Virus record (IMG/VR): IMGVR_UViG_3300035703_000274
Location: 1-33,888 of that record
DNA: 33,888 nt
Direction: 5' to 3' (one strand)
From: a virus
In this document: positions 1 to 33,888 of the stretch, piece after piece
Position numbering within the stretch: position 1 is the stretch's first letter
Layout of the letters: the number at the start of each line of letters is the position of its first letter
Notes under the pieces: model-generated
What the model was told of the DNA's origin: nothing
Databases searched by the model: none
Seen by the model: only the letters and a program-made list of their open reading frames with translations
Made by a program: the position numbers and the translations under genes

Positions 1-1154
1 ACGTCATTGTAAACCTGCAACGCTCGCCCACTGTTCAGGCCGGCAGGCTTCAGTGACGTTGCCGCTAGCTCGCTCGCGCCCATGAGCCGAAACACGCGCT
101 GCTCGCACTGCTCAATGTAAGCCGAAACCTGCGGGTGCATGATGGCCGGCGTCATCTGCTGCGGCGGCGGTCCGTCGTGCTCAACAATTGAGCCGATTCC
201 GTTGACCATGTGAGCCTTTACGACGCGAGACTGACGGTTCAGGAACCACAGTGCGGTCGCGTTCAAACGCAGGCTTTCATTCCAGCGCCGCAAAACGCGA
301 TTCAATTCGGTCTGCGTCGGCGCCGCGCGCTGCACCAGCGACAAGCCCCAAAAGCGCCTAAGCGGCTTTACGGCGCGGATAAAGCAGAACGGCGGCTCGT
401 CGTAAGTGTACTCGCCATCGGCAAGCACCGCCGTCTCAATGGCCAGCACATGCCTTCCGTCGCCAGCATCTTTGCCGCTCGGAAGGTGAATGGCCTCAAT
501 CACCTCGATGACGTCGCTCGAACGCGGCCCATCGACGTACCAAGCGCGCGCATCGACAGTCGGAGCCATCTCGATTTCCGACGCCTTTGACGGATACAGG
601 TTGGCGAGCTGCCAACGGTCGATGAGGTGACGCACAAAGAACGACCGAGGCATCACATCGACAGCGCCACGGTCATCCACCAGGAAGTTGGGCGGAAAGA
701 TGCGCTCTACAATGACGCGGCTCGTGTCCGTGGGGTCAATGCGCGGCCTAAGAATGCCAAGGCCCGCAATCACAGCATCGCGAGCTGCTTGCTCGGCCAA
801 CGAATGCACGCTGCTTGCGTCAAACTCGGCATCGCAAAAGTAAGTCAGCTTGCGAGCGCGCTCTTGCTCAAGCCAGTCGCCGCCGATTGTGACGAACATC
901 GGCCGAGGCTTGGTCTGCGTGATTTCGCTAATGACCGTATCGACGGCCAGCGCCAGCACGTTGCGCGTTACGCTGGGATGCGCACGCAGCTCAATGACGT
1001 TTTCTGGAAGCGCCGTCTCGTCACCGTACAGGCAATACGCTTCAAGAATTTGAGCGCGCCTGGCGCTGGTGGCCGTGTCGACAGCCCTGGCAGCGCCAAT
1101 TGTGTCGGCTGCCAACGTGTTTTCTTCTGCGGTCCACCAGCGATTAGGCTTCAT
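1..1154 (-). CDS. Portal protein, N-terminal part (cut by window edge)
   Basis: The portal forms the dodecameric ring at one capsid vertex, through which DNA is packaged and ejected and onto which the tail docks. The ATG at 1154 has a GAGGG ribosome site about ten bases upstream, and the frame stays open for 384 codons plus two bases to the left edge. Visible features are a long N-terminal helical part, an acidic 'YTYDEPPF' segment and, just before the edge, an 'SGRALQVYND' motif of the kind seen in podovirus portals. The gene follows the terminase genes, as is usual. Its C-terminal end is most likely the open frame at the right edge of the window (33607-33888). The identification is by family pattern and position; no database search was run. 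Confidence 0.82.
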   Translation of the reverse strand, partial: MKPNRWWTAEENTLAADTIGAARAVDTATSARRAQILEAYCLYGDETALPENVIELRAHPSVTRNVLALAVDTVISEITQTKPRPMFVTIGGDWLEQERARKLTYFCDAEFDASSVHSLAEQAARDAVIAGLGILRPRIDPTDTSRVIVERIFPPNFLVDDRGAVDVMPRSFFVRHLIDRWQLANLYPSKASEIEMAPTVDARAWYVDGPRSSDVIEVIEAIHLPSGKDAGDGRHVLAIETAVLADGEYTYDEPPFCFIRAVKPLRRFWGLSLVQRAAPTQTELNRVLRRWNESLRLNATALWFLNRQSRVVKAHMVNGIGSIVEHDGPPPQQMTPAIMHPQVSAYIEQCEQRVFRLMGASELAATSLKPAGLNSGRALQVYND

Positions 1155-1212
1155 CGTCAATAACCCTCAGGTGTATACATACCACGCCCTGCTCGCCATC
1201 TCGCAGGGACGT

Positions 1213-1250
1213 GCCGGCGCATACTGCTCCCCCGCTAGTATGTGGCCGGC
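1213..1250. other. Intergenic inverted repeat before portal gene
   Basis: Two near-perfect arms, GCCGGC-g-CATACT and AGTATG-tg-GCCGGC, flank an 11-base loop in the 100-base gap between the upstream gene stop (1255) and the portal start (1154). On the minus strand no U-run follows, so a simple terminator for the operon is unlikely. The minus-strand loop carries a G-rich, Shine-Dalgarno-like stretch. It may be an RNA processing or stability element. Confidence 0.5.
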
Positions 1251-1254
1251 GTTT

Positions 1255-1629
1255 TCATTCCTTAGGCTTGGGTGGACGCCCTCGGCGCTTGGCTGGCTCT
1301 GACGATTCACGAGCCGCAAGGCCCGCAAGGTCACTGGACACAGCGCCAGACATTGCGGCCAGAAACGCATCGCGCTCAACAATTACGCTGTCGCTAACGG
1401 GCGGCTCGTCGCCAACATACTGAGTGACGTTGGCGCTATCGACAGTCAGCCGCCGAAACATGTGCATGGGATACACGTCCTCGCCAGCCATGACGCCGAG
1501 CGGCCCTAGCCACAGGTCTGCGACGTAACAGTCTTTCCGTTGCGGCTCGGTTGATTGCAGAAACGCCACGCGGTCATGCCGACCAGGCGCCTCGGTTGAG
1601 GACACAAAGATTGCTCGCTTTAGTTTCAC
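1255..1629 (-). CDS. Hypothetical protein with basic AT-hook-like tail
   Basis: The gene encodes 124 residues and starts at a GTG that overlaps the stop of the upstream gene by four bases (GTGA), with a GAGG site about nine bases before it. I do not recognise a family. The body is mixed alpha/beta in composition. The last ten residues are RRGRPPKPKE, resembling the minor-groove AT-hook core (RGRP), so DNA contact is possible. The position between terminase and portal suggests a role in head assembly or packaging, but this is context only. Confidence 0.7.
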   Translation of the reverse strand: MKLKRAIFVSSTEAPGRHDRVAFLQSTEPQRKDCYVADLWLGPLGVMAGEDVYPMHMFRRLTVDSANVTQYVGDEPPVSDSVIVERDAFLAAMSGAVSSDLAGLAARESSEPAKRRGRPPKPKE

Positions 1630-1868
1630 GTTTCCACCTCATCGTTTCGTCGTGGCCGAATGGCCACATGGTCAAACCTGCCGTCGTCGTCATCTGACTC
1701 GACGCCAGTCGTCGCAAAGTCATCAAGCGTCCTCGGCGGCATCATTGGACCAAGCTCGAGCTCAAGCTCGGCCTCACGGTATCGAGTCACGCCATACGCT
1801 CGCAGCACCTCGAGGACCTCGCGCAATCGGTCAGTCCCATGGGTCGAGTTCGCTTTCTTGATCGTCAT
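1626..1868 (-). CDS. Small acidic hypothetical protein downstream of terminase
   Basis: This is an 80-residue protein starting at the ATG at 1868, preceded by a GGAGG-type site inside the end of the large terminase gene, which it overlaps by 38 bases. The frame is open much further upstream (to 2492), but that part is antisense-like noise overlapping terminase in another frame, so the short form was chosen. The sequence has an N-terminal helix, a 'GVTRYREAELELELGP' segment and an acidic run 'SDDDDG' near the end. Small proteins of this look often sit between terminase and portal in phages; their function is not known to me. Confidence 0.7.
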   Translation of the reverse strand: MTIKKANSTHGTDRLREVLEVLRAYGVTRYREAELELELGPMMPPRTLDDFATTGVESDDDDGRFDHVAIRPRRNDEVET

Positions 1869-3516
1869 CCTCGTCGCCTCCTCGCAAACGCCGAGCAAGG
1901 CGGTCCGCCTCCTCGACTTCCCACGCTTCCCACCCGTCTGGCAGTGCTCGCGATTCGTCGGCAGGCTCGCCCACAGGCTGCGCCAGCGCAAGCGCCGCAG
2001 CAAACGCGTAATCGCAATGCCGTCCACCAGCTCGAGGCAGCTCGATGCTGATGCCTGATTGCGTGACGCGTTTCCTGACACGCCGGATGTCCTCGAGCAG
2101 CTCGCGCACAGGCGGCAGCTCGACGCCGCGTGACAGCACGAGCGTTCGCAGTGACTCAAACAGCTCAACCTTGCGCCCTGCCGTAATGGCCTCTGACGCA
2201 AGGTAAAGGCTGTGACGCGCGCCAATGTCTGCCAGTGCATCGGCCGCCCACTGGTCGGTTGCAACTCGCGCCACGTTGTATGGCCGCAACTCTTCAGCCA
2301 CCTCGCGTAGCACTTCATCTGGTGACAGCGGAGCGCCTCGAGTTGCTTGCCATTGGTGAGCTTTGACCACGGCCAGTTTGCCGCCTTTAAGGCGCGTCGC
2401 AACGACCAGCGTCCATGCGTCCGCTCGCGTAGCTGGGTCCATTGCCGCGACGTAATGGTGACCGTCGACTGGCGGCAGCTCCACGGCGTCACGCCTCGTC
2501 ACGGCTGCCAAGTCGTCAGCCGTGAACAGTGCCGCTTCAGGGTCGGCAAACTCGCCCAGCACGTCAGTGCGAAACGCCATTGGGTCACGACGCCGCAGCT
2601 CCTCACAACGCTCCGGCGTCCAGTAAACTGGGTTCATTGCGGGCCCGACTGCGCGAATGATAACGCGCTCGCGTGTCGGAGCTTGCCACGCCTCAGTCAC
2701 GAGTTTGTACGCCGGTCCAAACGGGGCCCAAGGCGAGCCGATGCCGCACAGTTGCGCGCCTGGCAAAAGGCGACCGCTAACGGCTGTGCGCGCGTCGTCA
2801 AAATTTACCACGCCGTCCTCTGCGCCGGTCATGCGGGTGAACTCGTCAAACACAACACCAGCCGACCAGCGCGCAACAAGCGAGCCACCAGCTCGAGCGC
2901 CGGCCACAATCTTGACCTCGACCGATGCGCCCGTTGGATGGCGAAACATGATGCTGTCAGACGTCGCTTCGCCAATCGTAAGGCGCTTTAGCGCAGGCGA
3001 CGCGACGCTACGCCCAACGACGTGTTGGTGCACGACGCGGGCAAGGTCAGTGGTCAGAGATACAACGGACACGCGCGGCACTTCGCCAGGGCCAATCAGC
3101 GACAGGTCGCACCGCTGTGTGGCTGCGACGCTCACGGCTGCCGTCATGAGCGACTTTCCCGACCGAATTGGCCCGACGATGTAAAGCTCCGCTGGCCTCG
3201 ATGCTGGCAGCTTGCGCACGTCGCCAATTGACCACGCCAGCGTCGCACGCTCGCGTATGTCCTCGGCGTATGCGCCAGGATTGGCGAGCAGCTGAACGTG
3301 CTCAAGGCCGTCTAGCGGCCTGCCGTCTGCGATGCGGCAAATAGCCTGTTGCAGTGGCGTAGCCGTGCGGAGGTCAAAGCCCTTTGGCGACGTAAGCAGG
3401 CGCTCAAGCGTAAGCGATGACGCATCAGTGCTCTGTGCGCGCTTCGCCTGGAGTTGCTGAAGCCTCGTCCGTGCCTCCTCCTGCAAGCTCGCGTAGGACG
3501 TCCTCAATTGCGTCAT
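1831..3516 (-). CDS. terL: Terminase large subunit (ATPase and nuclease)
   Basis: This is the DNA packaging motor and headful or end-cutting nuclease, acting at the portal. The 561 residues show a Walker A motif GPIRSGKS (residues 115-122), a Walker B motif VVFDE (221-225) and a C-terminal RNase H-like nuclease with Asp at 360 (AAMDPA), 421 (VATDQW) and 502 (HCDYAFA). The length is normal for the family. The chosen ATG overlaps the small-terminase gene by 92 bases; no other in-frame ATG occurs before the Walker A region, so a shorter start would have to be GTG or TTG. The last twenty residues are very acidic. Headful packaging (circularly permuted DNA) would fit a map that appears circular, but the cutting mode cannot be read from this sequence. 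Confidence 0.93.
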   Translation of the reverse strand: MTQLRTSYASLQEEARTRLQQLQAKRAQSTDASSLTLERLLTSPKGFDLRTATPLQQAICRIADGRPLDGLEHVQLLANPGAYAEDIRERATLAWSIGDVRKLPASRPAELYIVGPIRSGKSLMTAAVSVAATQRCDLSLIGPGEVPRVSVVSLTTDLARVVHQHVVGRSVASPALKRLTIGEATSDSIMFRHPTGASVEVKIVAGARAGGSLVARWSAGVVFDEFTRMTGAEDGVVNFDDARTAVSGRLLPGAQLCGIGSPWAPFGPAYKLVTEAWQAPTRERVIIRAVGPAMNPVYWTPERCEELRRRDPMAFRTDVLGEFADPEAALFTADDLAAVTRRDAVELPPVDGHHYVAAMDPATRADAWTLVVATRLKGGKLAVVKAHQWQATRGAPLSPDEVLREVAEELRPYNVARVATDQWAADALADIGARHSLYLASEAITAGRKVELFESLRTLVLSRGVELPPVRELLEDIRRVRKRVTQSGISIELPRAGGRHCDYAFAAALALAQPVGEPADESRALPDGWEAWEVEEADRLARRLRGGDEDDDQESELDPWD

Positions 3517-3907
3517 TCAGCCCACGTTTCTCCAAGGTCTTTGTCAGCGCCTCAAGCATGGCCGCTCGCTCGGCTTCGAGCTTAACCATTGCGGCTTCAT
3601 GCCGGCCCCAATGGCGCGGAAACCGTTTTTCAAGGAACCACGCAAGCGCCTTCCAATCTTTTTCGCCGGCTAGGTTGATGCGGAAAACCGTATCAACCTC
3701 GATGTTACTTTCGGCTTCGCGCACATCGCGAGCAAACTGCGACCACCTTGGGTCGCCTTCTTCGCCACGCGCTACCCAGTTGCGAAGCGTGCGCGCTGTA
3801 ATGCCAACCTGAGCGCACACAGTTTCGCGAAAGTGGCCCTGTTTTAGCAGCTCCACGATTCGCTTGTGCCTAGCCGGCGTAAGCGTCGTGTGGTTCTCGG
3901 TTCCCAT
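3425..3907 (-). CDS. terS: Terminase small subunit (helix-turn-helix)
   Basis: This subunit recognises the phage DNA packaging start and hands it to the large terminase. The 160-residue protein has an N-terminal helix-turn-helix: 'HKRIVELLKQGHF' followed by 'QVGITARTLRNWVARG' (roughly residues 14-49). A long helical middle (AESNIEVDTVFRIN..) follows, as in oligomerising small terminases, and then a coiled stretch before a loose C-terminus. The 'CAQVGITARTLRNWVARGEE' pattern is typical of podovirus and siphovirus small terminases. Its end overlaps the large-subunit gene, so the two are probably translated together. The packaging site may lie in or near this gene, but no clear site is visible. 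Confidence 0.85.
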   Translation of the reverse strand: MGTENHTTLTPARHKRIVELLKQGHFRETVCAQVGITARTLRNWVARGEEGDPRWSQFARDVREAESNIEVDTVFRINLAGEKDWKALAWFLEKRFPRHWGRHEAAMVKLEAERAAMLEALTKTLEKRGLNDAIEDVLRELAGGGTDEASATPGEARTEH

Positions 3908-3922
3908 ACTAAGCCTTTGACT

Positions 3923-4249
3923 TCAGTGGCATACAGTCCTTGCTGCTTTGCGTAGTTTCATCACCGCGCTTCGCTCAATCTGCGCCGTTCGCTCGCGTCC
4001 AACATTGCCGATTGTGTCGCCCACTTCCCACAATGGCATGTCGAGATAGAATCGGTCATGCACCACAATAGCTTCGCGCTCGGTCAGCTTTGCAGCCGAC
4101 ATGATGCGCGCCACAAGCTGCTCGCTTTCGACCTGGCGCTCGCCTCGGGTATCTGGCTCGACTAGCGGCAGCTCGCGCAAGCGAATGCGACGCCTCGTGC
4201 GAGTTAGCGCCGCATCGAGCTCGCGGTCAGTCCTCGTCCTCTTCGTCAT
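3923..4249 (-). CDS. Sigma-70 region 4-like transcription regulator
   Basis: The protein has 108 residues. The C-terminal half (about residues 55-104) reads like sigma region 4: 'LTEREAIVVHDRFYL', a short turn with 'LWEVGDTIG', then 'VGRERTAQIERSAVMKLRKA'. The last segment closely follows the sigma pattern TRERIRQIEAKALRKLR, which contacts the -35 element. No region 2 is present, so it cannot be a complete sigma factor; it could act as a late-gene activator or a sigma appropriator. The N-terminus is very basic (KRTRTDRE, TRTRRRIRLRE). The ATG at 4249 overlaps the upstream gene by 23 bases; the frame continues upstream but out of register with real coding. It lies directly ahead of terminase, where late-gene regulators are often encoded. 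Confidence 0.72.
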   Translation of the reverse strand: MTKRTRTDRELDAALTRTRRRIRLRELPLVEPDTRGERQVESEQLVARIMSAAKLTEREAIVVHDRFYLDMPLWEVGDTIGNVGRERTAQIERSAVMKLRKAARTVCH

Positions 4250-4490
4250 ACGCCTCGTTTGCATCCACACCAGCGCCGCTCGGCTTGGAGGCCGGGCCCT
4301 CGTCGCGCTCGTCCAGCGGCAGCGCATCGATGAGCTTTGAAAGCTTCTTGCTGGGCCGCTTGCCGCTCTCGAACATCTCGGCCAGCGCGCACGCCTTGTC
4401 GCGCATGTCCTGAGCGCCCTGCTCATACTCGGACAGCTCTTCACTCTTGCCAGGCTTGCCCAACCCGATTGCAATCATCATCTTCGGCAT
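4227..4490 (-). CDS. Hypothetical protein with acidic tail
   Basis: This 87-residue protein has an ATG at 4490 preceded by AAGGTG at good spacing. The N-terminus (MPKMMIAIGLGKPGKS) looks compact, followed by a helical middle (ELSEYEQGAQDMRDKACALAEMF) and a disordered acidic end (AYDEEDED). No family is recognised. The MPKMM-type opening and helical core resemble small phage proteins of unknown role found near replication and packaging genes. It belongs to the compact small-gene run between the helicase loader and terminase. Confidence 0.65.
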   Translation of the reverse strand: MPKMMIAIGLGKPGKSEELSEYEQGAQDMRDKACALAEMFESGKRPSKKLSKLIDALPLDERDEGPASKPSGAGVDANEAYDEEDED

Positions 4491-4494
4491 GCCG

Positions 4495-4737
4495 TCACCT
4501 TAACACTTCGCCGCGCATCTCGGCCAGCATCGCCCTGACCTTGGCAAGCGTCTTGACTGCCACTCTTCCGTTTGGGTCCATGAGCTCGGCCGCGGTGCTG
4601 TCCGACGTATGCAGCCTTGCGGCCACGTCGCGCCTGGTTCCAATATTGTGGAGTTGCAGTCTTTCGTCGCGCGTCAATGCGCCTCGGTCACACGGCTTGC
4701 GCAGCAGCCCAATGCGCGGGTTAGCCTCACTTCTCAT
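4495..4737 (-). CDS. Mini DNA-binding-like protein, paralogue C
   Basis: This is an 80-residue protein. The ATG at 4737 overlaps the previous stop by 11 bases; an ATG at 4761 would add eight residues and is less likely. The core 'LTRDERLQLHNIGTRRDVAARL' then '..NGRVAVKTLAKVRAMLAEM' aligns with the two genes upstream: a LTxDERxxL opening, a possible helix-turn-helix with Ala-Ala/Lys-Arg, a turn with (G/N)G, and a closing T..R/K.R helix. This looks like a short relative of XRE or Cro-type DNA-binding proteins, inferred from pattern only. The three copies probably arose by tandem duplication. Confidence 0.6.
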   Translation of the reverse strand: MRSEANPRIGLLRKPCDRGALTRDERLQLHNIGTRRDVAARLHTSDSTAAELMDPNGRVAVKTLAKVRAMLAEMRGEVLR

Positions 4738-4915
4738 CGACGTCGCCTTTCGCAATCGCATCCCGTAGCCGCTTAATCGTGGGAGGCGCTAGGAGGCCTC
4801 CAGCCAGCGCCAGGCGCAGCGTATCGGTATGTGCCCTAGTCACTCGCGCAAGAGCCTGCACAGTCGACGCCAGCGCCCTTAGCTTGGCTCGCTCATCCAC
4901 GGTCAGTGCTCGCAT
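4727..4915 (-). CDS. Mini DNA-binding-like protein, paralogue B
   Basis: A 62-residue protein starting at the ATG at 4915; a GTG two codons earlier (4921) is possible. It opens with 'LTVDERAKLRALAS', continues with a putative recognition region (TVQALARVTRAHTDTLRLAL), and ends with 'GGLLAPPTIKRLRDAI', matching its neighbours on both sides. It overlaps both by 11-23 bases, so translation is probably coupled. Function is unknown; a regulator or accessory DNA-binding role is an inference from the helix-turn-helix-like layout. Confidence 0.6.
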   Translation of the reverse strand: MRALTVDERAKLRALASTVQALARVTRAHTDTLRLALAGGLLAPPTIKRLRDAIAKGDVDEK

Positions 4916-5132
4916 CGTCACGGTCTAGCTCCTCCATGCGCTTCCGCGCTCGCTCAACGGTCGTCTGCATGACCGTTCCACCCATCGTTACCAATGCCTC
5001 AATCGTCCTCGACTCCATGCCCATTCGCTTGGCAATCGCATCGACGCTCATGCCGTAACCGCGAAGCTTGCGGCGCTCCTCATCGGTCAGCGACGATCGA
5101 CTGCGCCAGTAGGCCTTTGTCGTGCGTCTCAT
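4893..5132 (-). CDS. Mini DNA-binding-like protein, paralogue A
   Basis: The protein has 79 residues. Its ATG overlaps the upstream stop by four bases (ATGA). It has the clearest helix-turn-helix of the three paralogues: 'LTDEERRKLRGYGMSVDAIA' followed by 'KRMGMESRTIEALVTMGGTV' and a closing basic helix (TTVERARKRMEEL). The pattern resembles resolvase or sigma-like helix-turn-helix segments ('S.d.IA.rmg.s.rTi'). It lies first in the three-gene tandem array. A DNA-binding function is likely; the target is unknown. Confidence 0.65.
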   Translation of the reverse strand: MRRTTKAYWRSRSSLTDEERRKLRGYGMSVDAIAKRMGMESRTIEALVTMGGTVMQTTVERARKRMEELDRDDASTDRG

Positions 5133-5341
5133 CCGTCTACCTCGCCTCGGTTGTCACAAGCTCGCTGCCCTGCTGGCCACTTAGACAGCGGGTGTTCGCG
5201 TCGAAACCCACGGCAGGCCTCGACCTCGGCCTGCACCTGCTCTCGGTAGCCATACTTGCGCGCTGCAAGCTCGGCAAAATCACGCTGTCGCGTCTCCCAA
5301 CGACGGACCCACTCTGCCCACTCAAGGCCGACAGTCGGCAT
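5129..5341 (-). CDS. Small hypothetical protein
   Basis: A 70-residue protein from the ATG at 5341, overlapping the upstream gene by 20 bases and the downstream gene by four. The frame is open to 5515, but the upstream part overlaps another better-supported gene, so the shorter start was used. It is rich in aromatic and charged residues (LEWAEWVRRWETRQRDFAEL, ARKYGYREQVQAEVEACRGF) and should be mostly helical. No known family is seen. The reading frame fits the gap between neighbours exactly, which supports it being real. Confidence 0.55.
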   Translation of the reverse strand: MPTVGLEWAEWVRRWETRQRDFAELAARKYGYREQVQAEVEACRGFRREHPLSKWPAGQRACDNRGEVDG

Positions 5342-5540
5342 ATGCCTCCACATTCTCGAGCCGCTTCTCACAATCGCGACAAGGAAATTCCGGGGCGCTA
5401 ATAATGCGCCAGTCCTGAGCACTATCGAGCTGCACGCGTCGACAAATTGCCATCCTCGTATCGTGCTCACGGTCGAACACATGCGCCCACCCGAATGCAC
5501 CTCGAGGGCGCTCACGCCATACCAGCCTCGGCAACTTCAT
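5322..5540 (-). CDS. Small hypothetical protein with CxxC pair
   Basis: A 72-residue protein. The ATG at 5540 sits in an ATGA overlap with the stop of the upstream gene. The N-terminal half is basic and aromatic (LPRLVWRERPRGAFGWAHVF); the C-terminal half holds a single CRDC pair near 'FPCRDCEKRL' plus one earlier Cys. A metal knuckle would need a further ligand, so zinc binding is only possible. No family recognised. Confidence 0.55.
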   Translation of the reverse strand: MKLPRLVWRERPRGAFGWAHVFDREHDTRMAICRRVQLDSAQDWRIISAPEFPCRDCEKRLENVEAYADCRP

Positions 5541-5725
5541 ACTTCGCGCTCCGTAACGGTGACTTCGATCACAGCGTATTCGCTCGCGCGCTCTGCGTTT
5601 ACCGAATGCCACATGGCTCGGAATGCCTCGACCTGGCTTCTGGCCGCGCCTAGGTCGTCATGCACATCCAGCGTAGCGCCTTGCCATCTCACTTCGTATC
5701 GCACAATAGCGTTAGCTTCTGTCAT
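5537..5725 (-). CDS. Small hypothetical protein
   Basis: A 62-residue protein starting three bases after the end of the helicase-loader gene. It has a beta-strand-rich opening (ANAIVRYEVRWQGATLDVHD), a helix (LGAARSQVEAFRAMWHSV) and a closing strand (EYAVIEVTVTERE), which suggests a small compact alpha/beta fold. Function unknown. It is translationally coupled to the next gene. Confidence 0.58.
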   Translation of the reverse strand: MTEANAIVRYEVRWQGATLDVHDDLGAARSQVEAFRAMWHSVNAERASEYAVIEVTVTEREV

Positions 5726-5728
5726 TGT

Positions 5729-6412
5729 CTACACCTTCCACGCTTCCACGACAATTGACGCTTCGAAAAGACGACGGGCGACCGCTGCGCCGTAACGGTT
5801 CGACAGCTCGTGACGCTTCATGCCGCTCGTTGCGCACGTTCTAAGTCCTCGGTCGTAACGCTTTGTGATGAGCGAATGCACGACCGGAGCTGCGCCAGTC
5901 ATAGCTTGATGGCCGTTCGATGCGCCAAGCTCGTCGAGGATGCAAATCTCGACCTCGCTTGCCCAATCAAGCTTTTCCGAGTCGTAGCCACGCTGCTCCT
6001 GCACCAGCTCGGCCTCGGTGACCCACAGGACGCTTGGCAGCCTCGAGATAATCTCTCCAGCCTCAGCGCGCTTACGGAACGTGGAAACCATCAGCGCAAT
6101 TTGCGCCATGAGCGCCGTAGACTTTCCGTAGCCGCTTTCGCCAAGCGTAACGATGGACTGGTCGGCAACGTAGCGCGTGCCGTCGCGACGCACTGGAGCC
6201 CACTTCTTGACGCCATCTGCCATGCGCCGGTCAAGTCTCGTGCGCCATTCATCGTTTGCCCACCTGGCGTGCGGCCACTTTGGCAATCGGTTCCCTAGGC
6301 CCATCGTCCAATCTTTGACGACGGTAAGCGACCGCTCGCGACGTATGCGCTGCTCGTCCTCGTCGCTAACCGCAAACGGTAGCTCAGAAAGGTACTTCTT
6401 CAGTGAGTCCAT
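5729..6412 (-). CDS. DnaC-like AAA+ helicase loader
   Basis: This AAA+ ATPase probably loads the host replicative helicase at the phage origin. In 227 residues it shows a Walker A motif GESGYGKST (91-99), a Walker B motif ICILDE (156-161), a sensor-1-like TCATSG (192-197) and a sensor-2/arginine region with 'AAVARRLFE' (209-217), the arrangement of DnaC and IstB-type loaders. The N-terminal 80 residues would contact the helicase. The ATG at 6412 has an excellent GGAGGG site and overlaps the replication-protein gene by 29 bases; the frame's earlier ATG at 6445 lacks such support. No phage helicase, primase or polymerase is visible, so the host replisome is probably recruited. Confidence 0.85.
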   Translation of the reverse strand: MDSLKKYLSELPFAVSDEDEQRIRRERSLTVVKDWTMGLGNRLPKWPHARWANDEWRTRLDRRMADGVKKWAPVRRDGTRYVADQSIVTLGESGYGKSTALMAQIALMVSTFRKRAEAGEIISRLPSVLWVTEAELVQEQRGYDSEKLDWASEVEICILDELGASNGHQAMTGAAPVVHSLITKRYDRGLRTCATSGMKRHELSNRYGAAVARRLFEASIVVEAWKV

Positions 6413-7292
6413 TCGCCCTCCGGTATTCCTCGCGCTTAACTGCATCCTCGGCGTTGTGCTTGTCGATGCGAGCTAGCAGGCGCTCGATCTCGCCTTCGTG
6501 CTCTGGCCCGACGCCCTGGACCATCGGCACACCGTCTTTGCCGACCGCATAGGCCGGTTTCTTCGACGTCTTGCCGCTAGCAGCGTCCTTCAGCTTCCAG
6601 CCCAGCACCTGGCGCAGCCTGCGCTCGTTGGCGCCGCTCTCGGCCTCTGCCGCCGCAACGGCTACGGCCTCAGTGATGCGCTCCTCGACGAGCCCTAGCG
6701 CCAGACTGCCGAGGCTGCCTAGCAGCTCCTCGGCTACGACCGGATGGTCGAGGCTCGCAAACTTCTTGTGCGCCGCCAGCTCTAACGCAATGCGTCGAAC
6801 TTTTGGATCTACCGGAGCCGCAGCCGCTGCCTCGCGCGCGCGCGCGTTCTGCTCTTTGTAATCTTTATTTTCTTTATTTCTTTCTTTACGTTTCAGTGAA
6901 ACGTCGTGCGTTACTGGTAACGTTTCATGTAACGCTGTAACCGTTTCACCGTTACGTGCCTTGTCGCGGTGGCGGCGCACCCTCTCGGAACTGCTGGTGA
7001 TTGTTGCTTGCTGCTTGGCGTGAACAGGCAGCGACAAATGGCCATCTTCGCGCACTACAAGCTTTGAGCTCACAAGCTCGCGGAATGCCATCTCGGCGCG
7101 TTGACGTTCAATTCGGTACACCGCGACGGCCCACTCGATGGAATCATCGCCGGTATCAACGATGCCATCCCGGCTCGCGTCGTCCTGTAGCAGCCGGTAC
7201 AGGCCTCGAGCCTCGAACGAAAGGGCGGCCCATCCGCCGGCCTCTCGCGAGTAGGTTTTGTGCCAGCTCTCTCGGGACCAGTCACGAGCCAT
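6384..7292 (-). CDS. O-like replication initiation protein
   Basis: The probable origin-binding protein has 302 residues. The N-terminal domain (about 1-110: SWHKTYSREAGGWAALSFEA.., RGLYRLLQDDASRDGIVD) resembles the winged-helix domain of phage replication initiators. A charged, low-complexity linker follows (residues about 118-160), encoded by AT-rich, repeat-bearing DNA, as in the lambda O gene. The C-terminal half would bind the helicase loader encoded next. The protein ends in TEEVPF, which resembles an SSB acidic tip. The ATG at 7292 overlaps the upstream regulator gene by 11 bases; earlier in-frame starts lie fully inside that gene. The family is assigned by pattern and neighbourhood. 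Confidence 0.75.
   Translation of the reverse strand: MARDWSRESWHKTYSREAGGWAALSFEARGLYRLLQDDASRDGIVDTGDDSIEWAVAVYRIERQRAEMAFRELVSSKLVVREDGHLSLPVHAKQQATITSSSERVRRHRDKARNGETVTALHETLPVTHDVSLKRKERNKENKDYKEQNARAREAAAAAPVDPKVRRIALELAAHKKFASLDHPVVAEELLGSLGSLALGLVEERITEAVAVAAAEAESGANERRLRQVLGWKLKDAASGKTSKKPAYAVGKDGVPMVQGVGPEHEGEIERLLARIDKHNAEDAVKREEYRRANGLTEEVPF
6853..6956. other. Candidate replication origin inside the initiator gene
   Basis: A pyrimidine-rich AT tract (6853-6888) is followed by a cluster of short repeats: a perfect inverted repeat CGTTTCA-g-TGAAACG (6889-6903), another CGTTAC-tg-GTAACG (6909-6922), two more CGTTTCA (6921-6927, 6942-6948), and further GTAAC/CGTTAC copies (6929-6934, 6937-6941, 6950-6955). 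The AT tract stands out in this GC-rich genome and could be the unwinding element. The layout matches lambda-type origins, which lie within the linker-coding part of the O gene. It has not been tested. Confidence 0.6.
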
Positions 7293-7503
7293 GGGACTCC
7301 GACTCCTTGGCGATCCGAGCGGCATGGCCGACAACGGCTGGAACCCAAGCTGGCGGAAGCGCGACCTTGAGTTTTTTTGCCGCCTCCAAAACCCTCCGGT
7401 AGCTCACGAGGAACACGGGCCTTCCGCAATAAATCTTGCGGATTGTTTCAGCGGCACAATCGCTTTCCGCTACCAATAACTTCTTGTCTTTCGGTGTCAG
7501 CAT
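7282..7503 (-). CDS. Small Cro-like helix-turn-helix regulator
   Basis: A 73-residue protein with a helix-turn-helix-like segment: 'LLVAESDCAAETIRKIYCGR' followed by a second helix 'SYRRVLEAAKKLKV'. This resembles short phage Cro or repressor-like proteins of the pattern 'a.....d..TirrvlaGrPv....r.Rv..Aa..Lg'. It is the first gene of the leftward replication operon. Its ATG lies six bases past a good promoter -10 element, so the transcript probably begins at the ATG and lacks a leader. The decamer array just upstream is a natural target for it or for another regulator. Confidence 0.72.
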   Translation of the reverse strand: MLTPKDKKLLVAESDCAAETIRKIYCGRPVFLVSYRRVLEAAKKLKVALPPAWVPAVVGHAARIAKESESHGS

Positions 7504-7509
7504 GAAGCG

Positions 7510-7538
7510 ATGCTATCTCGCAGCATACCTCTTGTCAA
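7510..7538 (-). promoter_or_regulatory. Leftward promoter for replication operon
   Basis: On the minus strand a perfect -35 TTGACA (7533-7538) is separated by 17 bases from TAGCAT (7510-7515, four of six consensus bases). Only six bases separate the -10 from the ATG at 7503, so transcription should start at or next to the ATG (leaderless mRNA). The 10-bp repeat array begins about ten bases upstream of the -35. Confidence 0.75.
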
Positions 7539-7545
7539 GGCTAAG

Positions 7546-7615
7546 CGCGTGACATGCTGTGACGGAGCGTGACGTCGCGTGACAACCTGTGACGTCGCGT
7601 GACGGCCTGTCACTG
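7546..7615. repeat. Seven 10-bp spaced GTGAC motifs
   Basis: GTGAC occurs at 7549, 7559, 7569, 7579, 7589 and 7599, exactly 10 bp apart, and the variant GTCAC at 7609 continues the series. The base pattern per unit is roughly NSY-GTGAC-NN. One repeat per helical turn puts all sites on the same DNA face, as expected for cooperative binding of a regulator or initiator. The array lies in the non-coding gap between queC and the replication operon promoter. Confidence 0.9.
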
Positions 7616-7620
7616 AGTCG

Positions 7621-7640
7621 CCAACCCTGGCCAACCCTGG
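7621..7640. repeat. Perfect tandem 10-bp duplicate after queC
   Basis: CCAACCCTGG is present twice in direct succession (7621-7630 and 7631-7640), directly after the queC stop codon in the minus-strand direction. Its unit length equals that of the adjacent GTGAC array, although the sequence differs. Each unit is also a partial inverted repeat (CCA...TGG). Confidence 0.9.
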
Positions 7641-8282
7641 CTACTCAGCGCCAGCCAGCGACACTTGGAGAGCATTCAGCCGCAACGCGCAGGCGTCACA
7701 TGACCCGCAAGCCGTTCCCCGGTAACATGAAACCGATTCAGCCAAGTCTTGTGGGGCATCCGCCCATGTCATCGCGCGTCGGACGACCTCGGCCTTGGTC
7801 ATGCTCGACCAAGGCGCATGAATCGACACGCGCGAAACGACTCCTTTGAGCGCCAAGCCAATGCACCGCTCTGCCGCCGCAAGGAACTCTAGCCGGCAAT
7901 CTGGGAAAGCTTCCGCATCGTCGGCGTTGCAACCGATGACGAGTTCAAGATCATCGCAGGTGACGTTCCGGGCTCCGAAGGATGCTGCAACCGTCAGAAA
8001 TATCAGGTTACGAACAGCGACGTTGGCAAGACTGACGCCGGTGGCGCCTCGGCCAGCGATGGGGTCAGGGACGGAGTCTCCGAGGCTTCGGGTTAGATCA
8101 AGGACCGTGTATGGAACGTTCCTTCGCTCAGCAATTCGTCGCGCAGCCGTCAACTCAGCTCGAGCGTGAAGTTGACCATAGTCGAAGCCAATTGCTTGCA
8201 GCGCCGACCCTTCACTAAGGCACAGATGAAGTGCCGCCGTGCTGTCAAGGCCGCCGCTGAAAAGCACCAGCGACCTTTTCAT
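7641..8282 (-). CDS. queC: QueC, 7-cyano-7-deazaguanine (preQ0) synthase
   Basis: This enzyme converts 7-carboxy-7-deazaguanine to preQ0 using ATP and ammonia. The 213 residues show the PP-loop FSGGLDSTA (residues 8-16), an 'FDYGQLHARAE' segment (33-43) and the C-terminal zinc site with four cysteines at 186, 192, 195 and 198 (SCYRGTACGSCDAC). The length and all key residues match the family. Its ATG overlaps the queD stop by four bases. With queD and the DpdA-like gene it forms a deazaguanine cassette, which in phages serves DNA modification rather than tRNA queuosine. QueE and GTP cyclohydrolase are not in the window and may come from the host. Confidence 0.94.
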   Translation of the reverse strand: MKRSLVLFSGGLDSTAALHLCLSEGSALQAIGFDYGQLHARAELTAARRIAERRNVPYTVLDLTRSLGDSVPDPIAGRGATGVSLANVAVRNLIFLTVAASFGARNVTCDDLELVIGCNADDAEAFPDCRLEFLAAAERCIGLALKGVVSRVSIHAPWSSMTKAEVVRRAMTWADAPQDLAESVSCYRGTACGSCDACALRLNALQVSLAGAE

Positions 8283-8626
8283 CGCGCCGCCTCGGCCCAG
8301 GTCGCTGGCGATTCATAGACGCGGGCAGCGGTAACCCACGCCGGAAGTCGACTGAGCAGCCAGTGCGCGAACACCTCGCTGGTTGGGTTCTCAAGACCTT
8401 CGATGTCGTTGAGGCATCGGTGGTCAATCACATCGTGGATTGGCCACCAGACCTTGGCGATCTCCGCGTAGTCAAGGAGCATGCCGTCAGAGCCAACCTC
8501 GCCCTCGCACATAAGCTCAACGCGATAGGTGTGCCCGTGGAGCTGACGGCACTTGTGGTCCTCTGGAACATTCGGAAGCCAGTGAGCTGCGTCAAAGTCA
8601 AACGTCTTGGCAATCTTGATTTTCAT
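8279..8626 (-). CDS. queD: QueD, 6-carboxytetrahydropterin synthase
   Basis: QueD makes 6-carboxy-5,6,7,8-tetrahydropterin from dihydroneopterin triphosphate, an early preQ0 step. The 115-residue protein shows zinc ligands His15 (FDAAH), His30 and His32 (LHGHTY), the catalytic Cys26 four residues before the first of these, Asp52 (LLDYAEI), His69 (IDHRCLND), 'ENPTSE' (79-84) and Glu105 (YESP). All expected residues are present, so the enzyme should be active. Its ATG overlaps the previous stop (ATGA), and its stop overlaps the queC start. Confidence 0.93.
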   Translation of the reverse strand: MKIKIAKTFDFDAAHWLPNVPEDHKCRQLHGHTYRVELMCEGEVGSDGMLLDYAEIAKVWWPIHDVIDHRCLNDIEGLENPTSEVFAHWLLSRLPAWVTAARVYESPATWAEAAR

Positions 8627-9279
8627 GGTGTTTCAATTTCAAACATAATCTGCTGAGTTCCATGATTGAACCGCCTTGCGCGGTCAAGTTTTGGAACCGT
8701 CGTCGCGAACCGAGAAGCGCTTGTTCCGTCGAAGCTTGTTGCGTTAGCCGACACGCAAAGTTGTATTCTCCGAGCCGTGTTGACGCGACCGACATGCGAC
8801 CAGGCTCCCTTAGACCTTGCAAGCTCGCACCAACTTGCAATGGTCGCTTCTTTCCACTCAGTCGAGCCGCCGACGAAAATGCCGCAGAATTCTCCGATCA
8901 AATCCGCAACGTCTTCTTTTACCATGCCGTCCTGAACGGCAATAAGAGCTCGACCCGTGGAACCAAGAACCCTTGGCAGCCACTGAAGAGAAAACTCCAG
9001 CGAGGCCCGACCTCCTGCCACGATGTCTGGAACGACGACGAAATCGGCGTCACGCCCAAGTTTGGCCAGCGCCTTCAAGAACAACACCTCGTTGAACGGT
9101 TGCTGTTTCTGAAAGGCTGTCCACGCCCCGTTGTCGAGAGCGTATGGAAATCCCTCATGCCGTAAGCATCCAGTGGCAGAAACCAGAAGCCGCCACTCGT
9201 GCTTGCGTAACTCGGCCAGGTTCCGTTTGGTACCTGTCCTAGAAGCGTATCCGATGACAGGATATTCAAGCCACATCAT
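8623..9279 (-). CDS. dpdA: DpdA-like DNA guanine transglycosylase
   Basis: A TGT-fold enzyme that probably exchanges guanine in phage DNA for a 7-deazaguanine base. The 218 residues hold 'ALDNGAW' (47-53), 'VVVPDIVAGG' (81-90), 'FVGGSTEWK' (135-143), 'HVGRVNT' (162-168) and 'SFDGTSASRF' (182-191), a set typical of the short phage DpdA branch. Candidate catalytic aspartates are 49, 85 and 184. It is far shorter than tRNA-TGT (about 370 residues) and lacks an obvious C-terminal zinc site. The ATG at 9279 overlaps the RusA-like stop by four bases; an upstream frame to 9354 overlaps that gene and was rejected. Adjacency to queD and queC supports the call. Confidence 0.78.
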   Translation of the reverse strand: MMWLEYPVIGYASRTGTKRNLAELRKHEWRLLVSATGCLRHEGFPYALDNGAWTAFQKQQPFNEVLFLKALAKLGRDADFVVVPDIVAGGRASLEFSLQWLPRVLGSTGRALIAVQDGMVKEDVADLIGEFCGIFVGGSTEWKEATIASWCELARSKGAWSHVGRVNTARRIQLCVSANATSFDGTSASRFATTVPKLDRARRFNHGTQQIMFEIETP

Positions 9280-9638
9280 CCGCCCAAAAGTGGCAGTCCG
9301 ACAAGCACGCGCACGCCTGGCTTGCCGCGTTCCTGGGCGTAGATCCAATCCCACGACGCGTGGCCGTCATCGACGCCGCGCCAATCGGCTATTCCATCGC
9401 GCACAGCCTTTAGCGCGCCTCGCAAATTGTCGTCGTCGAGCGCGCGAGGCCCCGTCCTGACTAGCAGCACGCGCACCAGCTCGGCGTCGCGGTACTTGGT
9501 GACGTCAACACGCTGGCATCGCAGCGCCAGGTGTACCGCTGACCTCTGCGCCTTCACGCGTCGCGCTCGAGCCGCCCAATGTTCGCGCCGATTCAGCTCA
9601 GACACGGTTCTAATGGGCAACCAAAGCTCAACGGGCAC
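9276..9638 (-). CDS. rusA: RusA-like Holliday junction resolvase
   Basis: This endonuclease would cut four-way junctions formed during phage recombination and replication, and clear branches before packaging. About 120 residues carry the RusA signature: 'ALDDDNLRGALKAVRDGI' followed by 'DWRGVDDG', giving the aspartates and the lysine of the active site. The start is uncertain: TTG at 9653, TTG at 9644 or GTG at 9638; the GTG was chosen because GAAAGG lies at suitable distance. It overlaps its upstream neighbour slightly. It probably works with the nuclease-annealase fusion and SSB on the other strand. Confidence 0.85.
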   Translation of the reverse strand: MPVELWLPIRTVSELNRREHWAARARRVKAQRSAVHLALRCQRVDVTKYRDAELVRVLLVRTGPRALDDDNLRGALKAVRDGIADWRGVDDGHASWDWIYAQERGKPGVRVLVGLPLLGG

Positions 9639-9882
9639 GCTCAAACCTTTCAACCACGATGCGCCGGTTGCGTTGATCGAGGCTCGTCATGATTGATGCG
9701 GCTCGATACGGAGCCGGAATAATGGCTGCGTGCGCCACGCCGTCAGGGTCGCGCACCTCGGTCCACCAGCCTCGGGCCTCGGTTGATGCGCGCGCATAAT
9801 TGAGCGCCTCATAGAGGTCGCCTCGCCTTGCCACGATGCGCTTGCCCTCGGCCAATACCAGCCAGTCACGATCCGTCGTCAT
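9628..9882 (-). CDS. Hypothetical protein
   Basis: An 84-residue protein beginning at the ATG at 9882, which overlaps the end of the regulator gene by 17 bases; a longer frame upstream lies wholly inside that gene. The visible text (WLVLAEGKRIVARRGDLYEA; WWTEVRDPDGVAHAAIIPA) suggests a small alpha/beta protein. Phages often place such proteins beside resolvase genes, but no function is known to me. Its end overlaps the RusA-like start. Confidence 0.6.
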   Translation of the reverse strand: MTTDRDWLVLAEGKRIVARRGDLYEALNYARASTEARGWWTEVRDPDGVAHAAIIPAPYRAASIMTSLDQRNRRIVVERFERAR

Positions 9883-10144
9883 CTTGCGGCAACCCTTGCA
9901 GCGGTCGAACACTTGCCAGCGTGCGCACGAGCTCAAGCTCATCGCCATCGAGCCACGACACTGCCGGCACTGCGCCGGCTGTCCACCGCTCCATCGCCAC
10001 GCGGAACGGTGCCGACGGCGTGCGCTTGCGCGCCAGCCAGTCGTGGACGCATGGCGCGCTGACGCCGAGGACGCGAGCCGCTAGCACCTGCGGAGCCTGG
10101 TTTTTCTCTAAGAATTCGCGCAAAAGCTCTGGACCTACGTTCAT
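9866..10144 (-). CDS. YdaS/Cro-type helix-turn-helix repressor
   Basis: A 92-residue DNA-binding protein. The helix-turn-helix is clear at residues about 18-40 (QVLAARVLGVSAPCVHDWLA), followed by 'RKRTPSAPFRVAMERWT', in the style of YdaS/Cro proteins ('ALGVS...V..WlrG.R.ps..ra..iE..T'). The C-terminus ends in acidic residues (DDDGS). The ATG at 10144 was chosen over the one at 10213 because the extra residues run through the divergent promoter region. No Shine-Dalgarno is seen, so leaderless translation is possible. It is the first gene of the leftward operon and is well placed to regulate itself and the rightward operon. Confidence 0.75.
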   Translation of the reverse strand: MNVGPELLREFLEKNQAPQVLAARVLGVSAPCVHDWLARKRTPSAPFRVAMERWTAGAVPAVSWLDGDELELVRTLASVRPLQGLPQDDDGS

Positions 10145-10179
10145 CGATGAAACGTAACGACATGCGCTGCGATTCGCAA
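10141..10179 (-). promoter_or_regulatory. Weak leftward promoter with overlapping operator-like repeat
   Basis: Minus strand: TTGCGA (10174-10179), 17-base spacer, TACGTT (10151-10156), six bases, then the ATG at 10144. The elements are weak, but the geometry equals that of the better promoters here. The -10 is embedded in GTTACGTTTCATCGATGAACG-like sequence, a near palindrome that shares CGTTTCA and GTTAC with the candidate origin, so it may be an operator. Confidence 0.45.
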
Positions 10180-10195
10180 GCGTGAACATTACCAC

Positions 10196-10223
10196 TTGAC
10201 AACGTGTTCGCACGCGCTAACAT
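10196..10223 (+). promoter_or_regulatory. Rightward promoter for early/recombination operon
   Basis: A perfect -35 TTGACA (10196-10201), 16-base spacer and TAACAT (10218-10223) lie nine bases ahead of the ATG at 10233. The mRNA leader would be two or three bases at most. The 'GCGCTAA(C/T)ATG' context is shared with the promoter at 12625-12653. Confidence 0.72.
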
Positions 10224-10232
10224 GGCCGCACC

Positions 10233-10433
10233 ATGAATCACATTCTCGCCATCGACATCAGCTTTACTCGACTTGCGATTGCTGAGCTGCGCTTTGCGCT
10301 GCGCCAGGGTCCGACCTCGGTGTTGGAAACCGTTGACCAGCTTGTGATGAGCATCCGTCAGCGTCCGCACCTGGCCGCTCGCCTGCACCGTCTCATCCGT
10401 ATCGCGCTCGCCAGCGTCGCGGAGGACGTGTGA
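10233..10433 (+). CDS. Small hypothetical protein, first gene of rightward operon
   Basis: A 66-residue protein whose ATG lies nine bases after a promoter -10, so probably translated from a near-leaderless mRNA. It is mostly helical (ISFTRLAIAELRFALRQG; VLETVDQLVMSIRQRPHLAA) with an Arg-rich second half. No family recognised. Its stop overlaps the next tiny gene by one base (TGATG). Confidence 0.62.
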   Translation: MNHILAIDISFTRLAIAELRFALRQGPTSVLETVDQLVMSIRQRPHLAARLHRLIRIALASVAEDV

Positions 10434-10510
10434 TGCGCGCTGCCATCATTGAAACCGTGTTTGCCGTCGCCATGTGCGCTGCGTTCGTCGCTGCCATGGC
10501 GGTGCTATGA
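10433..10510 (+). CDS. 25-residue membrane microprotein
   Basis: This very short frame fits exactly between its neighbours: its start shares one base with the preceding stop (TGATG), and its stop overlaps the next ATG (ATGA). The product, MRAAIIETVFAV then AMCAAFVAAMAVL, is almost entirely hydrophobic and would form a single membrane helix. The tight coupling on both sides is the main evidence; chance is possible in GC-rich sequence. Function unknown; small early phage membrane peptides often inhibit host functions. Confidence 0.45.
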   Translation: MRAAIIETVFAVAMCAAFVAAMAVL

Positions 10511-10767
10511 GCTCCGATGCCTGGTCGCTCATCGCCAACGATGCGCCACGCATGTGGGATTGGTACGACGTGCTTGGACGCTGGCTAGGCTGTGAACTTG
10601 CGACCGACGCAGACGCAGCCATTGCCGCATGTATCGCCCACCTCGCGACTGACGCGTGCCTATCCGGCACCAAAGCCACCATTACCGTGCGATGCCTCGC
10701 GACTGACGAGCGCGCACGCACCACCACCATCATCACCACAGGTCTGTCATGTCTACCACTCTATTGA
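10507..10767 (+). CDS. Hypothetical protein
   Basis: An 86-residue protein. The ATG at 10507 overlaps the previous stop by four bases, and its own end overlaps the next gene by 19 bases. The sequence opens 'SSDAWSLIANDAPRMWDWYD' and has several tryptophans; the middle looks helical (ADAAIAACIAHLATDA), and the end is Thr-rich with beta potential (ATITVRCLATDE). No family recognised. Confidence 0.6.
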   Translation: MSSDAWSLIANDAPRMWDWYDVLGRWLGCELATDADAAIAACIAHLATDACLSGTKATITVRCLATDERARTTTIITTGLSCLPLY

Positions 10768-12176
10768 TCGTCGACTTTTCCGCCGTCTTTTGGCGCCACT
10801 GGCACGCAAGCGCATCAGAGGCGCTGACCTATGCTCGGCAGCGCACCGTCGATCATGTGCGCTCGATGGCTGCCAATTACACGCACACGATTGTTGCATT
10901 CGACTCACCTAATTGTTGGAGGCTCGACATCTGGCCAGAATACAAGGCCAACCGGCCACCAAAGGACGAGGCGGCGCTTGAGCAGATGCGCCAGGCGCAG
11001 GCCGACCTGTCGTCGCTCTACCCGACTGCGGCACATGAACGTTGGGAGGCCGACGACGTCATTGCTGAGCTGACGACGGGACTGCCTCACGACTGGTCCG
11101 CGTGCGTCTTGTCTGCCGACAAAGACCTCGTGCAGCTCCTTGGCGACCGCGTGACGATGCACCACTTATCTCGCAACGAGGTCATCACTGCGACGATGGC
11201 CGAGGACGCGATCAACCTGCCGCTGCACAGTTACGCTGATTACCTCGCGCTGTGTGGCGACAAGTCCGACAACGTGCTCGGCGTCCAGGGCGTCGGTCCA
11301 GTGCGCGCTGCCGAGTTGCTGCAGAAACACGAAAGCATCGATGGCATTTACTACGCGTTGGACGAAGACGAGGAACAATTCACGCCAAAGCTTCGCCAGG
11401 CGTTGAAGGACGCACGAAAGCGCGAAAACTGCTCAATTTGGACCGCACAAAAGCTCGTGAAGCTGCCCGCTGGATACGCTCCAGCGTGCGCGATTGACCC
11501 TGTAACAATCATCAAAAACTGGAAACCAACAAAGGAAAACACTGTGACCATTGACGAAGCCGACTATGACGAGCCGCAGCCCGCGCCAACTGCGTCAGCT
11601 CCTACGCCAACCATTCCGCAGCCTGCGCCGTCGCAGCCATCGAGCTCGACGCGTGCCATTGTGCCGACCGGCGACTGGCAACGCGCGCTTGAGCCCGCCG
11701 ACAGCAAAGGCGCATACGGGCTTGCCAAGGTCGTCGTGGCCTCGCGCATGTTCTCTGGCTACGGCACTCCCGAGCAGGCAATGCTGGTCATCATGGCTGG
11801 CCGTGAGTTCGGCCTCGGAGCCATGGCCTCGCTGCGCTCGTTTCACGTCGTTGAAGGAAAGCCGACTATGAGCGCGCAATCCATGATGGCGCGCTGCCTC
11901 GAGCACACGAGCTGCCGCTTGTTTCGCGTCGTACGGTCGCGCTGCACCAACGAACTTGCCGTGGTTGAGGTCCAGCGCCACGGCTGGCCAGAGCCCGAGA
12001 CGTACACATGGTCGATTGAGGACGCGAAGCGAGCTGGCCTCGCGAGCCGTCCCAATTGGAGCAAGTACCCGCGCGAAATGCTCATCAACCGCTGCATCGC
12101 TGAAGCTGCACGGTTTGTGTGGCCCGAAGTAATGGCTGGCGTGTATGCGCCAGAAGAGTTTGGAGGCGCGTCGTGA
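10749..12176 (+). CDS. 5'-nuclease (FEN-like) fused to RecT-like annealing domain
   Basis: A 475-residue fusion. Residues 1-240 are a flap-endonuclease/Pol I-type 5'-3' exonuclease: metal or structural sites VDF (Asp9), AFDS (Asp52), 'EYKANR' (64-69), EADD (100-103), SADKD (Asp124, Asp126), then the helix-three-turn-helix 'GDKSDNVLGVQGVGPVRAAE' (170-189). A proline-rich linker (275-306) follows. Residues about 320-475 resemble phage RecT-type single-strand annealing proteins: 'MLVIMAGREFGLGAMASLRS' (345-364), 'GKPTMSAQSMMA' (370-381), 'TWSIEDAKRAGLA' (420-432), 'KYPREMLINRCIAEAARFVW' (439-458), 'VMAGVYAPEE' (461-470). Together these would form a lambda Exo-Beta-like pair in one chain, acting with SSB encoded next. 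The nuclease half is certain; the annealase half is assigned by pattern. Confidence 0.85.
   Translation: MSTTLLIVDFSAVFWRHWHASASEALTYARQRTVDHVRSMAANYTHTIVAFDSPNCWRLDIWPEYKANRPPKDEAALEQMRQAQADLSSLYPTAAHERWEADDVIAELTTGLPHDWSACVLSADKDLVQLLGDRVTMHHLSRNEVITATMAEDAINLPLHSYADYLALCGDKSDNVLGVQGVGPVRAAELLQKHESIDGIYYALDEDEEQFTPKLRQALKDARKRENCSIWTAQKLVKLPAGYAPACAIDPVTIIKNWKPTKENTVTIDEADYDEPQPAPTASAPTPTIPQPAPSQPSSSTRAIVPTGDWQRALEPADSKGAYGLAKVVVASRMFSGYGTPEQAMLVIMAGREFGLGAMASLRSFHVVEGKPTMSAQSMMARCLEHTSCRLFRVVRSRCTNELAVVEVQRHGWPEPETYTWSIEDAKRAGLASRPNWSKYPREMLINRCIAEAARFVWPEVMAGVYAPEEFGGAS
11531..11546 (+). promoter_or_regulatory. Possible internal ribosome site for free annealase
   Basis: Inside the fusion gene AAAGGA (11531-11536) lies eight bases before an in-frame GTG (11544, residue 266), at the start of the flexible linker. 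Initiation here would give a free 210-residue annealing protein in addition to the full-length fusion. This is suggestive only. Confidence 0.35.
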
Positions 12177-12559
12177 ACAAAGTGATTTTGAGCGGTCGCC
12201 TTGGCGCTGAACCAGAGCTGCGCGGTTCCGTCCTGAAGCTGCGTCTAGCCACATCGGAGCGCCGCAAAGACAAGGACGGCAATTGGAGCGACCATACTGA
12301 ATGGCACTCGGTCGTAGTCTTTGGCAAGCGAGCCGAGGCGCTGTCTAGGCTGCTCGGCAAGGGATCGCGAATTTTGGTTGAGGGAAAGCTGCGCACGTCG
12401 AGCTGGGAGAAGGACGGCCAAAAGCACTACAAAACCGAGGTCGCAGCTGATGACGTTGAGCTCCTCGATGGCAAGCGCGACGCCGGCAGCCCTCGAGTCG
12501 ATGCGCCAGCCCATGCGCAGCCACAGGTTGACTGGGACGCTGACGACATGCCATTCTAG
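12173..12559 (+). CDS. ssb: Single-stranded DNA-binding protein
   Basis: SSB coats single-stranded DNA and recruits partners through its C-terminal tip. The 128-residue protein has the OB-fold pattern: 'NKVILSGRLGAEPELR' at the start, 'TEWHSVVVFGKRAEAL', 'KGSRILVEGKLRTSSWEKDG' and 'YKTEVAADDVELL', then a short tail ending DADDMPF, the canonical acidic/hydrophobic tip. The start is GTG, sharing GTGA with the fusion-gene stop, so the two are coupled; a frame upstream of this was rejected because it lies inside the fusion gene. It is the last gene before a strong terminator. Confidence 0.93.
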   Translation: MNKVILSGRLGAEPELRGSVLKLRLATSERRKDKDGNWSDHTEWHSVVVFGKRAEALSRLLGKGSRILVEGKLRTSSWEKDGQKHYKTEVAADDVELLDGKRDAGSPRVDAPAHAQPQVDWDADDMPF

Positions 12560-12581
12560 CGGCGCATCTGGGACGCCTCGG

Positions 12582-12614
12582 ACCCGGCAGCATTTACGCT
12601 GTCGGGTTTTTTTT
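12582..12614 (+). terminator. Intrinsic terminator after ssb
   Basis: A ten-base-pair stem, ACCCGGCAGC / GCTGTCGGGT (one G-U pair), with a six-base loop ATTTAC is followed directly by an uninterrupted run of eight Ts (12607-12614, the first of them also the last stem base). It ends the rightward early operon 22 bases after the ssb stop. Confidence 0.92.
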
Positions 12615-12624
12615 CGTCGTGCGC

Positions 12625-12653
12625 TTGACAGTTTCATTAGCGGGCGCTAATAT
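12625..12653 (+). promoter_or_regulatory. Rightward promoter for second operon
   Basis: A perfect -35 TTGACA (12625-12630), 17-base spacer and TAATAT (12648-12653) directly follow the terminator. Seven bases separate the -10 from the ATG at 12661, so the mRNA should be leaderless. Terminator plus promoter make the downstream genes a separate transcription unit. Confidence 0.78.
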
Positions 12654-12660
12654 GTCTCTC

Positions 12661-12870
12661 ATGACGACGCCATCTGAGACGACCATCATCGCCACCATCA
12701 ACGATATCGCGTGGGACCTCGTGAATGAGTGCCCGCATGTTGCGTACGATGCCGCCGAAACGCTGAAGGCAAACGGTGTCGAGCCGACCTCGCAGCACGA
12801 GGCGTGGCTGATTGCCGCAGTAGTCTCTGAGTCGCTCGCGCGTATTGAAGCCATGCGGGTGACGCGATGA
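12661..12870 (+). CDS. Small hypothetical protein
   Basis: A 69-residue protein started at the ATG at 12661, which coincides with the predicted transcription start; an ATG at 12652 lies inside the promoter -10 and is excluded. The sequence is helical (TIIATINDIAWDLVNECPHV; EAWLIAAVVSESLARIEAM) with no known family. Its stop overlaps the next ATG by four bases. Confidence 0.62.
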   Translation: MTTPSETTIIATINDIAWDLVNECPHVAYDAAETLKANGVEPTSQHEAWLIAAVVSESLARIEAMRVTR

Positions 12871-13220
12871 GCCGACTGCATTGGGAACAGCGCCTCGCGC
12901 CGAAACAGCGGTACCAGGATGCGCCTCCGAGCCACTGCCGTGACGAGGCCGAGGTCACGCTCGACCTGTATGGCGACCCGCTTGAGCTCGAGCTCGCCTG
13001 CCTTGTCGAGTACGAGTCCGCCGAGCCTCGGTCGTGGGATAGCCCAGGCTACGACGGCGGTTATTATTTGGCCGACGTCTGGGCGTATCGCGAAAACCAC
13101 GGCTGGAAGCGCCTTGAGCTGCCAGACTGGGCCGAGAAACGCGTCTTAGGCGCCTGCGGCTACGGACCCGATCGTGGCGCTGAAGAGGCCTACGAACGCC
13201 GCCATGCCTGGCGTGATTGA
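12867..13220 (+). CDS. Hypothetical acidic protein
   Basis: A 117-residue protein coupled to the preceding gene by ATGA. It is acidic and aromatic-rich: 'AEVTLDLYGDPLELELACLV' suggests beta strands, and a Tyr/Gly/Asp-rich middle (SPGYDGGYYLADVW) precedes 'WKRLELPDWAEKRV'. No family is recognised; no signal peptide or membrane segment is visible. It overlaps the next gene by 17 bases. Confidence 0.65.
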   Translation: MSRLHWEQRLAPKQRYQDAPPSHCRDEAEVTLDLYGDPLELELACLVEYESAEPRSWDSPGYDGGYYLADVWAYRENHGWKRLELPDWAEKRVLGACGYGPDRGAEEAYERRHAWRD

Positions 13221-13767
13221 GCTAATGATCGCGTGGCTGCTCTCGCCGCTGCCGTGCCCCAGCGGCATGGTGCCGGCAGGAACCGCCGTCTGCATTGATG
13301 AGCTGCCGCTTGATCGCCTGGCGCTGTCGGCAACGCGTGAAGCGTACGTTGACCTTCGTGGGGCGACGTGGAACCTTGAGGAACTATGCGCCGCACAAGG
13401 GAAGCGCGTGTGCTCAGCGGCTGAATGGTCGGCGGCCTGCTACGGCACGCCGCTCGAAACGGCATGTCCGCCCATCGTCGACCAATACCGGCCACCTCGA
13501 TGGAACCTCGTCGCAGCTCGAGACAAGCGCGAGCTCGCACGCCTCGACCGGCGCAGCCACGCATCTGATTACCCGTCGTGCATTGGTCGCAGTGGAGCGC
13601 GCATGATGGGCACAATCGAAGAATGGGTGCGCACACCTCGAGGCTATGCGTTCTCGCGTCGTTTCTGGTCGCGCGACGGAACCTGCTCGCAATTCGTCAG
13701 CTCTCACGCGCCAGACTGGCACGACTACGCCACTGGCGGCCGATGCTGCCTCGATGTCGACCGATGA
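13204..13767 (+). CDS. Exported FGE/SUMF1-like cysteine-rich protein
   Basis: A 187-residue protein with features of the formylglycine-generating-enzyme (SUMF1/PvdO, C-type-lectin-like) fold: 'CPSGMVPAGTAVCIDELP' (18-35), 'YVDLRG' (48-53), 'LCAAQGKRVCSAAEWSAACY' (61-80), 'MGTIEEW' (135-141) and 'HDYATGGRCC' (173-182). These mirror 'A..C...GkRLcteaEWe.Ac', 'GNv.EW' and 'tGFRCC'. There are ten cysteines, and the N-terminus is hydrophobic (GVIELMIAWLLSPLP), suggesting export and disulfides, although no positive charge precedes the hydrophobic core. Enzyme activity cannot be claimed; such folds also serve as ligand-binding modules. The start ATG at 13204 overlaps the previous gene. Similar proteins are frequent in Myxococcota, so it may be host-derived. 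Confidence 0.65.
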   Translation: MPGVIELMIAWLLSPLPCPSGMVPAGTAVCIDELPLDRLALSATREAYVDLRGATWNLEELCAAQGKRVCSAAEWSAACYGTPLETACPPIVDQYRPPRWNLVAARDKRELARLDRRSHASDYPSCIGRSGARMMGTIEEWVRTPRGYAFSRRFWSRDGTCSQFVSSHAPDWHDYATGGRCCLDVDR

Positions 13768-13883
13768 ATTGCACCTGTCCTAGATGCACCGAGCGGCGTG
13801 AGTCGCTTGGCGAAACCGTACACCTTGCGTTCCTACTGGGAGTCACAAGCCTGCTTGTGCTCTGGCTACTAGGAGTTTTATGA
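13764..13883 (+). CDS. 39-residue zinc-knuckle and membrane-helix protein
   Basis: A tiny gene, coupled at both ends by ATGA overlaps. The N-terminus has three cysteines in CTCPRC arrangement, possibly a metal knuckle when dimerised; the rest is one membrane helix (VHLAFLLGVTSLLVLWLLGV). Short length, position before a cell-wall hydrolase and single membrane helix suggest a lysis or envelope accessory, but this is inference. Confidence 0.58.
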   Translation: MNCTCPRCTERRESLGETVHLAFLLGVTSLLVLWLLGVL

Positions 13884-14497
13884 CCACCGAAATTCTAATC
13901 ACCATTCTCATCATGCTTGCTCGAGTCGAACAGCCGCAGCTCGACGCGACTAAGAACGCTCGATACCTTGCCAGCATTCGCACCATGGCATCGGCCTATG
14001 TCGAGGTTGGCAACGAAGGTGCGCTTGTGTCGCCGTCTGCCGACGCTGCGCTGCTTGCTGCCATTGGATACGAGGAATCGCGCCATCGCACATACATCGA
14101 GGATGGCGATTGCGCCTATCCAATGAGCGGCGGCAAAGTGTGTGACTCAATTGGCCCCATGCAATTGAGCCGAGCCATTAACCGTTGGCCTGAGTTTCCA
14201 CAGTTTGCGCACGCAAAGCCAGAGCACATGCGCAGTGCATCAGATAGCGTCGCTATCGCGTACGATATCTTGGTCCACTACAAGCAAAAGTGCGGCAAAT
14301 CGCCTGCCGTCTGGCTGTCTGCGTATGCAATGGGACGATGCCCATCGCAGCCCATCAAGCTTGGCAAGCGTCGCGCTGCGCTCGCGTGGGCCATTGCGCA
14401 TGCCGCTGGCTTTGATGGCATGCCGCGCGTTATTGCGCCAGACGCTAAGACCAGGCGTAAGGTTGCTGCGCTAACGACGGACAAGGTCGAGGAATAG
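13880..14497 (+). CDS. Lytic transglycosylase-like protein with N-terminal anchor
   Basis: A 205-residue protein. Residues 3-15 (TEILITILIMLAR) form a short membrane anchor or signal. An SLT-like core follows: 'LLAAIGYEESRH' (58-69) with Glu66 in the catalytic ES motif position, then 'DSIGPMQLSRA' (89-99), matching the G-x-M-Q-L motif of lysozyme-like transglycosylases, and 'VWLSAYAMGRC' (144-154), like the 'l.aYN.G' motif. It would cleave peptidoglycan glycan strands in the periplasm. It ends tail to tail with the endolysin gene, with 27 bases of overlap. Confidence 0.72.
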   Translation: MTTEILITILIMLARVEQPQLDATKNARYLASIRTMASAYVEVGNEGALVSPSADAALLAAIGYEESRHRTYIEDGDCAYPMSGGKVCDSIGPMQLSRAINRWPEFPQFAHAKPEHMRSASDSVAIAYDILVHYKQKCGKSPAVWLSAYAMGRCPSQPIKLGKRRAALAWAIAHAAGFDGMPRVIAPDAKTRRKVAALTTDKVEE

Positions 14498-15733
14498 CTC
14501 CCACGGCCAGCGAGTGTCACCGACGCCGCCGGGGTCAATGTGCGTTGACTTTTTGAACGCCTCAGTGACGGCCGCGTGCGTCGTGATGCCGCGCCTGCCG
14601 GCTTTAAGGCCTGCCGCGTCAACGCGCTCCATCGGAATCGACCAGCGGTCGCAGATGTGTCGCGTCAACTCGGCGGCGCGCTCAAGCACATCATAGCCAT
14701 CGGCCTGGCCAAGACCCTTGCGCGACCACTCGGTCTTTGCAGCTTGGCCAACCATCTCAATCTGAATGCCGTGATGGTTCGCGCCTGGAGCAGCCCAGGC
14801 CACGGCCTCTTCAGGCACGCATCGAATGACCGTCTCAGGCCCGACAACGTAGTGAGCCGATGCCTGCGGAGCTCGCGAACCGGCAAACCATTGCGCCACA
14901 GCCTTTGCGGTACCGCTCTTAACTGGATTCTCAGTTGAGTGAAGCACAACCAGGTCCACCGTTGGCCTAACTACACGCGTGTAGTTCTTCGCCTCGATGT
15001 ACGGCATTTCAACGCGTGGCGGCTCGATGCGCGCCGTTTCGTATGCCTTCGATGCAGCCTCGGTCTTTGGCCCATGCACTCCGTCAACCGTCAGCGCATG
15101 GCCTCGAGCCACAAGATGCCGCTGCCACGCCTCTACGTCAGCGCCGCGCTCGCCTAGCGTCGTTCGCCTGGGTCCTGCGCCTTCGCTGTCGCGCACGACA
15201 TGCGTCGTGGTCGCGTAGTCCGTATGCGCCGAGCCCTTGTGCGCGTGCGACAAGCCTTGAATCTTCTTTCCCGTCTCCAGCCACCAGCCGTAGATGCCGC
15301 CTTCGGCCGTCCAATGCTTGCCGGCGTTCGATACAGGCTGACCGCTCCATGCCTTGGCCGCTAGACGGTCGGCCACTTCCTCGTCGTGCGACTCACACCA
15401 AGCTCTCGAGCGCATGTGCGCGTTTCGGTAGCTGTCGACGGCGGCTTGATTGCTCGCAACGACGCCACTGGCGCGGAGTTGGTCCGCTGTCGGCATGGTA
15501 ACCGGAGCAACGTACAGCGCGCGCGCATGAAGCTCATCCAGCTCGGTTGCAGTCGGCAGGCGCATGCCATGCGACAGCGCCCATTGCTCAGCCGTAACAG
15601 GCGATAGGCGAGCGTAGAGCCCAGTCGAGCGGTCAATGACTGGCATGCACGTAATCTGCGCGCCAGATGGCAACAGTAGCCATCCAGAGCTATGCAGCTC
15701 CACGTGCTCTGGCTTGCTGACGTAGGCGCTCAC
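14471..15733 (-). CDS. Endolysin: N-terminal module, PG-binding domain, Amidase_2
   Basis: A 420-residue endolysin with three parts. Residues about 40-182 form an N-terminal module with 'GMRLPTATELDELHARAL' (56-73) and 'GKHWTAEGGIYGWW' (138-151), 'HTDYATTTHVVRD' (170-182), a module I recall from some proteobacterial phage lysins but cannot assign. Residues about 192-232 match PG_binding_1 ('LGERGADVEAWQRHLVARG', 'VDGVHGPKT'). Residues 253-420 are an Amidase_2 (N-acetylmuramoyl-L-alanine amidase) domain with likely zinc ligands His265 (VVLHSTE), His386 (TTHAAVT) and the 'THIDPGG' end (397-403). It is the last gene of the lysis cassette, after holin and lipoprotein genes, and has no signal peptide. 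Confidence 0.88.
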   Translation of the reverse strand: MSAYVSKPEHVELHSSGWLLLPSGAQITCMPVIDRSTGLYARLSPVTAEQWALSHGMRLPTATELDELHARALYVAPVTMPTADQLRASGVVASNQAAVDSYRNAHMRSRAWCESHDEEVADRLAAKAWSGQPVSNAGKHWTAEGGIYGWWLETGKKIQGLSHAHKGSAHTDYATTTHVVRDSEGAGPRRTTLGERGADVEAWQRHLVARGHALTVDGVHGPKTEAASKAYETARIEPPRVEMPYIEAKNYTRVVRPTVDLVVLHSTENPVKSGTAKAVAQWFAGSRAPQASAHYVVGPETVIRCVPEEAVAWAAPGANHHGIQIEMVGQAAKTEWSRKGLGQADGYDVLERAAELTRHICDRWSIPMERVDAAGLKAGRRGITTHAAVTEAFKKSTHIDPGGVGDTRWPWELFLDLVRR

Positions 15734-16140
15734 AGCTTGGCCGCGACCTCATCGACGGTAGGCAGCGCGACCGGTTCAGGCATAGGTGCCGATGTCTCGC
15801 TGCCGCCAACGGCAGGCGCCGCATCGAGGACGTGGCCTTCCGCTAGCAGCTCGCGAAGCGCGCGGTAAGCCTCGAGCGCCTCCTTGCGAGCCGTCGCAGC
15901 GTCGCTTTCGCTTCCTGCCAGTGCGGCGCCCTTCATGGCAACGACGGCCAGGCGCGCTCGCTTCAGCGCCACTGCAAACGCCTGCTCGCGCTCCATCGAC
16001 GGATGGCGCTGGTGGTAGACGACGGACGCAGCCTCGGCAGCGTCGAGCACGCTACCAAGCCACGACGCGGCAGCGGCCACCTTCGCCAGCGGAAGGCAGC
16101 CGCATACGGACAGGATGAAGACCAGGCACAGCGCGCGCAT
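15730..16140 (-). CDS. Small lipoprotein of lysis cassette (possible spanin-like)
   Basis: A 136-residue protein with a short signal peptide 'MRALCLVFILSVCGC' and a lipobox-like VCGC, so lipid attachment at Cys15 is likely. The middle is helical and Ala-rich (AFAVALKRARLAVVAMKGAA) and the end is Pro-rich. It overlaps the endolysin start by four bases and the holin stop by one base. A spanin-like (outer-membrane lipoprotein) role is possible, but no inner-membrane partner is obvious nearby. Confidence 0.68.
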   Translation of the reverse strand: MRALCLVFILSVCGCLPLAKVAAAASWLGSVLDAAEAASVVYHQRHPSMEREQAFAVALKRARLAVVAMKGAALAGSESDAATARKEALEAYRALRELLAEGHVLDAAPAVGGSETSAPMPEPVALPTVDEVAAKL

Positions 16141-16400
16141 TATCCGTTGCGCCTCGTCAGTAGCGCGGCAGCGCCGAGGACCAGCGCCATGACGGCAGAC
16201 GACGGCGGAGGCGCCACGGACTCGCCGGCGGACTTGCCCTTGGCGCCTTTCGCAGCCTCGCCTCGCTTGGCCACATGCGCGCCAACGAGCGGGCCAACGA
16301 TGAGAAGGAACATTTCAGGCGTCACGACCTTAAGCGCCGTCAAAACGGTTGCCGCAGCCAAAACGCCAAGGTCTAAAGCCACTTCCTGCCAGGTCTTCAT
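16140..16400 (-). CDS. Putative holin
   Basis: An 86-residue membrane protein. Hydrophobic stretches lie at about 10-27 (DLGVLAAATVLTALKVV), 29-44 (EMFLLIVGPLVGAHV) and 68-82 (AVMALVLGAAALL), with a charged Lys-rich segment between the second and third (KRGEAAKGAKGKS). The size, two or three membrane segments and position ahead of lipoprotein and endolysin fit a holin. It is the first gene of the lysis cassette and has its own promoter six bases before the ATG. Confidence 0.7.
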   Translation of the reverse strand: MKTWQEVALDLGVLAAATVLTALKVVTPEMFLLIVGPLVGAHVAKRGEAAKGAKGKSAGESVAPPPSSAVMALVLGAAALLTRRNG

Positions 16401-16406
16401 ACTCTA

Positions 16407-16415
16407 ATTATACCA
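16407..16415 (-). promoter_or_regulatory. Extended -10 promoter of lysis cassette
   Basis: The minus strand reads TGGTATAAT: a perfect TATAAT (16407-16412) with an extended TG-N (16413-16415). The -35 is poor, as is usual for extended -10 promoters. Six bases separate the -10 from the holin ATG at 16400, again predicting a leaderless mRNA. Such a TATAAT is rare by chance in this GC-rich sequence. Confidence 0.75.
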
Positions 16416-16442
16416 AGCCGATTTGCGACTTTGCACGAACGG

Positions 16443-16718
16443 TCAGACGATTTGACCTGAACCAATGCGCTTCTCAAGCAGCTCGTACGCGGCCTGTTTG
16501 ACTGCCTCGTAAGTGTCGCCGCTTGCGTCTACCTCTGCGTATTCATCCTGCGAGAACGAATGCACGCCGCCGCTGACAGGCTCGATTGCGCCGTTTGATT
16601 CTGGCCCGCTGACGTAGTGAACGACGATTGAAAACGAAGGCTCAAGGTTGATCGACAGCGCAACAATCTTGGCCGCATCAATGGAGACGGTTTCGGGTGC
16701 GTCAAAAACAAGAGGCAT
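16443..16718 (-). CDS. Small hypothetical virion-associated protein
   Basis: A 91-residue protein from the ATG at 16718, ten bases after the fibre-like gene upstream. It is beta-rich with a hydrophobic opening (MPLVFDAPETVSIDAAKIVA) and a C-terminal helix (TYEAVKQAAYELLEKRIGSG). The type 'strand-rich body with helical tail' occurs in small tail-tip proteins, but no family is recognised. The longer frame upstream to 16874 overlaps the neighbour and was not used. Confidence 0.6.
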   Translation of the reverse strand: MPLVFDAPETVSIDAAKIVALSINLEPSFSIVVHYVSGPESNGAIEPVSGGVHSFSQDEYAEVDASGDTYEAVKQAAYELLEKRIGSGQIV

Positions 16719-16728
16719 GGCTGTCCTA

Positions 16729-17418
16729 TCAGGTGTTGTTGATGACAGACTGGAAGCTGACAGTGCAGGCCCAGTTGATCGTGACAAGGTTGACACCGGT
16801 AACCATGACACGAAACGAGTTTCCAGTTGTGTCGATGGTGACGGCGTAACCCGCTGGCAAAACGTCAGTGCCAACAGTTTGAAGCGAGCCAGCTACGACA
16901 GCAGCTGCGCCGCCAGCTTGGCGCGTCACCAGTGCGCGACGAACAGCAATCACGCGGTCAGCGCCGCCAGTGTCGCGAGCAGTGACGTATGCTTCGACCC
17001 AGGTGCCGCTATTGTCGACGAGTGCCGCGCTCGTATAGCAAGCTGTGGCCGCATTCGTCGTCGTTTGAACAGCGCCCGTCTCGCGAGCTGACTGCGAACC
17101 AGCAAACGCGGCGTGCGTCTTGACGTACTCGCGGCCGAGCCATGCGCTGTGCCATCGAACGGCCGACAAGCCGAGTTGATAGCTGGCGTTGTTATCGCCA
17201 CCTGGCAGAACGTTGACGAGAAATTCAAAGTTCGTGATCGTGCCGTTTGGCACGAAAAGCCAATTGCTAGAGCTTGCGGCGTATGTGCGCCAGCCAGTTG
17301 TGCCGAGCCCAGCGTAGACGTAAAGCGGGATGGTTCCCCTGCATACGAATTGCGCAAGCGAAGTCAGGTCAGACGCGCCGTTTCTAGCGTTAGCAACGCT
17401 GATTTCTGATTGCCCCAT
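16729..17418 (-). CDS. Tail fibre/tip-like structural protein
   Basis: A 229-residue protein started at the ATG at 17418. It is rich in Thr, Ser, Gly, Ala and Val with alternating strands (IPLYVYAGLGTTGWRTYAAS; GTWVEAYVTARDTGG; TVGTDVLPAGYAVTIDTTGN), as in fibre or spike-tip proteins. The opening 'MGQSEISVANAR' resembles that of the gene at 17856-18515 ('MGTSEASVDQFR'), suggesting a shared attachment peptide. It probably takes part in host recognition or adhesion; the receptor is unknown. Confidence 0.6.
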   Translation of the reverse strand: MGQSEISVANARNGASDLTSLAQFVCRGTIPLYVYAGLGTTGWRTYAASSSNWLFVPNGTITNFEFLVNVLPGGDNNASYQLGLSAVRWHSAWLGREYVKTHAAFAGSQSARETGAVQTTTNAATACYTSAALVDNSGTWVEAYVTARDTGGADRVIAVRRALVTRQAGGAAAVVAGSLQTVGTDVLPAGYAVTIDTTGNSFRVMVTGVNLVTINWACTVSFQSVINNT

Positions 17419-17419
17419 G

Positions 17420-17866
17420 TCACAAGTCTCCCTGAAACATGAACAGGTCAGCAACAGCGGCTAGCTCTGATTCGGTCAACGCTTGACCGGCAAGACGCTT
17501 TGCCCTTGCCGAGTCAATAGTAGCTTGATTCTGCGCCAGAATCTCAGCGGACCGTTGCCGCCTGGCTTCATCCTCGCGAATAGCTGTCGAACCGTCGTGG
17601 TTCGCAACCGTAGTCGCAACCGATGCTCGCTGAGTGGCGCTCAGTTGACCATCAAAGAACATGCGCAGAATGACCTGGTTAGGCCACTTGACCTCTTCGT
17701 CTGCGGTCTTTTCTGCAAGTGTAGGCCACTCGACTTTGCACGAAACTCCCAGGCTTAGGGCGTTGATTTGCTCATGCAACAAAGGCGCAAATGCCATGAC
17801 GGGGCATGGTCCACGGTACACATCCTTGTCGCCCTCTACGTCCCAAGTGTGCATGTCATGCCCCAT
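17420..17866 (-). CDS. Hypothetical protein between fibre-like genes
   Basis: A 148-residue protein. The ATG overlaps the previous stop (11 bases), and its end lies one base before the next ATG. It starts 'MGHDMHTWDVEGDKDVYRGP' and has a helical, Ala/Gln/Arg-rich second half (DEARRQRSAEILAQNQ; RAKRLAGQALTESELAAVAD). Small proteins downstream of fibre genes are often fibre assembly chaperones, but no such family is recognised here. Confidence 0.6.
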   Translation of the reverse strand: MGHDMHTWDVEGDKDVYRGPCPVMAFAPLLHEQINALSLGVSCKVEWPTLAEKTADEEVKWPNQVILRMFFDGQLSATQRASVATTVANHDGSTAIREDEARRQRSAEILAQNQATIDSARAKRLAGQALTESELAAVADLFMFQGDL

Positions 17867-18515
17867 ATTCGATTACAATCAAACCGCTAGCTGCGACGCC
17901 GCCAAAGTATGTAACGGGTCCTGTGTACCCGTTGATGTACAGCGTGCCGGCAATAGACGGACCAGCGCGAAGCTTAATTGTTGTCGCAACGGCAGCGGTT
18001 GACGGAATGACTTGAACCATGGTGTTAAACCCGCCTTGGTTTGCCGACTGCGATGCCGTCTGCGCACCGAAAGAATCGACCGTACTATCACGGAACAGTG
18101 CCAACGCAACGCTAGAGCTGACGGTAGGAGAACGCGCTCCAACGGTTGCAATGACGAGCAGGTTTGACGTCGCGCTTTGCGGCGTAATCGTCACCGAGTA
18201 GATTTCGGTACCCTCAGTATTCTGAGGAATCGTGCCGTCAACCGGAAGAATATTAGTCACGGTCTGACGAACACCGGAAAAACTCGACACCGCCTGACGC
18301 ACGCCATCTGGAGCGCCAACCGGAGCCCATACTGGAGCCAGGCCTGGACCCTGGCTTGTCAGAACGTTACCGGCTCCACCTTCATTCGCGTTGATTGCCA
18401 TGGACGCGCAAACAAGTTGCAGCGCATTCGTAGCTTCAAGGCTGACAGTTGGCCCTTTAAGGACCGCAACATTCGAGTCGCGGAATTGGTCTACGCTAGC
18501 TTCTGACGTTCCCAT
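17856..18515 (-). CDS. Tail fibre/receptor-binding-like protein
   Basis: A 219-residue, beta-rich protein. The N-terminus holds 'MGTSEASVDQFRDSNVAVLK', and a Gly-rich link 'NEGGAGNVLTSQGPGLAPVW' is typical of phage fibre repeats ('G.vL.S.G.G.aP.W'). The C-terminal half (SVTITPQSATSNLLVIATVG; VALALFRDSTVDSF; IKLRAGPSIAGTLYINGYTG; LIVIEYGA) closely resembles the C-terminal tip domains of many phage tail-fibre proteins ('s.LlI.a.v......v..alFrd......a.......I.EI'). It is likely a receptor-binding or capsid-fibre tip. Confidence 0.72.
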   Translation of the reverse strand: MGTSEASVDQFRDSNVAVLKGPTVSLEATNALQLVCASMAINANEGGAGNVLTSQGPGLAPVWAPVGAPDGVRQAVSSFSGVRQTVTNILPVDGTIPQNTEGTEIYSVTITPQSATSNLLVIATVGARSPTVSSSVALALFRDSTVDSFGAQTASQSANQGGFNTMVQVIPSTAAVATTIKLRAGPSIAGTLYINGYTGPVTYFGGVAASGLIVIEYGA

Positions 18516-18521
18516 GTTGCC

Positions 18522-18956
18522 TCAGCTTGGAATCGTGGAAGTGTAGACCCAGACGTCAAACGCGCCTGCTGTCAGTGTGTTTGAGTTGACGTTGATTCCA
18601 AACGTCATGTTGACGTTTTGCGCGGTAAGGAACGATTCTTTCCACAAGCCAAAAGCATCTTGGCTGATCGTAGCGCCAACGTTCATCAGCGAAAACGCCT
18701 GCGTGTACTTCGCGTTGTTGCCGCTCAGGCCGATGGAAACCGTGGCATTTGTGATGCCTGGCGCTGCAAAAGCCACCTGAGGTTTCATGATGATGGCGTG
18801 GATGACTTGGTTTGGCTGAACCGCAAAGAGGGTTCGCGTGACGGTAAGACCGCCCACGTTGAAATCTGTGTAACTAAGGCTGTACTTCGTCCACACGATG
18901 TCCTCACCGAATAGGAAGTTGTGGGGCGTTACAAGGTCGATGCTAATGCCGATCAT
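18522..18956 (-). CDS. Beta-rich structural protein
   Basis: A 144-residue protein from the ATG at 18956, which has a strong GGGGG site; a TTG at 18971 is less likely. It is strand-rich throughout (LSYTDFNVGGLTVTRTLFAV; ITNATVSIGLSGNNA; VNMTFGINVNSNTLTAG) and ends 'FDVWVYTSTIPS'. Composition and position among fibre-like genes suggest a virion tip or decoration component. No family recognised. Confidence 0.65.
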   Translation of the reverse strand: MIGISIDLVTPHNFLFGEDIVWTKYSLSYTDFNVGGLTVTRTLFAVQPNQVIHAIIMKPQVAFAAPGITNATVSIGLSGNNAKYTQAFSLMNVGATISQDAFGLWKESFLTAQNVNMTFGINVNSNTLTAGAFDVWVYTSTIPS

Positions 18957-18971
18957 CGCGCCCCCTAACAA

Positions 18972-19256
18972 TCACCAGTAGACGCCGACGTTCGTTGCCG
19001 TGGTTCCGGCTGCGACGATTGCCTTTGCCTGCACCTCGAGCGTCTGCCCGCCGACAATCGTCATGGTGACGTTGGTGCCGTCTCCACGGGTCAGCACAAT
19101 GTTTGCGGCAGTGCCAATTGCGGGGCCATTGCAGCTAATGCGTCGGCACAATCGGTTCTGTTTCTTTGGGTCACTGGCCATAATGTTGACGTCAGTCGCA
19201 ATGGCAGCGAAGTGCGCGAAGTCTGGCGAAGCGTACAGATACGGCGTGGCGCTCAT
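18972..19256 (-). CDS. Small beta-rich structural protein
   Basis: A 94-residue protein; its ATG overlaps the stop of the large ejection-type gene by four bases. It has the strands 'TAANIVLTRGDGTNVTMTIV', 'GQTLEVQAKAIVAAGTTATN' and a C-terminal 'VGVYW'. Proteins of this pattern (short, ending in a hydrophobic strand) occur repeatedly in phage structural regions as small decoration or tail components. A specific role is unknown. Confidence 0.65.
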   Translation of the reverse strand: MSATPYLYASPDFAHFAAIATDVNIMASDPKKQNRLCRRISCNGPAIGTAANIVLTRGDGTNVTMTIVGGQTLEVQAKAIVAAGTTATNVGVYW

Positions 19257-21913
19257 TTGGCCTCCGAGGTTAGCTCAGTCTCAGCAGAACCGCTACGGAA
19301 GGCAGCGGCCATGTCTGGTGCCTTTGCGCCACGTCGCGGCGCTGTAGAAGCTCCGGGTGCGCCCTTGCGCGCTTCTGGCGATTGCTGCGCGTACTGACCT
19401 TGCACGGCTTGCATCACCTCTGGCGTCATTGTCGGGTCGGTCGGAATGCCCATTACAATGCCGAGCTGCACACGGTCGGCATACTTTGGCCTGCGTCCTG
19501 ATGCCTCAAGCTTTGTGAGCTGCTCAAGCACCTGCGCTTGGATGTCGGCAAACGTCTCTGGGTACACAGTGCGAACGGCATCGACGGCCTCAGGTGTCAG
19601 CTTTCCTTTTGCCAAGTCGTCCAGAATGCTCGTTGGTGACTCAATGGCTTTGAGGCGCGCAAGCCAACCCTGCATCTCTTGGCGCGACGGCGGAAGCGGT
19701 GACGCAAACGGCGTCGGAGCTGCGAGGCCTTTGGGCATGTTGGCGTTGAGGTAGTCGATGGTTCGCAGTGCCGTGTTAATTGCAGCCTGTTGCGCCACCG
19801 GAGCTCGGTCTTGCATCCATGCTGTCTGCTTAACCAGCTCGGCGCGCACGGCATTAGACTGGCCGGCGAGGTCGCGCACGCGCTTGCTTCGCTCTTGGTA
19901 GCGTACGGCAGCTGCGCCAACGACTGGAGCGCGCTCGGCTGCGGCAATTGAGCCATCGCGCATCGCACGGGCCACGCGAGCCACGCCTTGACCGATGCGT
20001 CCGGCCTGGCCATTGGCGATGTTCTCGACAACCTGCGCACCGCGCATAACGAGGCGCGGCTTCATGAGCGGTGCAAACAGTGCGAGTGCTGGGTTACCGC
20101 TACCAATAGCAGCGCCGGCAACGACGCCCGCAAGTGAATCGCTTGAACCGCTAATCTGGTCCAGAAATGCCTTAGCCGTTACCGCCTCGGTTGAACGGTC
20201 AAGGTGTTGCAGGATACGAGCATTCACAGCGGCTTGATCTGCAAACGCCTGGCGCAAGTCTCCCAGGTTTTCAAAGTTGCCCAACTCCACTGCAGCCAGC
20301 TGCCATGCTTGCTCGTTTGCGATTTGCTCGCGAATTGCACGATCAGCAAAGTCAGTGCCAGGGCTTGCGGCGTTTAGCAAATTTGATTTTAGTTTCTTGG
20401 CGCTAGCAACGCGACCGGCGACCCATGGGTTTGTTGGGTCTACTCCGAACGCTTGTTTTTCGAACCACTCGGCCATCATTGCAGGATTGGCTCGAATGGC
20501 TCGAGTCATCGGAGCATTCATCTCGGCCTGCAACTCGGCAGCTCGCCCCCACAGCTGCGTGCTTTCGAGGCCTTGCCGAATCCGCTCGTACATCGGCTCG
20601 AGCACCTCTTGCATGACGCGATTGTCGGCGGCCGTTGGGCTTCTAAGATTTTCAAATCTAGACGTTGCGCGACCAACTGACCGCTTCATCTGCACATCGA
20701 GCACGCCATACAGGTCCTCGGCGCTGCGAGTGCCGCCTTGTGCAATGACTTCATCTGCGCGCCTGATTGCGTTTTCGAGCTCAAACTCAAGTCGGTCCAA
20801 ACCAGTTTGGCCAAACTGCAATGGCCCGGCTCGACGCGCCGCCTGCACCTCCTCAAGCGCCTGCACAAGCTGTGTCGTGGCAAAGTCTCGCTGTGCGACC
20901 ATTCGCTCGGCGTCGTCAGCCACGTTGCCGCGCACGAGTTCGATCTTAAGGTGACCGTCTCGAATTGCCTGCGAGGTAATCTGCTGGCCAGCGAACTTCC
21001 GGTCTAGGTCGTCTTGCAGCGATCCAACCTGCGCAACGCGTCGGCCAATCGGGTCAGGCTGTGCGCCCTGGATGACGTCATCAACGATGTTGTCGGCCTC
21101 GAGCGCAATGTCGCGCAACCTCGGCTCGGCCAATAGGTCAGCGTATTGCGCGTCAGCTTCGCTCAGGCCTGCGATGCGAGCGCGACCACGAAGCAAGGCT
21201 GACTCGATGCGCCGGCCAAGGTTTGTGCCCTCGAGCGCAGGTGGAATGGCCTGGGCCGCTCGATTGACAGCGCCGCCAAGCGCGCCGAGGCCAGCTCCTA
21301 TGCCAGCGCCAACGCCAGCCGACGTGAGGCCCGCAAGCGCAATCTGGCCGATGCGCTCGCCTGAAAGCTCATTGTCGATGGCGAGGCGCGTCGTCTCTTG
21401 CCCAATGCCCTGTAGCGCCGCCTCGGTAGCCCCCTGAGCCGCAAAGCGTGCCGCTGTGCCAGTGACACCAGCTGCGGCAGCGCCGAGGCGTGCGCCAACG
21501 CTAGCCGCCGCAGCTTGACCAGCTCGAGCTGCAAGGCCAGCAGGCGTAGCCGCTGCAACGCGAGCAGCGACGCCAGTGCCACCGGTAAGCAAGGCCGGCG
21601 CAATCATGCCGCCGACCTCGCCAATCGTGCGAGCCGCTTGCAGCTCAGGCAAGCTTCGGTATGCCTTGATCGCCTCCTCTGCGCCGAGCTGCTTTAGCGC
21701 GAGGTCTGATAGGCCAAACGTCGCGCCTGACAGCACACCCGTAGTGGCCGCTCCGAGCTGCCCAGACAGGCCACCGTACTCTTCACGCGTCTTTTCAAGC
21801 GCAAGGTCCTCAGGCGTCGCAACGCGATAGCCGAGTCGTACAGCTGACCCGACCTCGGCCTCAGGAACGACCCCTAGTTCACCCTGCGGGCTGTAGACTT
21901 TGACGTCGGCCAT
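19253..21913 (-). CDS. Large internal virion (ejection) protein
   Basis: An 886-residue protein. It opens with 'VKVYSPQGELGVVPEAEVGS', a short strand-loop segment, then long stretches rich in Ala and Gly (roughly 50-230) with small hydrophobic patches, followed by extensive helices to the end. This matches the ejection or internal core proteins of short-tailed phages (T7 gp16 class in size and place, though no muramidase motif was seen), which leave the capsid to form a channel for DNA entry. A second Gly/Ala hydrophobic stretch ('SLAGVVAGAAIGSGNPALAL') may insert in a membrane. Confidence 0.7.
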   Translation of the reverse strand: MADVKVYSPQGELGVVPEAEVGSAVRLGYRVATPEDLALEKTREEYGGLSGQLGAATTGVLSGATFGLSDLALKQLGAEEAIKAYRSLPELQAARTIGEVGGMIAPALLTGGTGVAARVAAATPAGLAARAGQAAAASVGARLGAAAAGVTGTAARFAAQGATEAALQGIGQETTRLAIDNELSGERIGQIALAGLTSAGVGAGIGAGLGALGGAVNRAAQAIPPALEGTNLGRRIESALLRGRARIAGLSEADAQYADLLAEPRLRDIALEADNIVDDVIQGAQPDPIGRRVAQVGSLQDDLDRKFAGQQITSQAIRDGHLKIELVRGNVADDAERMVAQRDFATTQLVQALEEVQAARRAGPLQFGQTGLDRLEFELENAIRRADEVIAQGGTRSAEDLYGVLDVQMKRSVGRATSRFENLRSPTAADNRVMQEVLEPMYERIRQGLESTQLWGRAAELQAEMNAPMTRAIRANPAMMAEWFEKQAFGVDPTNPWVAGRVASAKKLKSNLLNAASPGTDFADRAIREQIANEQAWQLAAVELGNFENLGDLRQAFADQAAVNARILQHLDRSTEAVTAKAFLDQISGSSDSLAGVVAGAAIGSGNPALALFAPLMKPRLVMRGAQVVENIANGQAGRIGQGVARVARAMRDGSIAAAERAPVVGAAAVRYQERSKRVRDLAGQSNAVRAELVKQTAWMQDRAPVAQQAAINTALRTIDYLNANMPKGLAAPTPFASPLPPSRQEMQGWLARLKAIESPTSILDDLAKGKLTPEAVDAVRTVYPETFADIQAQVLEQLTKLEASGRRPKYADRVQLGIVMGIPTDPTMTPEVMQAVQGQYAQQSPEARKGAPGASTAPRRGAKAPDMAAAFRSGSAETELTSEAK

Positions 21914-23706
21914 TACTTCACCGGCCGAAAGTTAACTGGCATCGGCTGGTCTGGATATAGCACCATGCGTTGGCGTGGTCCGTATGGCGTCTCAACGGTT
22001 TCCACCTGCACGCGCTTTGCCCCAACGCTTTGACGATACGCCTCGACGTTGCCTTGTGCGGTGCGCTGCAACGTGCGAAGCACCTGCGCCTCGCCGGTGT
22101 CAATCAAGGCCGCTGGCTTTGGCAGAATTGCGGCAGCGCGCTGCTCGTCTTGCTCGGTCGTCCTGCCACCTGCCTGCGAACGCGCAAGCTGCGATGCGGC
22201 CGTTGCATGGAGCGCATCAATATCCCGGCTCGTTGCAGTCTTGCCTCCGGGCAAATAGCCACTGCGAGCCGCCGACAGCATCGAATCCACTGTGTTTGCA
22301 AAGTCGGTAGCTGCCGCCTGTCGCGTTGCCAATTCATCGGCTGCCTTAGTCGTTGGCGCTAGAAATTGCTCTTGACCACGCTGGCCAAGCTGCACGATGC
22401 GCTCCTCTGGCTGCTTGCCGAGGCCAGCGCCGCCGCCTGCTTCCATCTCGAGCTTCTCGGTTTCAGCCTGCATCTTGCGAAGGCCAAGCTCCTCCTTTAT
22501 CGCAGCGATGCGCGCCTTGCGCTCACGGTCCTGCATAGCCGCTGGCGACGCTGCCGCAGCTCGACGCCGCGCTTCCTCTTGTCGTCGCGCGAAGTCGTTG
22601 AAGTGAAGGCCCAAGATTTGATTGTCGGTCGCATCGCTCATGGCCTTCAGTTGCACGGCCAATTCGCGACCTCGAAGCCTAATGTTTTCGGTGCGTCCCT
22701 CAGCTGCCAGACGTGCAGCCGCATCGCTGGCCTTCTCGAGCTGCCTCGACTTGGCAAACAAGAACGCCTGCTGGTCATCACCCAGCTTTTGCCGCGCCAT
22801 GCCATACAGCGATTGCGACTCAGCAAGCGCGCCTCGCTTTGTCGCGAGGTTCGCCTTCTGCGCCTCAATGTCCCTGTCAATGGCTGCGTCTAGCTGCTGC
22901 AGCGCAGTGTTTTGCAAGCGTCCACCGCTCCAGCCTGAGGCAAAGCCACCGATGCCAACGCTGATAAGCGACAGGACCTTGGCCCACGTTGGTTGGCTCG
23001 CGAAGTAATTTTGCGGGTCAATCTTTGTTGCCGCAATCTCGGTGCGAAGGCCATCCATCTCTTTGCGACGGCCAACCAGCTCGGCTTCCATCTCGCGTCG
23101 CTGCTCGGCAAACGTTGCCTCGTCTTGCTCAATGCGCGACACGGCCTCCTCCTGGGCCTTCATCGCGCGTTCCGATAGGTCGGCCTCCATAGCCATGCGC
23201 TCTTGTCCAATCGCGCCAATGGCCTGCTCAGCGCGCTGCGGAATGCGCATGCCAGCCTCGGCAATGCCGAGGCCAGTCTGCTGCGACTCGCGATAGAGGC
23301 CGAGTGCGCGCTGCTTCTGCTGTGGCGTCAGCGCCGACGCTTCCACGCGCTGCTCGTAGTCATCGGGAAACAGCGTCCCAAACTTTGGCTGAAGCTCGGC
23401 GGGCAACCCAACCTCGCGAGCCCTAGCAATGCGCATGGCCGCAGCTGGCACAGCCGCTGGCGCAGGCGTCTGCATCGGAGCAGGCTGCGACGTAGCCGGC
23501 GCAACAAGCTCCATGCGAGGCTCGAATGCAATTTGCTCACGCATGAGGCCGAAACGGTCTGGCGCTGGCGCAAGTGACGGCGGGACGCCAAACGACATGC
23601 CCTCACCTGGCACCTGCGCAATGGGCTGCGACGCAGTGAACCCCTGACCCGACACCGACGACGGGTCCAATTGCAGCGGCAGAGTGGTCAGCGGTCCGTT
23701 TGCCAT
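21913..23706 (-). CDS. Coiled-coil internal virion protein
   Basis: About 597 residues; the ATG at 23706 was preferred over a GTG two codons earlier (23712), which would give a GTGA overlap with the previous gene. After a loose Pro/Gln-rich N-terminus come long heptad-like helices (EEAVSRIEQDEATFAEQRRE; RKMQAETEKLEMEAGG), Ala-, Gln- and Arg-rich. One short hydrophobic segment (VLSLISVGIGGFASGW) could cross or touch a membrane. Composition and place fit an ejection or core protein of a short-tailed phage; no enzyme motif is visible. Confidence 0.68.
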   Translation of the reverse strand: MANGPLTTLPLQLDPSSVSGQGFTASQPIAQVPGEGMSFGVPPSLAPAPDRFGLMREQIAFEPRMELVAPATSQPAPMQTPAPAAVPAAAMRIARAREVGLPAELQPKFGTLFPDDYEQRVEASALTPQQKQRALGLYRESQQTGLGIAEAGMRIPQRAEQAIGAIGQERMAMEADLSERAMKAQEEAVSRIEQDEATFAEQRREMEAELVGRRKEMDGLRTEIAATKIDPQNYFASQPTWAKVLSLISVGIGGFASGWSGGRLQNTALQQLDAAIDRDIEAQKANLATKRGALAESQSLYGMARQKLGDDQQAFLFAKSRQLEKASDAAARLAAEGRTENIRLRGRELAVQLKAMSDATDNQILGLHFNDFARRQEEARRRAAAASPAAMQDRERKARIAAIKEELGLRKMQAETEKLEMEAGGGAGLGKQPEERIVQLGQRGQEQFLAPTTKAADELATRQAAATDFANTVDSMLSAARSGYLPGGKTATSRDIDALHATAASQLARSQAGGRTTEQDEQRAAAILPKPAALIDTGEAQVLRTLQRTAQGNVEAYRQSVGAKRVQVETVETPYGPRQRMVLYPDQPMPVNFRPVK

Positions 23707-23708
23707 CG

Positions 23709-24773
23709 TCACTTCTCCTCGAGCTTACTCACGCGCTCGTTCAGCCTGCCAATCTGCGCAGCGTTGAGGCCACCGAGTTGACCCACGTCCACCATCTTTC
23801 CTTGAGGAGTGCTGCGCACGGTCGCAGCGCCAAGTGGCGTGCGCTCCAAGTCCTGCGCCATGACTCCCGCTCGACGTCCAGCGGGTCCAGCTCCAGGCAG
23901 ATACTCAAACGTGTACGGCCGCTGTGCATTCATCGACGCGTCGAGCGCACGGTCGAAGCGCACCGGCTTCACCTGTCGGTCTGCGTCGGTGTACTGCGAC
24001 ATATCCACCTGGCCTCGCTCAAGCTTGGCCAAAAACTCTTGGCCAGCCGACCCAAGCGCCGCACCAATGTCCTGCGCGCGCATATCGGCCGTCTGGCGAG
24101 CGTTTGCGGACTCGGCGCCATCAACTACCCGCTGATACTCAGCGTCTCGCCTGCGGCGCATCATGGCCTCGTATGGGGTCATCCCATCGGGAGCCGACTG
24201 CAATACGGAACGAGCTGCCGCAAGTCCTCGCTCTGCTTGCTCCTGCTCGGGCGTAAGCGCCGCAGGTCGAGCGCCAGTAACGCGCATCGTAGGCATCACC
24301 ATGTCATCGCCATCGGGCGCCGATGCAAGCACCTGGCGAGCTCGAGCAAGGCCAGCCTCAACCTCTGGGCTTGCCTGAAGCTGAGACGCCATCGCATCGC
24401 GTCGCGCTCGAGCGCGCATCGTCTCAGGCCCGACGATACCGTCAACGGTGACACCGAGGGCGCGCTGCTCTGCCATGATGGCCTCGCGTTGCGACATGGG
24501 ACGAGGCGCTGCCATCGGTGCCGCTACCGGCTCTGGTGCCTGGCGAGCGGCAAGCATACCGAGCTCAGGGCGCTGCGACGCTTCGCGCTGCATCAGCGCA
24601 TCTTCAGCTGCGGCGAAGTCGATGTCGGCGGCCTCGGACATGAGGCGCCGCTCAAGCTCAACGCCTGGGTCATTGTAGACCGTCATCATGCGCGGATTGT
24701 ATGGATCACCATACTCGCCGCTCTGCTGACCCATGCCGCCAAGGTTTCCGTAGATAAGTTCTTCTCGTGCCAT
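23709..24773 (-). CDS. Virion protein with PG-binding-like motif and S74-like C-terminus
   Basis: About 354 residues (ATG at 24773; GTG at 24779 possible). Residue numbers here count from the GTG. Residues 105-125 read 'EQRALGVTVDGIVGPETMRA', like the second half of PG_binding_1. Two near-repeats follow: 'ARQVLASAPDG' (147-157) and 'ARSVLQSAPDG' (189-199). The C-terminus (about 264-356) resembles the intramolecular-chaperone domain of peptidase S74 proteins: 'RPYTFEYLPG' (287-296), 'AGVMAQDLERTPLGAATV' (304-321), 'LNAAQIGRLNERVSKLEE'. The usual Ser-Asp cleavage pair is not seen; 'YTDADRQVK' lies where it would be. Probably an internal or tail protein that contacts the cell wall. Confidence 0.68.
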   Translation of the reverse strand: MAREELIYGNLGGMGQQSGEYGDPYNPRMMTVYNDPGVELERRLMSEAADIDFAAAEDALMQREASQRPELGMLAARQAPEPVAAPMAAPRPMSQREAIMAEQRALGVTVDGIVGPETMRARARRDAMASQLQASPEVEAGLARARQVLASAPDGDDMVMPTMRVTGARPAALTPEQEQAERGLAAARSVLQSAPDGMTPYEAMMRRRRDAEYQRVVDGAESANARQTADMRAQDIGAALGSAGQEFLAKLERGQVDMSQYTDADRQVKPVRFDRALDASMNAQRPYTFEYLPGAGPAGRRAGVMAQDLERTPLGAATVRSTPQGKMVDVGQLGGLNAAQIGRLNERVSKLEEK

Positions 24774-24775
24774 GG

Positions 24776-25396
24776 TCACTTCTTTCCGTAGCTGCCAAGG
24801 GTGCCCATCATTGCATCGAGGTCGCGTCCAGCGGGTCGAATGCCTCGCTTCATGCGCCGATCGCTGACAACGGCCTGTCCGATGGCGCCAGCGGCCTGAA
24901 GCACGCCGCCGATGATACCGGCTTCTTCTTGGCGCTGTTGCGCTTCCATCTGTGCCTGCATAGCCGCTTCGGCCATGCGCTTGTTTAGGTCCTGCTGCAT
25001 TCGCTCGCTTTGCAGGCCCATGCCCTGAACGTCAAACTGCGAACGCTGACGGTAGAGGTCGAGAAGCGCGGCACGGCGCGCTGCCTCTTCTTGCGCTCTA
25101 AGCTGCTGCGCCATGCCGAGTCCTGCGCTCTGCATCTCGGCACCAGCCTGCGTCGCTGCTCGAGCGGCAAGCGGCGAGAATCCGCGACGCGAGGCCTGGG
25201 CCTGTGCCTGCTCTTGCTGTTGCTGAAGGCCCTCCCACATCTGTCCCTCGGCGCCCTGCATTGAGCGCGCGCCAGAATACGCAGGCGGCTGCACCATGCC
25301 GATCGCTTGCTGGAATGACTGTCCGTATGCCTTCTGCAACTCGAGTTGCTCACTTAAGGCCTTCGGCAATCCAGTCTTTGGGTCGATGCCAAACAT
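24776..25396 (-). CDS. Internal virion protein ending in truncated S74-like motif
   Basis: A 206-residue protein, Gln-, Ala- and Met-rich and largely helical, with a hydrophobic Gly/Ala segment 'GIIGGVLQAAGAIGQAVV' (160-177). Directly after this comes 'SDRRMKRGIRPAGRDLD' (178-194), matching the entry of peptidase S74 chaperone domains (SD.R.K..I.p...l), but the protein stops 12 residues later. The rest of the domain is absent here, while the next gene carries an S74-like C-terminus. Layout (helices, then membrane-like patch) fits a gp14-type ejection protein. Confidence 0.68.
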   Translation of the reverse strand: MFGIDPKTGLPKALSEQLELQKAYGQSFQQAIGMVQPPAYSGARSMQGAEGQMWEGLQQQQEQAQAQASRRGFSPLAARAATQAGAEMQSAGLGMAQQLRAQEEAARRAALLDLYRQRSQFDVQGMGLQSERMQQDLNKRMAEAAMQAQMEAQQRQEEAGIIGGVLQAAGAIGQAVVSDRRMKRGIRPAGRDLDAMMGTLGSYGKK

Positions 25397-25403
25397 TGAT
25401 ACC

Positions 25404-26009
25404 TCACTTTAGGTTGCCGTATGGCGACGCAGGTGCAGAGGGTTGCGATGCCTGAGACGCGCCGATGGCTTGGCCGCCAACGGCAGCGCCGGCACTCAGC
25501 ACACCCTGCATGATGGCGATGTTTCGAGCGCGCTCGGCGGCATCGGCCTCCATGCCAGCACCCATGAGCCTTTGCTCGGCCTGCTGCATCATGGCTCGAC
25601 GTCGAAGCTCCTCAGCTTCAAGCGCCTGGCCATAACCGAGCTGTCGCATCTGCGCCGCAAGCGCAGCCTCGCGAGCGCCCTGCATCTCTTGAGCTCGACC
25701 AGCGGCAGCGCGCTGCGTTAGTTCGCCGACCTGCTGCGCGCCACCGAACATGGCCTGTCGTGCCGCAAGCGGGCCAGCGACAGCCGCTCCGGCCTGCTGC
25801 GCCGCAGCCTGGCCAACGCCTAAACGCTGCGCTGCAAGCGATTGCGACGTCTCGCCAGTGCGCATGCCCTCGACAAGCGCCTGCGCCAGCGGCAACTCCT
25901 CTGCGTAACGTTGCATCGCACGTTGGCGGTACGCGCGCTCGTATTCGTCGCCATAGACGCCGCCGATCTGTTCGCGAGCACGTTGCCGGTATTCTGCGAG
26001 GTCTGCCAT
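25404..26009 (-). CDS. Internal virion protein, probable paralogue of the next gene
   Basis: A 201-residue protein rich in Ala, Gln, Arg and Met, with helices such as 'YRQRAREQIGGVYGDEYERA' and 'LEAEELRRRAMMQQAEQRLM', then 'ARNIAIMQGVLSAGAAVGGQ', which parallels 'AGIIGGVLQAAGAIGQAVV' in the following gene. The C-terminus is loose (SQPSAPASPYGNLK) and has no S74-like end. It probably belongs to the ejection apparatus. Its end lies eight bases before the next start. Confidence 0.65.
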   Translation of the reverse strand: MADLAEYRQRAREQIGGVYGDEYERAYRQRAMQRYAEELPLAQALVEGMRTGETSQSLAAQRLGVGQAAAQQAGAAVAGPLAARQAMFGGAQQVGELTQRAAAGRAQEMQGAREAALAAQMRQLGYGQALEAEELRRRAMMQQAEQRLMGAGMEADAAERARNIAIMQGVLSAGAAVGGQAIGASQASQPSAPASPYGNLK

Positions 26010-26010
26010 G

Positions 26011-29000
26011 TTAATTCCTCTGCTGCGTGCCTGGCTTGTACAAGCCCGTCTTGCCGCTCAATTCTACCGTGAAACCTGCGCATTCGTAACCCTGACCGGT
26101 TACCGTCGTCCCGGCTGCGGCATCGCTGATGGCAAGTTTAAATGCCGTACACTTCTGCTGTTTGACGTGAGCTTCTACCAGCTCGTTCAGCTTTTGGTTC
26201 GCGATTGTTGCAGCGGTCCAAGTGTATTGCTGGGAGTTCGATGCGCTGAAGTCCTGATAGAGCTCCACCGTCAGGTCATGCGGGTCGTTGCTCTTGCATA
26301 GCGCCGCAATCTTGCGAATGCGCTGCCAGCCGCTCTGGTTTGCGGCCTGTAGCCAGCCCGTTTCGATGCTCATCGGCACGAACAGGTTGCCATCGTCGAG
26401 GTACGATGTGGACGACTCCTCAAAGACGCGGCCGTCGGAATCGAGGACGTAATAGACGCCTTGATGAAGCGCGGCGCCAACGATGTCGAGCGGCTCAGGC
26501 CCAAAGTCCGTGTTTCGCCTCGGCGTCCATTGCAACCACGCAAGCTGGTCAAAGTCGTAGACGAGAATGGTTGCCTTCAGCAGCGTAGTGCGCAGCGTGA
26601 ACCGCACATGATTCTGTGCTGGAACCAACACCGCGCTCGTGACCTCGGTGTAGATATCCGTGATGTCGCGAACAGGCGCGCCGATGTACTTAAGTTGGAG
26701 GTCACGGCCGAGCAGAAACATGCCGCTCGGTGCCTGGAAAAACACGCCAACAGGACTTGACACGACCGAGCGCGCATCGACGCAGCCAGTGTCGCTAGCG
26801 ATGAGTTGCAAACCTGAGAAGTCGTTGCCTCGTCCGCCGTCATCTGGACCGTTGCCTGCGATTGCGTAGATGTTTGACGAGGTGAACACGATCACCTTGT
26901 CGTCCATCTCGCAAAGGCCCGTCACGTTCTCGCCGCCTGGCAGCATGAACGCGAATGCGTCGTTGAACTCAGGCGCCAGTGCGTATTCGTTGGCCGTGCT
27001 TGGGTCGTACGGCTTTGAATACATCACTCGGTCACGCCGAAAGAACCCGGCAAGCCAGACGCGCTTCGATGTCGTCGTGACGAACGCCGCTCCGTCTGGA
27101 CCTGCGGCCTCAAGTTCGGCGCCGCCTTGCGTGTACAACACATCAAAGCTATCGCCTCGGTCGACAATAACCGGAATGCAGTTGGTGTTGCCTTGCGTAT
27201 CGAGCGCCAAGTGCGACGGCTCGGTGCAGCGACGGAATACGCCGTCAGTGCCGGCGCGATACAGCGCGACATTGAACCGCCGTTTGCCGTATCGCTGAGT
27301 CAACCCGAGAGACGCGACGTAGACGCTAACTGCGTTTGCGCCGCCACCACCACCAAACGTCACTTCTCTTGGCGGCCCAGGAAGCGAACGGACTAAAGTA
27401 CCCTTCTCGTCATACGCTTCGAAGACCGGGATGTAGGTATACGTGCCCGCCGGCAACGTACCGGACCCATGCGCAGTTGGCTCAAGGTGCACGATAAACG
27501 GCGCCGAGCACCATCCTAGGTCCTCGGTCACCGCAGACGCGTACCACGAGCATGTGCCGCCTCCGAGGCTTGCCGTGCCTCTGGTCGTTTGCGCCTGAGT
27601 GACTTTGCCAGCGTAGTCGACCTCAATCTCCTCGGCGCCGAGCAACGTATCGTCCCACTCTTCGCCAACGCTGGAAAGGATGCGCGACGTCGAGTAACGA
27701 TTCAACGTGCCGAATGCCTGCGAGGTGTTGACCGAGCCCCATACTTGTCCAAATGGCTGCGTGTATGGCGCGTTTGATCCAAAGTCGAAGCGGGCCATCA
27801 GCTTTGGCTTACGGTAGATGCTCAAAACCGCGTTTTCGGTGTCGCCAAACGCAAGATCAAGGATGCCCTCCGATGCGTACCCATCGTAGACGCGAGACGG
27901 CGTGATTGTGTTTTCGTGACGAGTGCGCACGGGAGCATAGCAACGGCCGTCGCGGTACCACGGTTTGGCCACTAGCTCGGTGTTCGGCTGGTACTGAATG
28001 AACGAGCCAGGCGTCGCAGCGCCAGCGGTCGTAAAGCTGCACGAGCCAAGCCGCCGGAACGGCAAGTACGCGCCAAGAATCAGCGGACCAGTGCCGTCCT
28101 CGCGACCTTCTGTCCAAACACACGTTACGCGCAACGTGTTCGCGCTGTCATAGCCCTCGACGACTGAAAGGTTAAAGTACGACTCGCCGTCGATGTTTGC
28201 GAGTGTCGCTGGGTCAACAAGTGTTGGCCCCCACAGCGTGGCCAACGTCGTTGCGTTGAGTTGGATTAGGAACAGACCTTCAACATTGCCAGCAGTAACC
28301 GCGACGCCGAGAACATAAAGCGCGCCGCTGAAGTTGCCTTGGTGCAGCGTACACATTCGCCAATAGGCATATCCCGCAGGTGGAGCGATGTTGACCGACG
28401 CCTGCGAAGCGCCGTCGAGCCTGCGATTGACGTGGATTTGCGTGCTGGTCGAAATGACGCTGACATCTCGGATGTAGCAGTACGCCCACTGGCCAGAATG
28501 CACGCCAGCCGTGAGCGGCGTCGCGTCAAAATAGCGCGTGTTATTAGCTACGCTAGACGGGTAGTAAAGGTCCGTATGCTGAAATGAGAATACGGGCGTC
28601 TGAAACGGCGTCGTTGTTCCCCAGCGGTAGAACTTGAGCGTCCCATACGTTGGCGACCTGGGACCTTGATGCGCAATGAACAGCGCAGCATTGCCAGGGT
28701 TTTCGCTGTTAACAACGCGCGCGCCCGTGAAGTCTGCGTTGTTGAAGCTGCCTCCGGTCACCGTGCCGATGACGTATTTATTGATCATCACCTCGCCAGC
28801 CGCCGTTTCGACTGAAAAGGTCATTGACTGAGTGCCAGCGGTCGTAGTGTTGTCGACGTTCGCGAGCGACTGAACGTGGCCGACGAAGTTGCCAACCTGC
28901 GCAACGTCGGTATTCCAAACGCATCGGCTATCGGCCAGCAGCGTCCGCTGTTTTCCCGTAAACGGCGACAGCTCGCCACGCGTAAGCCATCCAGCCGCAA

Positions 29001-29289
29001 CGTTACCGGCTGCTGGCTTGTAGGTGTAGAGCTCGCGGTAGCCTCGAATGGCTAGTTCGTCACCTGTCGACAGTAGCCCCTTCGGTACGCCGTACTGACC
29101 TGCGCTGGTGGCCAGGCCAGTTTGCATCGTCGTTGCAAGCTGAGTGAAACCTCGGCGCTTCGTCAGCGCATTGTTGCGCCGGTAATAAGCATTCGTGACG
29201 CGCTGAAGGCTATCGGCTTCGCGTAGTCGCTCGTCGAGCCTCTGGTCGATACCTTTGGCTAGCGGGATGAAGGCTTGCGCTCGTGGCAT
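26011..29289 (-). CDS. Tail nozzle/stabilisation-like protein
   Basis: The largest gene, 1092 residues. It starts 'MPRAQAFIPLAKGIDQRLDE' and 'ALTKRRGFTQLA', a common opening of podovirus nozzle proteins, and is mainly beta-strand, probably with a propeller core. The C-terminal third contains 'VMYSKPYDPSTANEYALAPE', 'ENVTGLCEMDDKVIVFTSSN', 'IYAIAGNGPDDGGRGNDF' and 'GCVDARSVVSSPVGVFFQAP', 'LKYIGAPV', which resemble P22 gp10-type stabilisation and T7 gp12-type nozzle proteins. It would close the tail tube below the adaptor. The family is assigned by recall of these patterns. Confidence 0.72.
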   Translation of the reverse strand: MPRAQAFIPLAKGIDQRLDERLREADSLQRVTNAYYRRNNALTKRRGFTQLATTMQTGLATSAGQYGVPKGLLSTGDELAIRGYRELYTYKPAAGNVAAGWLTRGELSPFTGKQRTLLADSRCVWNTDVAQVGNFVGHVQSLANVDNTTTAGTQSMTFSVETAAGEVMINKYVIGTVTGGSFNNADFTGARVVNSENPGNAALFIAHQGPRSPTYGTLKFYRWGTTTPFQTPVFSFQHTDLYYPSSVANNTRYFDATPLTAGVHSGQWAYCYIRDVSVISTSTQIHVNRRLDGASQASVNIAPPAGYAYWRMCTLHQGNFSGALYVLGVAVTAGNVEGLFLIQLNATTLATLWGPTLVDPATLANIDGESYFNLSVVEGYDSANTLRVTCVWTEGREDGTGPLILGAYLPFRRLGSCSFTTAGAATPGSFIQYQPNTELVAKPWYRDGRCYAPVRTRHENTITPSRVYDGYASEGILDLAFGDTENAVLSIYRKPKLMARFDFGSNAPYTQPFGQVWGSVNTSQAFGTLNRYSTSRILSSVGEEWDDTLLGAEEIEVDYAGKVTQAQTTRGTASLGGGTCSWYASAVTEDLGWCSAPFIVHLEPTAHGSGTLPAGTYTYIPVFEAYDEKGTLVRSLPGPPREVTFGGGGGANAVSVYVASLGLTQRYGKRRFNVALYRAGTDGVFRRCTEPSHLALDTQGNTNCIPVIVDRGDSFDVLYTQGGAELEAAGPDGAAFVTTTSKRVWLAGFFRRDRVMYSKPYDPSTANEYALAPEFNDAFAFMLPGGENVTGLCEMDDKVIVFTSSNIYAIAGNGPDDGGRGNDFSGLQLIASDTGCVDARSVVSSPVGVFFQAPSGMFLLGRDLQLKYIGAPVRDITDIYTEVTSAVLVPAQNHVRFTLRTTLLKATILVYDFDQLAWLQWTPRRNTDFGPEPLDIVGAALHQGVYYVLDSDGRVFEESSTSYLDDGNLFVPMSIETGWLQAANQSGWQRIRKIAALCKSNDPHDLTVELYQDFSASNSQQYTWTAATIANQKLNELVEAHVKQQKCTAFKLAISDAAAGTTVTGQGYECAGFTVELSGKTGLYKPGTQQRN

Positions 29290-29612
29290 CAGAACACCCA
29301 GACGTCGATGGTGACAGCAGCGGCTGTCGGGTTGCGAAACGTGATGCTATCCGCATTCGATGCGGTTTGGTAAACGCCGTCGCCGTTCAGCGACTTGGTG
29401 ATCAAGTAGCCGCTCGGCACGCGTCGCAGATTGTGCTGCACCTGCTTAGTTGACGTCGCTGCAATCGCGATGTCGCGAATCCACAGGCCGTCCGCAAAAG
29501 GCTGCGTGTTGACCTCGCGACGCTGCGCTTCCATTGCGCCGAGGTACTGCAAGCCTTCAAACGCTTTGACGTTGCCGTCGATGGGTCTAGGCGTGACGCG
29601 GGCCTTAGCCAT
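29289..29612 (-). CDS. Small tail-associated structural protein
   Basis: A 107-residue protein between adaptor and nozzle genes, overlapping the latter by one base. It contains 'DGLWIRDIAIAATSTKQVQH', 'RRVPSGYLITKS' and ends 'SITFRNPTAAAVTIDVWVF', a beta pattern I recall from small podovirus tail proteins of unknown function. A connector between adaptor and nozzle, or a fibre-anchoring piece, is possible. Confidence 0.65.
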   Translation of the reverse strand: MAKARVTPRPIDGNVKAFEGLQYLGAMEAQRREVNTQPFADGLWIRDIAIAATSTKQVQHNLRRVPSGYLITKSLNGDGVYQTASNADSITFRNPTAAAVTIDVWVF

Positions 29613-29615
29613 GCG

Positions 29616-30338
29616 TCACCAATTCCAGTCGTTGCGACGGTTGTAGACGCCCATATCGGCCCAATCCTTCATGGTGTCGCCAATAACCTCGGGCCTGCCT
29701 GCGTCGCGATTGCCTGCGAGCGCGTCAATCTGCTGGTCGAGCGTTTGCCGCTGCGCCTGGAGCGCGGCAGCCTGCTCCATCGACTCCTCTTTAATGAGCA
29801 TGTCGATCGCTGCACCGTAGCACGCCCAGTCCTCCCAGCCGTTCACGCCGTCAAACGTGTCGCCAGCGTTCACTAGCGGCGCAAAAGCTGGCAAATAGAA
29901 CAGCGTGAACGTGTAGCCTGCGGTCTTTGGCGCTGGCCTGACCTCGATGTTTGCGCCGGTAAGACGGTATCGCAACAACGTCAGGTCGCCGCTCGACACG
30001 TTCTGCAAGTATCGCAGGTCAGCCCATTCCTCGAGGTTGTAGCGCGGCACCGTCCAGTAGCGCGTGCCATCGCTGACGATAAGTTTGAGGAGCTGGAAAA
30101 AGTTGTTTGGGACAGCGTATGTCGCCTGATTTGCGACGCTCGGAAACGTCGTCTGCGTCGCGTAGTAGTCGTCGCCTCGAAGCGTGATGAGCTTCTGGTA
30201 GAGCGACTTGAGGTGGCGATTCAGGATGCGATCAAGCTCGGCGTCAGTGATAAACGCCTGCGCTTGGTTCGACGTCTGCATGTCGGCCATGTCGCGCGCG
30301 CGCTCGCGCATCTGGGCCAATGTCACCGTGGCTGGCAT
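29616..30338 (-). CDS. Head-tail adaptor protein
   Basis: A 240-residue protein. It begins 'VTLAQMRERARDMADM' and continues 'FITDAELDRILNRHLKSLYQ', 'LRGDDYYATQ', then a strand-rich middle 'YAVPNNFFQLLKLIV', 'RYWTVPRYNLEEW' and 'FTLFYLPAFAPL', with a helical end (WACYGAAIDMLIKEESMEQA). This is the usual pattern of podovirus adaptor or tail-tube A proteins, which form the ring under the portal. Its position before the nozzle gene fits. Confidence 0.8.
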   Translation of the reverse strand: MPATVTLAQMRERARDMADMQTSNQAQAFITDAELDRILNRHLKSLYQKLITLRGDDYYATQTTFPSVANQATYAVPNNFFQLLKLIVSDGTRYWTVPRYNLEEWADLRYLQNVSSGDLTLLRYRLTGANIEVRPAPKTAGYTFTLFYLPAFAPLVNAGDTFDGVNGWEDWACYGAAIDMLIKEESMEQAAALQAQRQTLDQQIDALAGNRDAGRPEVIGDTMKDWADMGVYNRRNDWNW

Positions 30339-30357
30339 CGCTTACCTCACATGACGA

Positions 30358-30398
30358 GACGGGCCAGGGCGCGTGTGGAGGTGGCACCCTGACCCGTC
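30358..30398. other. Intergenic hairpin between decoration-like and adaptor genes
   Basis: Arms GACGGG-c-CAGGG and CCCTG-a-CCCGTC pair over 11 bases with one mismatch around a 17-base loop, in the 67-base gap between genes. No U-run follows on the minus strand, so it is not a standard terminator; it may stabilise the upstream capsid mRNA or reduce read-through. Confidence 0.55.
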
Positions 30399-30405
30399 TA
30401 GTTGG

Positions 30406-30756
30406 TCACGAATCGTAGCCGTAGAAGGCGATCGTAACCGTAGCGGCGCCAGCGTTAGCCGCGCCCGCCTTGTCGGTCACGGTAACGGTCACCGTGTTCG
30501 CGCTGGTTCCGCCGGCATTGACCGCCGTCACCTTTGCGTCGAGAAGGAGCTGGTTTGAGCCGGGAACACAATGAATGCGGGAGTAGTTCCGCTTCAGCGT
30601 CACGACCGAGATACCAGCGCCACCGGAGGCAACTGACGCAACGATGCCGCCAGGGTCACTGACGAGCGTTCCGCCGTTTGCCACCTGGAACGAGCCAACC
30701 GTAGCGCCGCGATGGTGCGCGTACGGGTGGTACATGCCCTTTGCCGTCGTTGCCAT
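30406..30756 (-). CDS. Probable capsid decoration or minor head protein
   Basis: A 116-residue protein, Ala-, Gly-, Thr- and Val-rich, with strands 'GISVVTLKRNYSRIHCVPG', 'NQLLLDAKVTAVNAGG' and 'TVTVTVTDKAGA', and a final 'ATVTIAFYGYDS'. It overlaps the upstream gene by one base and sits two genes after the major capsid gene, where decoration or head-fibre proteins are usual. No family assigned. Confidence 0.62.
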   Translation of the reverse strand: MATTAKGMYHPYAHHRGATVGSFQVANGGTLVSDPGGIVASVASGGAGISVVTLKRNYSRIHCVPGSNQLLLDAKVTAVNAGGTSANTVTVTVTDKAGAANAGAATVTIAFYGYDS

Positions 30757-31232
30757 CAGAGCACCTGATAGTTGACGACGAAGTTGGCGCCGGTGAGCGC
30801 CACGCCGGCGCCGGTAACCGCAATCTCAAGGTACAGCGTGTTGGCGGCCGTAACCGTCGCGCGACCAGAGAAAAGCGGGATAGCCGTGCGAGCAACCCAG
30901 CTTCCTGTGCCGCCGTTAGCAACGGGACGCGTGTCGACCTGGGCAATCGCAGCAGACAGTGCGCCACCGGCCTTATTGCCAGTCTTCAGCGCCAGAGTCT
31001 TGTACGCGGTGTTGCTTTCAGTCAGCGCAGCGCCAGGAACAATCGTAACGCTGGTCACGAGGATGTCGCGACCCTGGTCGACGAGCGGGATCGCATACGC
31101 GGTACCGGCGACGTCGGTAGGGATGGCGACAACGACCTGGTGCGAACGAAGCGCAAAGTCGAGGTCGTCTTCACCTGTCGTCAGAGTGTGCGCAAACGGC
31201 GTGATGAGGTCAGTAGCAGGTTTAATAGCCAT
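30756..31232 (-). CDS. Probable capsid decoration protein
   Basis: A 158-residue protein directly after the major capsid gene. It is beta-rich and almost free of aromatic residues: 'HQVVVAIPTDVAGTAYAIPL', 'RDILVTSVTIVPGAALTESN', 'NTLYLEIAVTGAGVALTGAN'. The ribosome site is unusually strong (AAGAGGAGAA about seven bases before the ATG), predicting high expression, as needed for a capsid component in many copies. No family assigned. Confidence 0.66.
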   Translation of the reverse strand: MAIKPATDLITPFAHTLTTGEDDLDFALRSHQVVVAIPTDVAGTAYAIPLVDQGRDILVTSVTIVPGAALTESNTAYKTLALKTGNKAGGALSAAIAQVDTRPVANGGTGSWVARTAIPLFSGRATVTAANTLYLEIAVTGAGVALTGANFVVNYQVL

Positions 31233-31259
31233 GATGATTTCTCCTCTTAAACGCCGTTA

Positions 31260-32486
31260 TCAGGGCGCGTCGAAGCTAATGACGATATTGTCAATGGGGC
31301 GATGGCAAATGAGGTTTGCGTAGGCCTTGAGTCGGAACTCGATGCCATCGCTCGTCGATTCACGAAGGAATCGGCGTCCGTCCTCCTCCGAGAAGTGCGG
31401 CGCATCACCGAGCGACGCGAACTCCCACGCATCGCGACGGGTCAGAAGGCCCGTGGCGTAGGGGCAGTTCGGGTCGTCCATAACCATAAGCGGACCCTGC
31501 GGCGTCACAATCTGGAAGCCGTTGAATCCGACCTTGGCCTTACCGGCGCTTTGGACCTCGACGAAGGCCTTAGCCTGCATCGACTTCTGGAGCTCGGCGG
31601 CGCGCTCGCTGTTCATCCACAGCGTATCGAACTTGCCGCCGTTGGTGCGGCCACGGCCGAGGCTGTCAAAGATGACCTCCTCAATCGTCTTGGCGCCACC
31701 GTTGACGCGACCGCCGGCGAGGCGGACAGGGTTGACCGAGCGGTCAACGCCAAAGAACGGCGTGGCCGAGGGCGATGCCGTGGGAATCCAGGCAAACACG
31801 CCGCTGATGCAGTTGGACGCGCCGACGCCGGCAAGGAAGTCGCCGTTTCGACCGAGCAGCGTCTCGTTTCCGATGACCGGAGCGACAGCGCCGCCGGACA
31901 GCGAGAAAGTGATCGTGCCGAGGTCAAGGTCCACAGCCGTCACGGTGTAGAGGCCAGGCAAAATCGCGCCAGTGACGGCGTTCTTGACCTGACACTCCAT
32001 TCCGATTTCAAAATACACAGCGGCACGACGGTCGCTGAGAGTCGCGACGTTGGTGCCGGCGTTGTAGTTCGTCATCGTCGCACGCACGCCGCTGCCGTCG
32101 CCCCACGCCTGGAACGCAGCCGAGCGGCCGTATTCGTACGCAGCGGCGTCGACCTGAGTTTTGATGGCTTTCGCAATTGCGCCCTTGTTGGAGGCCGAGG
32201 CCATCATCGTCTCGTTGTCGATTGAGCCGATGACGTAATCCTTCTTGCGGGTGACGTTGAATTTCACCATCGCAGGCGCAGACTTGCCATTCAGCGCGGT
32301 CGAAAAGTCAGTCGACCCACGAATGCCGCTGATGATCGCATTGGTCTGCTTCGTCGCGCCCTCGAAATCATAGGACTTCGGGACCCACGCCAGGAACGGC
32401 GCTTCGGGATACCAGACCTCCTCGAGCGAATCGGGATAAAGAATCTTCAGCGCGGAGCTGAAGGACGTCATGTTCAAAGATGCCAT
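31260..32486 (-). CDS. Major capsid protein
   Basis: A 408-residue protein that builds the capsid shell. It opens 'SSALKILYPDSLEEVWYPEA' and 'PFLAWVPKSYDFEG', followed by 'AFQAWGDGSG', 'TLWMNSERAAELQKSMQAKA' and 'LMVMDDPNCPYATGLLTRRD', ending in a strand 'LICHRPIDNIVISFDAP'. These are typical of podovirus capsid proteins of the HK97 fold. The length, position after the scaffold gene and a good GGAG site support it. Confidence 0.88.
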   Translation of the reverse strand: MASLNMTSFSSALKILYPDSLEEVWYPEAPFLAWVPKSYDFEGATKQTNAIISGIRGSTDFSTALNGKSAPAMVKFNVTRKKDYVIGSIDNETMMASASNKGAIAKAIKTQVDAAAYEYGRSAAFQAWGDGSGVRATMTNYNAGTNVATLSDRRAAVYFEIGMECQVKNAVTGAILPGLYTVTAVDLDLGTITFSLSGGAVAPVIGNETLLGRNGDFLAGVGASNCISGVFAWIPTASPSATPFFGVDRSVNPVRLAGGRVNGGAKTIEEVIFDSLGRGRTNGGKFDTLWMNSERAAELQKSMQAKAFVEVQSAGKAKVGFNGFQIVTPQGPLMVMDDPNCPYATGLLTRRDAWEFASLGDAPHFSEEDGRRFLRESTSDGIEFRLKAYANLICHRPIDNIVISFDAP

Positions 32487-32527
32487 TGTGTGTACTCCAA
32501 AAAAACAAGTGAGGTGTTAGCCGCCGA

Positions 32528-33595
32528 TTACTCGGATGCCCAAAGCAGCTTCTCGGCTTCGCGCAATCGCTCCTCGACGGTCATTCGACGCGGCGCGCTG
32601 GATTCAGCGGCAGCCGCAGCAGTCGGGATGTACCGGCCGTTCGAGCCGTTGCGCGGTTGTGGTGCCGCTCGCCTCGACTTCTCTGCCGTAGCAGCGGGCG
32701 CGGAGGCAGCCCGTGCTGTGAGCCTACCAGCGACGCCCATCTCGTCAAGCGTCTTGCGAACTACATTGTTGGCCGCCTGCAAAACCTCGAAGCGGCCGAC
32801 TTGATAACCGTTTGACAGAAACCAGTTTACAGCATCGCTCACCTGGCGCTGCATGGCCTCGGGTGACAGTGCCGCAAGGTCAGGGAACTCCTCGGCGTAG
32901 CTGCTGGCCAACTCTGAGCACAGTTGGGTTTCGTGCTGCGCAACCTGCGCGAGCTGCTGCTGATACGCCGCCTGCTGCGCCTCGACCTCGGCCTTCTGGC
33001 GCTCGGCGCGCATGCGCTCAAGCTCCTGGCGGACCTCTGCCAGCTCACGCGTCACTGGGTCATCAGCGCGCCGCTGAGGCTCGTCGCCGTGAATGTACGC
33101 GTGCTGGAGACGCTCGAGATACTGCGATGGCGTCATGTTCGCAAGCTTGGCCAGGCGTTCGACTGCCTGGATTGGATCGCGCCCCATGAGCTGCGCCACT
33201 TCACGAGCCGTCGCTTGCTCAGCCTCGACCTGGCGTGCACGCTCCTCAAGCTCCTGCGCTCGCTTCAGGTTTGCTTGCTGCGCCCTTCGAGCCGTTGCCC
33301 ACTCTGCGGCAAGGTCGCGAATCTGATTACGCGTCTTCGGCTTTTCGTTATCCTTGCCCTTTGGCTTGGCCTTTGGCTCGTCTTTGCCGTCTGCTTTAGC
33401 CTCGGCATCGTCGGTCGCCTCCTCAGCGTCCTGCGGCGCTTCCTCGGCCTTTGGCTCGACCTTCGGCGCAGGCGGCAGCGCCTCGTCATCCTCAATGCCA
33501 ATCGCCTCAGCTGCGGCTGCGAGCCGCTCGTCAAGGGAAGGCGAGCCGGTATGCGTTACCGGTGCCGGCGTAGTTTCAATTGCTTGTTCGCTCAT
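32528..33595 (-). CDS. Scaffolding protein
   Basis: A 355-residue protein that guides capsid assembly and is lost on maturation. It has a disordered acidic/Lys-rich N-terminus (EEAPQDAEEATDDAEAKADG; KPKGKDNEKPKTR), long coiled-coil helices (ARRAQQANLKRAQELEERAR; LAEVRQELERMRAERQKAEV) and a basic, loose C-terminus ending 'RMTVEERLREAEKLLWASE'. It contains a single Cys. The composition and place between portal and capsid genes are classic for scaffold proteins. The start has GGAG seven to ten bases before the ATG. Confidence 0.82.
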   Translation of the reverse strand: MSEQAIETTPAPVTHTGSPSLDERLAAAAEAIGIEDDEALPPAPKVEPKAEEAPQDAEEATDDAEAKADGKDEPKAKPKGKDNEKPKTRNQIRDLAAEWATARRAQQANLKRAQELEERARQVEAEQATAREVAQLMGRDPIQAVERLAKLANMTPSQYLERLQHAYIHGDEPQRRADDPVTRELAEVRQELERMRAERQKAEVEAQQAAYQQQLAQVAQHETQLCSELASSYAEEFPDLAALSPEAMQRQVSDAVNWFLSNGYQVGRFEVLQAANNVVRKTLDEMGVAGRLTARAASAPAATAEKSRRAAPQPRNGSNGRYIPTAAAAAESSAPRRMTVEERLREAEKLLWASE

Positions 33596-33606
33596 CTCGT
33601 CATCTC

Positions 33607-33888
33607 CTAACTGGGAAGCGGCATCGCTCCCATCATCTCGGGCGGCATTGCAGGCATCGCCTCAGGCAGAGGCATCGGTGGCATCGCAGGTGGCTGCGCT
33701 GCGGCCTGGAGCATCTGCACATGCGTCAGGAATTGGCGCAGCAGGTCAACCCGCTCCTCTGGAATGTCGTCGATCTCGGCACGCTGAATCGCGAGCGTCG
33801 TCTCACGCAGCGCAAGCGCCAGATCCATCGTAGGTTCGGGCGGCATATACACGTTGTCGTAGAGCATCTTGGCCAACCGCTTGTGGAT
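33607..33888 (-). CDS. Portal protein, C-terminal end (cut by window edge)
   Basis: The frame is open from the right edge and gives 93 residues. The Met at 33876 is probably internal: there is no ribosome site visible, and the frame continues to the edge. The text 'KMLYDNVYMPPEPTMDLALA', then 'IDDIPEERVDLLRQFLTHVQ' and a Pro/Met-rich tail (PPAMPPMPLPEAMPAMPPEM) fits the C-terminus of podovirus portals. It sits just before the scaffold gene, where the portal should end. With the part at 1-1154 it forms one gene broken by the ends of the sequence. Confidence 0.7.
   Translation of the reverse strand: MHKRLAKMLYDNVYMPPEPTMDLALALRETTLAIQRAEIDDIPEERVDLLRQFLTHVQMLQAAAQPPAMPPMPLPEAMPAMPPEMMGAMPLPS

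Follow-up and report, generated by a model that had tools for sequence, protein, structure and literature searches.

The window analysed here is a stretch of viral DNA of 33,888 nucleotides, positions 1-33,888 of IMG/VR record IMGVR_UViG_3300035703_000274. Positions 10749-12176 on the plus strand form a single open reading frame of 475 codons, which begins with an ATG at 10749, ends with a stop codon at 12174-12176 and has no break. The protein is made up of two halves. Residues 1-239 (10749-11465) form a 5' nuclease of FEN/Pol I type, with predicted activity, assigned by Pfam, structure and family alignment. Residues 309-475 (11673-12173) are a RecT/Redbeta annealase core, predicted to be active in annealing and assigned by profile, predicted structure and alignment, with no C-terminal domain after the core. 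Between them is a linker of about 70 residues (residues 240-308, 11466-11672), which is rich in proline, alanine and acidic residues and is probably disordered, since most of it has a pLDDT below 45 in the AlphaFold2 model. The next gene (12173-12559, plus strand) encodes a single-stranded DNA-binding protein (ssb). A preliminary description, made from the sequence of the window, had proposed an uninterrupted gene in which a FEN-type nuclease with all its metal residues is joined by a proline-rich linker to a RecT-like annealase, and the analysis bears out each of these elements.

The nuclease half, or head, matches Pfam 5_3_exonuc_N (PF02739, 1.9e-22) followed by 5_3_exonuc (PF01367, 2.9e-16), both above the curated cut-offs and in the expected order. 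Its closest solved relatives by sequence include E. coli ExoIX, Taq Pol I and T5 exonuclease. The AlphaFold2 model of the head has a pLDDT of around 90, and its structural matches include plastid exonuclease 1 (Z 28.6), ExoIX (Z 27.3) and T5 FEN (Z 26.1). All eight metal ligands are present (D9, D52, E100, D102, D124, D126, D171 and D174), together with the arch residues Y65, K66 and R69, which form a Y-K-x-x-R motif, and a helix-hairpin-helix at G178-G183. The metal acids and the arch motif are invariant across the family described below (67-68 of 68 members, a missing residue being due to a truncated contig).

The annealase half, or tail, matches the RecT-like profile PHROG_561 (1.8e-24) and also PHROG_4171. 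Pfam RecT, with a cut-off of 24, scores 25.4 bits on the isolated tail and 22.3 bits, below the cut-off, on the whole protein. PHROG_561 is 633 positions long and was considered as a profile that might already contain the fusion; this was rejected, as only its RecT part ever matched. In the AlphaFold model of the whole protein, the RecT half was at first poorly resolved (pLDDT about 30-70). Remodelling of the tail with AlphaFold2 from 93 related sequences gave a pLDDT of 92.4, and when this model was compared with 350,542 PDB chains using Foldseek, lambda Redbeta was the sole confident match (probability 1.00, E 5.9e-5). The VIA ranking of the same predicted model places Redbeta first (Z 8.2), followed by the RecT of a Listeria phage (Z 6.3), with RAD52 and Sak among the lower and tied entries (5.7); the structures concerned are 7ujl for Redbeta and 7ub2 for the Listeria phage RecT. 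A profile of the 93 tail sequences finds the Redbeta chain by sequence too (1.7e-7). The RecT residues R455 and E470 are invariant across the 68 family members. The C-terminal half is therefore recognised as an annealase by both profile and structural search.

The fused gene occurs in 79 virus contigs including the window, of which 68 are non-redundant, and the 78 other contigs hold it in the same single frame, with neither frameshift nor stop codon between the halves. Identity to the window protein is often only 25-38%. The frames were checked with head and tail profiles, giving 78 fused loci including the window; one more (L275, left out of the non-redundant set) was added by a second scan. 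Searches with close sequences only understated the size of the family. The window protein alone found four fused relatives and an alignment of these found seven, while a six-sequence alignment including two divergent members (A5) brought out the breadth, with about 70 matches spanning both halves, down to 24-38% identity. There are three apparent exceptions (L257-L259), in which the gene runs off the end of the contig. In a single case seen in the second scan (L287, 2435-4678), RecT-like and FEN genes are adjacent yet separate; there RecT comes first and FEN second, opposite to the arrangement in the fusion. Because this split pair exists, fusion may not be required.

The fused copies are all from metagenomic virus contigs. 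A collection of 50,697 phage records, queried with four fused proteins at 80% coverage, yielded no such protein, and neither did 72,556 plasmids. A profile search of 1,173 sampled bacterial genomes (396, 379 and 398) found RecT-like matches in 37, and none of the 28 RecT-like loci examined was fused; of two earlier bacterial scans, the first found no relatives and the second was taken up by Pol I matches. On the basis of the sequence matches, the fused FEN-annealases thus appear to be a large phage enzyme family. Two further genes recur just downstream of them in divergent phages (L213 and L216 are example loci): one encoding a conserved protein of about 150 residues of unknown function (19 loci), and one encoding an HNH-like protein (10 loci).

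Within the window, the fused gene is coupled to ssb by a GTGA overlap, in which the GTG start of ssb at 12173 overlaps the stop codon of the fused gene. The ssb gene is present in seven of the eight contigs of the close group, and outside this group the coupling is found in only two divergent members. The coupled ssb gene of the preliminary description is therefore correct for the window and its close group, and is rejected as a general family feature (8 of 68 loci). The window phage also has a gene for a DnaC-like helicase loader and, nearby, one for a RusA-like resolvase. These would suit a recombination module carried by a phage that relies on the replisome of its host, and they lower the likelihood that the protein serves in primer removal alone.

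Several other genes in the window were noted. On the minus strand, 7641-9354 encodes QueC (1.7e-41), QueD/PTPS (1.5e-27) and then a 243-residue protein of unknown function matching PHROG_15826 (2.7e-42), a set that by sequence resembles a pathway to 7-deazaguanine (preQ0) and might serve in modifying DNA. Also on the minus strand are a weak match to a YdaS toxin/Cro-like protein, possibly a phage regulator (9866-10210, 1.3e-4, below the cut-off), and a 561-residue reading frame at 1831-3513, which by eye resembles a large terminase and has no Pfam match at 0.01. On the plus strand, a 197-residue reading frame at 13174-13764 has homologues in the close relatives and no PHROG match.

Comparison of pairs of fused genes shows that heads and tails have been exchanged since the fusion. 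The fused genes of L003 (3226-4644) and L005 (8001-9416) have tails that are 99% identical and heads that are 53% identical, while those of L251 and L254 have heads that are 91% identical and tails that are 61% identical. The exchange took place inside one frame, and the crossovers apparently fell in the linker, which suggests that the halves behave as independent modules.

The unfused relatives of the annealase half are stand-alone genes and, where the partner has been typed, it is a separate YqaJ exonuclease. Among 18 other annealase-bearing contigs, FEN was found only in the two that are fused, and a separate YqaJ gene in five. L031 has the split order exonuclease-RecT-SSB, with an exonuclease of the YqaJ type and a RecT start that overlaps the nuclease stop. 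The same order is annotated in Arthrobacter phage Vibaki, where the nuclease gene is labelled simply as an exonuclease. Since these split relatives carry an exonuclease gene before RecT, the fusion puts FEN in the exonuclease slot and joins it to the annealase. The close phages, searched for FEN and YqaJ nucleases rather than for families such as PDDEXK, each have no FEN besides the fused one, and no YqaJ nuclease was found in any of them.

The fused proteins also differ from most stand-alone RecT relatives at the C-terminus. They all end 0-15 residues (median 4) past the RecT core, whereas most of the stand-alone proteins extend for tens to more than 100 residues past it. For Redbeta, the C-terminal domain is described in PMC5052646 as required for recombination, with contacts there contributing to the interaction with the exonuclease; without it, Redbeta still anneals. 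By analogy, the covalent link could stand in for a lost docking domain. This argument is weakened because the Redbeta C-terminal domain has roles besides exonuclease docking (PMC5052646).

The linker contains a candidate internal start. In the window this is a GTG (11544-11546, residue 266) preceded by a Shine-Dalgarno-like AAGGA (11532-11536, plus strand, -5.6 kcal/mol), from which the predicted product is a free annealase of 210 residues. We infer its use here from the family, in which such a site is favoured. All eight close relatives have a linker ATG or GTG preceded by a purine-rich stretch. Across 68 genes, ATG is about 2-5 times commoner 20-40 codons past the nuclease domain than in other linker bins, and a Shine-Dalgarno-like site precedes it in 10-17% of cases there, compared with no more than 3% in the rest of the linker. 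Of the 68 linkers, 31 have an ATG whose site reaches -6 kcal/mol or better, while shuffled codons give 11.9 ± 3.0 (highest value in 200 shuffles: 20). Synonymous resampling, in which the protein is fixed and the codon usage of the gene is kept, gives 28 against 18.0 ± 2.4 at -6 kcal/mol (maximum of 300: 23), and a weaker excess at -5 (34 against 28.5) and at -8 (17 against 11.3); all of these figures are computed across related genes, and family kinship remains in them. An explanation by amino acid composition alone is rejected, as the excess survives both procedures. As it persists with the protein fixed, the nucleotides, and not the residues alone, look selected. Taken across the family, an in-frame start with a Shine-Dalgarno site thus occurs at a conserved place more often than chance would give. 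The window itself has a modest GTG, and the ATG sites of L208, L196, L193 and L220 are much stronger.

The simplest reading is that the internal start is the old start of a recT gene, kept in use, and the fused gene may therefore also yield free annealase. Whether this is a single-chain FEN-annealase family with two products, full-length protein and free annealase, the ratio of which sets how many nuclease-bearing subunits seed each filament, we regard as evenly balanced. Free annealase in excess would fit a filament on long single-stranded DNA with nuclease only at its end. Genes within genes, with a C-terminal product that assembles with the full-length one, are described for cas10d/cas11d and rpn in PMC10327210. 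In those cases an internal in-frame start gives the C-terminal second product, and the same layout is proposed for the fused gene, the difference being that the second product is deduced here entirely from start-codon and Shine-Dalgarno statistics.

On the basis of these observations, we hypothesise that the protein is probably a single-chain homologous recombinase, that is, a covalent 'SynExo' pair in which FEN occupies the slot of YqaJ, RecE or lambda Exo. The FEN head would strip the 5' strand (or 5' flaps) from an end of the phage DNA, and the flexible linker would hold the RecT tail near the freshly exposed 3' strand, on which the tail would nucleate an annealing filament, while the neighbouring SSB would cover the remaining single-stranded DNA. 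The covalent link would take over the role of the C-terminal docking domain of Redbeta, which is missing here. A likely extra layer is that the linker start would add free annealase; filaments made up mostly of subunits without a nuclease would then be seeded by a few that carry one. The fusion would in this way couple resection to annealing; both activities, their order and the importance of the link are inferred. Among the points that count against a single-chain SynExo, the placement of the two domains relative to each other has low confidence in the AlphaFold model, the match of Pfam RecT to the full protein is marginal, and the fused copies are all metagenomic.

Enzymes of the FEN type act preferentially on flaps and in a distributive manner, while lambda Exo is processive and toroidal. 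End resection by the FEN head is for this reason not assured, and the main rival explanation is that the nuclease acts last: the RecT tail would first anneal a strand into a gap or a replication fork, after which the FEN attached to it would cut the displaced 5' flap for ligase. Structurally the head is closest to flap endonucleases (T5 FEN, ExoIX and the Pol I 5' domain), its arch residues Y65, K66 and R69 are invariant, and the nearest stand-alone annealases already resect with other exonucleases, all of which would suit flap trimming. It is harder to reconcile with the close fused phages, which have no YqaJ exonuclease for resection, and with the position of the head in the gene slot of the exonuclease of the split relatives. 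We consider this explanation rather unlikely, though worth serious attention.

Phage FEN domains commonly serve replication, and the fused protein could accordingly be a replication enzyme that clears Okazaki primers in the manner of T4 RNase H, with the RecT tail merely a tether to single-stranded DNA. The adjoining ssb gene and the DnaC-like helicase loader are consistent with this. However, the loader suggests that the phage uses the replisome of its host, in which primer removal is already taken care of by Pol I; a RusA-like resolvase gene lies nearby; and the annealase core is complete and as conserved as the nuclease, with a median identity of 0.38 against 0.37, which a tether would not need. 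A replicative role is therefore improbable. Misassembly, a frameshift introduced by sequencing or a meaningless one-off fusion might be suspected from a metagenomic contig with no cultivated example found, and can be dismissed, given 78 further contigs from many samples with the same frame, diverged sequences and invariant catalytic residues.

The single-chain recombinase, if correct, matters for several reasons. Recombineering is built on the exonuclease-annealase pairs of phages, which also shape the mosaicism of phage genomes. Since the partners dock weakly, the way in which DNA passes from nuclease to annealase has yet to be settled. With a covalent form found in nature, in nearly 80 environmental contigs, the hand-over becomes directly testable via the linker, and the natural swaps of heads and tails indicate which parts must match. 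The family suggests that a FEN can take the place of the toroidal exonuclease normally used, and for hosts in which two-gene systems do not work, the fused genes are candidates for single-gene recombineering.

Both parts belong to families already known. What appears undescribed is their covalent union as a FEN-annealase, and how widespread it is. No such fusion was found in the open-access full-text literature or in the phage and plasmid collections (subscription papers lay outside this search), and within that scope the view of the preliminary description that the form is new holds good; the open-access texts consulted describe exonuclease and annealase as two separate proteins. The fold and metal ligands of the head are common to T5 D15 FEN, E. 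coli ExoIX/Xni, the Pol I 5' nuclease domain and T4 RNase H, but these are stand-alone or joined to a polymerase, whereas the fused head is joined to an annealase. The closest likeness in gene order is to the YqaJ-exonuclease/RecT/SSB modules of L031, L362 (a bacterial genome) and Vibaki (YqaJ being typed in the first two), which have a related RecT core and the same gene-order slot; there the genes are split and the annealase has a long C-terminal extension. Lambda Red (lambda Exo with Redbeta) and RecE/RecT of Rac likewise pair a 5'-3' exonuclease with an annealase of RecT/Redbeta fold. They differ from the fused family in three ways: they are two separate proteins that dock non-covalently, in place of one frame in all complete copies; their exonucleases have another fold (lambda Exo, RecE or YqaJ type), in place of FEN; and their annealase has a C-terminal docking domain, which the fused tail lacks.
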